Part shown: piece after piece, positions 1-64,000 of the stretch
Position numbering within the stretch: position 1 is the first letter of the stretch
How the letters are laid out: each line of letters starts with the position of its first letter
Assembly (NCBI RefSeq): GCF_020833685.1
Contig: NZ_JACKZY010000001.1
Coordinates: forward strand, 1,314,578 to 1,378,577
DNA: 64,000 nucleotides
Origin: Nitratireductor sp. B36
Lineage (GTDB): Bacteria > Pseudomonadota > Alphaproteobacteria > Rhizobiales > Rhizobiaceae
Reading direction: 5' to 3'
Made by a program: the position numbers and the translations under genes
Notes under the pieces: model-generated
Databases searched by the model: none
What the model was told of the DNA's origin: nothing
Seen by the model: only the letters and a program-made list of their open reading frames with translations

Positions 1-387
1 CGACAGGTCGTGACCACAGAACGCCCAGTCCTACTGCCCCGCAGCACGGCACCAGTCTACCATCCCTGCAAAATGCACAAGAATGCGGTCTGAGATCCTG
101 ATGGCTTCCAGAGTGGGCCATGCTGAACTCAGATCACTTTGATCGCGTCTGATCGATCGTCTCGAGCCAGGCGCTACAACTTGCCTCTTCTCATATTTTT
201 GGAAGGGGCTGCCCCGGCAGGCGGGAGGCTCAGCCGCCAGCTAAAAGCCCCCGCCTGCTCCTTTTTGTTTCAGAAGCGGAGCAGATCGCAGCAAGGTATG
301 CGCGGCAGGGAAAGCACCGTCTTGCTCGCCCGCATATATGAATTGCGGCCATACGCGCGCACCAAGCTCCCCTGCCAGTAGCCGACG
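1..387. other. Left-edge region without a confident gene
   Basis: No convincing complete gene is visible. One forward frame is open from the left edge to a TGA at 91-93 and another to a TGA at 103-105. Either could be the 3' tail of a gene that begins outside the window, and the sequence does not decide between them. An 80-codon frame at 139-381 has no ribosome binding site and runs through the terminator hairpin at 217-270, so I do not call it. The right part is the untranslated region downstream of metH. Confidence 0.5.
217..270 (+). terminator. Rho-independent terminator for a gene left of the window
   Basis: A perfect 9-bp stem (GCAGGCGGG at 217-225 pairing with CCCGCCTGC at 250-258) is followed by a T-rich tail at 259-270. 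The tail lies on the forward-strand side, so it would end a rightward transcript entering from the left edge. The loop is rather long (24 nt) but contains a smaller GGC/GCC pairing. Confidence 0.6.
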
Positions 388-3300
388 TTATTCAGCAGCT
401 TCCGAATAGGACGACGGGAGGTAGTTCAGCACCGGTCCGAGCCAGCGCTCCACCTCCGCCACATCCATGCCCTTGCGTGCCGCATAATCTTCCACCTGGT
501 CCCGCTCGACCTTGGCGACGCCGAAATAGTAGCTTTCCGGATGCGAATAATAGAGCCCTGAAACCGATGAACCCGGCCACATGGCCATGCTTTCGGTGAG
601 CTTCACGCCCGCGGTCTTCTCCGCATCCAGAAGCTTGAAGAGCGTCATCTTCTCCGTGTGATCCGGTTGGGCAGGATAACCCGGCGCCGGGCGGATGCCT
701 GCATAGGGCTCGGCGATCAGCTCTTCGGGTGTGAAGTTCTCATCCCCCGCATAACCCCAGAATTCCTTGCGCACCTTCTCGTGCATACGCTCGGCAAAGG
801 CTTCTGCGAACCGGTCGGCCAGCGCCTTCACGAGGATCGAGTTATAGTCGTCATTCGCGCGCTCGAAACGCTCGGCAATCGCCACTTCCTCGATGCCTGC
901 CGTCACCACGAAACCACCAATCCAGTCCGGCTTGCCGCTGTCCACCGGCGCAACAAAATCCGAGAGGGCGACATTCGGCTTATCACCGCGCTTGGTGAGC
1001 TGCTGGCGCAGCGTGAAGAAGGAGCCAAGCTCCTCTTTCCGCTTTTCGTCGGTGAAGAGGCGCACATCGTCGCCCACGGCATTGGCCGGCCAGAACCCGA
1101 TCACGGCGCGCGGCACGAACCATTTCTCGTCGATGATCTTTTTCAGCATGGCCTGTGCGTCGGCAAAGAGCTGCCGCGCGGCCTCGCCCTGTTTCTCGTC
1201 CTCGAGAATTTTCGGATATCGCCCCTTCATCTCCCAGGTCTGGAAGAAGGGTGTCCAGTCGATATAGCGCGCAAGCTCTTCCAGATCCCAGTTTTCGAAA
1301 ACCTTCGTGCCGGTGAAGCTCGGCTTCGGCGGCGTGTACGCCGCCCAGTCGATCCTGTGCGGATTGGCGCGGGCCTTGGCGATCGGCAGGCGCTGCTTGT
1401 CACGCTCGGAGCGTTCATGCGCTTCCGTCACCTTGCGATATTCCTCGCGCAGATTTGCAACAAAACCGTCGCGCGCTTCCGGCGAAAGCAGGTTCGAGAC
1501 CACGCCTACGGCACGGCTCGCATCGTTCACGTGAACCGCCTGCCCGCGCTGATAGCTCGGATGAATCTTCACCGCCGTGTGCACGCGGCTGGTCGTCGCG
1601 CCGCCGATCAAAAGCGGAATGTCGAACCCTTCACGCTCCATCTCGGCCGCCACATGCACCATCTCGTCGAGCGATGGGGTGATGAGACCGGACAGACCGA
1701 TGATGTCGACCTTCTCTTCGCGGGCGGTCTCAAGGATCTTCGCCGCCGGCACCATCACGCCAAGATCGATGATCTCGTAATTGTTGCAGGCCAGAACGAC
1801 GCCGACGATGTTCTTGCCGATGTCGTGCACATCGCCTTTCACCGTGGCCATCAGGATCTTGCCGGCGCTCTCGCGCTCGCCGCCGCCATTGGCACGTTTT
1901 TCTTCCTCCATATAGGGAAGAAGAACCGCCACGGCCTGCTTCATCACACGCGCCGATTTCACCACCTGCGGCAGGAACATCTTGCCCGAGCCGAACAGGT
2001 CGCCGACGACATTCATGCCAGCCATCAGCGGGCCCTCGATCACGTGGAGCGGACGCTCGGCCTTCTGCCGCGCTTCCTCGGTATCCGCTTCGATATATTC
2101 GGTGATGCCATTCACCAGCGCATGTTCCAGCCGCTTTTCGACCGGCAGTTCGCGCCAGGAGAGACCCTTTTCCTTGGCCTCGCGCCCGCCCGTGCCGCGA
2201 TAGCGTTCGGCGATTTCCAGCATGCGCTCCGTCGCCGTGCCGCCGGCCTTGGGCGCGCGATTGAGCACCACATCCTCGCAGGCCTCGCGCAGCTCCGGAT
2301 CAATGGCGTCATAGACGGCCAACTGTCCGGCATTGACGATGCCCATATCCATGCCCGCCTGAATGGCGTGGTAGAGGAAAACAGCATGCATCGCCTCGCG
2401 CACGGGCTCATTGCCGCGGAACGAGAAGGAGAGGTTCGACACGCCACCCGAGATATGGACATGCGGCAGGGTCTCAACGATCTCGCGCGTCGCCTCGATG
2501 AAGTCGACGCCGTAATTGTCGTGCTCCTCGATGCCGGTCGCGACCGCGAACACATTGGGATCGAAGATAATGTCCTCCGGCGCGACGCCGGCCTTTTCCG
2601 TCAGAAGCTTGTAGGCGCGGGTGCAGATTTCCACCTTGCGGGCCTTGGTGTCGGCCTGACCGGTTTCGTCAAAGGCCATCACGACCATTGCCGCGCCATA
2701 CATCCGGCACAGCCTGGCCTGTTCCAGAAATGCCTCCTCGCCTTCCTTGAGCGAGATGGAGTTGACCACGGCCTTGCCCTGAACGCATTTGAGACCCGCT
2801 TCGATCACCTCCCATTTGGAGGAATCGATCATCACCGGCACACGCGCGATGTCCGGCTCCGCCGCCACGAGATTGAGGAACTCGATCATCGCCTTCTTCG
2901 AGTCGATCAGGCCCTCATCCATGTTGACGTCGATGATCTGCGCGCCGCCTTCCACCTGGTTGCGCGCGACATCCAGCGCAGTGGCAAAGTCGCCGGCAGT
3001 GATGAGCTTGCGGAACTTCGCCGAGCCCGTGACATTGGTGCGCTCGCCCACATTGACGAAGGGAATGTCGTCGGTGAGCGTGAAGGGCTCCAGCCCCGAA
3101 AGCCGCATCAAGGGTGGGCGCTCGGGGATTTCGCGCGGCGGATGGTTCGCAACCGCATCGCGGATCGCGGCAATATGTTCGGGCGTGGAGCCGCAGCAGC
3201 CGCCGACCACATTAATCAGCCCTTCGCGCGCGAACTCCGCGACCTGCTCGGCCATCATCTCCGGGCTTTCGTCATACTGGCCGAAGGCGTTCGGAAGACC

Positions 3301-4170
3301 GGCATTCGGATAGGCGCAGATCAGCGTGTCGGCCACGCCCGAAAGCTCCGCCAGATGCGGGCGCATGGCCGCAGCGCCCAGCGCGCAGTTCAGACCGATC
3401 GTAATCGGCTTTGCATGGCGCACCGAATGCCAGAAGGCCGTCGGCGTCTGGCCGGAAAGCGTGCGGCCGGAAAGATCGGTGATCGTGCCGGAGATCATCA
3501 CCGGCAGGCGAATGCCACGCTCGGCGAAGATTTCCTCGCATGCGAAGATCGCCGCCTTGGCGTTGAGCGTGTCGAAAATGGTTTCGATCAGCACGATGTC
3601 CGCGCCGCCATCGAGCAGCCCGCGCAACTGCTCCCCATAAGCAATGCGCAGATCATCGAAGGTCACGGCACGATAGCCGGGATTGTTCACATCCGGCGAA
3701 ATGGAGGCGGTGCGGTTGGTCGGCCCGAGTGCGCCTGCCACGAAACGGCGCACACCATCCTTTTCTTCGGCGCGCTTGGCCGCACGGCGGGCAAGTCGCG
3801 CACCGTCGCGGTTCAACTCATAGACCATGTCCTCCATGCCGTAATCGGCCTGGGCGATGGTCGTGGAGGAGAAGGTATTCGTCTCGAGAATGTCCGCACC
3901 CGCCATCGCGTAGCGAAAATGCTCTTCCTCGATGGCCTTGGGCTGCGTCAGGTTGAGAAGGTCATTGTTGCCCTGCTGGTGGCAGGCGCAGCCGATGAAG
4001 CGGTCGCCCCGGAAATGATCCTCGCCGAAGCCGAGCCCCTGGATCTGTGTGCCCATCGCGCCGTCAAGGATGAGAATGCGCTCGCGCGCGGCCTTGTGCA
4101 GCGCGGCGAAGATCTCGGAGCCATCCGGCTTTTCGCCGACGGGGCCAAACAGTTCATCGATAGACGACAT
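388..4170 (-). CDS. metH: Methionine synthase, cobalamin-dependent
   Basis: Transfers the methyl group of 5-methyltetrahydrofolate to homocysteine through enzyme-bound cobalamin, making methionine and tetrahydrofolate in the cytoplasm. The 1260-residue protein is full length (E. coli MetH is about 1227). The N-terminal homocysteine domain has the zinc cysteines C262 (in GLNCALG) and C325/C326 (in GGCCGS). A pterin-binding domain follows from about residue 365. The B12 domain has the DxHxxG motif with axial ligand H782 (GDVHDIGK), and the C-terminal reactivation domain is complete. It is monocistronic here, with 134 bp before the next leftward gene. That gap carries a perfect palindrome that probably sets its regulation. 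Identification is secure; the start has only a weak ribosome binding site. Confidence 0.97.
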
Positions 4171-4211
4171 AGGCGACGCTTTTCATCCTTGATACAAGAA
4201 AGGGCTGCATC

Positions 4212-4231
4212 ACATAAAGATATCTTTATGT
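4212..4231. promoter_or_regulatory. Perfect 20-bp palindrome upstream of metH, candidate SahR-type operator
   Basis: The half-site ACATAAAGAT is followed directly by its exact reverse complement, 42-61 bp upstream of the metH start codon. An AT-rich perfect palindrome centred on GATATC in this position looks like a transcription-factor operator. Proteobacterial metH and the S-adenosylmethionine cycle are often controlled by the ArsR-family regulator SahR, which makes it the first candidate. The regulator gene is not in the window, so the assignment is inferred. Confidence 0.6.
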
Positions 4232-4304
4232 CAACATGCACACCCAGACCATATCACGGATCAGCCCTGCTTTCACGCAGCGTTTCGTCCGGCCCCTGAA
4301 GAAC

Positions 4305-7300
4305 TCAACCAACCCTCGCCACCGCCTCGAAACTCTCTTCCAGAACGCCCAGAAGATGGTCCGCATTGGCTTTGGAGAAGATCATCGAAGGGCGCATCTT
4401 CAGCACATTGTCATAGGGGCCTTCCGTGCCCATCAGCACGCCGCGCGCCCGCGCCTCGTTGCAAATGGCACGCGCTGATGCCGTGGCCGGCATCTTTGTC
4501 TCGCGGTCTTCCACCAGCTCGATGCCAAGGAACAGGCCCATGCCGCGCACATCGCCGATCAGCGGATAGCGGTGCTGAAGCTCGATGAAGCCCGCCTTGA
4601 GATAGGCGCCGATGTCCGCTGCATTCTGCCTGAGGCTGTCACGCTCGATCGTGTCGATCACCGCCAGACCCACCGCGCAGGAGACGGGGTTGCCGCCGAA
4701 CGTGTTGAAATACTCCATGCCGTTGTGGAAGGATTCCGCGATCTCCCGACGCACCACCAGCGCGCCCATGGGGTGACCATTGCCGATTGGCTTGCCCACC
4801 GTGGCGATGTCGGGCACCACGCCCTGTGTTTCAAAAGCCCACCAATGGCTGCCAACGCGGCCAAAGCCCACCTGAACCTCATCAGCGATGCAGATGCCAC
4901 CTGCCGCCCGCACCATACGGTAGACCTCGTCGAGATATCCCTCCGGCATGAACACCTGCCCGGCAACGCTCGGGATGGACTCGGCAATGAAAAAGCCCGG
5001 AGCCTCGCCCTTCGCCGCCATCGTATCGATCTGCTCGGCAACACTTGCCGCAAACCGCTGCGCCAGTTCCTCCTGCGGCCAGTCGGCCGGCGCGCGATAG
5101 GCATCCGGCAGTGCGGCCACATGCACATGCGGCTTCGGCCCCTGCCCGCCCTTGCGGCGGAATTTGTAGGGGCTGAGGTCGACCAGTTCCTGCGTTGTGC
5201 CGTGATAGGACCAGTCGAGAACGATGGCGTTCTCCCGGCCCGTATGCGCCCGCATCATCCGCAGCGCCAGGCTGTTTGCCTCCGAGCCCGAGTTCACGAA
5301 GGCCGCGATGCCCAAGTCCTCCGGCATGGTCGCCGTCAGCCGCTCCGCATAGGCGACGATGTTGTCGTGCAGGTAGCGCGTGTTGGTGTTGAGCGTCGCC
5401 GCCTGCCGTGCCAGCGCCTCCACCACCGCCGGGTGGCAGTGGCCCAGATGGCAGACATTGTTGAAACAGTCGAGATAGGCGCGGCCACGGTCGTCGATCA
5501 GCCACACGCCCTCGCCCTTCACGAACTTGATCGGCTCCTCATAGGAAATCGACAGGTTCGGCAGAAGCAGCGACTGCCGCTTCTCCACGATCTCAGCCTT
5601 GGAAAGCCGCCCCGCATCCACCGCCACGAGCCCGGCGAAGTCGCTGGCATCGGGGAAAAGCTCGCCCCATGTTTCCAGATAGCGCGTTTCGCCGACGCCC
5701 AGAATATCGTCAGCGCTCATCGTCGTGTCGCAGGCAATCTGCAGATGCAGATGCGGCATCCAGCCGCCATTTTCCTTCGGCCCGCCCATATGCGCCAGGA
5801 ACGCGCCGGCCTCGACCCGGTCACCCACCTTCAGCCGGTCCACCACCTCATGGGCAAGGTGCCCCCATAGCGAAAGGAAGGCCGGACCATTCTCCGGCGC
5901 ATGCTCCAGCACCATCACCGCGCCATAGCCAAGCCGCGCCGGCTCTATGCTCACCTCGCGCACGGTGCCTCCCAGCGGCGCATAAAGGGCGGTGCCAGCC
6001 GGCAGAAAGAGGTCGAGCCCCAGATGCCGTGTGCGGCGGGTGCCGGCGATCAGACGGGATTCGAAAATATCGCTCGTATAGACACCGCGATCTTCACCCC
6101 AGGGCCCAATGCCCAGAATGCGTCTTGCGTCGCCCACCGCTTCTTCCCAGAGCGCCTGCGCCTCGTCTGGCCGCTCTTCGGCGGAGGCGATGGCAATTGC
6201 ATCGCTCCGGTCGCCAAGCGGCACATGGGCAGTCGGATAGCTCGCAGCCGGTCGCGAAAGCACCGGCGCGAAATTGCGGCGATTTTTCGCCAGCCAGCTT
6301 TTCACCACGCCCGCACCCGGCATTGCCTCGAAGCCGCAGGCGTTTCGCAGGATGGCCGTCGCAAAGCGTGGGTCCATCGCGCCGAGCCGACGCAGAAGAT
6401 CCCAAGCGGGCTTTTCGCTGACAGCAAGATAGGGATTGTCGGCCACTTCAGACTGACGGCTGGCCGAGATCGTCACCGAGGTGACAAGCCGCATGGCAAC
6501 GAGATCGAACAGCAGGTCGACCTCTTCTTCACGCAACGGGTATTGCGCATGGAACCCCGCCGCCAGCGCACCGATGGCGCCCAGCGGGTCGTCGCAGTCG
6601 AGCGCGCCATAGGCCCCGGCAATCGCCACCTCGCAGATTAGCGCGCTGTAAAGCGCATCGCCGAAATCGATCAGGCCGCAGATCTTCGTGTGGTCTTCCG
6701 GGTCGACCAGCACATTCCAGTCATTGGCGTCATTGTGGATCACACCACCGCGCAGGCGCGAGAGCCGTGGCATAACATCGGCCTCAAATCTTGCGATGAA
6801 ATGCTCAGCAAGCGCGCGATCGTCCGCATCGCGGATATGGTCAAGCCGCGCACGGCTGTTGCCGGCAAGGCGCAGATCCCAGTCGAGCGCCCGCACGGCG
6901 CCCGGATGCATGAAACCCTTGAGCGCATTGTTGAAGCGGCCAAGCAGTTCACCGAGGCTTTCCATGGCCGCCTCGCTGCGCGGCACTTCGGCAAGCGGCG
7001 TGCCCTCGATCCAGCTGACGAGCCGCAGCCGGTGCGTCGCACCGTTTGCGCCTTCAACTGAACCCAGCGCCTCGCCCTTTAGTGTGGGAAGAAGCTGCGG
7101 CACTGGCAGGTCAGGCGCGGCGGACTGGATATGCTGCAGGAGCGCCGTCTGGAAATCGCTCTCCTCCACCGGCTCAGCCGCATTGACAATCTTGAAGATG
7201 AACGCGCCTTCCGGCGTCTTCACCTTGAAATTCTGGTCCCGTTCGCTCGCCAGAGCCGAAAGCGCGCCCTCGATGCCATAGACATCTCTGAGCAGCCCTG

Positions 7301-7349
7301 CCGCCTCTTCCTCAGAAAAGCGCGGAACCGTGTCGAGAATTGCGGTCAT
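4305..7349 (-). CDS. Triple fusion: APH-type kinase, M23-like domain, class III aminotransferase/phospholyase
   Basis: A 1014-residue protein with three modules. Residues 1 to about 340 are an APH/choline-kinase-like phosphotransferase with catalytic HNDANDWN at 205-212 and the Mg-binding IDFGD at 227-231. Residues about 430-560 are an M23/LytM-like domain with its metal ligands apparently intact (HLGLD at 442-446, HLH at 533-535). Residues about 598-1014 are a fold-type I class III aminotransferase with PLP lysine K853 (TVGKPIGNG). No signal peptide is seen. In animals, a related kinase and a related PLP enzyme act in sequence as hydroxylysine kinase and 5-phosphohydroxylysine phospholyase; ethanolamine-phosphate phospholyase belongs to the same PLP family. 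A kinase plus ammonia-phospholyase on an amino alcohol is therefore the best guess. The start at 7349 has a GGGAGG ribosome binding site; an upstream in-frame ATG at 7385 has none. It ends a run of leftward catabolic genes, 48 bp after the cysteine hydrolase. Confidence 0.85.
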
Positions 7350-7397
7350 GCTGAACCCTCCCGCGTGCCGTTTCCGGCCAGTCATTCATGCAGCAAA

Positions 7398-8033
7398 TCA
7401 GGAGAGTTCCGCAATCAACTCTTCCGTCGTCACCTGTCGGCAATAGCCCTTGATGGTGCGCAGTGAGTTGTCGTGGCGTTCCTGGCTGTAGGTCAGGCAG
7501 GCATCGGTCACCTGTGTCACCAGATAGCCCAGATCGCAGGCATCGCGAATGGCGCTCTCCACGCACTGATCGGTGATCAGCCCGCAAATGATGAGCTGCT
7601 TCACACCCAGATTGCGCAGAATGTAGTCGATATGGGTCGACACAAAGACGGAGGAGGAAGACTTCGGCAGCACGATCTCGTCTTCGCCCGGCGCAATCTC
7701 GTCGATCACCTTGCCGTCCCACGAGCCCTTGGGCACATTGAAGCCCGTGATCTTGTAATCGAGGCTGCGGTCGCGGCCGTCGAGCGTCAGGCTTTCGATG
7801 GTGGTGTACATCACCTCCACGCCAGCCTTGCGGCACGCCGCCTGCAGCTTCTGCATGCGCGGGATCACCTCACCTTCAAGCCGGTCGAAATACCAGCCAT
7901 ATTTCTCGTTCAGCGTCTTCTCGTCGAGATCGACAAACTCTGCGCCCTTCTTCTTGGCGCTAAAGTTCTGCACATCCACATAGAGGATTGCCGCCTGTGC
8001 CGGCTCGATGGGAACGTTGCGCGTGAGTTCCAT
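7398..8033 (-). CDS. Isochorismatase-family cysteine hydrolase
   Basis: A 211-residue cytoplasmic hydrolase of the isochorismatase/amidase superfamily, typically acting on C-N bonds such as carbamoyl or ureido amides. The D-K-C catalytic triad is visible: Asp in LYVDVQN near the N terminus, Lys in VLPKSSSS, and Cys in ITDQCVES. Family members include biuret, N-carbamoylsarcosine and ureidoacrylate amidohydrolases, and I cannot choose among them. The start at 8033 has GGAG 8 nt upstream and lies 2 nt after the stop of the preceding formylglutamate-amidohydrolase-like gene, so the two are co-translated. An 18-codon upstream extension is possible but lacks a ribosome binding site. Confidence 0.85.
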   Translation of the reverse strand: MELTRNVPIEPAQAAILYVDVQNFSAKKKGAEFVDLDEKTLNEKYGWYFDRLEGEVIPRMQKLQAACRKAGVEVMYTTIESLTLDGRDRSLDYKITGFNVPKGSWDGKVIDEIAPGEDEIVLPKSSSSVFVSTHIDYILRNLGVKQLIICGLITDQCVESAIRDACDLGYLVTQVTDACLTYSQERHDNSLRTIKGYCRQVTTEELIAELS

Positions 8034-8035
8034 GT

Positions 8036-8818
8036 TTATAACTCCGTTGCGAAGCGATGCACGACGGCGGTCAAGAGCTTTGCCCATCCTGCCTGCCCGG
8101 CGGCATCTGAAATGAGATCGTTGCGAATTTCAATGAGGCTGTGCGGCAGGCCGCTTTCTTCCCCGTGACGCGGCACGAACCAGTCCGACTCATCATCGAT
8201 CTGGTAGGGCTCGTTCATGCCAATGGTCAGGTCGGGTGCGTTCTCCAGAACGAGTTGCCGCAGCCGCTCGGATGTCGCGGTGTCCTTGCGATAAAGGAAA
8301 CTGATTTCCCAGGGACGCTTTATCCCATCGCGAAGCTGCGGGTTGAAGCTGTGGATCGACAGAATTGCCCGGTAGTGCGGCTGGCTGCGCAATTCTTTCA
8401 CGGCGGCATTAAAGGGATCGAAAATCTCCCGCCTGCGCATCGCGCGCCCTTCTTGCGTCACGCCCCGGTTTCCCGGCACCGGCACGCCATCGCTCACCTC
8501 CGGCATCGCATCGGGAGCTTCGGGCGGGCGGTTGCAGTCGATCACCAGTCGGCTGTAGCTCTGCATCACTGCGGTTGCGCCGATCCTGTCAGCGAGAAGC
8601 CGGGTAACTCCGGCTGCACCGATATCCCAGCCGATATGCGCATTGAGCGCGTCAGCCTTCAACCCCAGATCACCCAGAGCCCGGGGGACCGTTTGGCCCG
8701 CATGTTCGCAGACGAGAAGCACCGGGAAGGTGCTGTCCCCGTTGATGATCGTGACCGGATCCGGGTCGAGCGGTGACAGAAGCCGACCGCTTTCCCCGAC
8801 AGATGTGTGAAGGCTCAT
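8036..8818 (-). CDS. N-formylglutamate amidohydrolase-family hydrolase
   Basis: 260 residues, matching the FGase family that releases formate and glutamate from N-formylglutamate and related N-acyl amino acids. The N-terminal VCEHAGQTVP block (FGase usually has a similar CDHAxN/PHSG-like segment), LVIDCNRP and ILSIHSFNP are family-type motifs. The start at 8818 overlaps the upstream permease stop as ATGA and has GGAG at the proper spacing; 25 more upstream codons are open but would overlap the permease deeply. There are no hut genes nearby, so a role in histidine degradation is unlikely. Position inside a transporter operon suggests it acts on the imported compound or a derivative. Confidence 0.85.
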   Translation of the reverse strand: MSLHTSVGESGRLLSPLDPDPVTIINGDSTFPVLLVCEHAGQTVPRALGDLGLKADALNAHIGWDIGAAGVTRLLADRIGATAVMQSYSRLVIDCNRPPEAPDAMPEVSDGVPVPGNRGVTQEGRAMRRREIFDPFNAAVKELRSQPHYRAILSIHSFNPQLRDGIKRPWEISFLYRKDTATSERLRQLVLENAPDLTIGMNEPYQIDDESDWFVPRHGEESGLPHSLIEIRNDLISDAAGQAGWAKLLTAVVHRFATEL

Positions 8819-9708
8819 ACTTTCTCCGCCTTGAGGGCTGGCGACGGGATAAGGCCGTTTGGGCGGAAGATCAGCACGAGAACGACCAGGCAAAGGGCGA
8901 TGGGATCGCGGAATTCCTGCATGCTGGCCGGCAGGTAGGCGGCCAGATAGATTTCGATGAAACCCAGCAGGAAGCCTCCGGCCACGGCGCCACGCAGCGA
9001 GCCGAGCCCGCCAAGAATGGCCGCGATGAAGGCTTTGAGAACCGGCGTGAAGCCCATCAGCGGATCGACAGAGGCACGCTGGCTCACCCAGAGAACCGCG
9101 GCAACGCCGGCCAGAAAACCCGACAGCGCGAATGCACCGGCAATCACGGTGTTGGCGCGGATGCCCATGAGGCGCGCGACGGAGAAGTCTTCCGCCGCCG
9201 CCCGCATGGCAATGCCGATGCGGTGGTGCTTCATGAAGCGGTCGAGGAAGATCAGCATCACGATGGTGGTAACGATGGCGGCAATCTTGTTCACGCCGAT
9301 CACAAGCCCGCCGAAACGCACGCTTTCCGACAGGATTTCCGGCACCAGAACAGCCTGCGAGCGGGCGGAAATGAAATTCTGGAACAGAACCTGCAAGATC
9401 ATCGAGACCGCGAAACTCGTCACCAGCATGGTCGCGCCGGAGGCGTTTCTGACCGGTCTGAAGGCAATGCGTTCCATCACGATTGCCGCCAGAACCGCAG
9501 CCGCAATGGCAAGCAGTATGGAGAAGACGAACGGAACGCCGGCAAGGCCGCAGGCCATCAGAATGTAGCCGGCAATCGTCATCAGCTCGCCATGGGCGAA
9601 GTTGATCAGCCCCATGGTCGAAAAAACCATGGCAAGGCCTAGCGCCAGCAGCGCATAGGTGCCGCCCAGTGCAAACGCATTGACGGTTTGCTGTAGAAAC
9701 AGATCCAT
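8815..9708 (-). CDS. LIV-type ABC transporter permease (LivH family), system 1
   Basis: 297 residues of hydrophobic segments typical of LivH: an N-terminal NAFALGGTYALLALGLAMVF block, the INFAHGELM motif, and GGLGSLRGAVAGG near the C terminus. It would form half of the membrane channel for a branched-chain amino acid or amide-like substrate. Its start codon overlaps the stop of the upstream livF-like ATPase by one base (TAATG) and its stop overlaps the following amidohydrolase start, so it sits mid-operon. It pairs with the fused permease-ATPase at 11620-13401. Confidence 0.93.
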   Translation of the reverse strand: MDLFLQQTVNAFALGGTYALLALGLAMVFSTMGLINFAHGELMTIAGYILMACGLAGVPFVFSILLAIAAAVLAAIVMERIAFRPVRNASGATMLVTSFAVSMILQVLFQNFISARSQAVLVPEILSESVRFGGLVIGVNKIAAIVTTIVMLIFLDRFMKHHRIGIAMRAAAEDFSVARLMGIRANTVIAGAFALSGFLAGVAAVLWVSQRASVDPLMGFTPVLKAFIAAILGGLGSLRGAVAGGFLLGFIEIYLAAYLPASMQEFRDPIALCLVVLVLIFRPNGLIPSPALKAEKV

Positions 9709-10424
9709 TACTCGGCCCCCAGATAGGCAGCTTGCAGCGTGTCGGAATTGCGCAGTTCGGCGGCCGTGCCGGAAGCTGCGATGCGGCCGCTGGCCATCAC
9801 GTATCCGCGATCCGCAACCTCGAGCGCCATCGAGACATTCTGCTCGACAACCACCATGGTCACCCCCTGCTTGCGCAACACGGTGATCAGCTCGAAAACC
9901 TGCTCGACGATCTTCGGCGCGAGCCCCAGCGACGGTTCGTCGAGCAGGAGAAGGCGCGGATTGCTCATTAACGCGCGGCCAACGGCCAGCATCTGCTGCT
10001 GGCCGCCCGAAAGCGTCCCAGCAAACTGCTCACGGCGCTCCCGCAGGATCGGAAACAGATCGAACACCCGATCAAAGGCCGTTTTCACCTTGGCCTTGTC
10101 CTGCATCGAGTATGCGCCCATGAGCAGGTTTTCCTGCACGCTGAGCGTGCCGAAGACGCGCCGCCCCTCGGGCGACAGCGTCATGCCAAGGGAGGCGAAA
10201 CGTTCCGGCGCGCTGCCGGTCACGTCCTGTCCCTTGAAGGTGATCCTGCCTGCGCTGGCCGGTGCCAGACCGACCAGCGCATTGAGCGTCGAGGACTTGC
10301 CCGCACCATTGGCGCCCAGCAGCGCGATGATTTCGCCTTCACGCACCTCCAGGTCGACACCGCGCACCGCCTGCACGGCACCGTATTGAACCTGAAGCGA
10401 CTGGACTGTCAGTAGCGCAGACAC
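9708..10424 (-). CDS. LIV-type ABC transporter ATP-binding protein (LivF family), system 1
   Basis: 238-residue ABC ATPase with Walker A GANGAGKS, signature LSGGQQQ, Walker B LLLLDEPSLGLAP and the switch histidine region VVVEQN. The LivF class is indicated by VRGVDLEVREGEIIALLGANG and MASGRIAASGTA. It energises the LIV-type importer with the second ATPase, which is fused to the partner permease upstream. It lies 9 bp downstream of the substrate-binding protein gene and is translationally coupled to the permease that follows. Confidence 0.94.
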   Translation of the reverse strand: MSALLTVQSLQVQYGAVQAVRGVDLEVREGEIIALLGANGAGKSSTLNALVGLAPASAGRITFKGQDVTGSAPERFASLGMTLSPEGRRVFGTLSVQENLLMGAYSMQDKAKVKTAFDRVFDLFPILRERREQFAGTLSGGQQQMLAVGRALMSNPRLLLLDEPSLGLAPKIVEQVFELITVLRKQGVTMVVVEQNVSMALEVADRGYVMASGRIAASGTAAELRNSDTLQAAYLGAE

Positions 10425-10433
10425 GTCATGACC

Positions 10434-11588
10434 TCACTGAACGCGGGGTTCGGGGATGAGCGAGGCGTCAGGCGTCGGCTGACCGATCAACTCACGCCCG
10501 CCATCCTTCACGCGGATCAGGCTCACCTCGCGCAACGGCATGCCATCCGTGCCCTTGTAGGTAATGGTGCTCGTCGCGCCCTGGACGTTCTCCAGATTGG
10601 CGATGGCATCGCGCAGCGTCTGCGCATCGGTGGAACCGTCCGCCGCGATCACCGCCGCCTCGATGACCTTGATGAGGTCGTATCCAACCGCGTTGAACAC
10701 GGTTTCCGGTGCCTTGCCGTTCACCTCTTCGAACTTCTTGTTGAAGGCTTCGAGCGGGCTGCCCTCGGTCGGGTGACCTGCCGTGGTGAAGACAAGTCCT
10801 TCGGCCACAGCACCCAGCGAGAAGGTGGTCGGGCTGTCGATACCGTCGGAACCGATGATCTGGCTTTCCACACCGGCTGCGCGCAGCGCCTTCAACATGG
10901 AGGGGAAGTCCGGCTCATAGGTCGACGTCATGATCACGTCAGGCTGCGGGTCCAACGCCGCAATGCGCGTGGCAATGGCGGAGAAATCCTGCTGGCCGAT
11001 CGTGTGCGTGTCCTCGCCCAGCATCTTGCCGCCAAGCTTCTCGAAAACTTCCGCGAAGTAGAGCGGCATCGTCGTGTACTGCGTGTCGGGCGAATAGATG
11101 ATGTAGGCGCTGCGGTGGCCCTCGTCATAGGCCCATTTGGCCGAGACGGTGGCCTGCACATTGTCGCCGGGGAAGTTGGCGAACATGTAGTCGCCGCCGA
11201 TCTGCGGCAGGGTGGGCGAAGAGGCGCAGGTGGAAATGGCCGGGATCTGCGCTTCGGTGACAACGCCGATTGCCGCCAGCGCCGGGTCGGCATCGCAGGG
11301 CAGCACGATCACGGAAACGCCCTCATCCACCAGTTCCTGGGTGGCGATGGAGGTCTGCGCCGCATCCGAACGCACATCCTTTTCCAGAAGCTCGATCTTG
11401 ATCTTGCCGTCGATGCCGCCGGCCTCGTTGATTTCGTTTACGGCGATGTGGATGCCGTCGATCACGGGAGTATCAAAGGGCGCGAGCGCACCGGTCTGTG
11501 CGGTTGCGACGCCGACGCGCAGCGTTTCTGCCGCAGCCGGAAACGCCATCGCACTGGCGAGAAGCGTGGATATGAGCAATTTGTTCAT
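10434..11588 (-). CDS. LIV-type ABC transporter substrate-binding protein, system 1
   Basis: 384-residue periplasmic binding protein of the Leu/Ile/Val family (Peripla_BP_6). The N-terminal signal peptide ends near AFPAAA-ETL, and mature sequence begins LRVGVATAQTGALAPFD, the usual family start. The start at 11588 has a strong GAGGGA ribosome binding site; an in-frame extension of 46 codons runs back into the preceding gene and is rejected. LIV-family binding proteins carry amino acids, amides, urea or small polyols. The neighbouring hydrolases and aminotransferases favour a nitrogen-containing substrate. Confidence 0.93.
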   Translation of the reverse strand: MNKLLISTLLASAMAFPAAAETLRVGVATAQTGALAPFDTPVIDGIHIAVNEINEAGGIDGKIKIELLEKDVRSDAAQTSIATQELVDEGVSVIVLPCDADPALAAIGVVTEAQIPAISTCASSPTLPQIGGDYMFANFPGDNVQATVSAKWAYDEGHRSAYIIYSPDTQYTTMPLYFAEVFEKLGGKMLGEDTHTIGQQDFSAIATRIAALDPQPDVIMTSTYEPDFPSMLKALRAAGVESQIIGSDGIDSPTTFSLGAVAEGLVFTTAGHPTEGSPLEAFNKKFEEVNGKAPETVFNAVGYDLIKVIEAAVIAADGSTDAQTLRDAIANLENVQGATSTITYKGTDGMPLREVSLIRVKDGGRELIGQPTPDASLIPEPRVQ

Positions 11589-11619
11589 GTCAGTTCCCTC
11601 TTTCTTGTTTGTTCGTTTG

Positions 11620-13401
11620 TCAGGCGGCCTTGCCCGGCCCGAGATATGCCTCGATGACCGCCGGGTTCTCCCGGATGGCAGCCGGGGCCCCATCCGCGAT
11701 GAGCTTTCCTTCGTTGAGCACGACAATGCGGTCGCACAGTTCGTTGATCAGCTTCAGATCGTGGTCGACAAGCACGACGCCCAGTCCCAGATCGGCCGAA
11801 AGCACCTTCAGCCGTTCGATCAGATCGTCGGTCTCTTCGCGGTTCATGCCGGCAGCCGGTTCATCGAGCAGAAGCAGCGTCGGTTCGCAGGCAAGCGCGC
11901 GGGCAATCTCCACCCGGCGCTGTTCGCCATAGGAGAGCGTGCCCGCATCCTCGCCGGCGCGCTCCTCGATGCCGAGGCGGGCGAGTGCTGCACCGGCCCG
12001 CTCCTCCGCATTCTTTCCGCCATGGGTGGAAAGGGCCGCCGCCAGAACGTTCTGATAGACGGTCAGCGTCGGGAACAGACGGATGTTCTGGAATGTGCGG
12101 GCGATGCCTGCGTCGGCGATCTTCTCCGATGCCACGCCGGTGAGCGATTTCGAACCCAGCACCACATCGCCTTCGGTCGGCTTCAGCACGCCGGAGATGA
12201 TGTTCAGAAGCGTTGTTTTTCCCGAACCGTTCGGCCCGATGAGGCCCAGGATCTCGCCCGGATTGACGGAGATGGTCACATCGTCCACCGCGCGCAGACC
12301 GCCAAACTGCATCGACACATGCTCGACCTTCAGACGGTCGTCGCTCGTGCGCTTGCCAAGCGCCTCGGCCCTGCCGCGCTTCGGCCTGAACGGGAAGACA
12401 CGCTCTTCCCATTCTTTCAACCCCATCACGCCCTCCGACATGCGGAACATGGCAAACAGGATGAGCAGGCCAATACCGATCTGCGTCGTGCCAAACACCG
12501 CCGGCAGCTCGAAACCGCCAATGGAAAGACCGCTTTCAAAGCGGCGCAGGATTTCGGTGATCACCGTGATCAGGATCGTGCCGGAGATGGCGCCCGTCAC
12601 CGTCGTCATGCCACCGACGATGAGCATCGCCAGAAGCAGGAACGTGTCGTGGAAATAGAATTTCTTGGGGCTGAAAGCGCCCAGAAAATGCGCGATCAGC
12701 GCGCCCGAGAGCGCCATGATCGCAGCGCTCAGAACCCATGAAACAAGGCGTTCGCGTTGCACATTGATGCCCACCGCCTTGGCCGCGATCGCGTTCTCAC
12801 GGCCCGCCCGCAGGCGCAGGCCCGAAAGCGAATCGCGATACCAGCGGGCAGCGATCAGCGCGATCACGCAGGCCACTGCGGCGATGATCAGCGTCGTGTC
12901 GCGCGGAACGCCGAAAAAGGACTGCGCGCCGCGCGTCACATCGCGCCAGCCGATGATCACGCCATGCACGATCACCAGAAGGCCGAGCGTCGCAATCGAC
13001 GCCGCCGACCCTTCCAGCCTGCCGATGGCAATGCCGATCAGAAGTGCAATCACCGCCGTCACCAGAACAGCAACGATGATGGCGGGGATGAGCGAGAGCT
13101 CGGTGGCCGCAAGCCAGTCAGGCAGCCCGCGCAGCGTCGCCATCTTCAGCCCCGCCGGCAGCGTCAGAAGGCCCGAAACATAAGCGCCAATGCCCATGAA
13201 GGCCACATGACCGAAGCTCAGGATACCGCTGTTGCCGCTGTAAACGCCAATGCCCGTGACGGCGATGAGCGAGATGAAGAAAACAGTCAGCACGCGCTCG
13301 GCAGCAGCGCCGAAAAGACCGGCAACGACAACCCCCGCCACCGCCAGAACGATAATGGCCAGAGCGGCTGCAATGAAATGCTGGCGCGATGACTTGAACA
13401 T
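11620..13401 (-). CDS. Fused LivM permease-LivG ATPase, system 1
   Basis: 593 residues joining two normally separate LIV components. Residues 1 to about 330 are a LivM-type permease (multiple membrane segments, SGNSGILSFGHVAFMGIGAY motif). Residues about 345-593 are a LivG-type ATPase with Walker A GPNGSGKT, signature LSYGEQRR, Walker B LLLLDEPAAGMN and a DHDLKLI switch. Such fusions occur in other rhizobia and the reading frame is continuous, so this is not a frameshift product. It is the first gene of the leftward operon, and its promoter must lie in the 117-bp gap shared with the divergent RpiR regulator. Confidence 0.92.
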   Translation of the reverse strand: MFKSSRQHFIAAALAIIVLAVAGVVVAGLFGAAAERVLTVFFISLIAVTGIGVYSGNSGILSFGHVAFMGIGAYVSGLLTLPAGLKMATLRGLPDWLAATELSLIPAIIVAVLVTAVIALLIGIAIGRLEGSAASIATLGLLVIVHGVIIGWRDVTRGAQSFFGVPRDTTLIIAAVACVIALIAARWYRDSLSGLRLRAGRENAIAAKAVGINVQRERLVSWVLSAAIMALSGALIAHFLGAFSPKKFYFHDTFLLLAMLIVGGMTTVTGAISGTILITVITEILRRFESGLSIGGFELPAVFGTTQIGIGLLILFAMFRMSEGVMGLKEWEERVFPFRPKRGRAEALGKRTSDDRLKVEHVSMQFGGLRAVDDVTISVNPGEILGLIGPNGSGKTTLLNIISGVLKPTEGDVVLGSKSLTGVASEKIADAGIARTFQNIRLFPTLTVYQNVLAAALSTHGGKNAEERAGAALARLGIEERAGEDAGTLSYGEQRRVEIARALACEPTLLLLDEPAAGMNREETDDLIERLKVLSADLGLGVVLVDHDLKLINELCDRIVVLNEGKLIADGAPAAIRENPAVIEAYLGPGKAA

Positions 13402-13446
13402 GAATTCCCCTTTTGCTCCCCTCTTCTAGCTTTGATATTATTTTTT

Positions 13447-13480
13447 CATAGTCAACCAGAAATTTTCATATTGACTTATG
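13447..13480. promoter_or_regulatory. Inverted repeat in the divergent RpiR/LIV promoter region
   Basis: CATAGTCAA at 13447-13455 and TTGACTTATG at 13471-13480 form an imperfect inverted repeat with one extra base in the right arm. It lies in the AT-rich gap between the divergent fused permease-ATPase and rpiR-like genes. ATTTTCA is also repeated within it. The location and symmetry fit an operator for the adjacent RpiR regulator, but no promoter elements are clear. Confidence 0.35.
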
Positions 13481-13518
13481 ATTTTCAAAATCGTCTGTTT
13501 CGTTGGGAGGGGAATTCG

Positions 13519-14373
13519 ATGCAAGTCAGACAAAGGCTGGAGAACCTGTCGAGCGAGCTCACGGCGACCGAGCGGAAGCTGTGCACCGCGCTGTTGCTCG
13601 ACTATCCCTATGCGGGTCTCGACACGATCCAGGATCTGGCAAAGAAGACGGGCACCTCGCCGCCCTCCATCTCGCGCTTCGTCACCAAGCTCGGCTTTCA
13701 GGGCTATCAGGATTTCCAGCGTCATCTGATTGACGAGATACGGCAGTCGAACCGCTCGCCGCTCGATCTCCATGTGGGCGACCGCCCCATTCAGGGCGAC
13801 TATCTGGAGGATTTCGTCTCCCGCGCCGTCAACCTCATCTCGGCCTCGGCATCCGCCATTACCAGCGCTCAGTTCGAGCGCGTCTGCGACCTTCTGGGCG
13901 ATGAAAAGCGCAACGTCTATCTGATCGGTGGCCGCATAAGCGACGCCATCGCGCTCTATGTCTCGCGCCATCTGCGCCAGGTGCGCAGCGGCGTCTTCCA
14001 TCTGCCGGCGGACCCCGAAATCTGGCCCGAATACATGCTGCGCATGCGCTCGAAGGACGTGCTGTTCATGGTGGATTATCGCCGCTATCAGCGCAACCTC
14101 GCCGAGCTTGCCCGGCGCGCCAAGGCGCAGAGCGGCGTCCAGATCGTTGTCCTGACCGACAAGTGGATGTCGCCCGCCGCCAACCACGCCAACGAGGTCT
14201 TCGCCACCCCCATCGAAAGCGGCACCGTCTGGGACAGCTATTCCGGCGCAATGGTGCTGATGGAGGCGATGCTGACCCGCATTGCCGAAACCAACTGGGA
14301 CAAAACCCGCAAACGCATCGAAGCCTGGGACTCGCTCCGCTTCGATCATGGAGCACGCGACGATGATCAGTAA
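13519..14373 (+). CDS. MurR/RpiR-family transcriptional regulator
   Basis: 284 residues. The N-terminal helix-turn-helix (about 1-80) has the family pattern TATERKL..ALL and TSPPSISRFVTKLGFQGYQDF. A C-terminal SIS domain (about 125-260) includes VYLIGGRISD and would bind a phosphorylated or sugar-like effector. The start at 13519 is fixed by GGGAGGGG just upstream; an ATG 29 codons earlier has no ribosome binding site. It is divergent from the LIV operon and overlaps the downstream glutamine-synthetase-like gene by 11 bp, so it probably controls both directions and itself. The effector may be a phosphorylated intermediate made by the kinase domain of the triple fusion; that is inference. Confidence 0.9.
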   Translation: MQVRQRLENLSSELTATERKLCTALLLDYPYAGLDTIQDLAKKTGTSPPSISRFVTKLGFQGYQDFQRHLIDEIRQSNRSPLDLHVGDRPIQGDYLEDFVSRAVNLISASASAITSAQFERVCDLLGDEKRNVYLIGGRISDAIALYVSRHLRQVRSGVFHLPADPEIWPEYMLRMRSKDVLFMVDYRRYQRNLAELARRAKAQSGVQIVVLTDKWMSPAANHANEVFATPIESGTVWDSYSGAMVLMEAMLTRIAETNWDKTRKRIEAWDSLRFDHGARDDDQ

Positions 14374-15676
14374 TCCCTTGATGTTTGCCGCCACTTCGGA
14401 CTTTTCCGGCGTGACGCGCGGCAAGGCCTTTCCATTGAAGGAGATGGAAAAGCGCTTCCGCCAGGGTGTCGGCTGGACGCCCACCAATGTGCAGATCACC
14501 TGTTTCGACACGATTGCCGAGAGCCCGTTCGGCTCCTTTGGCGATCTGATCCTCGTGCCGGATGCCGACACCGCCGTCACGCTCGATCTCGAAGATGGCG
14601 GCCCCGTCGAGCGCTTCGTGCTCGGCGACATCCTCCATCTCGACGGCGATCCGTGGAGCTGCTGCACACGCTCCATTCTGAAAACCGCGCTGAAGCGGCT
14701 CGAAGATGTCTCCGGCCTGCGTCTTGTCGCCGCCTTCGAGCACGAATTCCAGTCCCGCAATCCCTCGCAGGGACCCGGCGAGGCCTTCGGCCTTGCGAGC
14801 TTCGGCAAGCACCGCGCGTTCGGCGAGACGGTCATGGCCGCGCTTGAAGTGGCCGGTGTGAAGCCGGATACCTTCCTGAAGGAATACGGCACCGACCAGT
14901 TCGAGGTCACCAACGGGCCCGATCTCGGCGTCACCGCCGCCGATACTGCCGTCAAGGTGCGTGCGGTCACAAAGCTTGTCGGCGAGCGCATGGGCGAGCC
15001 CGTCACCTTCGTGCCCATCCGCGATCCCGCCGGCGTCGGCAATGGCGTCCATGTGCATATGAGCTTCGTCGATGAAAACGGCAAACCCGCCACCTACGAC
15101 CCCGACGCACCGTGGGGCATGGCTGAAAAAACCGGCTCCTTCATCGCCGGCATCCTAAAATATATGGACAGCATTGTCGCGCTGACAGCACCGTCCGCCA
15201 TCTCCTACACACGGCTCACGCCGCATCGCTGGAGTGCGGCCTTCAACAATCTGGGCTATCACGACCGCGAGGCCGCCGTACGCATCTGCCCGGTGACGAG
15301 CGCCAGTGCTGAAAGTGCCGCAAAACAGTATAATTTCGAGTATCGCGCAGCCGATGCCACCGCCTCTCCCTATCTGGTTCTGGCAGCCCTTGCCCATGCC
15401 GGCGCGCAGGGCATTGAAGAAGGCCTTGCCGCACCGCAGGTAACCGAGGAAGACCTCTCCGAACTGCCGGCAGCAACACTCGCCGAGCGCGGCTTGGTAC
15501 GTCTGCCCCAATCGCTCGGTGAAGCGCTGGATCGCCTCGAACAGAACCCGCGCGTGGCTGAATGGATCGGTGCGGAGGCGCTCGACGTCTACTTGAAGCA
15601 CAAGCGCGGCGAGCTCGCCCAGACCGCCGACCTCAGCGAGGCGGAACGCTGCGCCCGCTACGAAGCCGTCTACTGA
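14363..15676 (+). CDS. Glutamine synthetase-family ligase (gamma-glutamyl-amide synthetase-like)
   Basis: 437 residues with the glutamine synthetase catalytic fold: FEHEFQ near residue 126 (metal-binding glutamates), DQFEVTNGPD, NGVHVHMSF at about 227-235, and EYRAADATASPYL around 327. It diverges from classical GlnA in the N-terminal region and lacks the usual adenylylation-loop context. Relatives ligate glutamate to amines such as putrescine, ethanolamine, isopropylamine or aniline. Placement between an RpiR regulator and a class III aminotransferase supports a catabolic role rather than ammonia assimilation. The start at 14363 has GGAG 9 nt upstream and overlaps the regulator; an ATG at 14348 is the alternative. 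Confidence 0.85.
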   Translation: MISNPLMFAATSDFSGVTRGKAFPLKEMEKRFRQGVGWTPTNVQITCFDTIAESPFGSFGDLILVPDADTAVTLDLEDGGPVERFVLGDILHLDGDPWSCCTRSILKTALKRLEDVSGLRLVAAFEHEFQSRNPSQGPGEAFGLASFGKHRAFGETVMAALEVAGVKPDTFLKEYGTDQFEVTNGPDLGVTAADTAVKVRAVTKLVGERMGEPVTFVPIRDPAGVGNGVHVHMSFVDENGKPATYDPDAPWGMAEKTGSFIAGILKYMDSIVALTAPSAISYTRLTPHRWSAAFNNLGYHDREAAVRICPVTSASAESAAKQYNFEYRAADATASPYLVLAALAHAGAQGIEEGLAAPQVTEEDLSELPAATLAERGLVRLPQSLGEALDRLEQNPRVAEWIGAEALDVYLKHKRGELAQTADLSEAERCARYEAVY

Positions 15677-15701
15677 TCAACCGCTTAAGGGAAGAACCAG
15701 C

Positions 15702-17018
15702 ATGACCGGTCTCTACGAACGCGAAAGCCGCAGCGTTTCCACGCTCGCCCATCTGCGCTTTTTCCCGCAGGCGGTGACAGGCGGCAAGGGATCGATGCTG
15801 CGTGGCGATGATGGGCGCGATTTGCTCGACTTCGCCGCCTCCTGGGGGGCGGCCAGCCTCGGCCACGGGCACCCCGCGCTTGCCGAGGCTGTGAACCGGG
15901 CGCTGACCGATCAGGCCGGTGCCAGCTACCTCTCCACCGCCAACGAGCCCAGCGTCCTCCTTGCCGAAAAACTGCTCTCGCTGGTGCCGGAGCGCGCCGC
16001 AGGCCGCGTTTGGTTCGGCCATTCCGGCTCGGACGCGAACGAAACCGTCGCCCGCGCCGTTGTTGCGGCAACCGGCCGCCCGCGCATCATTTCCTTCGAG
16101 GGGGCCTATCACGGCGGCACGGTCGGGTCCGTTGCTATTTCCGGGCACCCCGCACAGGGCGGCATCGAAAAGGCTTCCGGCCTCAGCCTCGTCCCCTATC
16201 CGGATTCCTATGCTTCGGGCAGCCCGGAAGCCGCATCGAAGGCAGCGCTTGCCCATGTCGAAGAGCTCTTCGCCACCTCCCTCTTACCGCAGGACGTGGC
16301 GGCCTTCTTCATCGAGCCGATCCAGTCGGATGGCGGAATGCTTGTGCCGCCGCCCGGCTATTTCAGAGAGATCGAGCGGCTCTGCCGCAAGCATGGCATT
16401 CTGCTTGTCTGCGACGAGGTGAAGGTGGGGCTCGCCCGCACCGGACGCCTCCACGCGTTCGAGCACAGCGGCATCGAGCCCGACATCGTCGTGTTCGGCA
16501 AGGGGCTTGGCGGCGGGCTGCCCATTTCGGCGGTCGTCGGCCCCGAAAGCATCATGAACCACGCCTCGACCTTCTCGTTCCAGACCCTGCACGGCAATCC
16601 GGTCTGCGCGTCGGCGGGCCTCGCCGTGCTTGAAACCATCGAGCGCGAAAATCTGGTCGACAACGCCGCAAAGGTCGGCGACACGATGCTTTCCGCCCTG
16701 CGCGTCCTGCAGGAAAAACACCCCCTCATTGGCCATGTGCGCGGCCATGGGCTTGCCATCGGCGTCGAGCTTGTCAGCGACCGCGAAGCCCGCACGCCCG
16801 CCATCGAGCAGACGGCGCTCACTGTCTACCGCGCCTTCCAGCTCGGGCTCGTCATCTACTATGTGGGCCTCAATTCCAACGTGCTGGAATTCACCCCGCC
16901 CCTGACGATGAGCGAGGAGGAAGCGTTGCGCGGGATCGCCATTCTCGATCAGGCCTTAAGCGATGTGGAAGCCGGCAAGGTGGATCCGCAATTGCTGGAG
17001 CGCTTTGCCGGCTGGTAA
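15702..17018 (+). CDS. Class III PLP-dependent aminotransferase
   Basis: 438 residues, the normal length for the family that includes GABA, ornithine and omega-amino-acid transaminases and glutamate-1-semialdehyde mutase. Visible landmarks are LGHGHPALAEAV, HSGSDANE, the YHGG segment, CDEVKVGLAR, and PLP lysine K267 in FGKGLGGG. It follows the glutamine-synthetase-like gene by 25 bp with AAGGGAAG as ribosome binding site. The likely role is removal of an amino group from the imported amine or its glutamylated derivative. It converges on the monophosphatase gene with only 5 bp between the stops and no obvious terminator. Confidence 0.9.
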   Translation: MTGLYERESRSVSTLAHLRFFPQAVTGGKGSMLRGDDGRDLLDFAASWGAASLGHGHPALAEAVNRALTDQAGASYLSTANEPSVLLAEKLLSLVPERAAGRVWFGHSGSDANETVARAVVAATGRPRIISFEGAYHGGTVGSVAISGHPAQGGIEKASGLSLVPYPDSYASGSPEAASKAALAHVEELFATSLLPQDVAAFFIEPIQSDGGMLVPPPGYFREIERLCRKHGILLVCDEVKVGLARTGRLHAFEHSGIEPDIVVFGKGLGGGLPISAVVGPESIMNHASTFSFQTLHGNPVCASAGLAVLETIERENLVDNAAKVGDTMLSALRVLQEKHPLIGHVRGHGLAIGVELVSDREARTPAIEQTALTVYRAFQLGLVIYYVGLNSNVLEFTPPLTMSEEEALRGIAILDQALSDVEAGKVDPQLLERFAGW

Positions 17019-17023
17019 GTGCG

Positions 17024-17851
17024 TCAGCTCTGGGCGATGGCCGAAATCTGCTCCAGTTCGGCATAGCTGCCGCCGGTGGCCGCAAGCACGCGCGCCGGTG
17101 CATGAAAGCCATCGCGCGGGAAAGGCAGAACCGTGCCGCCGGCCTCGCTGACGAGGCAATAGCCGGCCATGCAATCCCAGGCATTCATGCTCGGCTCCGC
17201 ATAGCCGACCAGCCGGCCCGCCGCCACATAGGCGAGCATCAACGCACCCGAACCGTTGCGGATGAACGTTCCGCCGATCTCGAAGAGGTTTTCCACAATG
17301 CGCGCGGCGGCGGCAGGCTCGACGCGGTCATTGGAGCCAAGCCCCACCACGCCGTTGCGAAGATTGAGCTGGTCCGCAACACGGATCGGCTTTCCGTTCA
17401 GCGTTGCCCCACCGCCACGGCGGGCGCTGTAGCACTCGTCGAAGCAGGGCGCGACAATGACACCGAGCACCGGCTCGCCATCAATCGCGGCACCCACGGA
17501 AACACACCAGTTCGGCATGCCGTTCAGAAAGGCACTGGTGCCGTCAATCGGATCGATCACCCAGGTCAGACCGCTCGTGCCTTCGGTCAGCCCGTATTCC
17601 TCACCAAGCACGCCATCGGTGCCGAAGTGTTTCGCGATCTCGGCGCGGATCAGCTCTTCGACCTTCTTGTCGGCCTCGGACACCAGATCCTGCGGGTTGC
17701 GCTTGGTCTCGATGACCAGTTCATCGCGCCGTGTGAAATAGTCGAGGGCGGCTGCCCCCGCAGCCTTGGCCATGGTTTCGGCAAAAACCAGCCGTGCGGC
17801 AAGGTCGGTATCGGAAAGGGACACGCGGTTCTCCTGAATGGTCATTGTCAT
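17024..17851 (-). CDS. Inositol monophosphatase-family phosphatase
   Basis: 275 residues with the Mg-dependent lithium-sensitive phosphatase signatures: SEADKKVEE, GEEYG, WVIDPIDGT and the C-terminal NAWDCMAGYCLVSEAGG. Such enzymes dephosphorylate inositol phosphates, histidinol phosphate, PAPS or sugar phosphates. It is the last gene of a leftward operon and starts by ATGA overlap with the ABC ATPase gene. Coupling to an importer suggests it dephosphorylates an imported phosphate ester. The true substrate cannot be read from sequence. Confidence 0.9.
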   Translation of the reverse strand: MTMTIQENRVSLSDTDLAARLVFAETMAKAAGAAALDYFTRRDELVIETKRNPQDLVSEADKKVEELIRAEIAKHFGTDGVLGEEYGLTEGTSGLTWVIDPIDGTSAFLNGMPNWCVSVGAAIDGEPVLGVIVAPCFDECYSARRGGGATLNGKPIRVADQLNLRNGVVGLGSNDRVEPAAAARIVENLFEIGGTFIRNGSGALMLAYVAAGRLVGYAEPSMNAWDCMAGYCLVSEAGGTVLPFPRDGFHAPARVLAATGGSYAELEQISAIAQS

Positions 17852-18912
17852 GCGGTAATCAAGGCTATGCCGCGATCGCGGAAGCCGATGGAAACATCGG
17901 TCGCCGGCGGCAGCGGGTCGGTCGTCGCGTTGTCCACGACAAAAATCGTTCCGGTATCGAGTTCCACCTCATATTCCACATGGTCGCCGAGATAGGCAGA
18001 GCTCTGGATCCGGCCCGGCAGGCTGGCATCCCCACCTTCCTCAAGGCGGATGGCATTCGCGCGCACGGCCAGCTTTGCAGGGCCGGGGCGTGCCGCTTTT
18101 CGCGTCGGCAGCGTGTGACGAAGGCCACCCACCTGCACGGTCGCGCGGCCCTCTGCAATGTCGAGCACCTCGCAGGCGAGCACATTGGCCTCGCCCATGA
18201 AGTCGGCGATGAATTCGGAGGCAGGCTCCTCATAGAGTTCGCGTGGCGGGCCTTCCTGCGCAACCAGTCCGCTCTCCATGACCACGATCCGGTCGGAAAC
18301 GGCGAGCGCCTCTTCCTGGTCATGCGTCACATAGACGGCGGTGAAACCGAGCCGCTGCTGCAGCTCGCGGATTTCAGTGCGGACACGGCGGCGCAGCCTC
18401 GCGTCGAGATTGGACAAGGGCTCATCGAGCAAAAGCACCTGCGGTTCCAGCACCAGCGCGCGGGCAACGGCGACGCGCTGCTGCTGCCCGCCGGAAAGCT
18501 CCGCTGGCAGGCGCGCGCCATATCCTTCGAGGCCGACCAGCGCCAGTCCCGCATGCGCGTTTTCCCGCGCCTCGGCCTTCGACAGGCCGCCTGCCTCCAG
18601 CCCGTAGGCCACATTGTCGAGCACGCTCATATGCGGGAACAGCGCATAGGACTGAAACACCATGGCGACATCGCGCTCATTGGCCGGCAGGCGCGTGACA
18701 TCATGCCCACCGATTTCGATGGCCCCCGCACTTGGCGTCTCCAGCCCGGCCAGCATCCGCAATGTGGTGGTCTTGCCGCAACCCGAAGGGCCCAGAAGCG
18801 TCACCAGCGTGCCCGGCTCGATCTCCAGATCGAGATCGTGGATCGCCGTGAACGAACCGAAATCCTTGCGCACTTTGCGAAAACGGACAGAACCGCGTTG
18901 CGAATTACTCAT
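17848..18912 (-). CDS. ABC transporter ATP-binding protein (FbpC/PotA type)
   Basis: 354 residues: an ABC domain with Walker A GPSGCGKT, signature LSGGQQQR and Walker B VLLLDEPLSNLD, then a C-terminal TOBE-like regulatory domain (about 280-354, including VRANAIRLEEGG). This is the ATPase class of ferric iron, polyamine, thiamine and sugar-phosphate importers. The start at 18912 overlaps the permease stop as ATGA with GGAGG upstream. The longer reading frame that continues to 19743 is only antisense-free carry-over inside the permease gene and is not part of this protein. Confidence 0.93.
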   Translation of the reverse strand: MSNSQRGSVRFRKVRKDFGSFTAIHDLDLEIEPGTLVTLLGPSGCGKTTTLRMLAGLETPSAGAIEIGGHDVTRLPANERDVAMVFQSYALFPHMSVLDNVAYGLEAGGLSKAEARENAHAGLALVGLEGYGARLPAELSGGQQQRVAVARALVLEPQVLLLDEPLSNLDARLRRRVRTEIRELQQRLGFTAVYVTHDQEEALAVSDRIVVMESGLVAQEGPPRELYEEPASEFIADFMGEANVLACEVLDIAEGRATVQVGGLRHTLPTRKAARPGPAKLAVRANAIRLEEGGDASLPGRIQSSAYLGDHVEYEVELDTGTIFVVDNATTDPLPPATDVSIGFRDRGIALITA

Positions 18913-21143
18913 GCCTTTGCCTCCACAGTGGAATGGGCGCGTTTCTTGGCAGACGTGCGATGCACGGCGTTTTCCCGCCTCAGCCGGCGTTCGCCAACCA
19001 GAAGCTGGAACCCGCCTATCACCGCAATCATGACAAGGATGAGAACCGAGGAGTAAGCGATGGCGATGCCATATTCGCCGTTCTCCACTAGCCCCACGAT
19101 ATAGGCCGTTGCCATGTTGTATTTGGCGCTCACCAGGAAAATGACGGCGCTGATCGAGGTGATGGCCCGCACGAAGGAATAGACCAGTGCCGCCATGATC
19201 GCAGGGCGAAGCAGCGGCAGGATCACCCGGCGGATCGTGCGCGGGCTCCCTGCGCCCAGCGTGATCGACGCTTCGTCCAGGCTCTTGTCGAGCTGGCTCA
19301 TCGCCGCCACGCCACCGCGCACGCCCACCGGCATGTTGCGGAACACGAAACAGGCAATCAGGATCAGCGCCGTGCCTGTCATTTCGATGGGCGGCAGGTT
19401 GAACGCCATGATGTAGCTGATGCCGATCACCGTTCCGGGGATGGCGAAGCTCATCATCAGCGCGAACTCGAAGGCGTTCCGGCCAAAGAAATTCTGCCGG
19501 ACGATGAGATAGGCCGTCAAAAGCCCCACCGCCGCCGTCAGCGGCGCTGCGATCAGCGCAATCTCCATCGTGGTCCAGAAGCTGTCCCACGCAACGCCGG
19601 TCCATGCGAGCGCACCTTCGCGCCATTCGATGGAGAAGCCACGCGCATAGTGCTCCAGCGTCAGCGTGTGATCGAGCCCCCAGGTGGTCACGAAACCGCC
19701 AAAGATGATCATGCCGTAGACCGCCAGCGTGAAGATGATCCACGGCACCACGACCGCATAAAGAAGTGCCGCGAGCGGCGCCGGCAACGCCGCATGCTTG
19801 CCGGAGTCTCCCTTGCCTGTCACCGTCGCGAAATTGCGCCCGGCGAGCCAGACCCGCTGCAACAGGAAGGCGGAAAGCGTGAATGTCAGAAGAATGATCG
19901 CGAGCACTGCCGCGCGCGATGGATCGGTCTGCGCGCCGACGACCGCAAAGAATATCTCGGTCGAAAGAACCCCGTGGCTTCCGCCAAGCACCAAAGGATT
20001 GCCGAAATCAGCCATGCTTTCGATGAAGCCGATCAGGAAGGCATTGGCCAGCCCCGGTGCCATCAGCGGCAGAGAAACCTTGCGGAAGGTGCGCCAGCGC
20101 CCCGCCCGCAATGTCTGCGAGGCCTCTTCCATGGATGGGCTCACGCCTTCCACCACACCAATGAGAACGAGGAAGGAAATGGGCGTAAAGGAAAGCACCT
20201 GCGCGATCCAGATGCCGGTCAGGCCATAAAGCCAGCGGCCCAGCTCGATACCCGTCAGCGCCTCGATCCACCCGGTCACGAGCCCGGAGCGGCCAAGCAT
20301 CATGGTCAGCGCCAGACCGATGACGAAGGGCGGCGTGATGATGGGCAGAATGGTGAGAAGCCTGAGACCCTTCTTTGCCGGAAAGCCTGTGCGGGTTGCC
20401 ACCAGCGCGAAGGCGAGGCCCAGAAGCGTCGAGGCGCTTGCTGTCATCACGGCCAGAAAAAGCGTGCGCCAAGCCACGCCGCAGCGCGCCCCGCCAATCA
20501 CACAGTCAAGGCTCCAGATCGCCGGATCCTGCATGTTGCGGATGAAGCCATCCGGATTGAAGGACCCGTCGAAATCCTGAAAGGAGCCGGCAAACATCGA
20601 TATGATGGGGTAGAAAACAAAAACACCGACAAGCGCGATCAGCAGGATGATGGAGCCAAGCGTGAAGGCGTCTCCCTTCATCGCTCCGCGTTCGGCAAAC
20701 CCATAGGCGATCAGGGCCAGAAACCCCAGAGAGAGAATGACAGCACCCGCGCCAAAGGCCGGCTGCCCCGGATCGAGGGGCCCGAACAGCGTTTCGTTCA
20801 CGCTCCACGCCCAGCCCCACAGCGTGATGGCGAGCCCTTGCAAAATCATGAATCCGATACCGATACCGCCAATCAGGGCGAGCCGCGCTCCGCGCGCGTT
20901 CCCGGCAGGCATGGCAAACCGTGTCGCAATGGCCGCCGCGAAAAGGGCAAAGGCGATCAAGAGCCAGAAACGACCGAGAAAGAGCTGAAGCAACCCCGGA
21001 TAGAGATCCGGTTCGCCGGCCATCTCCGCGATCCATTGAAGGGAGAAGAATCCGCCTTCGACCCGATACCATGGCAAGAAACAGATAGCGGCAAGGCCGA
21101 GCCCGAACATCACGTCGAGCCGCCGGTTTTCGCGCGTCATCAT
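18909..21143 (-). CDS. ABC transporter permease, duplicated FbpB-type
   Basis: 744 residues containing two binding-protein-dependent transport permease domains in one chain, as in FbpB/AfuB/ThiP-like transporters, each with an EAA-type loop (EASQTLRAGRWRTFRKVSLPL and DEASITLGAGSPRTI). About a dozen membrane segments are seen, including an extended N-terminal hydrophobic region (about 1-180), which makes it longer than the usual roughly 550 residues. It is separated from the binding-protein gene by a strong intercistronic hairpin and is coupled to the ATPase gene downstream. The start is one of two adjacent ATGs. Confidence 0.92.
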   Translation of the reverse strand: MMTRENRRLDVMFGLGLAAICFLPWYRVEGGFFSLQWIAEMAGEPDLYPGLLQLFLGRFWLLIAFALFAAAIATRFAMPAGNARGARLALIGGIGIGFMILQGLAITLWGWAWSVNETLFGPLDPGQPAFGAGAVILSLGFLALIAYGFAERGAMKGDAFTLGSIILLIALVGVFVFYPIISMFAGSFQDFDGSFNPDGFIRNMQDPAIWSLDCVIGGARCGVAWRTLFLAVMTASASTLLGLAFALVATRTGFPAKKGLRLLTILPIITPPFVIGLALTMMLGRSGLVTGWIEALTGIELGRWLYGLTGIWIAQVLSFTPISFLVLIGVVEGVSPSMEEASQTLRAGRWRTFRKVSLPLMAPGLANAFLIGFIESMADFGNPLVLGGSHGVLSTEIFFAVVGAQTDPSRAAVLAIILLTFTLSAFLLQRVWLAGRNFATVTGKGDSGKHAALPAPLAALLYAVVVPWIIFTLAVYGMIIFGGFVTTWGLDHTLTLEHYARGFSIEWREGALAWTGVAWDSFWTTMEIALIAAPLTAAVGLLTAYLIVRQNFFGRNAFEFALMMSFAIPGTVIGISYIMAFNLPPIEMTGTALILIACFVFRNMPVGVRGGVAAMSQLDKSLDEASITLGAGSPRTIRRVILPLLRPAIMAALVYSFVRAITSISAVIFLVSAKYNMATAYIVGLVENGEYGIAIAYSSVLILVMIAVIGGFQLLVGERRLRRENAVHRTSAKKRAHSTVEAKA

Positions 21144-21167
21144 GTGCGGTCCTGTATGTTTAATGCG

Positions 21168-21200
21168 CCTCGGGTCTCAACCCCGATGAGACCCGAGGCT
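21168..21200 (-). terminator. Intercistronic hairpin after the binding-protein gene
   Basis: A perfect 13-bp stem (21168-21180 with 21188-21200, 7-nt loop) lies in the 70-bp gap between the binding-protein gene and the permease gene, read leftward. No T tract follows. It is better viewed as a partial attenuator or mRNA-stabilising stem that gives more binding protein than permease. Confidence 0.6.
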
Positions 21201-21213
21201 TTGGAACGCCGGA

Positions 21214-22242
21214 TCAGTTGGCAATGGCACCAATCTCACGATCCCAACGCTCAAGCAGCGCCTTGCGCTTCTCCGAGCTGCCATAGGTCACGAAGTCGTA
21301 ATCGATCAGCTTTACCTCATCGAGGCTCGGCGCCTCTTCGGGAACCTCTGCGGAGGCATTGGAGGGGAGCTGGAACGACTTGGCATCCTTCAGGAGCGAC
21401 TGCACCTCCGCCTTCAGCACCCAGTCATACCAGGTCTTGGCGGCGTCTTCGTTTCGGGCGCGGTTGACGAGCGACATGGAGCCGATCTCGTAGCCCGTTC
21501 CCTCGCAGGGCGCGACCACACCGATGGGAAAGCCCTCGACCGCCTGGGCGACCGCATCATGCATGAAGACGATACCGATCCCGGTTTCACCACGGGCCGC
21601 AGCTTTTACCGGCGCAGAGCCCGACTTGGTGTATTGCGAAACATTGTCGTTCATCTTCTTGAGGAACTCGAATGCCTCGTCTTCGCCCATAAGCTGGACG
21701 AGCGTCGCAAGGGCCGTGTAGGCCGTGCCCGAAGAGTTCGGGTTCGCCACCTGGATCTCACCCTTGAGCGCCGGGTTCAAGAGATCGGCCCAGCATTTGG
21801 GCGGCTCGATGCCCTTGTTGGCCAGAAATTCCTTGTTGTAGCCCCAGCCAAGCGCACCGGAATAAACGCCCACCGTCTTGAAGTCGGCGCTTTCGGCCTG
21901 CTTCACCGCCCAGGGTAGCAGCTCATCCAGCATGGGCGACTTGTATGACATGGTCAGCCCGTCGGCCGCTGCCTGAAGATGCGGATCGCCGGTGCCTCCC
22001 CACCAGATATCCGTCTTCGGATTGCGCGCTTCCGCGCGAACCTTTGCATAGGCCTCACCAGACGAAAGGCGCACCATGGAAACGTCAATATCGTGCTCGG
22101 CCTCGAATTTTTCGACGAGCAGCTCACAGATGACCACATCGGCCGAGCAGATCAGGTTCAGCTCGTCCGCATTTGCCACGGCCTGGGTCGCCAGAACCGA
22201 GCCGGCCGCCATCGCAGCCACTGCCAGATAATTCTTCTTCAT
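21214..22242 (-). CDS. ABC transporter substrate-binding protein (FbpA/AfuA-like)
   Basis: 342-residue periplasmic solute-binding protein. A Lys-Lys N terminus and signal peptide end near AVANA-DEL. The mature part starts LNLICSADVVICELLVEKFE and has TDIWWGGTGDPHLQ, typical of the ferric-iron/sugar-phosphate-type family 1 binding proteins. Two nearby cysteines (ICSADVVIC) could form a disulfide. The start has GGGAGGG upstream. AfuA-type relatives bind hexose phosphates, and the operon's monophosphatase makes a phosphorylated organic ligand more attractive than free iron. Expression is probably repressed by the LacI protein through the operator at 22275-22290. Confidence 0.9.
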   Translation of the reverse strand: MKKNYLAVAAMAAGSVLATQAVANADELNLICSADVVICELLVEKFEAEHDIDVSMVRLSSGEAYAKVRAEARNPKTDIWWGGTGDPHLQAAADGLTMSYKSPMLDELLPWAVKQAESADFKTVGVYSGALGWGYNKEFLANKGIEPPKCWADLLNPALKGEIQVANPNSSGTAYTALATLVQLMGEDEAFEFLKKMNDNVSQYTKSGSAPVKAAARGETGIGIVFMHDAVAQAVEGFPIGVVAPCEGTGYEIGSMSLVNRARNEDAAKTWYDWVLKAEVQSLLKDAKSFQLPSNASAEVPEEAPSLDEVKLIDYDFVTYGSSEKRKALLERWDREIGAIAN

Positions 22243-22274
22243 GAAACCCTCCCTCGGTGCTTATCGGATTTATT

Positions 22275-22290
22275 TTGCACACGTGTGCAA
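22275..22290. promoter_or_regulatory. LacI-family operator O1
   Basis: A perfect 16-bp palindrome, TTGCACACGTGTGCAA, with the central CG typical of LacI-family operators. It lies 33-48 bp upstream of the binding-protein start codon, where a bound repressor would block transcription of the transport operon. Confidence 0.8.
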
Positions 22291-22372
22291 TGTTCTTCCG
22301 ACTTGAAGGAGCTGTCAATGGCGGTGATATAAAAATTTCATAATGCACGGCAATTTGATACTAACGTTCTGA

Positions 22373-22388
22373 TTGAACAGCTGTGCAA
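22373..22388. promoter_or_regulatory. LacI-family operator O2 (autoregulatory)
   Basis: TTGAACAGCTGTGCAA is a 16-bp near-palindrome with outer bases identical to O1 (TTG...TGTGCAA) and one asymmetric position per arm. It lies 44-59 bp upstream of the GTG start of the lacI-like gene. It is probably the second site through which the repressor controls its own divergent promoter. Confidence 0.65.
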
Positions 22389-22431
22389 TCCGTTTATGAT
22401 CCGAGCAACAAACACACCGTCAGGAGCAAAC

Positions 22432-23448
22432 GTGCCGGCTCGAAAGGCTTCCGTCAGCGCCAAGGATGTTGCGGCCCGGGCCGGTGTTTCCCGCGCAGCC
22501 GTTTCACGCACCTTCACGCCTGGTGCGAGCGTTTCAGAGGAGACGCGCAGCAAGGTCATCGCTGCCGCCGAGGCGCTCGGGTATCAGGTCAATCACCTTG
22601 CCAGAGGCCTTATAAGCCAAAAAACAGGGATCGTCGCCGTGGTAGGGGCGGATCTGGCCACACCCTACCGATCCGAGTTGCTTCGCGCCGTGACCGAACG
22701 CCTGCAGGCCGTTGGCCGGGTCGCCATCCTCATCAACACGGATCGTTCGGACAGAAGCGTGGACATGGCCCTGCAACAGGCGATCCGCTACCGCGCGGAG
22801 GCAGCGATCGTTCTGTCCGGCATGCCCGACAAATCCATCAGCGACCTTTGCCATCGCAACGGGCTTCGCCTCGTGCTGATCAACCGTGACGATGCGCATT
22901 CACGCTCCATCCAGATACGCCTCAACGACGCCGACGCAGCCCGGCTCGCGCTCACCTCGTTTCTCAGAGCCGGTTGCCGAACGCTGGCCCTCGCGACATC
23001 CAATGCCGGCACCCCCAGTCTCGTCGCACGCGAGGAAGGTTTTTTTGCTGAAGCACACCGACGCGGACTGTCCGTGACCTGCGAGCGTTTCGGCCCCACC
23101 GGATATGAGAGCGGTCTGGCACTGGGCGAACGCCTGCTCGTGCTGCCGGAGAGGCCAGACGCCATTTTCTGTACAACAGACCTGATCGCCTGCGGGGTGA
23201 TGGACGCCGCCCGTCATCGTTTTTCTCTCAAGATCCCGGACGATCTCTCCGTGATCGGCTTTGACGATATTCCACAGGCCAGTTGGGACAGCTATCAGCT
23301 CACCACCTTCCGGCAACCGATAGAGGAAATTGCCTCGTCCGCCGTGGACTGGCTGGCCGAGGAGGACGGAGACGGCGAAGCGCGCGTCATCCATCTGACA
23401 GCACCGATGTCCTGGAGAAAATCTGTCCGGGGCAGCAATGGAAAATAG
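22432..23448 (+). CDS. LacI-family transcriptional regulator
   Basis: 338 residues. The N-terminal LacI helix-turn-helix reads SAKDVAARAGVSRAAVSRTF, followed by a hinge (HLARGL), then a periplasmic-binding-like effector domain with LVLINRDD and VIGFDDIPQASW. The start is taken as GTG at 22432, which has AGGAG at good spacing and gives the usual short N terminus. An ATG 12 codons upstream has no ribosome binding site and is only 7 bp from operator O2. It is divergent from the importer/phosphatase operon, and the paired operators indicate repression of both. The effector is likely the imported compound or its dephosphorylated product. Confidence 0.92.
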   Translation: MPARKASVSAKDVAARAGVSRAAVSRTFTPGASVSEETRSKVIAAAEALGYQVNHLARGLISQKTGIVAVVGADLATPYRSELLRAVTERLQAVGRVAILINTDRSDRSVDMALQQAIRYRAEAAIVLSGMPDKSISDLCHRNGLRLVLINRDDAHSRSIQIRLNDADAARLALTSFLRAGCRTLALATSNAGTPSLVAREEGFFAEAHRRGLSVTCERFGPTGYESGLALGERLLVLPERPDAIFCTTDLIACGVMDAARHRFSLKIPDDLSVIGFDDIPQASWDSYQLTTFRQPIEEIASSAVDWLAEEDGDGEARVIHLTAPMSWRKSVRGSNGK

Positions 23449-23457
23449 CGCCCGTTC

Positions 23458-24216
23458 TCAGAGATAGTGCAGTCCCAGCCGGTGCCCATCCACCTCGCGC
23501 ACCTTCACGACCGTGTCGTAGATGTCCTTGAGCATCGTCTCCTGCATGAGATCCACCGCCCCTCCCTCAAGCATCACCCGCCCATCCCGCATCGCCACCA
23601 CATGGTCGGCATAGATGGAAGCAAAGTTGATGTCGTGGATCACCACGGTGATGGATTTGGTGAGCTCGTCAGCAGTGCGCCGCAACAGCTTCATCATCGC
23701 CGCTGCATGTTTCATATCGAGGCTGTTGAGTGGCTCGTCGAGCAGCACGTATTTCGTATCCTGCGCCAGAACCATGGCCACGAAGGCGCGCTGGCGCTGA
23801 CCGCCCGAAAGCTCGTCCAGGAACCGGGTCCGTAAGTCATCAAGCCCCAGATAGGCGATCGCCTCGTCGACATGCCGCTTGTCCTCGACGGTGGGACGGC
23901 CACCCGAATGCGGAAACCGCCCGAACGCGACCAACTCGTTTACGGTCAGTCGCATACCGACCTGATTGTTCTGTTTCAGGATCGCCAGCCGCTTGGCGAG
24001 AACGGCGCCCGGCGTTGCCTGTACGTCGAGGCCATCGACCAGGACCCGGCCCGATGTCGGCGCAATCAGCCGGGCCATCATGGAGAGGAGCGTCGATTTC
24101 CCGGCTCCGTTCGGGCCGACGATCGCGGTGATGCCACTTTCCGGCAGCGTCAGGCTGACATTGTCGACCACCGCCGCCTCCTCATAGCGTTTGGTGAGAT
24201 TGTGGATTTCGATCAT
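23458..24216 (-). CDS. Iron-siderophore ABC transporter ATP-binding protein
   Basis: 252-residue FecE/FepC-type ATPase: Walker A GPNGAGKS, Q-loop LKQNNQVG, signature LSGGQRQR, Walker B YVLLDEPLNSLD and switch VIHDINFA. This set is typical of the iron-chelate subfamily, including the YclP/FatE group. It is the last gene of the leftward siderophore operon, overlapping the upstream permease by 4 bp. It converges on the lacI-like gene with an 9-bp gap. Confidence 0.93.
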   Translation of the reverse strand: MIEIHNLTKRYEEAAVVDNVSLTLPESGITAIVGPNGAGKSTLLSMMARLIAPTSGRVLVDGLDVQATPGAVLAKRLAILKQNNQVGMRLTVNELVAFGRFPHSGGRPTVEDKRHVDEAIAYLGLDDLRTRFLDELSGGQRQRAFVAMVLAQDTKYVLLDEPLNSLDMKHAAAMMKLLRRTADELTKSITVVIHDINFASIYADHVVAMRDGRVMLEGGAVDLMQETMLKDIYDTVVKVREVDGHRLGLHYL

Positions 24217-25181
24217 CGGTTCAAATTCCGGTAGAGTAGCAGCATGAAGGCGAGGCCGCCGGTAAACTCGATGATGACGCTCAACGCAGTGTCGAAACCG
24301 AACACGCGCTCCATCACCGTTTGCCCCCCCACCAGCGCGATGATGGCGATCAGGGTCGCCGCCGGCAGCGTGTATTTATGCCGATCCGTGGCCACCGCCT
24401 GATAGGCAAGGCTCGCCACCAGAAGCCCGAAGAACGTAACCGGCCCGACCAGCGCAGTCGAAACGGAAACCAGAACGGCGATCACGGCGAACAGCATCAT
24501 CACCACACGCTGGTAATCGATGCCAAGATTGACCGCCGTATCACGTCCCAGCATCAAAACGTCGAGCTTCGCCAGCAGCCGGCGGCTCAGCCAGGCCGTC
24601 ACCAGCACAACCACCGAAGAGACCGCCAGCAACTGCGTATCAATGGTGTTGAAGCTGGCGAACAACATGTCCTGCAGGGCGATGAACTCATTGGGGTCGA
24701 GAATGCGCTGCATCATGTGCGAGAGGCTGCGGAAGAACACGCCGAACACCAGGCCCGCCAGCACCACAAGATGCAGGCTGCGCCGTCGTGAGAGAAACAG
24801 CCAGTAAAACAGCGCCATCGACAGCGCCACCATCAGCACCATCTCCAGAACGAAACGGAGGCGCATATCGATCGTCGCCAGATCCCGTGTGCCGAGAAAA
24901 AAAACGAGTGCGGTCTGGAGCGCTACATAGAGCGAATCGAAACCCATCACCGCCGGGGTCAGGATCCGGTTCTGCGTAATGGTCTGAAACAACACCGTCG
25001 CTGTCGCGACCGCATAGGCAACCAGAACGAGTCCCAGAAGCTTTCCACCGCGAAACGGCAGCACGAAGTCCCAGTTGCCTTTGGCCCCGATGGTCATGAA
25101 GGCCATCATCGCCGCGATTGCAGCCAATCCGAGACCAGCAAGCGCCAGGCGAGGCCTCTGCCATGAAGGAGCTTTAGCCAA
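24213..25181 (-). CDS. Iron-siderophore ABC transporter permease 2 (FecCD family)
   Basis: 322 residues with about nine membrane segments and FecCD family blocks (ILTPAVMGFDSLYVALQ, ALVGPVTFFGLLVASLA). The start is inferred as TTG at 25181, which overlaps the upstream permease stop by 8 bp. The open frame extends further, but the extra 49 codons read through the other permease and are not membrane-like in a family-consistent way. It should pair with the permease at 25174-26175 as a heterodimer. The TTG start is tentative; the product is not. Confidence 0.88.
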   Translation of the reverse strand: MAKAPSWQRPRLALAGLGLAAIAAMMAFMTIGAKGNWDFVLPFRGGKLLGLVLVAYAVATATVLFQTITQNRILTPAVMGFDSLYVALQTALVFFLGTRDLATIDMRLRFVLEMVLMVALSMALFYWLFLSRRRSLHLVVLAGLVFGVFFRSLSHMMQRILDPNEFIALQDMLFASFNTIDTQLLAVSSVVVLVTAWLSRRLLAKLDVLMLGRDTAVNLGIDYQRVVMMLFAVIAVLVSVSTALVGPVTFFGLLVASLAYQAVATDRHKYTLPAATLIAIIALVGGQTVMERVFGFDTALSVIIEFTGGLAFMLLLYRNLNR

Positions 25182-26175
25182 AACGCGCCCGCCGACGAAG
25201 AAGGAGGAACAGGAAAACACCGGAGCCGAGGACACCTGCAACGGTGCCAACCGGGATTTCATAGGGAAAGCGCACCAGACGGCCGATAATGTCGCATGCG
25301 AGAAGAAACCCTGCCCCTGAAACAGCAACCCATGGCAGGGCGCGGCGCAGATTATCGCCCACTGCCAGACTAACGAGATTGGCCACGATGAGCCCCAGAA
25401 ACGGCACCGTGCCCGCCGTTACCACCGCGGCGGCCGAAACCATCGAAACGATCGCCAGGCCCAACGCAACTATGCGCCCGTAATTGAGCCCGAGATTGCG
25501 GGTAAAGCTCTCGCCCAGCCCTGCCACGGTGAACCGGTCTGCCGCCAGATAGGACAAGACTGCGAGCCCCCCGGCGATGAAAAGCAGTTCATAACGCCCG
25601 CGCAGCACACCGGAGAAATCGCCATTGGTCCATGTCGCGAGTGATTGAAGCAAGTCGTAGCGGTAGGCAAAGAAGGTTGTGACTGCATTGATGACACCGC
25701 CGAACATCAACCCCAGAAGCGGCACGACCAGGCTGGAACCGGTCGGAATCTTCGAGACGAGCCGCAGAAACAGGAAGGTGGTTCCCAGCGCGAAGCTCGA
25801 AGCCACAACCATCTTGTAGAATATTGGCAGGCCCGGCGCGAGCAATGCCACCACCAGCAGGCCAAGACTTGCAGCTTCAACCGTGCCGGTGGTCGTGGGC
25901 TCCACAAAGCGGTTGCGAAACAGCATCTGCATGATGAGTGCGGCAACGCCCATCGACATGCCCGAAAGCAGCAGCGCCACCGTGCGCGGTATGCGGCTCA
26001 CGAGAAGAAGCTGGATGGCCTGCGCGCCGCCATCACCGCGAATGAGGTCGCCTAGCGGCATGTCCGCTACACCGATGAACAGGCTGACGGCAGCCAGAGC
26101 AAGCACGCATCCCACCGCCAGCATCAGACCGGCGGCAGGGCGAACTCGAACGGACATGCTGGCAACGGCTTGCAT
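25174..26175 (-). CDS. Iron-siderophore ABC transporter permease 1 (FecCD family)
   Basis: 333 residues, with LLLSGMSMGVAALIMQMLFRNRFVEPTTTG near the N terminus, the characteristic FecCD block in which the first permease contacts the binding protein, and GTVPFLGLIVANLVSLAVGDN further on. About nine to ten membrane segments. It lies 7 bp after the binding-protein gene. The start is the ATG at 26175 or the one six codons later; neither has a strong ribosome binding site. Confidence 0.92.
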   Translation of the reverse strand: MQAVASMSVRVRPAAGLMLAVGCVLALAAVSLFIGVADMPLGDLIRGDGGAQAIQLLLVSRIPRTVALLLSGMSMGVAALIMQMLFRNRFVEPTTTGTVEAASLGLLVVALLAPGLPIFYKMVVASSFALGTTFLFLRLVSKIPTGSSLVVPLLGLMFGGVINAVTTFFAYRYDLLQSLATWTNGDFSGVLRGRYELLFIAGGLAVLSYLAADRFTVAGLGESFTRNLGLNYGRIVALGLAIVSMVSAAAVVTAGTVPFLGLIVANLVSLAVGDNLRRALPWVAVSGAGFLLACDIIGRLVRFPYEIPVGTVAGVLGSGVFLFLLLRRRARFG

Positions 26176-26182
26176 GGTGCGG

Positions 26183-27115
26183 TCAGTCGGCTGCGCTCAG
26201 CGCCTTGGTGATCGCGTCAACTTCTGCCTGAAGGGCCGTCATGCCACCGCCAACGAGATACCAGCGAGCCGCGTCGGCATAGTAGATATTGCCTTCCTTT
26301 GCGGCGGTGGTTGCGGCAACGAGTTCGTTGTCGAGCGTCTGTTTCGCCGACTGGCCGTCATTTCCGACCGCCGAATCGCGGTCGACCACGAAAAGCCAGT
26401 CCGGATTTGTCTTGAGGATGAATTCAAACGAAACAGCTTCGCCGTGCGTGGCCGCCTCCACATCCGCGACGGCGGGCGCAATACCGAGATCGTCATGCAG
26501 CCAGCCGAAACGCGAGCCCGGGCCATAAGCCGAAACCTTGCCGCCATTGGTGAGAATGATCAGGCCTTTTCCGGCCCCCTTCGCGGTCTCCTGCAAGGTG
26601 GCAACCGACGTTTCGAGCTTGTCGATCAACGCCTCCGCCGCATCTTCCTTGTCGAAAATCATGCCCAGTTTACGCGCATTCTCCTGAGCACCTTTCAGAA
26701 AATTGTTCGGCTCAATTGTCAGATCGATTGTCGGCGCGATCTTTGACAACGCCTCGTATTGCGGAGCGGACCGACCTGCCACGATAATCAGATCCGGGCT
26801 CGCCGCATTCACTGTTTCAAAGTCCGGCTCGAAGAGAGAGCCGATCTTTGCGTATCCGTCGGCTTCATATTTGGACAGATAATCGGGGATCAGTGCGCTC
26901 GGTACGCCCGCCACCTCGACGCCCAGGGCATCGAGCGTGTCCAGCGCGGCGAGATCGAATGTCAGCACTTTCTTGGGCGTGTCAGGTAAAATGGTCTCGC
27001 CTTGAGCATGTTGGACAGCGATCTCCCCAGCATTGGCATAGCCCGGCAGGAAAGCCGCAAGCGCAATGGCGGAAGCCAGGAAACGTCCGGCCAGTGACGG
27101 TAAGTTTGCAATCAT
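26183..27115 (-). CDS. Siderophore-binding periplasmic protein (YclQ/CeuE/FatB type)
   Basis: 310 residues with a signal peptide ending near GYANA-GEI. The mature protein carries KKVLTFDLAALDTLDALG and KIGSLFEPDFETVNAASPDLIIVAGR, the distinctive pattern of the petrobactin/catecholate-binding subgroup. No lipobox is present, as expected in a Gram-negative. The start at 27115 has GGAG 7 nt upstream; the frame is open for another 156 codons with no family similarity. It is the first gene of the siderophore operon, controlled from the gap holding the RirA-type box. Confidence 0.92.
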   Translation of the reverse strand: MIANLPSLAGRFLASAIALAAFLPGYANAGEIAVQHAQGETILPDTPKKVLTFDLAALDTLDALGVEVAGVPSALIPDYLSKYEADGYAKIGSLFEPDFETVNAASPDLIIVAGRSAPQYEALSKIAPTIDLTIEPNNFLKGAQENARKLGMIFDKEDAAEALIDKLETSVATLQETAKGAGKGLIILTNGGKVSAYGPGSRFGWLHDDLGIAPAVADVEAATHGEAVSFEFILKTNPDWLFVVDRDSAVGNDGQSAKQTLDNELVAATTAAKEGNIYYADAARWYLVGGGMTALQAEVDAITKALSAAD

Positions 27116-27213
27116 CGACACGCTCCAAATGTCCAGGAAATTGCAAGGAGGCGTCTGCCGTTCAGGGCTCGACCGGCCGACAACACCCTTGTCAGCATGT
27201 CGGTTAGCAAATA

Positions 27214-27228
27214 TGATTATTGTAATCA
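27214..27228. promoter_or_regulatory. RirA-type iron box between divergent genes
   Basis: TGATTATTGTAATCA fits the TGA-N9-TCA pattern described for RirA (IRO) boxes in rhizobia and is itself an inverted repeat (TGATTA/TAATCA). It is 99 bp from the siderophore-binding-protein start and 62 bp from the DUF2218 start. It overlaps a leftward -35-like TTGATT, so one iron-responsive repressor could control both directions. Confidence 0.65.
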
Positions 27229-27289
27229 ACTTATCTGTATGGACAATCGACCAAACAGTTTCGACAATCCTTTTCCGGAGACATTTCTC

Positions 27290-27571
27290 ATGCTGCAATC
27301 CAAGGCCGTCGTCACGACGGAAAACGCGTCGAAATATCTGCAGCAGCTTTGCAAGCACTTTGCTCACAAGGTAAGCGTCGACTTCGACCCATCGCGCGGC
27401 AAGGTGGATTTCCCGTTTGGTGACTGCGTCATGCGTGCAGACGAAGCAGCGCTGACCATCGAATGCAGCGCCAAAACGGACGAGGAGCTGGCCCGTGCCC
27501 AGAGCGTGATTGACGATCACCTCTCGCGCTTTGCCTGGCGCGAAAAGCCGGAGATTGCCTGGCAAGCCTGA
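27290..27571 (+). CDS. DUF2218 protein, iron-associated
   Basis: 93 residues, the usual size of DUF2218 (PF09981). Family-type features include ASKYLQQLCKHFAHK, a G-K-V-F-FG segment (GKVDFPFG) and LARAQSVIDDHLSRFAWRE at the C terminus. The function is unknown; homologues are frequently found beside siderophore uptake or ferric-siderophore reductase genes. The start at 27290 has GGAG 9 nt upstream. It is transcribed divergently from the siderophore operon across the RirA-type box. It has no signal peptide, so it is probably a cytoplasmic helper in iron release or sensing (inference). Confidence 0.85.
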   Translation: MLQSKAVVTTENASKYLQQLCKHFAHKVSVDFDPSRGKVDFPFGDCVMRADEAALTIECSAKTDEELARAQSVIDDHLSRFAWREKPEIAWQA

Positions 27572-27602
27572 GGGATCAGGCACTTGATTGGCGGAAAACC
27601 TG

Positions 27603-27641
27603 AAAGGCGGCGGAACGCGAGCAGTGAATTCCGCCGCCTTT
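27603..27641. terminator. Bidirectional terminator between converging genes
   Basis: A perfect 13-bp stem, AAAGGCGGCGGAA at 27603-27615 with its complement at 27629-27641, lies between the converging DUF2218 and RND pump genes. Short A/T-rich flanks on both sides (TTTCGTT rightward, TTTCAGGTTTT leftward) fit termination in both directions. Confidence 0.75.
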
Positions 27642-27643
27642 CG

Positions 27644-30600
27644 TTACTCGGCTGCCTGAGGCAGCGCGAGTTGTTCATTGTCCTGAACGGTAACGCCGAC
27701 GCCGGCCCGCTGTTCCTCACCCGGTCGCCGGACCCGGTAGAACGCGGCATAGAGCGCAGGCACGAACAGGATGGTCAGCACCGTCGCTGCGGTGAGCCCG
27801 CCCATAATAGCAAACGCCATCGGCCCCCAGAACACGTTGCTTGAGAGTGGCACCATGGCCAGAATGGCGGCAAGTGCGGTCAGCACCACGGGCCGTGTGC
27901 GGCGAACCGTTGCTTCGATAATCGCCGTCCATTCGGGCAACCCGTCTTCAAGGTCAGCCTTGATCTGATCCACCAGGATCACCGTGTTGCGCATGATCAT
28001 GCCGGCGAGCGCGATCAGCCCGAGCAGGGCCACGAAGCCGAAGGGCTGGTTGAAGATCAGAAGCCCGAACGCAGCACCTATGAGACCGAGCGGGGCGGTA
28101 GCAAAAACCAGGGCGAGCCGCGAGAAGCTCTGGAGCTGGATCATCAGGATCGTCAGCATGGCCAGAACCATGACCGGGAACACCTCGAACAGAGCTGCAT
28201 TTGCCTTGGCGCTCTCCTCAATGGAGCCGCCCATTTCGATGCGATAGCCCACCGGCAGGTTTTCCATCAGCGGCTGAAGCGTCGGCCATATCTGCGAGGA
28301 AACATCCGGCGGCTGTACGCCCGCGGGGACGTCGGCGCGCACCGTAATCAGCATGTCGCGGTTCTGCCGCCACAGGATCGGTTCTTCATGGCCGTAGACC
28401 ACCCTGGCCACCTGCGACAGCGGCACCGGAGCCCCGCCGCGCGTGGCGATCGTCAGGTCGCCCAGATGCTCGATGTCGAGCCTTTCGCTCTCCACCGCGC
28501 GCGCCACCACATCCACCTGCTCGATGCCGTCGCGGACGGAAGTCACCGTCAGGCCTGAGAGCAGGGTCTGCAGCGTGCGTCCGATATCCTGCGGTGTCAG
28601 GCCGAGTGCGCGTGCACGATCCTGATCGACTTCGAGCCGGATGGATTTTGCCTGTTCGTTCCAGTCCAGATTGGGATCAAGCGCATTGGGGTTTTGCGCC
28701 ATCACATCACGCACCTCATAGGCGATGCGGCGCACCTCCAGCGGGTCCGGGCCAATGACACGGAACTGGACGGGAAAGCCCACGGGCGGTCCGAACACGA
28801 GCTCCGTGACCCTCACGCGCGCTTCAGGCAGGCCGCCATCGGCGATGTAGGTCTGCAGCCGTTCCTTGACCCGGTCGCGGGCCGCTGCATCTTCCGTGTA
28901 CATCACGATGATCGCGTAATTCGGCTTCGGCAATTCCGGGTTGGATGCGAGGAACCAGCGCGGCGCACCAGCACCTGTATAGGTGGAATAGGTCAGGACC
29001 TCGTCGTCAGCCGCAACCACCGCTTCCATGACAAGGGCAGACGCTTCGGTGGCCTTGATCGGTGCCCCCTCCGGCAGACGGATTTCCACCATCAGTTCGG
29101 GGCGGGGCGAGGTCGGGAAAAATTGCTGCTGCACGAAGCCGAAAGCATAGATGGAGACCGCAAAGAGCCCGACCACGGCCGCGATGACCACCCAGCGCCA
29201 GGAGACACACCATTCAACGATCCGGCGAAGCCCGTTGTAGAGCCGCGTGTCGTAGATGTCGTGGTGTTGTCCGCCCTCGGCCACGGCAGCGCCGTGTTTG
29301 TGAAAGTCGGGCAAAAGCTTGACGCCGATATAGGGCGTGAAGATCACCGCCACGAACCACGAGGCCACCAGCGCAATACCGACCACCCAGAAGATGCCGC
29401 CGGCATATTCGCCAGCCGTCGACTGGGCAAAGCCGACCGGCAAAAAGCCCGCCGCCGTCACCAGCGTTCCCGTCAGCATGGGAAAGGCCGTCGACGTCCA
29501 GGCAAAGGTCGCCGCCTTCAGCCGGTCATAGCCCTGCTCCATCTTCACCACCATCATTTCGACGGCGATGATCGCGTCATCCACCATCAGGCCGAGCGCG
29601 ATGATGAGGGCGCCGAGCGTGATGCGTTCCAGGCTCATGCCCAGAATGTCGAGCACGATCATGACGATGGCCAGCACCAGCGGCACCGCCAGCGCCACCA
29701 CGATGCCCGTGCGCCAGCCGAGCGACAGGAAGCTCACAGCCAGCACCACGGCCAGCGCTTCCAGAAACACCTTGATGAACTCACCGACAGAGTCCTGCAC
29801 GACTTCCGGCTGGTTGGAGATCATGTCGAGTTCCAGACCGACCGGAAGATCGGCCTTGATCCCGTCCATTGCCTGATCGAGATTTTCACCCAGCGTGAGA
29901 ATGTTCGCGCCTTCGGCCATGACCACGCCTATGGCGAGCGCCTGCTGTCCCTCATGGCGCGCCGTGAAGCTCGGCGGGTCCTCATAGCCACGCCGCACAT
30001 CGGCGATATCGCCAAGACGAAACACGGTGCCGTTTACAGCAACAGGCACCGAGGCCACGGCCTCCACCCCTTTGAGCGCACCCTCCACGCGCAAAAACAC
30101 CCGGTCGGATGCCGTCTCGATCTCGCCCGAAGGTGTCACCGCGTTCTGAGCCGCGATGGAATTGAAGATCACCTGAGGGTCGATACCCAGAGTGGCAAGC
30201 TTGGAATGGGAAAACTCGACAAAGATGCGCTCGTCCTGAGCGCCGTAAAAACGCACCTTCTCCACATCCGGCACGCGCAGAAGCCGCTGGCGGATGTCTT
30301 CGGCCGCGTCCTTCAGATCGCGCATCGTCGCGCCGTCGCCGGTCAGCATGTAGAGCGCGCTGTCCACATCGCCGAATTCGTCATTGAAGAAAGGGCCGAT
30401 CACACCCTGCGGCAGCGAGGCGCGAATGTCGCCGACACGCTTGCGGATCTGATACCAGATGTCGGCCACCTCGCCCGGCGGCGTCGTGTCCTCCAGCTGC
30501 ACCTGCATGAAGGTGGAGCCGGGTTTGGAATAGGTGCGCACCTTGTCGAAATAGGGCACTTCCTGCAGCGTCTTCTCGATCGGGTCGGCGACCTGTCGCT

Positions 30601-30787
30601 GCACCTCCTCAGCCGTGGCGCCAGGCCAGATGGCATTCACCACCATGACCTTGATCGTAAAGCTCGGATCCTCCGCACGGCCAAGCCGCGCATAGGAATA
30701 GGCCCCGCCAAGCGAGAGAACGATGATCAGGAAGAGAACAAGCGTCTGGTGGGTGACGGCCCACTGCGAAAGGTTGAATCGCTGCAT
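27644..30787 (-). CDS. RND efflux pump inner-membrane transporter
   Basis: 1047-residue AcrB/MexB-superfamily proton antiporter. The N terminus (VTHQTLVLFLIIVLSLGG) begins the first membrane helix and is followed by a large periplasmic loop with AEDPSFTIK. GLMVDDAIIAVE in helix 4 carries the paired aspartates of the proton relay, and a second membrane half starts about residue 850. The subgroup with AEDP and PGATAEEVQ is the less characterised VexF/AcrB-like branch found with a TetR regulator in proteobacteria, not the CusA metal branch, since no methionine relay is evident. It follows its membrane-fusion partner by 12 bp. Confidence 0.94.
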   Translation of the reverse strand: MQRFNLSQWAVTHQTLVLFLIIVLSLGGAYSYARLGRAEDPSFTIKVMVVNAIWPGATAEEVQRQVADPIEKTLQEVPYFDKVRTYSKPGSTFMQVQLEDTTPPGEVADIWYQIRKRVGDIRASLPQGVIGPFFNDEFGDVDSALYMLTGDGATMRDLKDAAEDIRQRLLRVPDVEKVRFYGAQDERIFVEFSHSKLATLGIDPQVIFNSIAAQNAVTPSGEIETASDRVFLRVEGALKGVEAVASVPVAVNGTVFRLGDIADVRRGYEDPPSFTARHEGQQALAIGVVMAEGANILTLGENLDQAMDGIKADLPVGLELDMISNQPEVVQDSVGEFIKVFLEALAVVLAVSFLSLGWRTGIVVALAVPLVLAIVMIVLDILGMSLERITLGALIIALGLMVDDAIIAVEMMVVKMEQGYDRLKAATFAWTSTAFPMLTGTLVTAAGFLPVGFAQSTAGEYAGGIFWVVGIALVASWFVAVIFTPYIGVKLLPDFHKHGAAVAEGGQHHDIYDTRLYNGLRRIVEWCVSWRWVVIAAVVGLFAVSIYAFGFVQQQFFPTSPRPELMVEIRLPEGAPIKATEASALVMEAVVAADDEVLTYSTYTGAGAPRWFLASNPELPKPNYAIIVMYTEDAAARDRVKERLQTYIADGGLPEARVRVTELVFGPPVGFPVQFRVIGPDPLEVRRIAYEVRDVMAQNPNALDPNLDWNEQAKSIRLEVDQDRARALGLTPQDIGRTLQTLLSGLTVTSVRDGIEQVDVVARAVESERLDIEHLGDLTIATRGGAPVPLSQVARVVYGHEEPILWRQNRDMLITVRADVPAGVQPPDVSSQIWPTLQPLMENLPVGYRIEMGGSIEESAKANAALFEVFPVMVLAMLTILMIQLQSFSRLALVFATAPLGLIGAAFGLLIFNQPFGFVALLGLIALAGMIMRNTVILVDQIKADLEDGLPEWTAIIEATVRRTRPVVLTALAAILAMVPLSSNVFWGPMAFAIMGGLTAATVLTILFVPALYAAFYRVRRPGEEQRAGVGVTVQDNEQLALPQAAE

Positions 30788-30799
30788 GATGGCCCCCGG

Positions 30800-31891
30800 T
30801 CAGTCGGCGCTGGCGGACTGGATTTCGGCGAGCCTCACGCGCTCGCCCTCCTGCAATTTCTGGACACCGAGCGTGACGATCTTCTCGCCCTCCTCGAGCC
30901 CCTCTGCAATGATCGCATTGCGCGACTGATAGGCCTCGACGACGACCGGCCGGCGTTTGAGTTCGTTCGAGGGGGGATCGACTACGAACACGACCGGGCC
31001 CCGGCCATCGTCGAGAACCGCCGTCATCGGTATGCGAGCGACCGGTGACGGATCTCCTTTGGTGAGTGAAACGGTGGCGGTCATGCCGAGCCGGACACTT
31101 TCGTCCGCCTCCGGCACGGAAAAGCGCACCGGGTAGGTCCTGCTGGTGCCGTTGGCCTCCGGCGCGATCTCGCGCACCTTCGCGGCATAGATCCCGCCGC
31201 CGGCCCACAGCGACACTTCGGCGGTGGAGCCTTCCAGATCGGCGAGCCGGCTCTCGGGGATCGAAACCTCGACCTCCTTTTCATCCAGCCGCGCCACGCT
31301 CACCACCATCTGACCGGGCGAAACCACCTGGCCCGCCTCCACCCCCACGGCACTCACCACGCCGTCGAAGGATGCCGTCAGTTCGGCATAGCCCATCTGG
31401 TTTTCGGCAAGGGCAACCGCGCGCTCGGCCTGCTCGAAGCGCGAGCGCGTTTCGTCGACGGCCAGCGCCTGAGCATCGAGCGCTGCCTGAGTCACATGCC
31501 CGCGTTTGAAGAGTTTGCGCGCCCGTTCCAGATCGGTTTCAGCCTTTGTGAGGCTTGCGCGCGCTGCTGTAAGTGCCGCCCGCTGCTGCTCCAGCTGGAG
31601 GTTGAGATCGACAGGGTCGAGCCGCGCCAGAACCTCTCCGGCCTTGACCGCGTCCCCCACATCGACACGCCGTTCAGCCACCTTGCCGCCGACGCGAAAG
31701 GCTTCGGCCACTTCGGTGCGCGGGACGATCGTACCCGTGTAAGTGCGTGTTTCGGCGAGCGGAGAAAGCCGCACCGTCGCCACCCGCACGACCGGGTCAG
31801 GGCGCTCGGCCACTTCCTCATCCTGGCAGGCCGCCAGCGCGAGCGCCATCGCGCCCAGAAGAACAACCCGTTTCATCATTGTCAGCGGCAT
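30800..31891 (-). CDS. RND efflux membrane-fusion lipoprotein
   Basis: 363 residues of the HlyD/AcrA family. The N-terminal signal has a lipobox, ALAAC, so it is probably acylated and anchored in the inner membrane facing the periplasm. Barrel-sandwich segments (VGGKVAERRVDVGDAVKAGEVLARLD and GVVSAVGVEAGQVVSPGQMV) flank a long alpha-helical hairpin (about 90-160). The start at 31891 has AAGGTGG upstream; ATGs five and four residues before the signal core are alternatives. No outer-membrane factor gene is linked, so the pump probably uses a TolC-like channel encoded elsewhere. Confidence 0.93.
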   Translation of the reverse strand: MPLTMMKRVVLLGAMALALAACQDEEVAERPDPVVRVATVRLSPLAETRTYTGTIVPRTEVAEAFRVGGKVAERRVDVGDAVKAGEVLARLDPVDLNLQLEQQRAALTAARASLTKAETDLERARKLFKRGHVTQAALDAQALAVDETRSRFEQAERAVALAENQMGYAELTASFDGVVSAVGVEAGQVVSPGQMVVSVARLDEKEVEVSIPESRLADLEGSTAEVSLWAGGGIYAAKVREIAPEANGTSRTYPVRFSVPEADESVRLGMTATVSLTKGDPSPVARIPMTAVLDDGRGPVVFVVDPPSNELKRRPVVVEAYQSRNAIIAEGLEEGEKIVTLGVQKLQEGERVRLAEIQSASAD

Positions 31892-31918
31892 GGCAGCCCA
31901 CCTTGTAAATACTATTAA

Positions 31919-31942
31919 CTGATGATTCTCAATATTATTCAC
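31919..31942. promoter_or_regulatory. TetR operator copy 2, before the efflux genes
   Basis: This 24-bp site matches the perfect inverted repeat at 32609-32632 at 18 of 24 positions, with a well-kept left half (CTGATGATT versus CTGACGATT) and centre (TCAAT). It is 28-51 bp upstream of the membrane-fusion gene, overlapping a leftward -35-like TTGAGA, in the 92-bp gap after the tetR-like gene. Confidence 0.6.
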
Positions 31943-31983
31943 TCTTTAGGCGCACGAAATGGCGTCCACGTCCCCGCGCCGAC

Positions 31984-32601
31984 CTATGTCCGCTTGCCCA
32001 GTGCTTTCAGGATAAAACGCAACTGCTCGCGCAGTCCCTGCTCGGTGTCTTCACCGTGCTGTATGCAATGTTCGATCAACAGAGGATGGAAGAATGGCAC
32101 AAACGCTGTTTTCACGCAGCGCGCCGCCTCTGCCGGGTCCTCAACTTCAAACTCTCCGGCCTCGACACCCTCGCGGATGATTCCCTCGATAATCGTGGTG
32201 ACACGCTCGATATGCGCCTTGATGATCGCCCAGTTTTCCTGCATCGCCACCGCGACCATCTCATGCGTCCGCTTTTCCTTGATCAGCGTGGCCTTGTGAT
32301 GCTCGTGGATCGCCATCAGAAGCCGCGACAGCTTCTCGGGTGCCGGTGCATTGGTCCGCGCGATGGAAAAGGCGATTTCCGCCACTTCCTCGACAATCCG
32401 CCCGCAAATACACTCGTTGATCGCCCCTTTGGAGGGAAAGAACCGGTAGACATTGGCCGGACTCATGCCCACTTCCGCTGCGATATCGGCAACGGACGTC
32501 TTCTGATAACCAATGCTGCGGAAGAAATTCTCGGCCACTTCCAGAATGCGGCCACGGGTCTCTTCCGGATCGGTGCGTGTGCGGGCGGTCTGTTTCATCA
32601 T
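31984..32601 (-). CDS. TetR-family transcriptional regulator of the RND pump
   Basis: 205 residues. The N-terminal TetR domain has RGRILEVAENFFRSIGYQKTSVADIAAEVGMSPANVYRFFPSK. The C-terminal ligand/dimer domain belongs to the AcrR-like group with a WAIIKAHIERVTTIIEGIIREGVE helix. The start is taken as ATG at 32601 with AGGA upstream; a TTG seven codons earlier would place the start inside the operator. It lies upstream of the pump genes on the same strand with its own operator and a related one in front of the pump. It is therefore probably a repressor released by a pump substrate. Confidence 0.92.
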   Translation of the reverse strand: MMKQTARTRTDPEETRGRILEVAENFFRSIGYQKTSVADIAAEVGMSPANVYRFFPSKGAINECICGRIVEEVAEIAFSIARTNAPAPEKLSRLLMAIHEHHKATLIKEKRTHEMVAVAMQENWAIIKAHIERVTTIIEGIIREGVEAGEFEVEDPAEAARCVKTAFVPFFHPLLIEHCIQHGEDTEQGLREQLRFILKALGKRT

Positions 32602-32608
32602 CTTAATC

Positions 32609-32632
32609 CTGACGATTTTCAATAATCGTCAG
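32609..32632. promoter_or_regulatory. TetR operator copy 1 (autoregulatory)
   Basis: CTGACGATT at 32609-32617 and its exact complement AATCGTCAG at 32624-32632 flank a 6-bp centre. The site begins 8 bp upstream of the tetR-like start codon, where bound repressor would stop its own transcription. Confidence 0.75.
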
Positions 32633-32681
32633 CCTTCATCGAGTCAACAGGCAATTGCCCAGGCCATACCACAGTCCTCTC

Positions 32682-34280
32682 CTATCGCGCATCCTCGAGG
32701 ATCATCGCCGCCGCCTTTTCCGCGATCATCAGCGTCGGCGAGTTCGTATTGCCCGAAACAATGGCAGGCATCACCGACGCATCGGCAATCCGCAAGCCTT
32801 TCAGACCGCGCATTCGAAGCCGTGGATCAACCACCGCCTCCTCATCCGCCCCCATCCGGCAGGTGCCGACGGGATGGAAAATCGTGGTGCCGATCTGCCC
32901 TGCCGCCTCAACGAGTTCTTCCTCGCTCCGGTAGTCCGGACCCGGCTTGAATTCTTCGGGCCGATAGCGCTGCAGGGCCGGCTGAGCGACGATACGGCGC
33001 GTCAAACGGATCGCATCGACAGCGACCTGCCGGTCGCTCTCGGTGGAAAGATAATTGGGCCGGATCGCCGGCTGCGCCCGAAAATCCTTCGAGGTGAGAT
33101 GCACCGAGCCACGGCTGTCTGGCCGCAGATTGCACACACTCGCCGTGAACGCCGGGAACGGATGGACCGGGTCGCCGAACTTGTCGAGCGAGAGAGGCTG
33201 CACATGATATTGCAGATTGGCCGTTTCGCGCGTTTCATCGGAGCGTGTGAAAAGGCCAAGCTGGCTTGGCGCCATCGACATGGGGCCCGACCGTTTCAGA
33301 AGATATTCCAGTGCAATCGCCGCCTTTCCGGTCAGCCGGCTTGCCTGTTCGTTGAGTGTGCGAATGCCCGAAACCTTGTAGGCACAACGCAATTGCAGAT
33401 GATCCTGCAGGTTTTCGCCCACCGAATTCTGCTCAAGGACCACTGGGATGTCCGCCGCCTGCAACACCTCCCCGCGCCCGATGCCCGACAGTTCGAGAAT
33501 GTGCGGCGAGCCGATTGCGCCCGCCGACAGAACGACCTCGGCCCGGCAATGCGCCTCGCGCGCCACCCCGTTCTGCTCATAGGCAACGCCCGTGACGCGC
33601 CCCTCTTCCACGATAAGCCGGCGCACATGCGCGCCGGTCTCAACCCGCAGGTTCTGCCTGTGCCGCACGGGCTTCAGGAAGGCTTTCGAGGCATTCCAGC
33701 GTATGCCGCCGCGCTGGTTCACCCGAAAATAGGAAGAGCCCTCATTGTCACCCCGATTGAAATCGTCGACCTTCGGGATGCCGAGCGCTTCGGCCGCATC
33801 CTGAAACGCATCCAGAATGTCCCAGCGCACGCGCGCCTCTTCCACGCGCCACTCGCCGCCGGCGCCATGCATGTCGTCCGCGCCCCGGTAATAGTCTTCG
33901 GGCTTCTTGAAGAAGGGTAAGACGTCATCCCAGGCCCAGCCCGTGCAGCCCATCTGCCGCCAGCGGTCGTAATCGCGCGCCTGCCCGCGCATGTAGATCA
34001 TGCCATTGATGGAGGAACAGCCGCCCAGCACCTTGCCGCGCGGATAGGCCAGCGAACGCCCCCCCAGCCCGGCCTCGCTTTCGGTGGTAAAGCACCAGTC
34101 GGTGCGCGGGTTGGAGATGCAGTAGAGATAACCGACCGGAATATGCACCCAGGCGTAGTTATCCTTGCCACCCGCCTCCAGAAGCAGCACCGAGACCTTC
34201 GGGTCGGCGGAAAGGCGGTTGGCCAGAAGGCAACCCGCCGTCCCCGCGCCGACGACAATATAGTCGAATGTCTCTTTCAT
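32682..34280 (-). CDS. GMC-family FAD-dependent oxidoreductase (choline/alcohol dehydrogenase-like)
   Basis: 532 residues. FAD-binding motif VVGAGTAGCLLANRL at the N terminus, GMC signature 1 around GKVLGGCSSINGMIYMRG, signature 2 GAIGSPHILELSGIG, and the C-terminal catalytic HPVGTCRMG and VSGNTNSPTLMIAEKAA. The family oxidises primary alcohols such as choline, polyethylene glycol or aryl/alkyl alcohols; BetA is the best-known member. No betaine aldehyde dehydrogenase gene is adjacent. It is the last gene of a LIV-type transporter operon, 5 bp after the LivM gene, so it likely oxidises the imported substrate. Confidence 0.93.
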   Translation of the reverse strand: MKETFDYIVVGAGTAGCLLANRLSADPKVSVLLLEAGGKDNYAWVHIPVGYLYCISNPRTDWCFTTESEAGLGGRSLAYPRGKVLGGCSSINGMIYMRGQARDYDRWRQMGCTGWAWDDVLPFFKKPEDYYRGADDMHGAGGEWRVEEARVRWDILDAFQDAAEALGIPKVDDFNRGDNEGSSYFRVNQRGGIRWNASKAFLKPVRHRQNLRVETGAHVRRLIVEEGRVTGVAYEQNGVAREAHCRAEVVLSAGAIGSPHILELSGIGRGEVLQAADIPVVLEQNSVGENLQDHLQLRCAYKVSGIRTLNEQASRLTGKAAIALEYLLKRSGPMSMAPSQLGLFTRSDETRETANLQYHVQPLSLDKFGDPVHPFPAFTASVCNLRPDSRGSVHLTSKDFRAQPAIRPNYLSTESDRQVAVDAIRLTRRIVAQPALQRYRPEEFKPGPDYRSEEELVEAAGQIGTTIFHPVGTCRMGADEEAVVDPRLRMRGLKGLRIADASVMPAIVSGNTNSPTLMIAEKAAAMILEDAR

Positions 34281-34285
34281 GGCGG

Positions 34286-35260
34286 TCAGCGCGCATCGTC
34301 CTCCCCGCGCGAAAACCGCGCGAGGATTTCACCCACAATGCCGCGACGGAACAGAAGCACGCAGATCATGAAGATCGCGCCCGTGATCACCGTCACCGGA
34401 AATTCCGACGTCGCCAGATAGTTCTGCAGCGTCACCACCAGACCGGCGCCGACAATCGGGCCCAGCATGGTGCCGATGCCGCCCAGAAGCGTCATCAGGA
34501 TCACCTCGCCCGACATCTGCCAGGTGACATCCGTCAGCGTTGCGAACTGGAACACCAGCGCCTTCATCGCGCCTGCCAGCCCCGCCAGCGTGGCCGACAT
34601 CACAAAGGCGGCAAGCTTGTAGCGTGCCACGCTGTAGCCGAGCGAGGTCGCGCGGTTTTCATTCTCGCGGATCGATTTCAGGATCATGCCGAAAGGCGAA
34701 TGCACGATGCGCCAGACGGCAAAGACGCCGATCAGGAAACCGCCCAGCACGAAAAAATACATGTTGAGCGGCACGCTCAAATCGATGAAGCCGAAGAGAT
34801 GCCCGCGCGGCACGCCCTGAATGCCGTCCTCGCCCTTGGTGAAGGGAGCCTGCACGCAGAAGAAATAGAACATCTGCGCCAGGGCCAGCGTGATCATGGC
34901 AAAGTAGATGCCCTGCCGGCGGATGGCGAAAAAGCCGATGATCAGCCCCAGCACCGCCGCGCCGAACACGCCGAGAAGCACGCCGAATTCCGGCGTCCAG
35001 CCCCATTCCTTCACCGCATGGGCCGTGAAATAAGCCGCCCCGCCAAAGAAGGCCGCATGGCCAAAGGAAAGCAGGCCCGTATAACCAAGCAGAAGGTTGA
35101 ATGCCGCCGCAAAGAGCGCAAAGCACAGCATCTTCATCAAAAAGACGGGATAGAGGAAGAAGGGCGCTGCAATCAGCGCGGCAATGCCCAGCCCCACAAG
35201 AAACCATTCGGTGCGGGCGCGGGTCTGCCGGTCGATGCCTGTGGTTGTCATGTCAGCCAT
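34286..35260 (-). CDS. LIV-type ABC transporter permease (LivM family), system 2
   Basis: 324 residues with LivM hydrophobic segments and the LLGYTGLLSFGHAAFFGGAAY motif, plus GGIGTMLGPIVGAGLV near the C terminus. The start is set at 35260, with GGGAAGG 9 nt upstream; an ATG three codons earlier sits directly on that site. The start is next to the LivH stop, so the two are coupled. Unlike system 1, permease and ATPase are separate proteins here. Confidence 0.93.
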   Translation of the reverse strand: MADMTTTGIDRQTRARTEWFLVGLGIAALIAAPFFLYPVFLMKMLCFALFAAAFNLLLGYTGLLSFGHAAFFGGAAYFTAHAVKEWGWTPEFGVLLGVFGAAVLGLIIGFFAIRRQGIYFAMITLALAQMFYFFCVQAPFTKGEDGIQGVPRGHLFGFIDLSVPLNMYFFVLGGFLIGVFAVWRIVHSPFGMILKSIRENENRATSLGYSVARYKLAAFVMSATLAGLAGAMKALVFQFATLTDVTWQMSGEVILMTLLGGIGTMLGPIVGAGLVVTLQNYLATSEFPVTVITGAIFMICVLLFRRGIVGEILARFSRGEDDAR

Positions 35261-35261
35261 G

Positions 35262-36149
35262 TCACGCATCCTTCCCGAACAGGCCGGCCGGCCGCACCAG
35301 AAGCACGATCGCCATGATCACGAAGATCACGATGTTTGAGGCTTCCGGATAAAACACCTTGGTCAGCCCTTCTGCGAGGCCGAGCATATAGCCGGTCACG
35401 ATGGCGCCCAGGATCGAGCCCATGCCGCCCACAACGACAACCGCAAACACCACGATGATCAGGTTCGACCCCATCAGCGGGCTCACCTGATAGACCGGCG
35501 CGGCCATGATGCCGGCAAGACCGGCAAGTGCAGAGCCGATGCCATAGGTCAAAGTCAGAAGCAGCGGAACGTTGACGCCGAAGGCCTGCACCAGCGTCGG
35601 ATTTTCCGTCGCCGCACGCAGATAGGCGCCCAGCTTGGTCTTTTCGATCAGAAGCCATGTGCCGATGCAGATGATGAGCGACGCCACCACCACCCAGCCG
35701 CGATAGTTCGGCAGGAACATGAAGCCGAGATTGGTGCCACCGGAAAGCTGCGGCGGCGGTGTGTAGGATTGCCCCGAAACGCCATAGAAATAACGGAACG
35801 CGCCTTCCAGAACCAGCGCCAGCCCGAAGGTGAAAAGCAGGCCATAGAGTGGATCCACATTGTAGAGCCGCGACAGGGCAACCTTCTCGATCGCCATGCC
35901 GCTCAGCCCCACCAGCAGAGGCACGAGGATCAGCGCCGGCCAATAGCCGATGCCCAGATGCGCCAGAAGCAGATAGCCGACAAAGGCTCCCAGCATGTAC
36001 TGTGCGCCATGAGCAAAATTGATCACCCGCAACAGGCCGAAGATGATGGCGAGGCCGAGGCTCAGCATCGCGTAGAACGAGCCATTGATGAGACCGACCA
36101 ACAATTGGCCGAGAAAGGCCTGGATCGGGATTCCGAAGATCATGGTCAT
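35262..36149 (-). CDS. LIV-type ABC transporter permease (LivH family), system 2
   Basis: 295 residues beginning MTMIFGIPIQAFLGQLLVGLINGSFYAML, with VINFAHGAQYMLGAF and GGMGSILGAIVTGY. These are the standard LivH landmarks. The start at 36149 has GGAG 9 nt upstream and lies 4 bp after the LivF stop. It forms the heterodimeric channel with the LivM protein downstream. Confidence 0.93.
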   Translation of the reverse strand: MTMIFGIPIQAFLGQLLVGLINGSFYAMLSLGLAIIFGLLRVINFAHGAQYMLGAFVGYLLLAHLGIGYWPALILVPLLVGLSGMAIEKVALSRLYNVDPLYGLLFTFGLALVLEGAFRYFYGVSGQSYTPPPQLSGGTNLGFMFLPNYRGWVVVASLIICIGTWLLIEKTKLGAYLRAATENPTLVQAFGVNVPLLLTLTYGIGSALAGLAGIMAAPVYQVSPLMGSNLIIVVFAVVVVGGMGSILGAIVTGYMLGLAEGLTKVFYPEASNIVIFVIMAIVLLVRPAGLFGKDA

Positions 36150-36153
36150 GTCA

Positions 36154-36873
36154 TCAAACTCCAATCACCTCGTGCAATTCCTCCATGCGCTGTTCCAGCT
36201 CGGATGCCGGGAAGCTCGCCGTTATCTGGCCGTGCTCCATCAGGTAGAAGCGATCGGCAACGCGGCTGGCAAAACGGAAATTCTGCTCAACCAGCAGGAT
36301 CGTCATGCCGCGCGCCTTGAGCGTTGCTAGCACCTCGCCGATGCGCTCCACGATCACCGGAGCGAGGCCTTCGGTGGGTTCATCCAGCAGAAGCAGCTTC
36401 ACGCCGGTGCGCAGCATGCGGGCGATGGCCAGCATCTGCTGCTCGCCGCCGGAAAGTTTCGTGCCCTGGCTGTTGCGCCGTTCCTTCAGATTCGGGAACA
36501 GCTCGAAAATCTCTTCAATGCTCATGCCCCCGTCAGAGACAACAGGCGGCAGAAGCAGGTTTTCGTCCACCGAAAGCGTGGCAAAGATGCCGCGCTCCTC
36601 AGGCACGAAGCCGAGCCCCGCATGCGCCGTGCGGTGCAGCGGCGTGTTCATCAAATCCTGACCGGCAAAGTCGATCACGCCCTTGCGCTTGCGGATAATG
36701 CCCATGATCGCGCGCAGCGTCGTCGTCTTGCCGACGCCATTGCGGCCGAGCAGCGTGACCGTTTCGCCCTCCGCCACGTCGAGGTTCACACCATGAAGTG
36801 CGTGGCTCTCGCCATACCAGGCATGCAGATCGCGAACGGAAAGAAGCGGCTTTTTGCCGTGCTCATGCGTCAT
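36154..36873 (-). CDS. LIV-type ABC transporter ATP-binding protein (LivF family), system 2
   Basis: 239-residue ATPase with Walker A GRNGVGKT, signature LSGGEQQ, Walker B LLLLDEPTEGLAP and LVEQNFRFA. The start overlaps the LivG stop by 11 bp. It is functionally parallel to the ATPase of system 1, but the sequence is clearly different, so the two transporters did not arise by recent local duplication. Confidence 0.93.
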   Translation of the reverse strand: MTHEHGKKPLLSVRDLHAWYGESHALHGVNLDVAEGETVTLLGRNGVGKTTTLRAIMGIIRKRKGVIDFAGQDLMNTPLHRTAHAGLGFVPEERGIFATLSVDENLLLPPVVSDGGMSIEEIFELFPNLKERRNSQGTKLSGGEQQMLAIARMLRTGVKLLLLDEPTEGLAPVIVERIGEVLATLKARGMTILLVEQNFRFASRVADRFYLMEHGQITASFPASELEQRMEELHEVIGV

Positions 36874-37657
36874 GGGCCGTCCCCATATAGGCCACCTTCA
36901 CCTGTTCGTCCTGGCTCACGGTCGCGTAGTCGCCGGCGGCAATGATCTCGCCACGCTGGAGCACCGTGATCCAGTCACAGAGATCGGCAACCACCTTGAG
37001 ATTGTGCTCGACCATGAGAACCGCCCTATCCTTCGCTACATCGCGAATGATATCGGCAACGGTCTCCACATCCTCATGGCCCATGCCCGCCATTGGCTCA
37101 TCGAGCAGAAGAACCTTGGGATCGAGCGCCAGCGTGGTGGCAATTTCCAGAACGCGCTTGCGGCCATAGGAGAGGTCGCCGGCCATCCTGTGGCGTTCGT
37201 TCTGGAGCCCGACCGTCTCCAGCAATTGTTCCGCGCGGGGCGTCAGGAGGTCGAGGCTGCCCAGCGAGCGCCAGAACTGATAGCCAAGCCCGCCCGGACG
37301 TTGCAGCGCAACCCGCACATTGTCGAGCACGCTCAGATGCGGAAAGATCGCCGAGATCTGGAACGACCGCACCAGCCCCATCCGCGCCACCTTGGCCGGC
37401 GGCGTGTTGGTGATGTCGCGCCCCATGAGCTCGATGCGGCCGGCACTGGGTGCCAGAAACTTGGTCAGAAGATTGAAAACCGTCGTCTTGCCGGCCCCGT
37501 TCGGGCCGATCAGGGCATGAATTTTCGCATGGTGCACGTCGAGATCGACATTCTTGACGGCAACGAACCCGGCAAAATCGCGCCGCAGACCGCGGGCGGT
37601 AAGCACCACCCGGGGCTCTGCATCATTGGCGGCGCCGGAAACCGGCGCTTCTGTCAT
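36863..37657 (-). CDS. LIV-type ABC transporter ATP-binding protein (LivG family), system 2
   Basis: 264-residue ATPase. Walker A GPNGAGKT, the LivG-type long Q-loop region (RSFQISAIFPHLSVLDNVR), signature LSYGRKR, Walker B VLLLDEPMAGMG and MVEHNLKVV. The start at 37657 has GGGGG 6 nt upstream; a GTG five codons earlier overlaps the binding-protein stop and is the alternative. Confidence 0.93.
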   Translation of the reverse strand: MTEAPVSGAANDAEPRVVLTARGLRRDFAGFVAVKNVDLDVHHAKIHALIGPNGAGKTTVFNLLTKFLAPSAGRIELMGRDITNTPPAKVARMGLVRSFQISAIFPHLSVLDNVRVALQRPGGLGYQFWRSLGSLDLLTPRAEQLLETVGLQNERHRMAGDLSYGRKRVLEIATTLALDPKVLLLDEPMAGMGHEDVETVADIIRDVAKDRAVLMVEHNLKVVADLCDWITVLQRGEIIAAGDYATVSQDEQVKVAYMGTAHDA

Positions 37658-37668
37658 GACAGCCCCCG

Positions 37669-38874
37669 TCACTGGCTAACCAGAGAGCAGCCGCTTTCAG
37701 ACGGTTTGATGTAGGCTTCCTCGCCCGGAATGGTGGCAAGGACGTTGTAATAGTCCCACGGTTCCTTGCTGTCGGCGGGTGCCTTCACTTCCATCAGATA
37801 CATGTCGTTCAGGAGGCGTCCATTGGCGCCAACCGTCGCGTCACGCGCGAAGAGGTCGTTGACCTTCATTTCGTGCAGCTTTGCAGCGACAGCTTCCGTT
37901 TCGTCCGTACCGGCTTCCTTGATGGCTTTGAGGTACTGCATCACGGCAGAATAGGTACCAGCCTGGATCATGTTGGGCATACGCTCGGTGCGTTCGTAAT
38001 AACGGCGGGCGAACTCGCGCGATTCATCATCGCGATCCCAGTAGAAGCCTTCCGTCAGCGTCAGCCCCTGCGCGGCTTCAAGGCCAAGACCGTGAACCTC
38101 GGCCAGCGTGAACAGAAGAGCTGCCAGGCGCTGCCCGCCAGCCACGATGCCGAATTCGGCGGCCTGCTTGATCGCATTTGCCGTGTCGAGACCGGCATTG
38201 GCCAGGCCAATCACCTTCGCGCCCGAGGCCTGCGCCTGAAGCAGGAAGGAGGAGAAGTCGGTGGTGGCAAGCGGATGCCGCACGGCGCCCAGGATTTCAC
38301 CGCCCTTGGATTTTGCGAAATTGCCGGTCTGCTCTTCGAGCGAATAGCCGAACGCATAGTCCGCGGTCAGGAAGAACCAGGTGTCCCCACCCTGCTCCAC
38401 CAATGCGCCGCCGGTGCCAACCGCCAGCGCATGCGTGTCATAGGCCCAGTGGAAACCATAGGGCGAGCACTGCGCGCCGGTCAGTTCGGTGGTCGCCGCG
38501 CCGGTGACCATGTTGATCTTCTTCTTCTCTTTCGAGATGCCCTGCACGGCCAGCGCCACCGACGAGGTGGTCAGCTCCATGATCGCATCCACCGCTTCCG
38601 TGTCATACCACTGGCGGGCGATGTTGGAGGCGATGTCGGGCTTGTTCTGATGGTCGGCGGTGATCACCTCGATGGGCTTCTCCAGAACCGTGCCGCCGAA
38701 ATCCTCAACCGCCATCAGCGCGGCTTCGTAGGACCATTTTCCGCCGAAATCGGCATAGACGCCCGACTGGTCGTTCAGGATGCCGATCTTCACCTTCTCA
38801 TCGGAAACCTGTGCCATTGCGGGCATGGCGGTGGCCGTCATGAGGGCCATGGATGCAAGCGCAAGAACTTTCAT
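37669..38874 (-). CDS. LIV-type ABC transporter substrate-binding protein, system 2
   Basis: 401-residue periplasmic binding protein (Peripla_BP_6 family), with a signal peptide ending near AMPAMA-QVS and a mature start VKIGILNDQSGVYADFGG. It is the first gene of a six-gene leftward operon and has GGAGGAAAG before the ATG at 38874. The variant with DYAFGYSLEEQT and a C-terminal YIKPSESGCSL is close to the branch of LIV binding proteins seen with dehydrogenases rather than amino-acid enzymes. The ligand may be an alcohol or aromatic compound that the GMC enzyme oxidises (inference). Confidence 0.92.
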   Translation of the reverse strand: MKVLALASMALMTATAMPAMAQVSDEKVKIGILNDQSGVYADFGGKWSYEAALMAVEDFGGTVLEKPIEVITADHQNKPDIASNIARQWYDTEAVDAIMELTTSSVALAVQGISKEKKKINMVTGAATTELTGAQCSPYGFHWAYDTHALAVGTGGALVEQGGDTWFFLTADYAFGYSLEEQTGNFAKSKGGEILGAVRHPLATTDFSSFLLQAQASGAKVIGLANAGLDTANAIKQAAEFGIVAGGQRLAALLFTLAEVHGLGLEAAQGLTLTEGFYWDRDDESREFARRYYERTERMPNMIQAGTYSAVMQYLKAIKEAGTDETEAVAAKLHEMKVNDLFARDATVGANGRLLNDMYLMEVKAPADSKEPWDYYNVLATIPGEEAYIKPSESGCSLVSQ

Positions 38875-39097
38875 AATCGATCTTTCCTCCCAAAACGGTG
38901 AACCCTGGCCAGCACGAGACGCGTGGCAGCGGCTATCCAGATCCGCAAGGCGCGTTCGTGCTCCTCCGCACGCCACCCTGCAGGAAAATCGGCATGATCA
39001 ATCTGGATGGTGAAGCCGGTGCGAACCGGGCCTCCCTTCCCTCATGCACGACCATGCCTATAGTCATAGCATTGACCTTTCCGCACACAACTCTCTA

Positions 39098-39122
39098 TTT
39101 TTGCACAAACACGGTGCAAAAA
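39098..39122. promoter_or_regulatory. LysR-type operator upstream of the LIV system 2 regulator
   Basis: TTTTTGCAC at 39098-39106 and its exact complement GTGCAAAAA at 39114-39122 flank 7 bp. The TTGCAC-N7-GTGCAA core fits LysR-type binding sites. It ends 11 bp before the lysR-like start and follows a -35-like TTGACC at 39072-39077, so it probably serves autoregulation and, through the 259-bp gap, activation of the divergent operon. Confidence 0.6.
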
Positions 39123-39133
39123 CGTACAGATTG

Positions 39134-40045
39134 ATGCGACCATTTTCCTGGGACGACCTTCAATACTTCCTGGCTGTCGCGCGGACAGGCCAGCTCTCGG
39201 CGGCGGCGCGTAAGCTCCGGACCAATCACGCCACGGTTTCCCGCCGCATCGACCGGCTGGAGCAGGCGCTGGGGACGCGTCTTTTCGAGCGCAATCCGCG
39301 CGGCTATCTCCTGACGGCGGCCGGCGAGAAAATGGTGGAGCGGGCCGAGGTGATCGAACGCGAAGCCTCGCAGGTTCAAAGCGAGCTTGCCGGCGATGCA
39401 ACCTCCGTCAGCGGTGTCGTGCGCATCAGCACGCTGGAAGGGTTCGGCAATTTCTTTCTCGCCGACCGCCTGCCCGATCTGGCGCGTTCCCTGCCCAGCC
39501 TGTCGATCGAGCTTCTCATCATCCAGCAGATCGTCTCACTGTCACGCCGCGAGGCGGACATGTCGGTGACGCTATCGACAAACCGGGCGGGTTCCCACCA
39601 CTATGAGAAGATCACTATGTACCGGCTGTTTCTGTATGGCACCCGCGATTATCTGGAGAAGCATCCTCCGGTGCGCCGCAAATCCGATCTGGCGTCCCAT
39701 CGCATCATTGGCTACATCGAAGACATGATCTTCACGCCGGGCCTCGATTACCATCGGGAGATCCTGCCGGGCGCCCGCGCCTTCTATCAGAGCTCCAGCA
39801 TTCACGCCCAACTCGCCGCGACGCGAAAAGGGCTGGGGCTGTGCGTAATGCCGAACTTCATGGCGCGACACTATCCCGATCTTGTTCCCGTCATTCCGAA
39901 GGAGATTCACCTTGAACGCTACTACTGGTGCATCGCCCATCAGGACGTCGCCCACACGCCCCGAATCCGGATGCTGACCGACTTCATCAAGACGGAAGCG
40001 GAGGCCGCGAAGGACGATTTTCACGGCCAACAGCTTTTGGCGTAA
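39134..40045 (+). CDS. LysR-family transcriptional regulator, divergent from LIV system 2
   Basis: 303 residues. The N-terminal winged helix (WDDLQYFLAVARTGQLSAAARKLRTNHATVSRRIDRLE) and the linker RLFERNPRGYLLTAAGE are standard. The remaining 210 residues form the substrate-binding-like effector domain. The sequence style (WDDLQYFLAVA, TNHATVSRRI) is that of the subgroup which often controls dehydrogenase or transporter genes in rhizobia. The start at 39134 fits the family length; 30 earlier in-frame codons cover the operator. It probably activates the six-gene operon at 32682-38874. Confidence 0.92.
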   Translation: MRPFSWDDLQYFLAVARTGQLSAAARKLRTNHATVSRRIDRLEQALGTRLFERNPRGYLLTAAGEKMVERAEVIEREASQVQSELAGDATSVSGVVRISTLEGFGNFFLADRLPDLARSLPSLSIELLIIQQIVSLSRREADMSVTLSTNRAGSHHYEKITMYRLFLYGTRDYLEKHPPVRRKSDLASHRIIGYIEDMIFTPGLDYHREILPGARAFYQSSSIHAQLAATRKGLGLCVMPNFMARHYPDLVPVIPKEIHLERYYWCIAHQDVAHTPRIRMLTDFIKTEAEAAKDDFHGQQLLA

Positions 40046-40192
40046 AAGCAAGGCGTTTTACCGAAAACGGCAGCGTTTTACTGCGAATTCCGGAATTCCG
40101 GGACTTTTAGGGAATTTTGTCGCAAGCTGAATTGTCACATGGCCATGCGGTCTTCATTCGATGAGACTGCGCCCCGAAATGGAGAGGCCGCG

Positions 40193-40612
40193 ATGAAGAA
40201 CGCCCAATACACGCCCACCGACAACCCGATGCTGACGGGGACCCTTGGCCGCTGCCCGCAATGCCAGCAGGGCCACATCTTCAAAGGCTATCTCCAGCTT
40301 GCGGAGAGCTGCGAAGTCTGCGGGCTCGACTATTCTTTCGCCGATCCGGCCGACGGCCCGGCCTTCTTTGCGATGACCATTGCCGCCGTTCCCGCGCTTG
40401 CCTTCGGCGTCTGGTTCCAGATGGCATTCGAACTGCCGCTTTGGGTCCATGTTTTCACGACCGTGCCGCTGACGATCCTGAGCTGTATGGCGCTTCTGCG
40501 CCCGCTCAAGGGCTGGCTTGTCTGCTCGCAATATTTTCACAAGGCCGAGGAAGGCTCCATCGACCACGCCTGGCACAGCGAGGCGGCGAAAAACAAGGGC
40601 GATCAGGCCTAG
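40193..40612 (+). CDS. DUF983 membrane protein
   Basis: 139 residues. A zinc-ribbon-like N-terminal part with paired cysteines (RCPQCQQGHIF and CEVCGLDYSF) is followed by two membrane helices (about 55-75 and 85-105) and a cytoplasmic tail. This is the DUF983 (PF06170) arrangement, common near cytochrome oxidase genes in alphaproteobacteria, though no such genes are near here. The function is unknown. The start at 40193 has GGAGAGG upstream; an ATG 18 codons earlier lacks one. It stands alone between a LysR gene and the M14 peptidase gene. Confidence 0.88.
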   Translation: MKNAQYTPTDNPMLTGTLGRCPQCQQGHIFKGYLQLAESCEVCGLDYSFADPADGPAFFAMTIAAVPALAFGVWFQMAFELPLWVHVFTTVPLTILSCMALLRPLKGWLVCSQYFHKAEEGSIDHAWHSEAAKNKGDQA

Positions 40613-40619
40613 ATCGCCA

Positions 40620-40637
40620 TGCGTCCATCCGGACGCA
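40620..40637. terminator. Small hairpin downstream of the DUF983 gene
   Basis: TGCGTCC at 40620-40626 and GGACGCA at 40631-40637 form a perfect 7-bp stem with an ATCC tetraloop, 8 bp after the DUF983 stop. No T run follows, so it is only a possible terminator or transcript-end stabiliser. Confidence 0.4.
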
Positions 40638-40666
40638 CAAAGGACGATCTAGGTAGTCTATAGTTG

Positions 40667-40716
40667 GAGCATCGGAATAATCCGAAAACCGGATTCCACT
40701 TTTCGGTCCGATGCTC
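40667..40716. repeat. Rhizobial intergenic palindromic element
   Basis: A 50-bp element with perfect 10-bp outer arms (GAGCATCGGA and TCCGATGCTC) and an inner CCGAAAA/TTTTCGG pair. Sequences of this form (GCATCGGACCGAAAAG...) are, from memory, very common between genes in Rhizobiales genomes. It lies between converging genes and reaches the stop codon of the M14 peptidase gene, where it may act as a bidirectional transcript end. Confidence 0.75.
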
Positions 40717-42461
40717 TAAACCGTCAGGTTCTCCGCCATCATTTCCTGAAGCGCATCATAGGCGGCAAGCACCGTTCGGGTTTGCGCTTCATGGGCAAGC
40801 CGAAACGCGTCGCCATAGACCGTCTCGTCCGGATATTCGGTGATGAGCGTCATCGGCGCGTCGTGGCGGTCGACTTCCGTGATGGTGATCGGGAAGCCGT
40901 TCAACACCTCGAACTGAAGTGCACCGGCGTGGATCTCGTACAGCCGGATCTGCGCCGCGTTGAAGGCGACGAGGCCCGGAACCTTTGCAAGTTCAGCCGT
41001 TACCTTTTCGATGAGACGGCGCGTGCGCTCGGCCCAGCCGGGCTTGTGACGGGCGACCAGGAAAAAGCCCTTCGGCACGGTCCACATCTCGAATCCGCGC
41101 GGAATGTAGCCCGTCAGCGGCCGTGTCCATTCATGCGAGGGGTAGCCGTGCAGATTGACGTGGAGCACGGCCTTGGTGCGTGAATAGGCTTCGCGGCGAA
41201 TGGCTTTTTCATAAAGCGGTTCAGCCTCACGATATTCCAGATCGTCGCCGAGCGCGGTGTAACGGGCGGCGTGGTGCATATGGTGCGGCTGGCTCTGGCA
41301 CAGCGCATAATGCAGCGCATAACCGTCCGGGTTTTCCAGCGGCGAAACCGTGAAATGCGCGCCCTCGCGCTCAGAGAGCAGCGAAGCACCGCGCAGGGCG
41401 CCGGCAACGCCGGAGATCTCGTTGGGATGCTGCCCGCCGCTCAGCATGATCGGGTGGTCGGTTCCGCGCACATAGCGCGCCGGTACCGGGCGGCCGGAAC
41501 GCGATGAAACCTCGAACGCCTCGCCGCCGATCTCTTCAAGCGTCTCGTTGACCATCGAGACGGAGAACGGCCCCTCCGCCTCGTGCAGCGGCTGCGCCGG
41601 CCAAAAGGCGGGTTCGGTGGTGAGCGGCCGGGTCTCGACCTTGACGGTGATCGCGCCTTCGCCTGCCGCTATCACCGGAATGATCTGACCGGGCTGGAGC
41701 CCGCGCGACCCGAGCTTGCGGCCCGACTTCTTCTGGAAGAGTTCAAGCAGCGAGAAATAGAAATCCTCGTGCAGCGCTTCATGCAGACTGATCGCTTCCT
41801 CGCCGACCGGGAGACGCGTGTCTGCGCCGGGCATGGACACAGCAATGTGCAGCGCTTCGAAAAAAGGCTCGTCTTCACCCCATGGATGGGCATCGATGGC
41901 GGCCATCGTTTCGTGGAACAGGCGCTCGAAATCGGTTGCGAGCGCTTCGTCAAAAACGCGGCCATCCGGGTGACGCACGCGCAGCCAGCCACAGGGCGAG
42001 AGAAGCTCTTCGCCAATGTGATCGTCGGCAAGCCGGTTGGGCGCGAAGACCGCATGGCGCGAAACGGCGCCGTCCGCCGCCGTGATCTCGACACCATATT
42101 CGAGCGGGCCATCGACCGGCGCGGAGGTGAAACTGATCTCGGCCTCGCCCACCATCCCTGCCAGAGGATAGGCCTCCAGAAGGAAACGCTGCTCGGCAGC
42201 GGCAGAGCTTACCGGATAGGTGATGGCGATGCGCGGCGCGGCGGGCACGTCTTCCAGAAAGAAATGAACCAGCGGCTTGTAAGCGCTGTGCAGCCGCGCC
42301 TTAATGCCCACTTCCGCAAAGCGCTTTTCGGCGGCGCGGCGCGCCGCCTCATCCTCGAAAAGCCATGCCTCCAGCTCGCCGCCGCGCCATGCCTCAATGG
42401 CGTATTCGGCAACCAGACGGTCGAGCGTGCGGTCGAAGGTCTTTTCGAAGATCGAGGTCAT
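40716..42461 (-). CDS. M14-family zinc carboxypeptidase-like protein in a peptide-transport operon
   Basis: 581 residues. The C-terminal half (about 335-560) is a zinc carboxypeptidase-like domain with metal motif GGQHPNE (HxxE), third ligand in VNLHGYP, and a candidate catalytic glutamate in ITEVDRH. The N-terminal 320 residues are a less familiar region with no motif I recognise. There is no signal peptide, so it acts in the cytoplasm. The start at 42461 overlaps the permease stop as ATGA. Location at the end of a peptide importer operon suggests it trims or deacylates the imported peptide. The stop codon borders the intergenic palindrome. Confidence 0.82.
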   Translation of the reverse strand: MTSIFEKTFDRTLDRLVAEYAIEAWRGGELEAWLFEDEAARRAAEKRFAEVGIKARLHSAYKPLVHFFLEDVPAAPRIAITYPVSSAAAEQRFLLEAYPLAGMVGEAEISFTSAPVDGPLEYGVEITAADGAVSRHAVFAPNRLADDHIGEELLSPCGWLRVRHPDGRVFDEALATDFERLFHETMAAIDAHPWGEDEPFFEALHIAVSMPGADTRLPVGEEAISLHEALHEDFYFSLLELFQKKSGRKLGSRGLQPGQIIPVIAAGEGAITVKVETRPLTTEPAFWPAQPLHEAEGPFSVSMVNETLEEIGGEAFEVSSRSGRPVPARYVRGTDHPIMLSGGQHPNEISGVAGALRGASLLSEREGAHFTVSPLENPDGYALHYALCQSQPHHMHHAARYTALGDDLEYREAEPLYEKAIRREAYSRTKAVLHVNLHGYPSHEWTRPLTGYIPRGFEMWTVPKGFFLVARHKPGWAERTRRLIEKVTAELAKVPGLVAFNAAQIRLYEIHAGALQFEVLNGFPITITEVDRHDAPMTLITEYPDETVYGDAFRLAHEAQTRTVLAAYDALQEMMAENLTV

Positions 42462-43306
42462 GTTTCTGTGCGTCCTGTTGGATCGAGAAGATCGCGCAGC
42501 CAGTCGCCAAGCAGGTTCAGGCCGAGCACGGTGAAGAGAATGGCAAGTCCGGGAAAGACGCTGACCCACCATGCGTTCTGCAGATAGGTGCGGCCATCGG
42601 CCAGCATGCCGCCCCAGCTCGGGATGGTCGGATCGACGCCGAGGCCAAGGAAGGTGAGCGAGCTTTCCAAGAGGATGTTGGTGGCGACGTTGAGCGTCAT
42701 CAGAACGATGACCGGGCCGGCGAGGTTCGGCAGAAGGTGCTGAAACAGGATCTTGAAATCCGGCACGCCGATGGCCTTGGCCGCATGGATGAACTCACGG
42801 TCGTTGAGCGACAGGACCGAGCCGCGCACAAGGCGGGCATACTGAACCCATTGCGACACGATGAGCAGGATGATCGTGTTGGTGATGCCGCCACCCACAA
42901 TGGCGATGAAGGTGATGGCCAGCAGGATGAAGGGAAGCGCGAGCTGCACGTCGGCAAAGCGCATGACGAGCATGTCCCAGAAGCCGCGATAATAGCCCGA
43001 GATCAACCCCATCACGACACCGACCACCACGGCGCCGGCAACGGAGGTGAAGCCCACCAGAAGCGAAATCTTGCCGCCGGTTATCACACGCGCCAGCACA
43101 TCTCGGCCCAGCGGATCGGTGCCCAGAATGTGCGCCCAGTCGGTAAACGGTTTTGTGAGACGTGCCGTCAGATTGATCTGCTCGCCGCCATCGGGAAAGA
43201 GCAGCGGTGAAAGCAGAACCAGAAGCGTCATCGTTCCGGCAAGTAGAATGCCGAGAATGAACTCGATGTTCTTGAAGTGACGCAAACGCGAAACAGCCTG
43301 TGCCAT
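42458..43306 (-). CDS. Peptide-type ABC transporter permease (DppC family), system A
   Basis: 282 residues with the DppC/OppC layout: an N-terminal helix, HILGTDPLGRDVLARVITGGKISL, the permease domain with the EAA-like AAKAIGVPDFKILFQHLLPN, and LTFLGLGVDPTIPSWG near the end. It forms the channel with the DppB-type protein 14 bp upstream and is translationally coupled to the M14 peptidase gene downstream. Confidence 0.94.
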   Translation of the reverse strand: MAQAVSRLRHFKNIEFILGILLAGTMTLLVLLSPLLFPDGGEQINLTARLTKPFTDWAHILGTDPLGRDVLARVITGGKISLLVGFTSVAGAVVVGVVMGLISGYYRGFWDMLVMRFADVQLALPFILLAITFIAIVGGGITNTIILLIVSQWVQYARLVRGSVLSLNDREFIHAAKAIGVPDFKILFQHLLPNLAGPVIVLMTLNVATNILLESSLTFLGLGVDPTIPSWGGMLADGRTYLQNAWWVSVFPGLAILFTVLGLNLLGDWLRDLLDPTGRTET

Positions 43307-43320
43307 GATTGCGTCCTTTC

Positions 43321-44244
43321 CTATCGGTTGCGGATGCGCGGATCGACCAGCCCATAGGCGATGTCGACCAAAAGGTTGACGCCGATGATGAGCAGCGAAA
43401 GCACGGTGATGACCGCCTGCAGGACCGGATAGTCACGTCCGGCCACCGCATCGAAGGCGAGCGTGCCGAGGCCCGGCCAGTTGAACACGCGCTCGATCAC
43501 CACGATGCCACCCAGAAGGCCGCCGAACTGGAGGCCGAAATAGGTGATCAGCGGAATGGCGCAGTTTCTGAGCGCATGCTTGTAGAGCACCTTGCTCTCG
43601 CTCAGGCCCTTGGCGCGGGCGACCTGGATGTACTGCGAGCGCAGCGTCTCAAGCATGGCCGTGCGCACCAGGCGCACATTGGTGGCGGTGAGAATGACCC
43701 CCATGGTGACCGCCGGCATGATGAAGCTGGCAAACCCGCTCATGCCTGATGGCGGCAGCCATTGCAGCATGATCGAGAACACCAGGACGAGCATGATGGC
43801 GAGCCAGAAATTCGGAAAGGAAAGCCCGACCAGAGACAGGATACGGATCACCTGATCAGCGGTCTTGCCCTTGTTGACCGCCGCGTGGATGCCAAGCGGA
43901 ATTGAAATCGCGATGGAGACCAGCATGGAGGAGAAGGCCAGCGCCAGCGTGGCCGGCAAAGCCTTGGAAATGAGCAGGGATACCGAGGTGCCTCCGAGGA
44001 AGCTGCGGCCGAAATCGCCGACAAACAGACCTTTGATGAAATCCCAGTACTGGGCGATGAACGGTTCGTTGAGGCCGAGCGCCTGACGGATATTCGCCAG
44101 GTCCTCTTCCGTGACGCTGCCCGCACCCTGGGAGAGCATGAGTGCAGGATCACCGGTCAGCCGGATGGCGAACGACACCGTGAGGGTGACGACGAAAACG
44201 ACGAACACCGCCTGCAGGATGCGTTTGAGAAGAAAACTGGCCAC
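43321..44244 (-). CDS. Peptide-type ABC transporter permease (DppB family), system A
   Basis: 307 residues. It begins VASFLLKRILQAVFVVFVVT (family pattern), with the ARAKGLSESKVLYKHALRNCAIPL loop and ERVFNWPGLGTLAFDA. The start is GTG at 44244, where GGAGG lies 5 nt upstream; the 12 codons before it, up to 44280, are not family-like. It lies 92 bp after the binding-protein gene, across an intercistronic hairpin. Confidence 0.93.
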   Translation of the reverse strand: MASFLLKRILQAVFVVFVVTLTVSFAIRLTGDPALMLSQGAGSVTEEDLANIRQALGLNEPFIAQYWDFIKGLFVGDFGRSFLGGTSVSLLISKALPATLALAFSSMLVSIAISIPLGIHAAVNKGKTADQVIRILSLVGLSFPNFWLAIMLVLVFSIMLQWLPPSGMSGFASFIMPAVTMGVILTATNVRLVRTAMLETLRSQYIQVARAKGLSESKVLYKHALRNCAIPLITYFGLQFGGLLGGIVVIERVFNWPGLGTLAFDAVAGRDYPVLQAVITVLSLLIIGVNLLVDIAYGLVDPRIRNR

Positions 44245-44291
44245 CAGAGCCTCCGGGATAGGTTCTGCGCGCTCGCGCAAAGTTCACGGGC

Positions 44292-44317
44292 TCGGGGGCG
44301 GCACGGGCCGCCCCCGA
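44292..44317 (-). terminator. Intercistronic hairpin after the system A binding-protein gene
   Basis: An 11-bp perfect GC-rich stem (44292-44302 with 44307-44317) and a 4-nt loop lie in the 92-bp gap between the binding-protein and DppB-type genes, read leftward. No T tract follows. It probably stabilises the upstream mRNA or partly attenuates, raising binding protein over permease. Confidence 0.6.
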
Positions 44318-44336
44318 CATTCATGTCCTGGGAGGA

Positions 44337-45866
44337 CTATTCGACTTCAACCTCGTTGAGGCGCATGCGGCTGTCCGGCGGCGCGATGAAATTCTTCACC
44401 CGCTTGTTGACGCCGTAAATCGCATTGAGGTTGTAGAGCGGCATTTCGAGCGCGCGATCGGCCGCATAACGGGCGATCTCCTGCAGCACTTTCTCGCGCT
44501 TTTCAGCGTCGATCATCGGGCGCTGCGATTCCAGAAGCGCATCGAGCTCCTTGTCGCTGTCATACGGGTTCCAGCGCTCGCCCGTGTGGTACATCAGGTA
44601 GGCGGTGTTGTCGTAGTCGAGCGTCCAACCGCCCCAGCTCTGCTGGAACATTTCGCCGGTCTTGCCCTGCGGGATGATATCGTTGAGCAGGACATTGGTC
44701 TCATACGGCTTGATGGTGGCGTTGAGGCCGACCATCTGCAGATAGCTGGCGACCGCCTGGGTGACTTCACCGAAGGTGGCATCATTGCCGCGAATGTCGA
44801 TCTGGACCGGTGCGCCGGCAGCAACGCCCGCTTCCTTCAGAAGCTCCTTGGCCTTTGCCTGATCGAAGGGCAGCGGCTCCATCTCCGGGTCGTAACCGAA
44901 GGACAGTTCCGACTGGAAGGATGCGATCTGCTTGGCCTGTCCGCCGAGAACAGCGTCGATGATGGCCTTGCGGTCGACAGCCATGATCATCGCCTTGCGT
45001 ACGCGCTCATCAGCGGTGATGCCGTTGCCGGTGTTGAAGCGCAGGGCATAGACCGTCGGGCTGGTGACCGAGCGGATTTCGAGCTTCTCATCCGCCTCGA
45101 TGGTGGGAACCATGGAGATCGGAATGGTCGGCGGGATGACGATGTCGACACGGCCGGCCTGCAGCTCGGCAACGGCGGTGGCCGGCTCCGAGATGAAGCG
45201 GTACTCGACAGCGTCGAGCTTCGGTGCACCGCCCCAGTGATCGGCAAAGGCTTCAAGCTTCACGCCGACCTTCGGCTCGTAAGAGGTCATCTTGAACGGG
45301 CCGGTGCCAACGGGATTTGCGTTGACGAAGTCTTCTTCGTTCTCCGTGACGTATTTCGGCGGCACGATCATCGCGCCATAGCCGGCGAGCTTGGTGATCA
45401 GCACCGGGTCGGGTTGGGTCAGAACCAGATCCACCGTGAAATCGTCAACGATCTCGACCTTTTCGATGACGGCATAGTTGGAGCGCTGCGGGCCCTTCTT
45501 GCCTTCTTCGCCAAGCAGGCGGTCGAAGGTGAATTTCACGGCCTCGGCGTTAAAATCCTCGCCATTGTGGAACTTGACGCCTTCGCGCAGCTTGAAGCGG
45601 ATGCGCTTGCCCTCGTCGAGCACGTCCCACTCGGTGGCCAGTGCGGGCACGATCTTCGTGTCGGGACCGCGATAGACCAGACCGTCATAGATGTTGGTGG
45701 CGACGGACGACCAGTTCACCAGGAAGGTGTCGATGGGGTCCCAGCTGCCCGGATCCTGCGGGGAAGAAATGGTGAGCGTGCCTGCGGCCTGCGCCGGCAT
45801 CGCGCCGAACGGCAGCGCCGCCAGCACGGCGGCCAGCAATGCGCCGCGTGTTTTGCCGAATGTCAT
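44337..45866 (-). CDS. Peptide-type ABC transporter substrate-binding protein, system A
   Basis: 509-residue SBP_bac_5-family protein with a signal peptide ending near AMPAQA-AGT. Family blocks include WDPIDTFLVNWSSVATNIYDGLV, GVKFHNGEDFNAEAVKFTFDRL and NPVGTGPFKMTSYEP. Members bind di- and oligopeptides, nickel complexes or opines, and the ligand cannot be told from sequence. It follows the fused ATPase gene by 39 bp, so ATPase comes first in this operon, an unusual order. Confidence 0.93.
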   Translation of the reverse strand: MTFGKTRGALLAAVLAALPFGAMPAQAAGTLTISSPQDPGSWDPIDTFLVNWSSVATNIYDGLVYRGPDTKIVPALATEWDVLDEGKRIRFKLREGVKFHNGEDFNAEAVKFTFDRLLGEEGKKGPQRSNYAVIEKVEIVDDFTVDLVLTQPDPVLITKLAGYGAMIVPPKYVTENEEDFVNANPVGTGPFKMTSYEPKVGVKLEAFADHWGGAPKLDAVEYRFISEPATAVAELQAGRVDIVIPPTIPISMVPTIEADEKLEIRSVTSPTVYALRFNTGNGITADERVRKAMIMAVDRKAIIDAVLGGQAKQIASFQSELSFGYDPEMEPLPFDQAKAKELLKEAGVAAGAPVQIDIRGNDATFGEVTQAVASYLQMVGLNATIKPYETNVLLNDIIPQGKTGEMFQQSWGGWTLDYDNTAYLMYHTGERWNPYDSDKELDALLESQRPMIDAEKREKVLQEIARYAADRALEMPLYNLNAIYGVNKRVKNFIAPPDSRMRLNEVEVE

Positions 45867-45905
45867 GGAAAGTCCTCCGTTTCTTTTGCGTTTGTGTTCC
45901 AGTGT

Positions 45906-47744
<1,839 letters not shown>

Positions 47745-47999
47745 AGAAACTCCCATCTGAAGGACAGGCCGATTTGCCCCATTGAACCCGGCGGCGTCTG
47801 GCCCTAGTCTTTAGACCAAGAGCGAAGGTAGACGCTTGGTTTCCGCGCTTTCTTGAGCGGCCCTGTCGGCAAAAGAAAACATTTCCAGACATTTTGTCAA
47901 TAAATTATCATTGAAGAAACGTGAAATTGGTTTTGCCGTTGTGGGATCCGGCTCAGGGCCTGCTCGCCGCAGCCGATAAATTGATCACGCACACATGGC

Positions 48000-48027
48000 T
48001 TGACAGTTTCGTTTCGCCAGCTAGGCT
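48000..48027 (+). promoter_or_regulatory. Promoter of the amiC operon
   Basis: A consensus -35 TTGACA at 48000-48005 is followed after 16 bp by TAGGCT at 48022-48027. Transcription would begin near 48034, placing the hairpin at 48054 inside the leader. The -10 is imperfect. Confidence 0.5.
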
Positions 48028-48053
48028 TGAGCCATAATAAGATTTTGGCATCT

Positions 48054-48102
48054 GGGCCTCGCCGGGAATATTGTTGTTCCCGTCGGGGCCCTTTGCGTTT
48101 TT
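48054..48102 (+). terminator. Leader terminator-like hairpin with ANTAR-type hexaloop, upstream of amiC
   Basis: Bases 48054-48069 pair with 48076-48091 (16 positions, one mismatch and two G-T wobbles), closing a 6-nt loop ATTGTT at 48070-48075. The loop has A at position 1 and G at position 4, the rule described for ANTAR-protein RNA targets. A T-rich tail (TTTGCGTTTTT) ends at 48102. This is where an intrinsic terminator relieved by AmiR would be expected. The usual first hairpin of a two-hairpin ANTAR target was not found. Confidence 0.6.
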
Positions 48103-48113
48103 GGGGAACGGGT

Positions 48114-49274
48114 GTGAACACTTATCCGATCGGCGTTCTGTTTTCGCGTAGCGGTGGCTATAGCCGGCCGGCCGAGCAGGGCTACTTTGGCGCATTGGCG
48201 GCAGTGGCCGACATCAATGCCGATGAGACCTACCCTTTCCAGCTTGAAGCCCATCATGCGGACCCGAAAGGCAATGCCGACCGCTATGCCGAGCTTTGCC
48301 GCGACCTGATCCGCCAGACAGGCGCGCAGCATATTGTCGGCTGCACCACCTCATGGAGCCGCAAGGAGGTGATCCCGGTCGTCGAAAAACTCGATGCCCT
48401 CTTGTGGTACCCTTGCGTCTATGAGGGTTTCGAGGTTTCGGAAAACCTCGTCTACATCGCCGCTTGCGCCAACCAGCAGCTTGTGCCGCTGCTCGACTAT
48501 ATCGTTCCGCGCTTTGGCGGACGCGGTTTCCTGACTGGCGCGAATTATATCTGGGGGTGGGAGACAAACCGCATCGCACGCGACGTGCTGACCCGCTCCG
48601 GCGGCAGCGTTCTGGGCGAACGCTACGTGCCCATCGGCGATGATGATATCGACCATCTCATCGAGGAAATCCGCGAAAAGCGGCCTGACTTCATCCTCAA
48701 CAATCTGATCGGAAATTCCTCCTATGCCTTTCTCGCCGCCTATCAGGCGCTCGGAAAGGAAGACCCGGCTTTCCTGCCGGAAAACTGCCCTGTCGTGAGC
48801 TGCAATCTCTGCGAGAACGAGACCACACGGCTCGGCACCATCGCAGAGGGACAATACACCGTATCGAGTTATTTCCGGGCGCTGGCGAGCGAAGAGAACG
48901 ACCGCTTCGCCGCCCGGATGAAGGCTGAAAATCCTGAACAGGTGGCGGACGCATTTTTCGTTCAGGCCTATGCCGCTGTGGTGATGATCGCCGATGCCAT
49001 ACGCCGCACCGGAAGCGATGAAGCACAGCGGGTGCTGGAAGCGGTCCGTGAGCATGAGACGACAACGCCGCTTGGTTCGTTGCGCGTCGATCCTGCGACC
49101 AATCACGTCAACCTCCACGCCCATATCGGCCGCACCCGTGCCGATGGCGATTTCGAGATCGTGCATCATTGCCCCAAAGCCATCGCGCCGGACCCGTTTC
49201 TGACGGCGACACCGCTCGACCGGCTCTATGGGGGCACCGCTGCCGATGCGCGGCAGCTGAGGGTCGTGCGATGA
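48114..49274 (+). CDS. amiC: AmiC-like cytoplasmic ligand sensor
   Basis: 386 residues, almost the length of Pseudomonas AmiC (385). It belongs to the periplasmic-binding fold family Peripla_BP_5 and has YPIGVLFSRSGGYSRPAEQGYFGAL, IVGCTTSWSRKEVIPVVEK and TGANYIWGWETNRIARD. There is no signal peptide, as expected for a cytoplasmic sensor that sequesters AmiR and releases it on amide binding. The start is GTG at 48114 with GGGG 7 nt upstream, directly after the leader T tract. It overlaps amiR as ATGA. The ligand may be a short amide or a peptide-like compound imported by the transporter downstream. Confidence 0.9.
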   Translation: MNTYPIGVLFSRSGGYSRPAEQGYFGALAAVADINADETYPFQLEAHHADPKGNADRYAELCRDLIRQTGAQHIVGCTTSWSRKEVIPVVEKLDALLWYPCVYEGFEVSENLVYIAACANQQLVPLLDYIVPRFGGRGFLTGANYIWGWETNRIARDVLTRSGGSVLGERYVPIGDDDIDHLIEEIREKRPDFILNNLIGNSSYAFLAAYQALGKEDPAFLPENCPVVSCNLCENETTRLGTIAEGQYTVSSYFRALASEENDRFAARMKAENPEQVADAFFVQAYAAVVMIADAIRRTGSDEAQRVLEAVREHETTTPLGSLRVDPATNHVNLHAHIGRTRADGDFEIVHHCPKAIAPDPFLTATPLDRLYGGTAADARQLRVVR

Positions 49275-49888
49275 GCCCGGCACTTGCCCATACGCCCAAT
49301 TTCGTCGGCTGGCGGGCGCTGATCCTGCACCGGCCGCACCAGAATGTGGACGCGCTCACCGCGCAATGTGCACGCATCGGCATCGCCGCCGAACAGGCAT
49401 GGCCGACGCTGGAAAACCGCGACGCCATGCGCGATTTCAACGTGCTGCTGATCGATGCCGATATGGGCCATGACGAGCAGTTTCCATGGGCGCCCGGCTT
49501 GGCGCCCATGCCCATGATCGCGCTGATCGGTTCGGAAGCTCCCGGCCGCATCGCCTGGACGATTGGGCAGGGCGCGGATGCGCAGCTTTTGAAGCCCATT
49601 GGCAGTGCCGGGCTTTACAGCGCGCTGGTCGTGGCCAGCCAGGGTTTTCTGCGGCGCACGGCGCAGACCGAAGAGATCGCCCGGCTGAAGGATCAGCTCG
49701 CCCAAAGGCAGCTTGTTGCAGAGGCAACGGCCATCCTGATGCTGAAGCACAATTGCGATGCTGGCACGGCCTATAACCACCTTCGCAAGACAGCCATGGC
49801 CGAACGGCGCTCCATCGAGAAAGCTGCTGCCGGCATCATCGCAAATCTTGATACAGACGGACGGACGAATGTCACAAACGGTCGCTGA
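49271..49888 (+). CDS. amiR: AmiR-like ANTAR-domain antiterminator
   Basis: 205 residues, close to Pseudomonas AmiR (about 196). An N-terminal pseudo-receiver domain (about 15-125) is followed by a coiled coil (RLKDQLAQRQLVAEA) and a C-terminal ANTAR RNA-binding domain with AILMLKHNCDAGTAYNHLRKTAMAERRSIEKAAAGII. Such proteins bind hexaloop hairpins in leader RNA and prevent termination. The gene is coupled to amiC by ATGA overlap. Its target is likely the hairpin at 48054-48102, giving autogenous control of the whole rightward operon. It overlaps the following permease gene by 20 bp. Confidence 0.93.
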   Translation: MSPALAHTPNFVGWRALILHRPHQNVDALTAQCARIGIAAEQAWPTLENRDAMRDFNVLLIDADMGHDEQFPWAPGLAPMPMIALIGSEAPGRIAWTIGQGADAQLLKPIGSAGLYSALVVASQGFLRRTAQTEEIARLKDQLAQRQLVAEATAILMLKHNCDAGTAYNHLRKTAMAERRSIEKAAAGIIANLDTDGRTNVTNGR

Positions 49889-50759
49889 GACACAGTCACC
49901 AGTGGCGACGCCTTCGGTGATGATGCGCCTTCTGCGCCGACCGTTGGCGCTGACCGGGCTCATCATCATTATGGTGGTCGTGCTGGCGGCACTCTTTGCG
50001 CCATGGCTCGCGCCTTACGATCCTTATGAGCAGTTCTTCGAGGGTCTGACCATTGAGGGCGCACCACTTCCGCCCAATGCACAGTTCTGGTTCGGCACCG
50101 ACCTTGTGGGGCGGGACCTCTTCAGCCGTTTGATCTATGGCGCGCAAACCTCGCTGATCATCGGCGTGGTGGCCAATGGCATTGCCGTGGTGATCGGCTC
50201 GGCGGTGGGCATTTCCGCCGGCTATTTCCGCGGCTGGGTCGACACGGTTCTGATGCGCTTTACCGATTTGATGATGGCCTTTCCGGCCCTGCTTCTGGCC
50301 ATCGTTCTGGCAGCGATCTTCAGCCCCAGCCTGTGGATCGTGGCCATGGTGATCGCCATGGTGAACTGGGTGCAGATCGCCCGCGTGACCTATACCGAGA
50401 CGCGTTCCATCGCCGAACGCGACTTCGTCGTGGCCGAGCGCGCCATGGGCGCGGGCGCGGGGCGCATCCTGTTCCGCCACATTCTGCCGCATCTGCTCTC
50501 CACCATCATCGTGTGGGCGACGCTCGGCATCGCCACCACCGTGCTTTTGGAAGCAACGCTTTCCTTCCTCGGCATTGGCGTTCAGCCGCCCATTCCCTCC
50601 TGGGGCAACATCATCTTCGAGAACCAGACCTATTTCACCTCCGCGCCCTGGCTCGTCTTCATTCCGGGCGTGGCCATCCTCGCGCTGGCACTGGCCTTCA
50701 ACCTCGTGGGTGATGCGCTGCGTGACATTCTCGACCCGACACAGCAGGGGCGCCACTGA
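49869..50759 (+). CDS. Peptide/amide-type ABC transporter permease (DppC family), system B
   Basis: 296 residues: a cytoplasmic N terminus, first helix, then FWFGTDLVGRDLFSRLIYGAQTSL, the AERAMGAGAGRILFRHILPH loop and LSFLGIGVQPPIPSWG. The start at 49869 lies inside the end of amiR and gives the usual family length. It is the first transport gene in the AmiCR operon, with permeases before the binding protein, which is an unusual order. Confidence 0.93.
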   Translation: MSQTVAETQSPVATPSVMMRLLRRPLALTGLIIIMVVVLAALFAPWLAPYDPYEQFFEGLTIEGAPLPPNAQFWFGTDLVGRDLFSRLIYGAQTSLIIGVVANGIAVVIGSAVGISAGYFRGWVDTVLMRFTDLMMAFPALLLAIVLAAIFSPSLWIVAMVIAMVNWVQIARVTYTETRSIAERDFVVAERAMGAGAGRILFRHILPHLLSTIIVWATLGIATTVLLEATLSFLGIGVQPPIPSWGNIIFENQTYFTSAPWLVFIPGVAILALALAFNLVGDALRDILDPTQQGRH

Positions 50760-51679
50760 TGCTTGCCTATATCACCCGCCGCCTGATCCAGACTGCGCTG
50801 ATCCTGCTTGGCATCAGCTTCGTGACCTTCGTGCTGCTCTATCTCGTACCGGCGGACCCCGCGCGCCAGATTGCAGGCCGCAGCGCCACCGCTGCAACGG
50901 TGGAGAACATCCGCGAACAGCTTGGGCTGAACCTCCCCTTCTATGAGCAATATCTGCGCTATCTCGGCGGACTTTTGAACGGTGATCTCGGCCGCTCATA
51001 TCTGCAGAAAACGGAAGTTTCCGAACTCATCGCTTCCCGCCTTCCCGCGAGCCTTCTCCTGATGGTCGGCGCGATCTTCTGCGAACTCGTGCTGGGCCTC
51101 ACCATGGGGGTCGTGGCAGCGCTGAAGCGCGGCTCGCGCACCGACGACACGCTGATGATCGCCTCATTTGTCGGCGTGTCAGCCCCGCAATTCGTGATCG
51201 GCATTCTGCTGCTCTACATCTTCGCAGTGAAACTCGGCTGGTTCCCCATCGGCGGCTACGGCACGTTTGCGCATCTCGTCCTGCCCTCCATCACGCTCGG
51301 CTTTCTGGGGGCCGGCTGGTATTCCCGCATGATGCGTTCATCGCTGATCGACGTGCTCAGGCAGGATTATATCCGCACCGCCCGCGCCACCGGTGTGACC
51401 CGCGCAAAAGTGCTTTTCGGCCATGCGCTTCCCAACGCCATCCTGCCCATCATCGCCATGATCGGCATCGATATCGGGCTCTTCATGTCGGGCATTGTGG
51501 TGGTGGAAAGCGTGTTTGGCTGGCCCGGCATCGGGCAGCTCGCCTGGCAGGCAATCCAGCGTGTCGACATTCCCATCATCATGGGCGTCACGCTGGTTTC
51601 GGCCTGCGCCATCGTTCTCGGCAATCTGCTTGCCGATCTGATCACTCCGCTGATCGACCCGCGCATCAAGCTGCGCTGA
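50759..51679 (+). CDS. Peptide/amide-type ABC transporter permease (DppB family), system B
   Basis: 306 residues starting MLAYITRRLIQTALILLG. It contains the RTARATGVTRAKVLFGHALPNAILP loop and ESVFGWPGIGQLAW. The start overlaps the DppC stop by one base (TGATG). It forms the channel with that protein. The first helix and the long periplasmic loop before helix 2 (about 30-100) are typical. Confidence 0.94.
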   Translation: MLAYITRRLIQTALILLGISFVTFVLLYLVPADPARQIAGRSATAATVENIREQLGLNLPFYEQYLRYLGGLLNGDLGRSYLQKTEVSELIASRLPASLLLMVGAIFCELVLGLTMGVVAALKRGSRTDDTLMIASFVGVSAPQFVIGILLLYIFAVKLGWFPIGGYGTFAHLVLPSITLGFLGAGWYSRMMRSSLIDVLRQDYIRTARATGVTRAKVLFGHALPNAILPIIAMIGIDIGLFMSGIVVVESVFGWPGIGQLAWQAIQRVDIPIIMGVTLVSACAIVLGNLLADLITPLIDPRIKLR

Positions 51680-51725
51680 TGCAGAACCAACAAAATGTGC
51701 AGCACCAGAGAAAGGAACACTTGAG

Positions 51726-53354
51726 ATGAGAAAACTGCTTCTGGCCGGCGTCGCCGCCGCTGCCCTTTCCACCTCCGCCATGCTTGTCCCTGCTCTTGCA
51801 GAAGACATCAAGCAGGGCGGCTCCATGACCGTGACCTACAAGGATGATGTTTCCACGCTCGATCCGGCCATCGGTTATGACTGGCAGAACTGGTCGATGA
51901 TCAAATCGCTGTTCGACGGTCTGATGGATTATGTGCCCGGCACCACGGAGCTGCGCCCGGAGATCGCCGAATCCTACGAGATTTCCGGGGACGGAACGGT
52001 CTTCACCTTCAAGCTGCGCGACGGCGTGAAATTCCACAATGGCCGCGACCTGACGGCCGAGGACGTGAAATACTCCATCGAGCGCACGGTGAACCCGAAG
52101 ACCCAGAGCCCCGGCGCCGGCTTCTTCGGTTCCATCAAAGGTTTCGAAGAAGCCTCCAGCGGCGATGCGGACGGGCTTTCCGGCATCACTGTGGTGGACG
52201 ATCACACCATCAAGTTCGAGCTCTCGCGGCCCGACGCGACCTTCCTCCACGTGCTGGCGCTCAACTTCGCCCATGTGGTGCCGAAGGAAGAGGTGGAGAA
52301 GCACGGTGCCGATTTCGGCAAGCACCCGGTCGGCTCCGGCGCGTTCAAGCTTTCCGAATGGACGCTTGGCCAGCGCCTCGTCTTCGAGCGGTTCGAGGAT
52401 TACTGGAACCCCGGTGTGCCGAAGCTCGACCAGATTATCTTCGAGGTTGGACAGGAACCGGTCGTGGCGCTTCTGCGCCTGCAGAACGGCGAAGTGGATG
52501 TGCCGGGCGATGGTATTCCGCCGGCGAAGTTCATCGAGGTACAGAACGATCCCAAGTTCAAGGACCTCATCATTCAGGGCGGACAGCTGCACACCGGCTA
52601 TGTGACCATGAATGTGAAAATGGAGCCCTTCGACAAGCCGGAAGTGCGCAAGGCCGTGAACATGGCCATCAACAAGGACCGCATCCTGCGCATCATCAAT
52701 GGCCGCGCCGTTGCCGCCAACCAGCCCCTGCCGCCCTCCATGCCGGGCTACGCCAAGGATTATGAGGGCTATGCCTATGATCCCGAAGCCGCCAAGGCGC
52801 TTCTGGCAGAAGCCGGGCTTGCCGACGGGTTCGAGACCGAACTCTATGTGATGAACACCGATCCGCAGCCGCGTATCGCGCAGGCGATCCAGCAGGATCT
52901 GAAGGCCATCGGCATCAACGCCTCGATCAAATCGCTGGCGCAGGCCAATGTGATCGCGGCTGGCGGCGAGGAAGATCAGGCGCCGATGATCTGGTCGGGC
53001 GGCATGGCGTGGATTGCCGACTTCCCCGATCCGTCCAACTTCTATGGTCCGATCCTCGGTTGCGACGGCGCGGTGCCGGGCGGCTGGAACTGGGCCTGGT
53101 ATTGCAATGAGGATCTCGATGCCATGGCGAAGGAAGCCGATGCCATGGTCGACCCGGCCAAAGCCGGCGAGCGCGAGGCCATGTGGCGCGATATCTATCT
53201 GAAGGTGATGGAAGACGCGCCATGGGCGCCGATCTTCAACGAAGAGCGCTTCACCATCCGTTCCGAACGCATCGGTGGCGACGACAAGCTGTTCGTCGAT
53301 CCGGTGCACATTCCCGTCCACTATGACGAGGTTTTTGCCAAAGATGTGCAGTAA
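51726..53354 (+). CDS. Peptide/amide-type ABC transporter substrate-binding protein, system B
   Basis: 542-residue SBP_bac_5 protein with a signal peptide ending near VPALA-EDI. Family motifs are STLDPAIGYDWQNWSMIKSLFDGLMDY, GVKFHNGRDLTAEDVKYSIERT and HPVGSGAFKLSEWTL. It is distinct in sequence from the system A protein. Its association with AmiC/AmiR and a formamidase favours a small amide-containing ligand over ordinary peptides (inference). It is followed by the amidase with an 11-bp overlap. Confidence 0.93.
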   Translation: MRKLLLAGVAAAALSTSAMLVPALAEDIKQGGSMTVTYKDDVSTLDPAIGYDWQNWSMIKSLFDGLMDYVPGTTELRPEIAESYEISGDGTVFTFKLRDGVKFHNGRDLTAEDVKYSIERTVNPKTQSPGAGFFGSIKGFEEASSGDADGLSGITVVDDHTIKFELSRPDATFLHVLALNFAHVVPKEEVEKHGADFGKHPVGSGAFKLSEWTLGQRLVFERFEDYWNPGVPKLDQIIFEVGQEPVVALLRLQNGEVDVPGDGIPPAKFIEVQNDPKFKDLIIQGGQLHTGYVTMNVKMEPFDKPEVRKAVNMAINKDRILRIINGRAVAANQPLPPSMPGYAKDYEGYAYDPEAAKALLAEAGLADGFETELYVMNTDPQPRIAQAIQQDLKAIGINASIKSLAQANVIAAGGEEDQAPMIWSGGMAWIADFPDPSNFYGPILGCDGAVPGGWNWAWYCNEDLDAMAKEADAMVDPAKAGEREAMWRDIYLKVMEDAPWAPIFNEERFTIRSERIGGDDKLFVDPVHIPVHYDEVFAKDVQ

Positions 53355-54288
53355 CTGCGACTACACCATTCACGGGCGACATCACCATTTCGGGTGGGAT
53401 CATTCGATCCCGCCCGCAGAACGGGTGACGCCGGGCTCGACGCTGGAATTCGAGTGTCTGGATTCCGGCTCCGGCCATTTTTCGCCCGACAGCACCGTGG
53501 ACGACATCGCCACGCTGGATTTCTCCAAGGTCAATCCGGTCAACGGCCCCATCTATGTGGAAGGGGCCAAGCCGGGCGACGCGCTGAAGGTGGAAATCTT
53601 GTCGTTCAAACCGTCCGGCTTTGGCTGGACGGCGAACATTCCCGGCTTCGGGCTTCTGGCAGACCAGTTCAAGGACCCGGCGCTGACGCTGTGGAACTAT
53701 GACGCGACCAGCCTTGCCCCGGCTGCCTTCGGCAAGCATGGCCGCGTGCCGCTGAAACCCTTTGCCGGAACCATCGGGCTGGCACCGGCGGAAGCAGGTC
53801 TCCACTCAGTGGTGCCGCCACGGCGCATGGGCGGCAATCTCGACATTCGCGATCTGGCGGCGGGCACCACGCTCTATCTGCCGGTCGAGGTGGAGGGCGC
53901 GCTGTTCTCCATCGGCGACACCCACGCTGCACAGGGCGATGGCGAAGTGTGCGGCACGGCCATCGAGAGCCAGATGAACGTGGCGGTGAAGCTCGACGTG
54001 GTGAAGGATGCCAACCTTGCCATGCCGCGCTTCACCACGCCAGGGCCGGTGACGCGGCATCTGGATGCGGAAGGCTATGAGGTGACGACCGGCATCGGCT
54101 CCGACCTCATGGAAGGGGCGCGGGCCGCCCTTTCCGGCATGATCGACCTTCTGTGCGCCACGCGCGGGCTCTCGCCCGAGGACGCCTACATGCTGTGCTC
54201 CGTGTGCGGCGACCTGCGCATCAGCGAGATCGTCGACCAGCCCAACTGGGTGGTCTCGTTCTACTTCCCGCGCATCGTTTTCTCGTGA
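53344..54288 (+). CDS. Acetamidase/formamidase family enzyme
   Basis: 314 residues, the usual length of the FmdA/AmdA family that hydrolyses formamide or acetamide to ammonia and the acid. Landmarks are FGWDHSIPPAERV near the N terminus, NPVNGPIYVEGAKPGD, GRVPLKPFAGTIG, GDTHAAQGDGEVCGTAIES (metal/active-site region) and LCSVCGDLRISEIVD. It is cytoplasmic with no signal peptide. The start at 53344 overlaps the binding-protein gene. Within the AmiC/AmiR operon it is the counterpart of AmiE in Pseudomonas, but from an unrelated amidase family. Confidence 0.92.
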   Translation: MCSNCDYTIHGRHHHFGWDHSIPPAERVTPGSTLEFECLDSGSGHFSPDSTVDDIATLDFSKVNPVNGPIYVEGAKPGDALKVEILSFKPSGFGWTANIPGFGLLADQFKDPALTLWNYDATSLAPAAFGKHGRVPLKPFAGTIGLAPAEAGLHSVVPPRRMGGNLDIRDLAAGTTLYLPVEVEGALFSIGDTHAAQGDGEVCGTAIESQMNVAVKLDVVKDANLAMPRFTTPGPVTRHLDAEGYEVTTGIGSDLMEGARAALSGMIDLLCATRGLSPEDAYMLCSVCGDLRISEIVDQPNWVVSFYFPRIVFS

Positions 54289-54298
54289 GAAAGGCCCT

Positions 54299-56110
54299 AT
54301 GACCATAGCGCGCGCCAAGGATATCATCTCAGCTACCGGCCTTTTGGAAGTAAGCGGGCTCACCGTGCAGGTGGCCACGCCAACAGGCGCGCGCACGGTC
54401 GTGGACGATCTGTCCTTCACACTGGAAAGCGGAAAGACCCTGTGCATCGCGGGCGAAAGCGGTTCTGGCAAATCCATGACCGCGCTTTCCCTGATGCAGC
54501 TTCTGCCAAAACCCATGGCACGGGTTTCAGCCGGCACCGCCATTCTGGCGGGGCGCGATATTCTCGCCCTGCCGGAAGCCGAGATGCGGCAGGTGCGTGG
54601 GCAGCGTATCGGCATGATTTTTCAGGAGCCGATGACATCGCTCAACCCGGTGCTTTCCATCGGCAAACAACTGGCCGGCGCGATTTCCGCCCATGGCGGG
54701 CTTTCTGAGAAAGCGATCCGTGCCCGAGCGCTTGAACTGCTCGATCAGGTGCAGATTCCCGAGCCCGCGCGGCGCTTGAAGCAATATCCGCACGAGCTTT
54801 CCGGCGGCATGCGCCAGCGTGTGGTGATTGCCATGGCGCTGGCCCAAAACCCGCAGATCCTGATTGCCGACGAGCCGACCACCGCGCTCGACGTGACCGT
54901 GCAGGCACAGATACTGGCGCTGATACGCAAATTGCAGGCCGACCTCGGCATCTCCGTCATCATGATCACGCATGACATGGGCGTGGTGGCCGAGATGGCG
55001 GACGACGTGCTGGTGATGCAGCATGGGCGCATGGTGGAGCACAGCCCCGCCAGCGTGATTTTCTCAAAACCGCGCCACCCATATACGCGCGAATTGCTCG
55101 CCGCCGTGCCACGGCTGGGCGAAATGACCGGCACCACGGAGCCGAAGCGCGTGGCAGCGCGCCCCGGAACCGGGCCGGACAAGCCGCTTGTTGCCGAACC
55201 GTTGGTTTCCGTAAAAGACCTGACCGTGCGCTTCGACATCAAGGGCGGCATCCTGCAACGCCCGGTACAGCGTGTGCACGCGGTGGAAGGTGTTTCCTTC
55301 GACATCATGCCGGGCGAGACGCTTTCGCTGGTGGGCGAATCCGGCTGCGGGAAGTCCACCACCGGCAAGGCGCTTTTGAACCTGATCCCCTGGCAGGGCG
55401 ATATTCGCGTCGGCGGGCGTTCCACGCGCGGGCTTGCGCCACGCGCCATGCGGCCCGTGCTGCGGGATGTGCAGATGATCTTTCAGGATCCCTATGCCTC
55501 GCTCGATCCGCGCATGCGGGTGGGTGATCTGGTGGCCGAGCCGCTGCAGATCCACGGGCTGGCAAGCGGTAGCGCGCTGGAAGACCGTGTGGCCTATCTC
55601 TTCAAACGCGTGGGGCTTTCGACAGATCAAATGCGGCGCTATCCGCATGAATTTTCCGGCGGACAGCGCCAGCGCATCTGCATCGCCCGCGCGCTTTCAT
55701 TGTCGCCAAAACTGATCGTGGCGGATGAATCGGTGGCCGCACTCGATGTCTCTATTCAGGCACAGGTGCTCGATCTGTTGCAGGACATCCAGAACGAGAC
55801 GGGCATGTCCTATCTCTTCATCTCGCACGACATGGCCGTGGTGGAGCAGATCAGCCATCGCGTGGCGGTCATGTATATGGGGCGGTTTGTGGAGATGGGC
55901 AGCCGAGCGCAGATATTCGAAAACCCGCAGCACGAATATACCAAGAAGCTGATGGCAGCAGTGCCGGTGGCCGACCCGTCACGCCCGCGCCGGGCATTCA
56001 TGGAAAAGGCGGAGGATTTGCCGAGCCCCGTTCATGGGCTCACCTATACGCCACCGCGACAAACTGCACACGACATTGGCGACGGGCATTTGGTGTGGCT
56101 GGGCGATTAG
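54299..56110 (+). CDS. Fused DppD-DppF ATPase, system B
   Basis: 603 residues with two ABC domains. The first (about 15-270) has [16 protein letters not shown] and [12 protein letters not shown]. The second (about 300-560) has GESGCGKS, FSGGQRQR and LIVADESVAALD. As in system A, DppD and DppF are one chain. It is the last gene of the rightward AmiCR operon and starts 10 bp after the amidase stop. Its presence last here and first in system A argues against the two operons being a simple inverted duplication. Confidence 0.94.
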   Translation: MTIARAKDIISATGLLEVSGLTVQVATPTGARTVVDDLSFTLESGKTLCIAGESGSGKSMTALSLMQLLPKPMARVSAGTAILAGRDILALPEAEMRQVRGQRIGMIFQEPMTSLNPVLSIGKQLAGAISAHGGLSEKAIRARALELLDQVQIPEPARRLKQYPHELSGGMRQRVVIAMALAQNPQILIADEPTTALDVTVQAQILALIRKLQADLGISVIMITHDMGVVAEMADDVLVMQHGRMVEHSPASVIFSKPRHPYTRELLAAVPRLGEMTGTTEPKRVAARPGTGPDKPLVAEPLVSVKDLTVRFDIKGGILQRPVQRVHAVEGVSFDIMPGETLSLVGESGCGKSTTGKALLNLIPWQGDIRVGGRSTRGLAPRAMRPVLRDVQMIFQDPYASLDPRMRVGDLVAEPLQIHGLASGSALEDRVAYLFKRVGLSTDQMRRYPHEFSGGQRQRICIARALSLSPKLIVADESVAALDVSIQAQVLDLLQDIQNETGMSYLFISHDMAVVEQISHRVAVMYMGRFVEMGSRAQIFENPQHEYTKKLMAAVPVADPSRPRRAFMEKAEDLPSPVHGLTYTPPRQTAHDIGDGHLVWLGD

Positions 56111-56171
56111 GAAGGAAGTCCCGCGAGCTCCGCATGGCCAATCTGAATAAGACTACGCCGGCCGCATCCAA

Positions 56172-56200
56172 CAAAAAAGGCCGGGCACTAACCCGACCTT
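56172..56200 (-). terminator. Rho-independent terminator of the cold-shock gene
   Basis: Read leftward, AAGGTCGGG (56192-56200) pairs with CCCGGCCTT (56177-56185) around a 6-nt loop, with one G-T wobble, and runs into a T tract (56173-56178). It is placed about 60 bp after the cold-shock stop. Confidence 0.8.
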
Positions 56201-56258
56201 CCTGATCATCTCGATGCGATGTGCCAGTACATCCGTGGTCACACCGCAGAGATTAAAA

Positions 56259-56468
56259 CTAAGCAGCCTGCAGATTGTCTGCTGCATTCTTGCCGGACCG
56301 GCGGTCCTGCACGATGTCGAAGCTCAGCTTCTGGCCTTCAACGATGGTCTGCATACCGGCGCGTTCAACGGCGGAGATGTGGACGAACACATCATTGTCG
56401 CCATTGTCAGGCGCGATAAAGCCGAAACCTTTGGTGGTATTGAAGAATTTCACGGTACCAATAGTCAT
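56259..56468 (-). CDS. Cold-shock domain protein
   Basis: 69 residues, a single cold-shock OB-fold domain that binds single-stranded RNA/DNA. The RNP1 motif KGFGFIA is at about 13-19 and RNP2 VFVHIS at about 27-32. It is the same size as CspA. Transcribed alone leftward, with its own terminator and a 203-bp upstream region. The AAGGA ribosome binding site lies in the loop of a hairpin that abuts the start codon. Which of several cold-shock paralogues this represents cannot be told. Confidence 0.96.
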   Translation of the reverse strand: MTIGTVKFFNTTKGFGFIAPDNGDNDVFVHISAVERAGMQTIVEGQKLSFDIVQDRRSGKNAADNLQAA

Positions 56469-56489
56469 ACGATTTTCCTTTCAAATCGT
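56469..56489 (-). promoter_or_regulatory. Hairpin presenting the cold-shock ribosome binding site
   Basis: In the leftward RNA, a perfect 7-bp stem ACGATTT/AAATCGT encloses the loop GAAAGGA, which contains the ribosome binding site. The stem ends exactly at the ATG. This arrangement could make translation depend on temperature or on RNA-binding proteins. Confidence 0.55.
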
Positions 56490-56671
56490 CATGGAGGTTC
56501 GATGCCGGCAACTGCCGGACATCAGAGAGTTCGAATTTGAGGGAAGATCGTAGGGGCGCTTGGCAGCGCGAAAACAAAGTTCAACAGCAATTTCGATAAA
56601 CATCGTGTAGAGGCAGATTGCGTCGAAAGCAAGGCTGGGCGGAATAAATAGACCGCCCGCCTCCGCAAACC
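56490..56671 (-). other. Upstream region and probable long leader of the cold-shock gene
   Basis: No gene. Read leftward it contains a CCGGC-AGTT-GCCGG hairpin (near 56503-56516) and otherwise AT-richer sequence. Cold-shock genes commonly have long untranslated leaders, and this stretch has room for one plus a promoter, but I cannot place the promoter. Confidence 0.4.
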
Positions 56672-57415
56672 CTAAAGCAAGCGCAGGAAAAAAATCAGGC
56701 TCATCACCGTTCCCACGATGATAACCACGGCGCGCACCACGGAAGCCGGGAGCGCGCGGGCGAGCGGCGCTCCCGCATAGCCGCCGACCGTCGCCGCGAC
56801 CATCATCACAAGCGCCTGCGGCCAGGCCACAATGCCGGCGAGCGCGAATGTGGCCACCGAAATGGCCGAAAGGATGAAGGACAGGCCGTTTTTCAGGCCG
56901 TTCATCGTGTTCAGATCGCGCATGCCCCAAAGCGAGAAAACCGCCAGGAGAACAATGCCCAGACCGCCATTGAAATAGCCGCCATAGATCGCAACGAGGA
57001 TCGTGCTGAACCAGCCCTCCCCTGTTCCGGTCCCGAAACGGCGGGCGAGGCTTTGTATCTTCGGCCCAAAGGCGAAAGTGAGCGTGGCAATGGCCAGCAG
57101 GAAAGGGACGACCAGCGAGAACGCCTCATTGGAGGACACAAGCAGAAGAAGCGAGCCGGCAAGCCCGCCAATGGCCGTGAGACCGGCAATGCGGACAAGG
57201 CGCCGTCGATCGAAGGCAGCAATCTCAGATCGGAAACCGAGCGCGCCGCCAAGGTAGCCTGGGAACACTGCAACAGCGCTGGTGGCGTTGGCAGAAACGA
57301 CCGGAACGCCGGCATAAACGAGTGCCGGAAAGGTCAGAAACGTTCCGCCGCCGGCGACCGTATTCAGTGTGCCGGCGAAGAATGCGGCAACTGCCAGAAT
57401 GAGATAATCTTCCAT
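56672..57415 (-). CDS. TauE/SafE-family membrane permease
   Basis: 247 residues, nearly all hydrophobic, in two repeats of about four helices. NTVAGGGTFLTFPALVYAGVP is the characteristic first repeat motif and GGYFNGGLGIVLLAVF with GGYAGAPLARALP mark the second. The family exports sulfite or organosulfonates or transports related anions. No sulfonate genes are adjacent, so the substrate is unknown. It is a single gene divergent from the diguanylate cyclase gene. Confidence 0.92.
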   Translation of the reverse strand: MEDYLILAVAAFFAGTLNTVAGGGTFLTFPALVYAGVPVVSANATSAVAVFPGYLGGALGFRSEIAAFDRRRLVRIAGLTAIGGLAGSLLLLVSSNEAFSLVVPFLLAIATLTFAFGPKIQSLARRFGTGTGEGWFSTILVAIYGGYFNGGLGIVLLAVFSLWGMRDLNTMNGLKNGLSFILSAISVATFALAGIVAWPQALVMMVAATVGGYAGAPLARALPASVVRAVVIIVGTVMSLIFFLRLL

Positions 57416-57637
57416 CGTGGTTCCTGCTTCGATGCGCTTGGCAGAGCTGCACTAACCCAACAAGGTCGACAGGCCAATGGCCTCTGCGCCTCAGCGATTG
57501 GTGCAGGTGGCATGCCCTCTTTGGCAACAACATTGGGATGCGTCACCGACAACCCTTCAACCTTTGTTGTGAATCTGACATTAGGGAAATCGTGAAGGGA
57601 CTTTGAGCGCTGACCCCACGGCGAAGCGCTTCGTAGC

Positions 57638-58864
57638 ATGCTGGATATCCCCATGGAGAATAGCCCTGTGATCAGCATGACCGGCTTGATCGGTCCGACG
57701 ATCATGCTCGTCTTTGCGATCGGTTTCATATGGGTGTGGTGTGTGGACAGGCGTCATCTGCATTCCGCCATTCTCGCCATCGCCTGCGCATTGTTCGGTC
57801 TGGCTCTGCTTTCCCAGGTCCTGCAATGGCCTGCGGGAATTGGGCCCAATGCGCTCTTCTCCGGGTTTCTCTACACGCTGGCCGTGGTGCTGGCGAGCGT
57901 GGGCATATTGCGTCGCGCCGGCAAACGACTCGGGTTCGCCTTCGGTGTTTTGCTGATCGCCGCCATCATGATTTCGTTGTGGTATTTCGCCTATGTTCAG
58001 CCCAATCTTCTGGCTCGAATCTATGTGCAGAACTTCGGCTATGGTGCCATACTGCTCCTCGTGGCGTTGCGCATCCTGCCAAGCCGCAACACCGGAAGGG
58101 CCGATCATGTTCTCTTTTGGGTGTTGCTTGCCTTTGCATTGCATTTCTTTCCGCGAACGCTGCTGACGGCAAAACGCTCTCTGCCCACGCTGGCTATGGC
58201 TCCCGGCGATTCACTGTTCTGGCAGACGCTGCAACTTTCGCTGTCTGTTATGGGGGCCGCTCTTGCCCTGACGGTCCTTGCCACGATCCTGACCGACGTG
58301 ATGAAAGAATTACGGCAGGACCGGGACCTGGACGGGCTGACAGGTGTCTTGAACCGTCGCGGTTTTGAAGAGACGGCAGACCGCCACCTGAAATCACGGC
58401 GTCGGGCGCCACTTGCCCTCATCGTCTGCGACCTGGATCATTTCAAGCAGATCAACGACACGCTCGGCCATCACGTCGGCGATGCAGCCCTCAAGGCGTT
58501 TGGAAACATGCTGCGCAAATGCGCGCGCTCGAGCGACATTGTCGGCCGGATCGGCGGCGAGGAATTTGCGCTGCTACTGCCCCATACGGATCTCGCAGGG
58601 GCACGTGACCTGGCTGAACGCTTGCGCAGCGCCCTTTCCTCCAATACGCATTCGATCCACCAAAGGGATGTTCGGCTTTCGGCAAGTTTCGGCGTCGCCC
58701 TGAAGAATGCTGACGACAATCTTGCCACGCTGCTTATGCGGGCGGATCGCCTCCTCTATGACGCCAAGCAGGCAGGTCGCGACCAGATCGTATCTGATCC
58801 TGCACCGCCCTCGTATGGCAGCGACGCGGGCGCTGTTCCATCCAGCCCGGCGCCGAGTACCTGA
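57638..58864 (+). CDS. Membrane-bound diguanylate cyclase (GGDEF)
   Basis: 408 residues. The N-terminal roughly 215 residues contain about seven predicted membrane segments forming a sensor of unknown ligand. The C-terminal GGDEF domain (about 235-395) has RDLDGLTGVLNRRGF and active-site RIGGEEFALLLP, so it should make cyclic di-GMP from GTP. An inhibitory I-site RSSD sits five residues before GGEEF, indicating product feedback. There is no EAL domain. The start is the first of several ATGs (others at 57653 and 57677); none has a clear ribosome binding site. It converges on the lysR-like gene with 14 bp between. Confidence 0.92.
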   Translation: MLDIPMENSPVISMTGLIGPTIMLVFAIGFIWVWCVDRRHLHSAILAIACALFGLALLSQVLQWPAGIGPNALFSGFLYTLAVVLASVGILRRAGKRLGFAFGVLLIAAIMISLWYFAYVQPNLLARIYVQNFGYGAILLLVALRILPSRNTGRADHVLFWVLLAFALHFFPRTLLTAKRSLPTLAMAPGDSLFWQTLQLSLSVMGAALALTVLATILTDVMKELRQDRDLDGLTGVLNRRGFEETADRHLKSRRRAPLALIVCDLDHFKQINDTLGHHVGDAALKAFGNMLRKCARSSDIVGRIGGEEFALLLPHTDLAGARDLAERLRSALSSNTHSIHQRDVRLSASFGVALKNADDNLATLLMRADRLLYDAKQAGRDQIVSDPAPPSYGSDAGAVPSSPAPST

Positions 58865-58878
58865 GGCCACGTGCAATT

Positions 58879-59790
58879 TCAGTTGCCAGTTTCGCCGACA
58901 GCAGCAAGCGTGCATTTCACGAAATCCCGCACGAACGGGTTCATGCTGTCTTCGCGCCAGGCGACAACCAGAGAGACGGCCTTTGGCAGTTTGGGAAGCT
59001 CGCGATAAACCACGTTTTCCATCGGCGTCATGACAACCCAGGCCGGGACGATGCCGACGCCGATGCCGGCTGACGCCATGGCAACGACGGTCATGGTATG
59101 GCTGACCTCCTGCACCACTTTGGGGACAAAGCCTGCCTTTCGGCAGTGTTGCAGGACAACATCCTGATAGCTGACACCGACGATAGAAGAATAGGTAATG
59201 AAATTCTCGTCGCGCAGATCCTCGACTTCGAGGTTCTTGCGCGCGGCAAGGTTCGATTCCGCCGGAAGCACGGCGACGAACCCCTCCCGATAAATCTCCC
59301 GATAGGCAATGCCGGAAGCCGTGCGCGGAGGACGCACAAAAGCCACGTCGATTTTGCGATCCTTCAAAAGGGCGAGTTGCTCTTCCGTCGTGTGGATCTG
59401 CATGTCGAGGAGGACCGAGGGGTTGCGCCGGCTGAATTCGCGCATCGCTTTCGACATGAAATTGTAGAGACCGACATAGACGGCGGCGATACGCAAACGG
59501 CCGGAGGAAAGACCGCCTGCCGCCTGCGTCTCTCGGATGCCCTCTTCCAAAGACACCAGCACCTGCTGCGCCTTTTCGAACAAAACCCGTCCGGCCGGTG
59601 TCAGCGTCACGCTGCGGGTGGTGCGGTCGAACAGCCTGACACCAAGCCGCTCCTCCAATTGGCGGATCTGCTGACTGAGCGGTGCCTGCGACACGCCCAG
59701 CATTTCGGCAGCCCTGCCAAAATGCAGCTCCTGCGCGACGCGCATGAAATAGCGTAGATGGCGAAGCTCGATGGCGCCAAGTGACTGCAT
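58879..59790 (-). CDS. LysR-family regulator of the TRAP operon
   Basis: 303 residues. HTH block IELRHLRYFMRVAQELHFGRAAEMLGVSQAPLSQQIRQLEERLGVRLF, then the effector domain (about 90-300) with VGLYNFMSKAM and VAFVRPPR. This is the CbnR/BenM-like subgroup, whose members often respond to aromatic or carboxylic acids. The start is ATG at 59790; a TTG four codons upstream is the alternative. It is divergent from the TRAP transporter genes, with a palindrome in the gap. Confidence 0.92.
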   Translation of the reverse strand: MQSLGAIELRHLRYFMRVAQELHFGRAAEMLGVSQAPLSQQIRQLEERLGVRLFDRTTRSVTLTPAGRVLFEKAQQVLVSLEEGIRETQAAGGLSSGRLRIAAVYVGLYNFMSKAMREFSRRNPSVLLDMQIHTTEEQLALLKDRKIDVAFVRPPRTASGIAYREIYREGFVAVLPAESNLAARKNLEVEDLRDENFITYSSIVGVSYQDVVLQHCRKAGFVPKVVQEVSHTMTVVAMASAGIGVGIVPAWVVMTPMENVVYRELPKLPKAVSLVVAWREDSMNPFVRDFVKCTLAAVGETGN

Positions 59791-59837
59791 CGCAATGCCC
59801 AATTAATATACAGAACAGAAAAATAGCGTCGATAAAT

Positions 59838-59855
59838 ATATTGGACAACCAATAT
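59838..59855. promoter_or_regulatory. Palindrome between the lysR-like and TRAP genes
   Basis: ATATTGG at 59838-59844 and its exact complement CCAATAT at 59849-59855 flank ACAA, in the 95-bp AT-rich gap between the divergent genes. It is 30-48 bp from both start codons and is the best candidate operator for the LysR protein. Confidence 0.5.
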
Positions 59856-59885
59856 TTGACCATGCTTCCGTAGCTGAAAAAGAGA

Positions 59886-60404
59886 ATGGGGACCCCCGTG
59901 AAAGACCACAAACCAATGGACCTGGTGCGTCCGCTGAGGATCGCTGTTGGCGTCCTGCTCATCATCGTCGTGAGTGTGACGCTGCTGCAGATTTTCCTAA
60001 GGTATTTTTTCAATGCACCACTCGTGTGGAGCGAAGAACTCGCGAAACTGCTGATCGTGTGGATCGCGTTCATCGGAGCGGCGGCGGTTTGCTGGGATGG
60101 CCGGCATCTCAATGTCGATGTGTTTTATCTGATGTTGCCCAAAGGGTTCCGCACGATGGTACGCTACATCAATGCGGCCCTTTCCATCGGTTTTCTTGCA
60201 ATTTTGGGATGGACCAGCGTGAAGCTGGTGATCCTTGAAAATATGCAGGATCTCTCCGCCCTGCCGCTTCCTGCGGGCGTGGTGCGGCTGGCTGCAACGG
60301 TGGGCGCCGCGTTGATGATCGCAGCGATCATCGGACGCATCGTCTATGTCCGGCCAATGCACCGCCAGACCGATCCGGCCTATGGCCATGAAGACCCCAT
60401 GTGA
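59886..60404 (+). CDS. TRAP transporter small membrane subunit (DctQ family)
   Basis: 172 residues with four membrane helices in the DctQ layout. The typical LQIFLRYFFNAPLVWSEELAKLLIVWIAFIGAA block falls in helices 1-2. It assists the large subunit in sodium-driven uptake with a periplasmic binding protein. The ATG at 59886 gives the family length; a GTG at 59898 is an alternative. First gene of the rightward TRAP operon. Confidence 0.92.
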   Translation: MGTPVKDHKPMDLVRPLRIAVGVLLIIVVSVTLLQIFLRYFFNAPLVWSEELAKLLIVWIAFIGAAAVCWDGRHLNVDVFYLMLPKGFRTMVRYINAALSIGFLAILGWTSVKLVILENMQDLSALPLPAGVVRLAATVGAALMIAAIIGRIVYVRPMHRQTDPAYGHEDPM

Positions 60405-60419
60405 TCCGCGGACCCCACA

Positions 60420-61697
60420 ATGCTGACCATCTCGATTATCGGACTTCTCCTGGTCCTTCTGTTCATGGGGCTGCCGCTGGTGTTTTCCATCGGCATATCC
60501 TCCATGGTGTATTTCTTCTTTGCCGACATTAATCTGGCGCTTCTGACCCAGCGCATGACGGCCTCCATCAATTCCTTCCTCATTCTGGCGATCCCGTTCT
60601 TCTTTCTCGCCGGGGAGCTGATGAATGCCTGCAAGCTGACCGACCGCATCATTGCCATGGCGAAGGCGCTGGTCGGGCACATCCATGGCGGCCTTGCCCA
60701 GGTCAACATCTTTGCAAGCCTGATCTTTTCGGGAATGTCGGGGTCTCCAACCGCCGACACGACGGCGCTCGGCTCGGTGCTGATCCCCGCCATGAAGAAG
60801 GAGGGCTATCCCGCGCCGTTCTCTGCCGCGGTGACCGTTGCGTCCTCCATGGTGGGGCCGATGATCCCGCCGAGTGTCGCGCTCGTGATCTATGGCACGC
60901 TCGCCAATGTCTCTATCGGCCGTCTGCTTCTGGCGGGTATTTTGCCGGGCTTCGTGATCATCGGAACGCAGATGCTGTTCACGTATTTTTATGCGCGCAA
61001 ACGGAACTTTCCCCGTTATGAGCGAGCGACGCTGCCGGAGCTTGCGACTGCGATCAAGGGCGGTGGACCGGCCATTCTCTTCCCGGTCATCATCGTGGCG
61101 GGCATTCTGTTCGGCATATTCTCACCCACCGAGGCGGCAGCCGTTGCGGTGCTCTATGGCCTGCTTCTCAGCCTGTTCTACCGCAATGTGAAGGCCGCCG
61201 ACATCTGGGGCGCGATCCAGAATACGGCGCTCGGCACGGCACGCATTCTATCCATCATCGCAGTGGCTTCGGCCTTTTCGTGGATCATGGTGCGCGAACA
61301 GGTGCCGCTGGCCATCGCCGATGGCATCTCCACCATCTCGGAGAACCCGGTGATCGCACTCTTCGTGATCGTTGCGATGCTTCTCGGCGTCGGGCTTCTC
61401 ATGGTCGCCTCCTCCGCCGAAATCGTTCTGACGCCGATCCTCGTTCCGGTGATCCTGCAATTCGGCATCGATCCGGTGCATTTCGGCGTGCTGATGGTGT
61501 TCAGCCTGATCATCGGCGGCGCAACACCGCCTGTGGGTGTGCTGATGTTCATCGCACAGGACATCGCAAAGATATCCCACGGCCAGATGGTGAAGGCGAT
61601 GCTGCCCTTCTACATCCCGCTTTTCACCGCGGTCGTGCTGCTGGTCCTGTTCCCGCAGATCAGCCTTTTCATTCCCAACCTCGTGTTCGGAAACTGA
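60420..61697 (+). CDS. TRAP transporter large membrane subunit (DctM family)
   Basis: 425 residues with about twelve hydrophobic segments. Family blocks include PFFFLAGELMNACKLTDRIIAMAKALVGHIHGGLAQVN, FSGMSGSPTADTTALGSVLIPAM, and VGPMIPPSVALVIYG. It forms the transport core. It begins 15 bp after the small subunit gene. The SGSPTADT and PPSV segments contain the hairpin loops expected to bind sodium. Confidence 0.95.
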   Translation: MLTISIIGLLLVLLFMGLPLVFSIGISSMVYFFFADINLALLTQRMTASINSFLILAIPFFFLAGELMNACKLTDRIIAMAKALVGHIHGGLAQVNIFASLIFSGMSGSPTADTTALGSVLIPAMKKEGYPAPFSAAVTVASSMVGPMIPPSVALVIYGTLANVSIGRLLLAGILPGFVIIGTQMLFTYFYARKRNFPRYERATLPELATAIKGGGPAILFPVIIVAGILFGIFSPTEAAAVAVLYGLLLSLFYRNVKAADIWGAIQNTALGTARILSIIAVASAFSWIMVREQVPLAIADGISTISENPVIALFVIVAMLLGVGLLMVASSAEIVLTPILVPVILQFGIDPVHFGVLMVFSLIIGGATPPVGVLMFIAQDIAKISHGQMVKAMLPFYIPLFTAVVLLVLFPQISLFIPNLVFGN

Positions 61698-61727
61698 GCG
61701 TTCAATGACTTTGGAGTCCATGCATCA

Positions 61728-62558
61728 ATGAGTACCGCGAAGAAGCACCTCCTGGAGGACATGACCTTTCTGGAATTCCAGGAGCGGATGGGCGAGGATC
61801 CGGTGATCCTCATCCCGCTCGGCTCACAGGAAATCCAGGGGCCGATGGTGCCGATGGGCGACTTCATGCTGACCCGTGAAATTGCCAGCCGCGTGGCGGA
61901 GAAAAGCGGGGCCATTGCGGCACCCACCATGCCCTTTGGCTATGCGGAATATTTTCGCTCGGTGCCAGGCGGCATTGCCCTTTCGGCCGATGCGTTCCGC
62001 GCCACGCTGCGCGACATGCTCGACAATTTTCTCGACCACGGGCTCACGAAGCTTGTGATCGTCAACGGCCACAGCGGCAATGCACCACTGATCGACCAGG
62101 TCATACGCGCGGTCCGCCGCGACCATGACGTGCTGGTTCCCTGCATCAATCTATGGCGTTCGATTCCCGATGCCCTCTGGCAAGAGGTCCATGGCGAGTT
62201 CGGCAAGAAGGCGTTTGCGCATGGCGGCGACCCGATCACTTCGGTCTATCTGCACCTTTTCCCGGACCTCACCCGCATGGATGCCGTGGAGATCGACGCC
62301 GAGTTCGGAAAGATGATCGACCTGCCCACTGCCGGGCTTGCCGCGGTGCGCTTTCAGGGCACGGAGATCGGCCTGCCGGTCAATGTGGACGATCACTGCT
62401 CCAACGGGATCGCCGGCGGTGACGCCTCACGGTCTTCGGCTGACAAGGGCGCCCGTTTCGTCGATCACCTCGTGACGTTCTGCTCCGACTTTGTCGAGCA
62501 CATGCGGTCCGTTTCTTCATCCACAAAAGCGAAATCAAAAGGGGAGTATGCAGCATGA
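61728..62558 (+). CDS. Creatininase-family amidohydrolase
   Basis: 276 residues of the creatinine amidohydrolase family (PF02633): N-terminal IPLGSQEIQGPMVPMGDFMLTREIA (metal-binding Glu and Asp), PFGYAEYF, IVNGHSGNAPLID and a second metal region EIDAEFG. Members hydrolyse cyclic amides such as creatinine, formamide side chains of FAPy nucleotides, or peptide ends in MftE. Position between the TRAP channel and binding-protein genes suggests it opens an imported ring amide. The usual PxGSxEQHGPHLP is changed to PLGSQEIQGPMVPMGD here, so substrate specificity is uncertain. Confidence 0.88.
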   Translation: MSTAKKHLLEDMTFLEFQERMGEDPVILIPLGSQEIQGPMVPMGDFMLTREIASRVAEKSGAIAAPTMPFGYAEYFRSVPGGIALSADAFRATLRDMLDNFLDHGLTKLVIVNGHSGNAPLIDQVIRAVRRDHDVLVPCINLWRSIPDALWQEVHGEFGKKAFAHGGDPITSVYLHLFPDLTRMDAVEIDAEFGKMIDLPTAGLAAVRFQGTEIGLPVNVDDHCSNGIAGGDASRSSADKGARFVDHLVTFCSDFVEHMRSVSSSTKAKSKGEYAA

Positions 62559-63505
62559 AGATGAAAGCACTCGCACTCAGCGCCGTTCTTCTGGCGACGG
62601 CCAGCGCACAGGCGGACGAAATCCGCTATGCGCTCTGGGCCCAGCCGGGCGAGGCACAGTATGAAGGCGCCCAGGAGTTCAAGCGCGTGGTGGAGGAAAA
62701 CTCCGATCACACGGTGACGATTTTCCCGGGCGACCAGTTGGGCACCCCGCGTGAGGTTTATGCGCAGATGGCGCTCGGCTCGACGCAGATGCTGGCAAGC
62801 GGCGATCCCGGCCTCAAGGAAATCGAATATCTCGCCCTGCCCTATCTGATGAACGGCATCGACAACTACAAGAAGGTGCTCGATACGGATTTCGGCAAGG
62901 AATGGAACGAGCGGCTCACCGCTGAGCGTCAGGTGCGGATGCTTGGCTTCATGCCGCGCAGCCCGCGCCAGATCAGCGCCAATGTGGTCATCAACTCCAT
63001 GGACGATCTGAGCGGCCTGAAGCTGCGCGCACCTGAACGCGACTACTATGTGGAATCGCTGCGGGCTCTGGGCGCCAATCCCACCCCGATGGCCTTCGCA
63101 GAAGTTTATACCGCCCTGCAGACCGGCATCGTTGACGGGCAGGAAAACCCGATCGAGACGATCTATGCCCAGAAATTCTACGAAGTGCAGAAGGGCGTGG
63201 CGATGGTCGATTACATCAACAAGCCCGCTTATGTGGTCATCAGCGATCAGTTCTGGCAGGGGCTTTCGGAGGAAGACCAGGCGCTTCTCCAGAAAGCCAA
63301 TGATGCCTCGACCGCCAAAATCAACGAACTGATGCCGGACCAGACCAAGAAATACATCGCCGAGATGGAAGCGGCCGGCGTAACGGTCACCCATCCCGAC
63401 AAGACGCCTTTCATGGAAGCCACGCAGTCCGTGCGCGACAACCTTGGCAAGGGTGTCTGGGGCGAAGACGTCTACAATCAGATCGTCGCAATCGGCAAAG
63501 AATAG
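62555..63505 (+). CDS. TRAP transporter substrate-binding protein (DctP family)
   Basis: 316-residue periplasmic binding protein with a signal peptide ending near TASAQA-DEI. It has GDQLGTPREVYAQMALGSTQM, and LKLRAPERD with the conserved ligand-binding arginine, which usually pairs with a substrate carboxylate. Then AFAEVYTALQTGIVDGQENP, the strongest DctP signature. It overlaps the creatininase stop as ATGA. A good terminator follows, so it is likely made in excess over the downstream amidohydrolase. Confidence 0.95.
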   Translation: MKMKALALSAVLLATASAQADEIRYALWAQPGEAQYEGAQEFKRVVEENSDHTVTIFPGDQLGTPREVYAQMALGSTQMLASGDPGLKEIEYLALPYLMNGIDNYKKVLDTDFGKEWNERLTAERQVRMLGFMPRSPRQISANVVINSMDDLSGLKLRAPERDYYVESLRALGANPTPMAFAEVYTALQTGIVDGQENPIETIYAQKFYEVQKGVAMVDYINKPAYVVISDQFWQGLSEEDQALLQKANDASTAKINELMPDQTKKYIAEMEAAGVTVTHPDKTPFMEATQSVRDNLGKGVWGEDVYNQIVAIGKE

Positions 63506-63525
63506 CCGATCCCCTGACGACAACT

Positions 63526-63563
63526 GCCGGCGTGGTCCTGACAGGCTGCGCCGGCCATTTTTT
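63526..63563 (+). terminator. Terminator/attenuator after the TRAP binding-protein gene
   Basis: GCCGGCG at 63526-63532 pairs perfectly with CGCCGGC at 63549-63555 and is followed by a T tract at 63558-63563. It lies 21 bp after the binding-protein stop and before the amidohydrolase gene, so it either ends or attenuates the transcript. Confidence 0.7.
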
Positions 63564-63588
63564 ACTTTTCGAGGAATGCAGCCCAGCC

Positions 63589-64000
63589 ATGAGTGAAGAG
63601 CAAAACCTGCGCGCGCGCATTGAAGAGATCACAGCCGAGATCACACCGCGCCTGATCGAAATCCGCCGGCAGCTCCATGCCAATCCGGAGCTCGGCTTCG
63701 AGGAATACGAGACCTCGACGCTGGTCATGCAGGAGCTGACACGTCTCGGAGTCGATCATCGCTCCGGCATCGGAAAAACCGGTGTCGCAGCCACCATCGG
63801 ACAGGGCAACGGCAAGACGATCGGAATTCGTGGCGACATGGACGCGCTGCCGATCGAAGAAACCGCTTCGCCGGAATATAAATCGCGCAACCCGGGCAAG
63901 ATGCACGCCTGTGGGCACGACGCACACACGGCCATTGCGCTTGGTGTGAGCGAAGTGCTGGCACGCCTTTCAGATGCTCTGCCGGGCCGGGCTCTGATGG
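63589..64000 (+). CDS. M20D-family amidohydrolase, cut by the window edge
   Basis: The first 137 codons of a zinc-dependent amidohydrolase (M20D: IAA-amino-acid, N-acyl-amino-acid or hippurate hydrolase type). Visible are RRQLHANPELGFEEYETS, GIRGDMDALPIEE and the metal-binding MHACGHDAHT with the Cys-Gly-His motif. Such proteins are about 380-400 residues, so roughly two thirds lie outside. The ATG at 63589 follows GAGG by 14 nt, a loose spacing. It is probably the last or a middle gene of the TRAP operon and hydrolyses the imported or ring-opened amide. Confidence 0.9.
   Translation, partial: MSEEQNLRARIEEITAEITPRLIEIRRQLHANPELGFEEYETSTLVMQELTRLGVDHRSGIGKTGVAATIGQGNGKTIGIRGDMDALPIEETASPEYKSRNPGKMHACGHDAHTAIALGVSEVLARLSDALPGRALM

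Follow-up and report, generated by a model that had tools for sequence, protein, structure and literature searches.

A conserved mini-hairpin overlapping the terminator as probable AmiR target in the leader of a Nitratireductor amiC-amiR-transporter-amidase operon

Introduction

The leader of amiC in Nitratireductor sp. B36 raises the question of which RNA element an ANTAR protein would use to prevent termination ahead of its own gene, and whether one hairpin could be enough. Published results for Enterococcus faecalis and for the EutV structure differ on the number of hairpins, two or one, that ANTAR proteins need: in E. faecalis, induction was lost upon deletion of the upstream hairpin (P1) (PMC3369931), and work on a structure of EutV with RNA led to a new definition of the minimal site, a single hexaloop, and foresaw single-hexaloop sites (PMC8934654). 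In the published EutV scheme, the P2 hairpin is embedded in the terminator (PMC3369931, PMC8934654). Among the best matches by title and abstract opening in the open-access literature, a body of work outside which most subscription papers lie, nothing was found on AmiR leaders of the Rhizobiales, and no natural ANTAR terminator leader devoid of P1. Here, the leader was compared with those of its relatives, starting from a preliminary description of the window (64,000 nucleotides; contig NZ_JACKZY010000001.1, positions 1,314,578 to 1,378,577 of the forward strand), which had been made from the letters alone.

Results

Organization and distribution of the amiC-amiR operon

The features of the locus are compiled in Table 1. 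The genes amiC, amiR, two permeases, binding protein, amidase, and ATPase lie on one strand, and the same order was found in 41 of the 44 relatives checked; in the remaining three, the contig stretch stops before the last operon genes. This collinearity supports the view, already taken in the preliminary description, that the whole transporter-amidase operon is the unit of control, and the names AmiC and AmiR given there agree with the Pfam domains of the two proteins. No protein of the genome other than AmiR exceeds the ANTAR family cut-off, which makes AmiR the likely cognate protein of the leader. A weak partial ANTAR match (22.9 bits at a cut-off of 27.3) is located at 14919-15005 of contig C3 of the same genome (L002).

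AmiC homologues at E 1e-40 or better were detected in 127 of 297 genomes of the same family (paralogues included); the closest named relative, among the best 80 of 440, was that of Nitratireductor aquibiodomus (97% identity). In all 30 family loci examined first, amiR adjoins amiC. Together with 60 further loci, loci of other families, and those of the best 80 relatives, these 30 yielded 170 unique leaders with adjacent AmiR; one further row, L001, was excluded since its start falls outside the stretch. Twenty AmiC homologues first taken as lacking AmiR, four of which carry the leader pattern described below, could not serve as controls because 19 of them show partial AmiR downstream in a profile search; in their place, shuffles and the leaders before 1462 other ORFs were compared. 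A second ABC system of the peptide type occupies 44337-47756 on the minus strand and is oriented divergently to the amide operon. It also adjoins the operon in L143 and L144, lies farther away in L145 and L146, and is represented by weak paralogous matches only in most other loci checked.

Table 1. Features of the leader and operon (window coordinates).
Feature	Position	Strand	Basis
Predicted promoter: TTGACA (48000-48005), 16-nt spacer, TAGGCT (48022-48027)	48000-48027	+	Motif match only
5' extension of 13 nt (predicted) upstream of P2; no recognisable P1	48034-48046	+	Start site inferred
Antiterminator mini-hairpin P2, GGC-AUCUGG-GCC; proposed AmiR target	48047-48058	+	Conservation, sequence only
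Terminator stem-loop; mutually exclusive with P2 via 48056-48058	48054-48091	+	Fold, covariation
ATTGTT apical loop (A first, G fourth)	48070-48075	+	Not conserved
T-rich tail TTTGCGTTTTT	48092-48102	+	Direct read
amiC, amide-sensor-like periplasmic-binding-fold protein; GTG start at 48114	48114-49274	+	Pfam Peripla_BP_5
amiR, pseudo-receiver and ANTAR antiterminator protein	49271-49888	+	Pfam AmiR_N, ANTAR; best PDB match 1qo0 (AmiR)
Two ABC permease genes	49869-51679	+	Pfam
ABC substrate-binding protein	51726-53354	+	SBP_bac_5
Acetamidase/formamidase-family gene, start codon uncertain	53344-54288	+	FmdA_AmdA
ABC ATPase with two ATPase domains	54299-56110	+	Pfam

A terminator-like hairpin precedes amiC

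Direct reading verified the stem first reported in the preliminary description, with 15 of 16 positions paired (G48054-C48091 through T48069-G48076; the sole mismatch is C48062 x T48083), ATTGTT at its apex, and a T-rich tail, which is broken by GCG, before the GTG of amiC. The folding energy of the 93-nt leader was -39.2 kcal/mol, compared with a mean of -28.9 for shuffled sequences (z = -3.3), and none of 200 shuffles was equally low. In the 26 nearest leaders (near leaders), 85.5% of the cells of the terminator stem were paired, with 32 two-sided changes compared with 12.6 after shuffling; one basal pair (35-67) was present in just 11 of the 26. Leader stability and stem covariation thus support the earlier claim of a terminator-like hairpin before amiC, and 48054-48091 is most likely an intrinsic terminator. 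A simple terminator scan left the whole stem unreported and returned two partial stems only (two found, 1.0 expected). In a search against Rfam, no match near the gathering score was obtained for the window leader (best E 0.51; 12.6 bits at a cut-off of 41, on the other strand), and zero matches were obtained for five relatives (105,517 bases).

A mini-hairpin overlaps the base of the terminator

The preliminary description, according to which no second hairpin was clear, had overlooked GGC-ATCTGG-GCC at 48047-48058. The 3' arm of this mini-hairpin, P2, doubles as the base of the terminator, so that the two structures exclude each other. As in other ANTAR leaders, a P2 with a six-base loop thus lies over the terminator base (48047-48058 versus 48054-48091), and the loop has A at position 1; the G expected at position 4 is absent, positions 4 and 5 being U and G.

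The pattern G(G/A)C-N6-G(C/T)C, with the 3' arm starting a terminator with T-rich tail and AmiR adjacent, was found in 155 of the 170 unique leaders, compared with 3-13 of 170 in 20 sets of dinucleotide shuffles. Before other ORFs, 82 of 1462 leaders matched (25 with A first), and some of these 82 are amiC leaders on short contigs. Sorted by AmiC identity, P2 and overlapping terminator were present in 154 of 156 leaders at an identity of at least 40% and in 1 of 14 below. The 15 leaders without the pattern comprise 13 loci with AmiC of <37% identity, whose leader may be elsewhere, plus L180 and L090, the latter scored as a miss with the motif visible by eye. Where the pattern was found, loop position 1 is A in 153 of 155 leaders, including that of the window, position 5 is a purine in 132, and position 4 is G in just four. 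In a motif-free test, terminators were located first, which was possible in 150 of the 156 unique leaders with an AmiC identity of at least 40%. In 123 of these 150, the terminator base is spanned by a hairpin of 3 bp and a 6-nt loop, and 121 of the 123 read GGC..GCC; other loop sizes were found in 3-44 of the 150, 44 being the value for the next commonest size.

For the 26 near leaders, the RNAalifold structure consists of P2 and the upper stem of the terminator, and the arms of P2 are invariant in all 26; these leaders, like the 120 far (sister) leaders used below, had been preselected for GGC..GCC and a T tract and are therefore no test of P2 itself. The three base pairs are few and invariant and thus carry no covariation information, and the conservation of P2 could also reflect sequence recognition without pairing. 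Judged by its conservation, the AmiR recognition element is most likely 48047-48058, not the apical loop of the terminator.

To follow the competition between the two structures, growing 5' fragments were folded. Fragments ending at 48060, 48080, and 48086 had P2 in their minimum-energy fold, a different weak fold was preferred in the fragment ending at 48070, and P2 was displaced from 48088 on, once the 3' arm emerges. The predicted energies of the full terminator fold and the P2-forced fold (-33.5 versus -18.2) are ∼15 kcal/mol apart; therefore, AmiR would have to act within a short time. With P2 displaced, an AGAU/AUCU hairpin (48040-48053, loop UUUGGC) is possible beside the terminator; by eye, it is confined to the Nitratireductor leaders closest to that of the window.

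P1 is not found in the clade of the window

From the promoter motif, the transcript is predicted to start near 48034. All 26 near leaders received a promoter call of the same layout; a consensus scan did not list the promoter of the window. The predicted distance between start and P2 is 10-20 nt in 25 of the 26, and the one exception (L013, 55 nt) probably has a miscalled start. Among the 114 sister leaders with a promoter call, the distance is 18-29 nt in 77, 37-57 nt in 28, under 18 nt in six, and over 57 nt in three.

In the sister leaders, a hairpin scoring at least 9 within the 26 nt before P2 was present in 115 of 120, compared with 65.6 in shuffles. It ends 2-3 nt before P2 in 97 of the 115, its loop has 5-7 nt in 105, and its stems are diverse (CCGGC/GCCGG, TGGCG/CGCCG, TGACT/AGTCG; stem sequences were compared in 104 or fewer far leaders). 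In the clade of the window, hairpins before P2 were found in 16 of 26 leaders compared with 12.1 in shuffles, at scattered positions, and a P1 inside the predicted transcript was present in one of the 26, compared with 34 of 40 sampled far leaders. The P1 a few bases upstream of P2 that is expected of an ANTAR leader was accordingly not found in the window, a result that depends on the predicted start sites.

A tree was calculated by a short search from all 26 near leaders, every third far leader (40), and four outgroup rows. The near leaders form one branch (98% SH-aLRT support), and the presence of P1 is strongly clustered on the tree, with six changes compared with a shuffled mean of 22 (0 of 500 shuffles equally low). 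P1 may have been lost in this clade or may be primarily absent; the outgroup does not form one side of a branch and is long-branched. Two near leaders, L009 (Mesorhizobium alhagi) and L010, carry the hairpin GAC-AUUGAU-GUU (three base pairs, A1/G4 hexaloop), perhaps a remnant of P1.

Since P1 was not found, one mini-hairpin, P2, would carry recognition in this clade. The single-hairpin variant considered in the preliminary description may thus exist, given that P1 was found in only one of the 26 near leaders, with the correction that the hairpin would be P2 and not the terminator. That the AmiR leaders of the Nitratireductor-Chelativorans-Sinorhizobium-Brucella/Shinella group are natural single-hexaloop antiterminators, without P1, with ∼13 nt before P2, and with one GGC-AxxYGG-type hairpin sufficing, is a proposal to which we give even odds. 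It competes with a dual-hairpin leader, in which either a short P1 (e.g., AA-UAAGAU-UU, 48036-48045) forms upon AmiR binding or the start and P1 lie farther upstream. The P1 located 2-3 nt before P2 in sister leaders, the GAC-AUUGAU-GUU hairpin retained by L009 and L010, and AU-rich 3-bp candidates in some near leaders would be in line with this arrangement. However, only two A-U pairs are available in the window, the hairpins before P2 barely exceed the shuffles in this clade, and the predicted 5' extension is as short as 10-20 nt in all near leaders except one, so we regard a dual-hairpin leader as unlikely.

The apical loop and the amiC ribosome-binding site

The preliminary description had proposed ATTGTT as the ANTAR target and named conservation of the loop in homologous leaders as a check. 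ATTGTT does not pass it: an A1/G4 hexaloop is possible at the apex of the terminator in 6 of the 26 near and in none of the 120 far leaders, and five of the six (the window, three Nitratireductor records, and genome G146) represent one common sequence block. The corresponding loops are GATCTC in N. pacificus, GATCTT in N. soli, and GACGCT in Chelativorans. Moreover, the minimum-energy fold joins A48070 to U48075, which shrinks the loop to a UUGU tetraloop and makes the hexaloop a choice of register. Despite the presence of A1 and G4 and the identity of the loop in five Nitratireductor-type leaders, it is thus very improbable that AmiR binds the terminator hairpin via ATTGTT and thereby alters termination at this very hairpin; binding of AmiR there would stabilise the terminator, and the conserved P2 would go unexplained. 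ATTGTT was therefore dropped as an ANTAR site; it is probably not the target and looks like a passenger of the terminator stem.

Least probable of all is a ribosome-binding-site switch, in which GUUCCC (48076-48081) would cover the amiC ribosome-binding site by pairing with GGGAAC (48104-48109), and AmiR would free the site through its hold on the upstream hairpin: the complementarity is present, with similar sequence in several Nitratireductor leaders, but it amounts to six pairs versus a 15-pair stem, is by eye missing in N. pacificus, Stappia, and Sinorhizobium, and leaves P2 and the T tract unexplained, and this reading was dropped.

AmiR residues, loop position 4, and further sites

In EutV, G4 of the loop is contacted by Arg142, Lys149, and Glu160 and stacks on Tyr164 (PMC8934654). 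Among 158 AmiR sequences, the position of Arg142 is Arg in 157, that of Tyr164 is aromatic in 150, that of Met172 is Met in 157, and that of Lys149 is never Lys (V in 99, T in 31, I in 20, others in 8). The idea that loss of Lys149 explains the loss of G4 was abandoned because the Pseudomonas-type leader has no G4 despite the fact that P. aeruginosa AmiR has Lys at this position; it is also contradicted by G4 loops downstream of amiR in loci several of which have an AmiR without Lys149. Because the Pseudomonas-type leader likewise lacks G4, the requirement for G4 may be too strict for AmiR-type sites. In the P2 loop of the Pseudomonas-type genome (AAATGG; L259, about 3380-3411), G occupies position 5 in place of position 4, at variance with the published A1/G4; for the amiE leader, A and G are stated at loop positions 1 and 4 (PMC3369931).

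Just downstream of amiR in L126-L130 and L132 (amiC-amiR loci of other families), GGC-TATGCA-GCC-like hairpins overlap a terminator; their loops have T first and G fourth. In the genome of the window, the P2-plus-terminator pattern gave nine matches compared with five for a reversed-pattern control, and we propose no wider AmiR regulon in this genome. On the strand of the pattern, two of the nine pass the overlap test, the amiC leader (score 20) and the weak L257 (score 15). L252 was rejected as a further regulon site, as it lies inside an 860-codon open frame.

Discussion

The best explanation for these observations, with a probability of roughly 85%, is that AmiR would act as antiterminator of the amiC-amiR-ABC transporter-amidase operon via P2. 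The autogenous antitermination by AmiR suggested in the preliminary description is thus well supported, by the overlap of P2 and terminator in 155 of 170 leaders, but it would proceed via P2 and not via the ATTGTT element named there. Sequence comparison shows the terminator, P2, their overlap and its conservation, the operon, and the regulator genes; the events at the leader may be pictured as follows. RNA polymerase would start at TTGACA/TAGGCT, and the nascent RNA would form P2 first (48047-48058, loop AUCUGG). Without inducer, AmiC would hold AmiR, the 3' arm of the terminator would displace P2, and transcription would end at the T tract. Once AmiC has bound an amide, AmiR would bind the P2 loop and block base pairing of the terminator base with 48087-48091. 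AmiR holding P2 briefly would leave the upper stem in place and remove the pairs beside the T tract, and transcription would continue through amiC-amiR into the genes of transporter and amidase. As amiC and amiR are themselves located past the terminator, the circuit would be positively autogenous and fed by leaky read-through. The amide signal and the inhibitory role of AmiC in this picture are taken from P. aeruginosa (PMC3369931, PMC8934654).

The Pseudomonas amiE/AmiC-AmiR system resembles that of the window in having an AmiC-AmiR pair and a terminator before the operon, and in genome G692 (AmiR 88% identical to that of P. aeruginosa), AGC-AAATGG-GCT overlaps the terminator base as P2 does here. 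In G692, the leader precedes an ORF that we take to be amiE-like from its position and sequence, and the promoter is much farther upstream; in the window, in contrast, the leader precedes amiC and would control an ABC transporter and an FmdA-type amidase. In the eut leaders recognized by EutV (E. faecalis), P2 likewise lies within the terminator and has a 6-nt loop whose first base is A (PMC3369931, PMC8934654), whereas P2 of the window has no G4 and P1 was not found. In addition, AmiR differs from EutV in being controlled by AmiC and not by phosphorylation (PMC3369931, PMC8934654). The NasR/nasF system also places a nitrogen operon under ANTAR control via a hairpin motif; however, NasR has its own sensor domain, and the nasF leader has both hairpins (PMC7496416). 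NasR binds lone P2 at ∼12 μM compared with ∼1 μM for P1P2 (PMC7496416), and from the published EutV and NasR data, poor binding would be predicted without P1 (PMC3369931, PMC7496416).

What merits testing is that P1 and G4 are missing. Leaders that have P1 and leaders that do not, on the two sides of a supported branch and before the same operon, would make the question of two hairpins or one directly testable by leader swaps. The conservation of P2 without G4 suggests that searches restricted to A1/G4 would overlook AmiR-type sites. If the single-hexaloop reading and the family-wide P2 without G4 are true, neither P1 nor A1/G4 would be essential to ANTAR antitermination.
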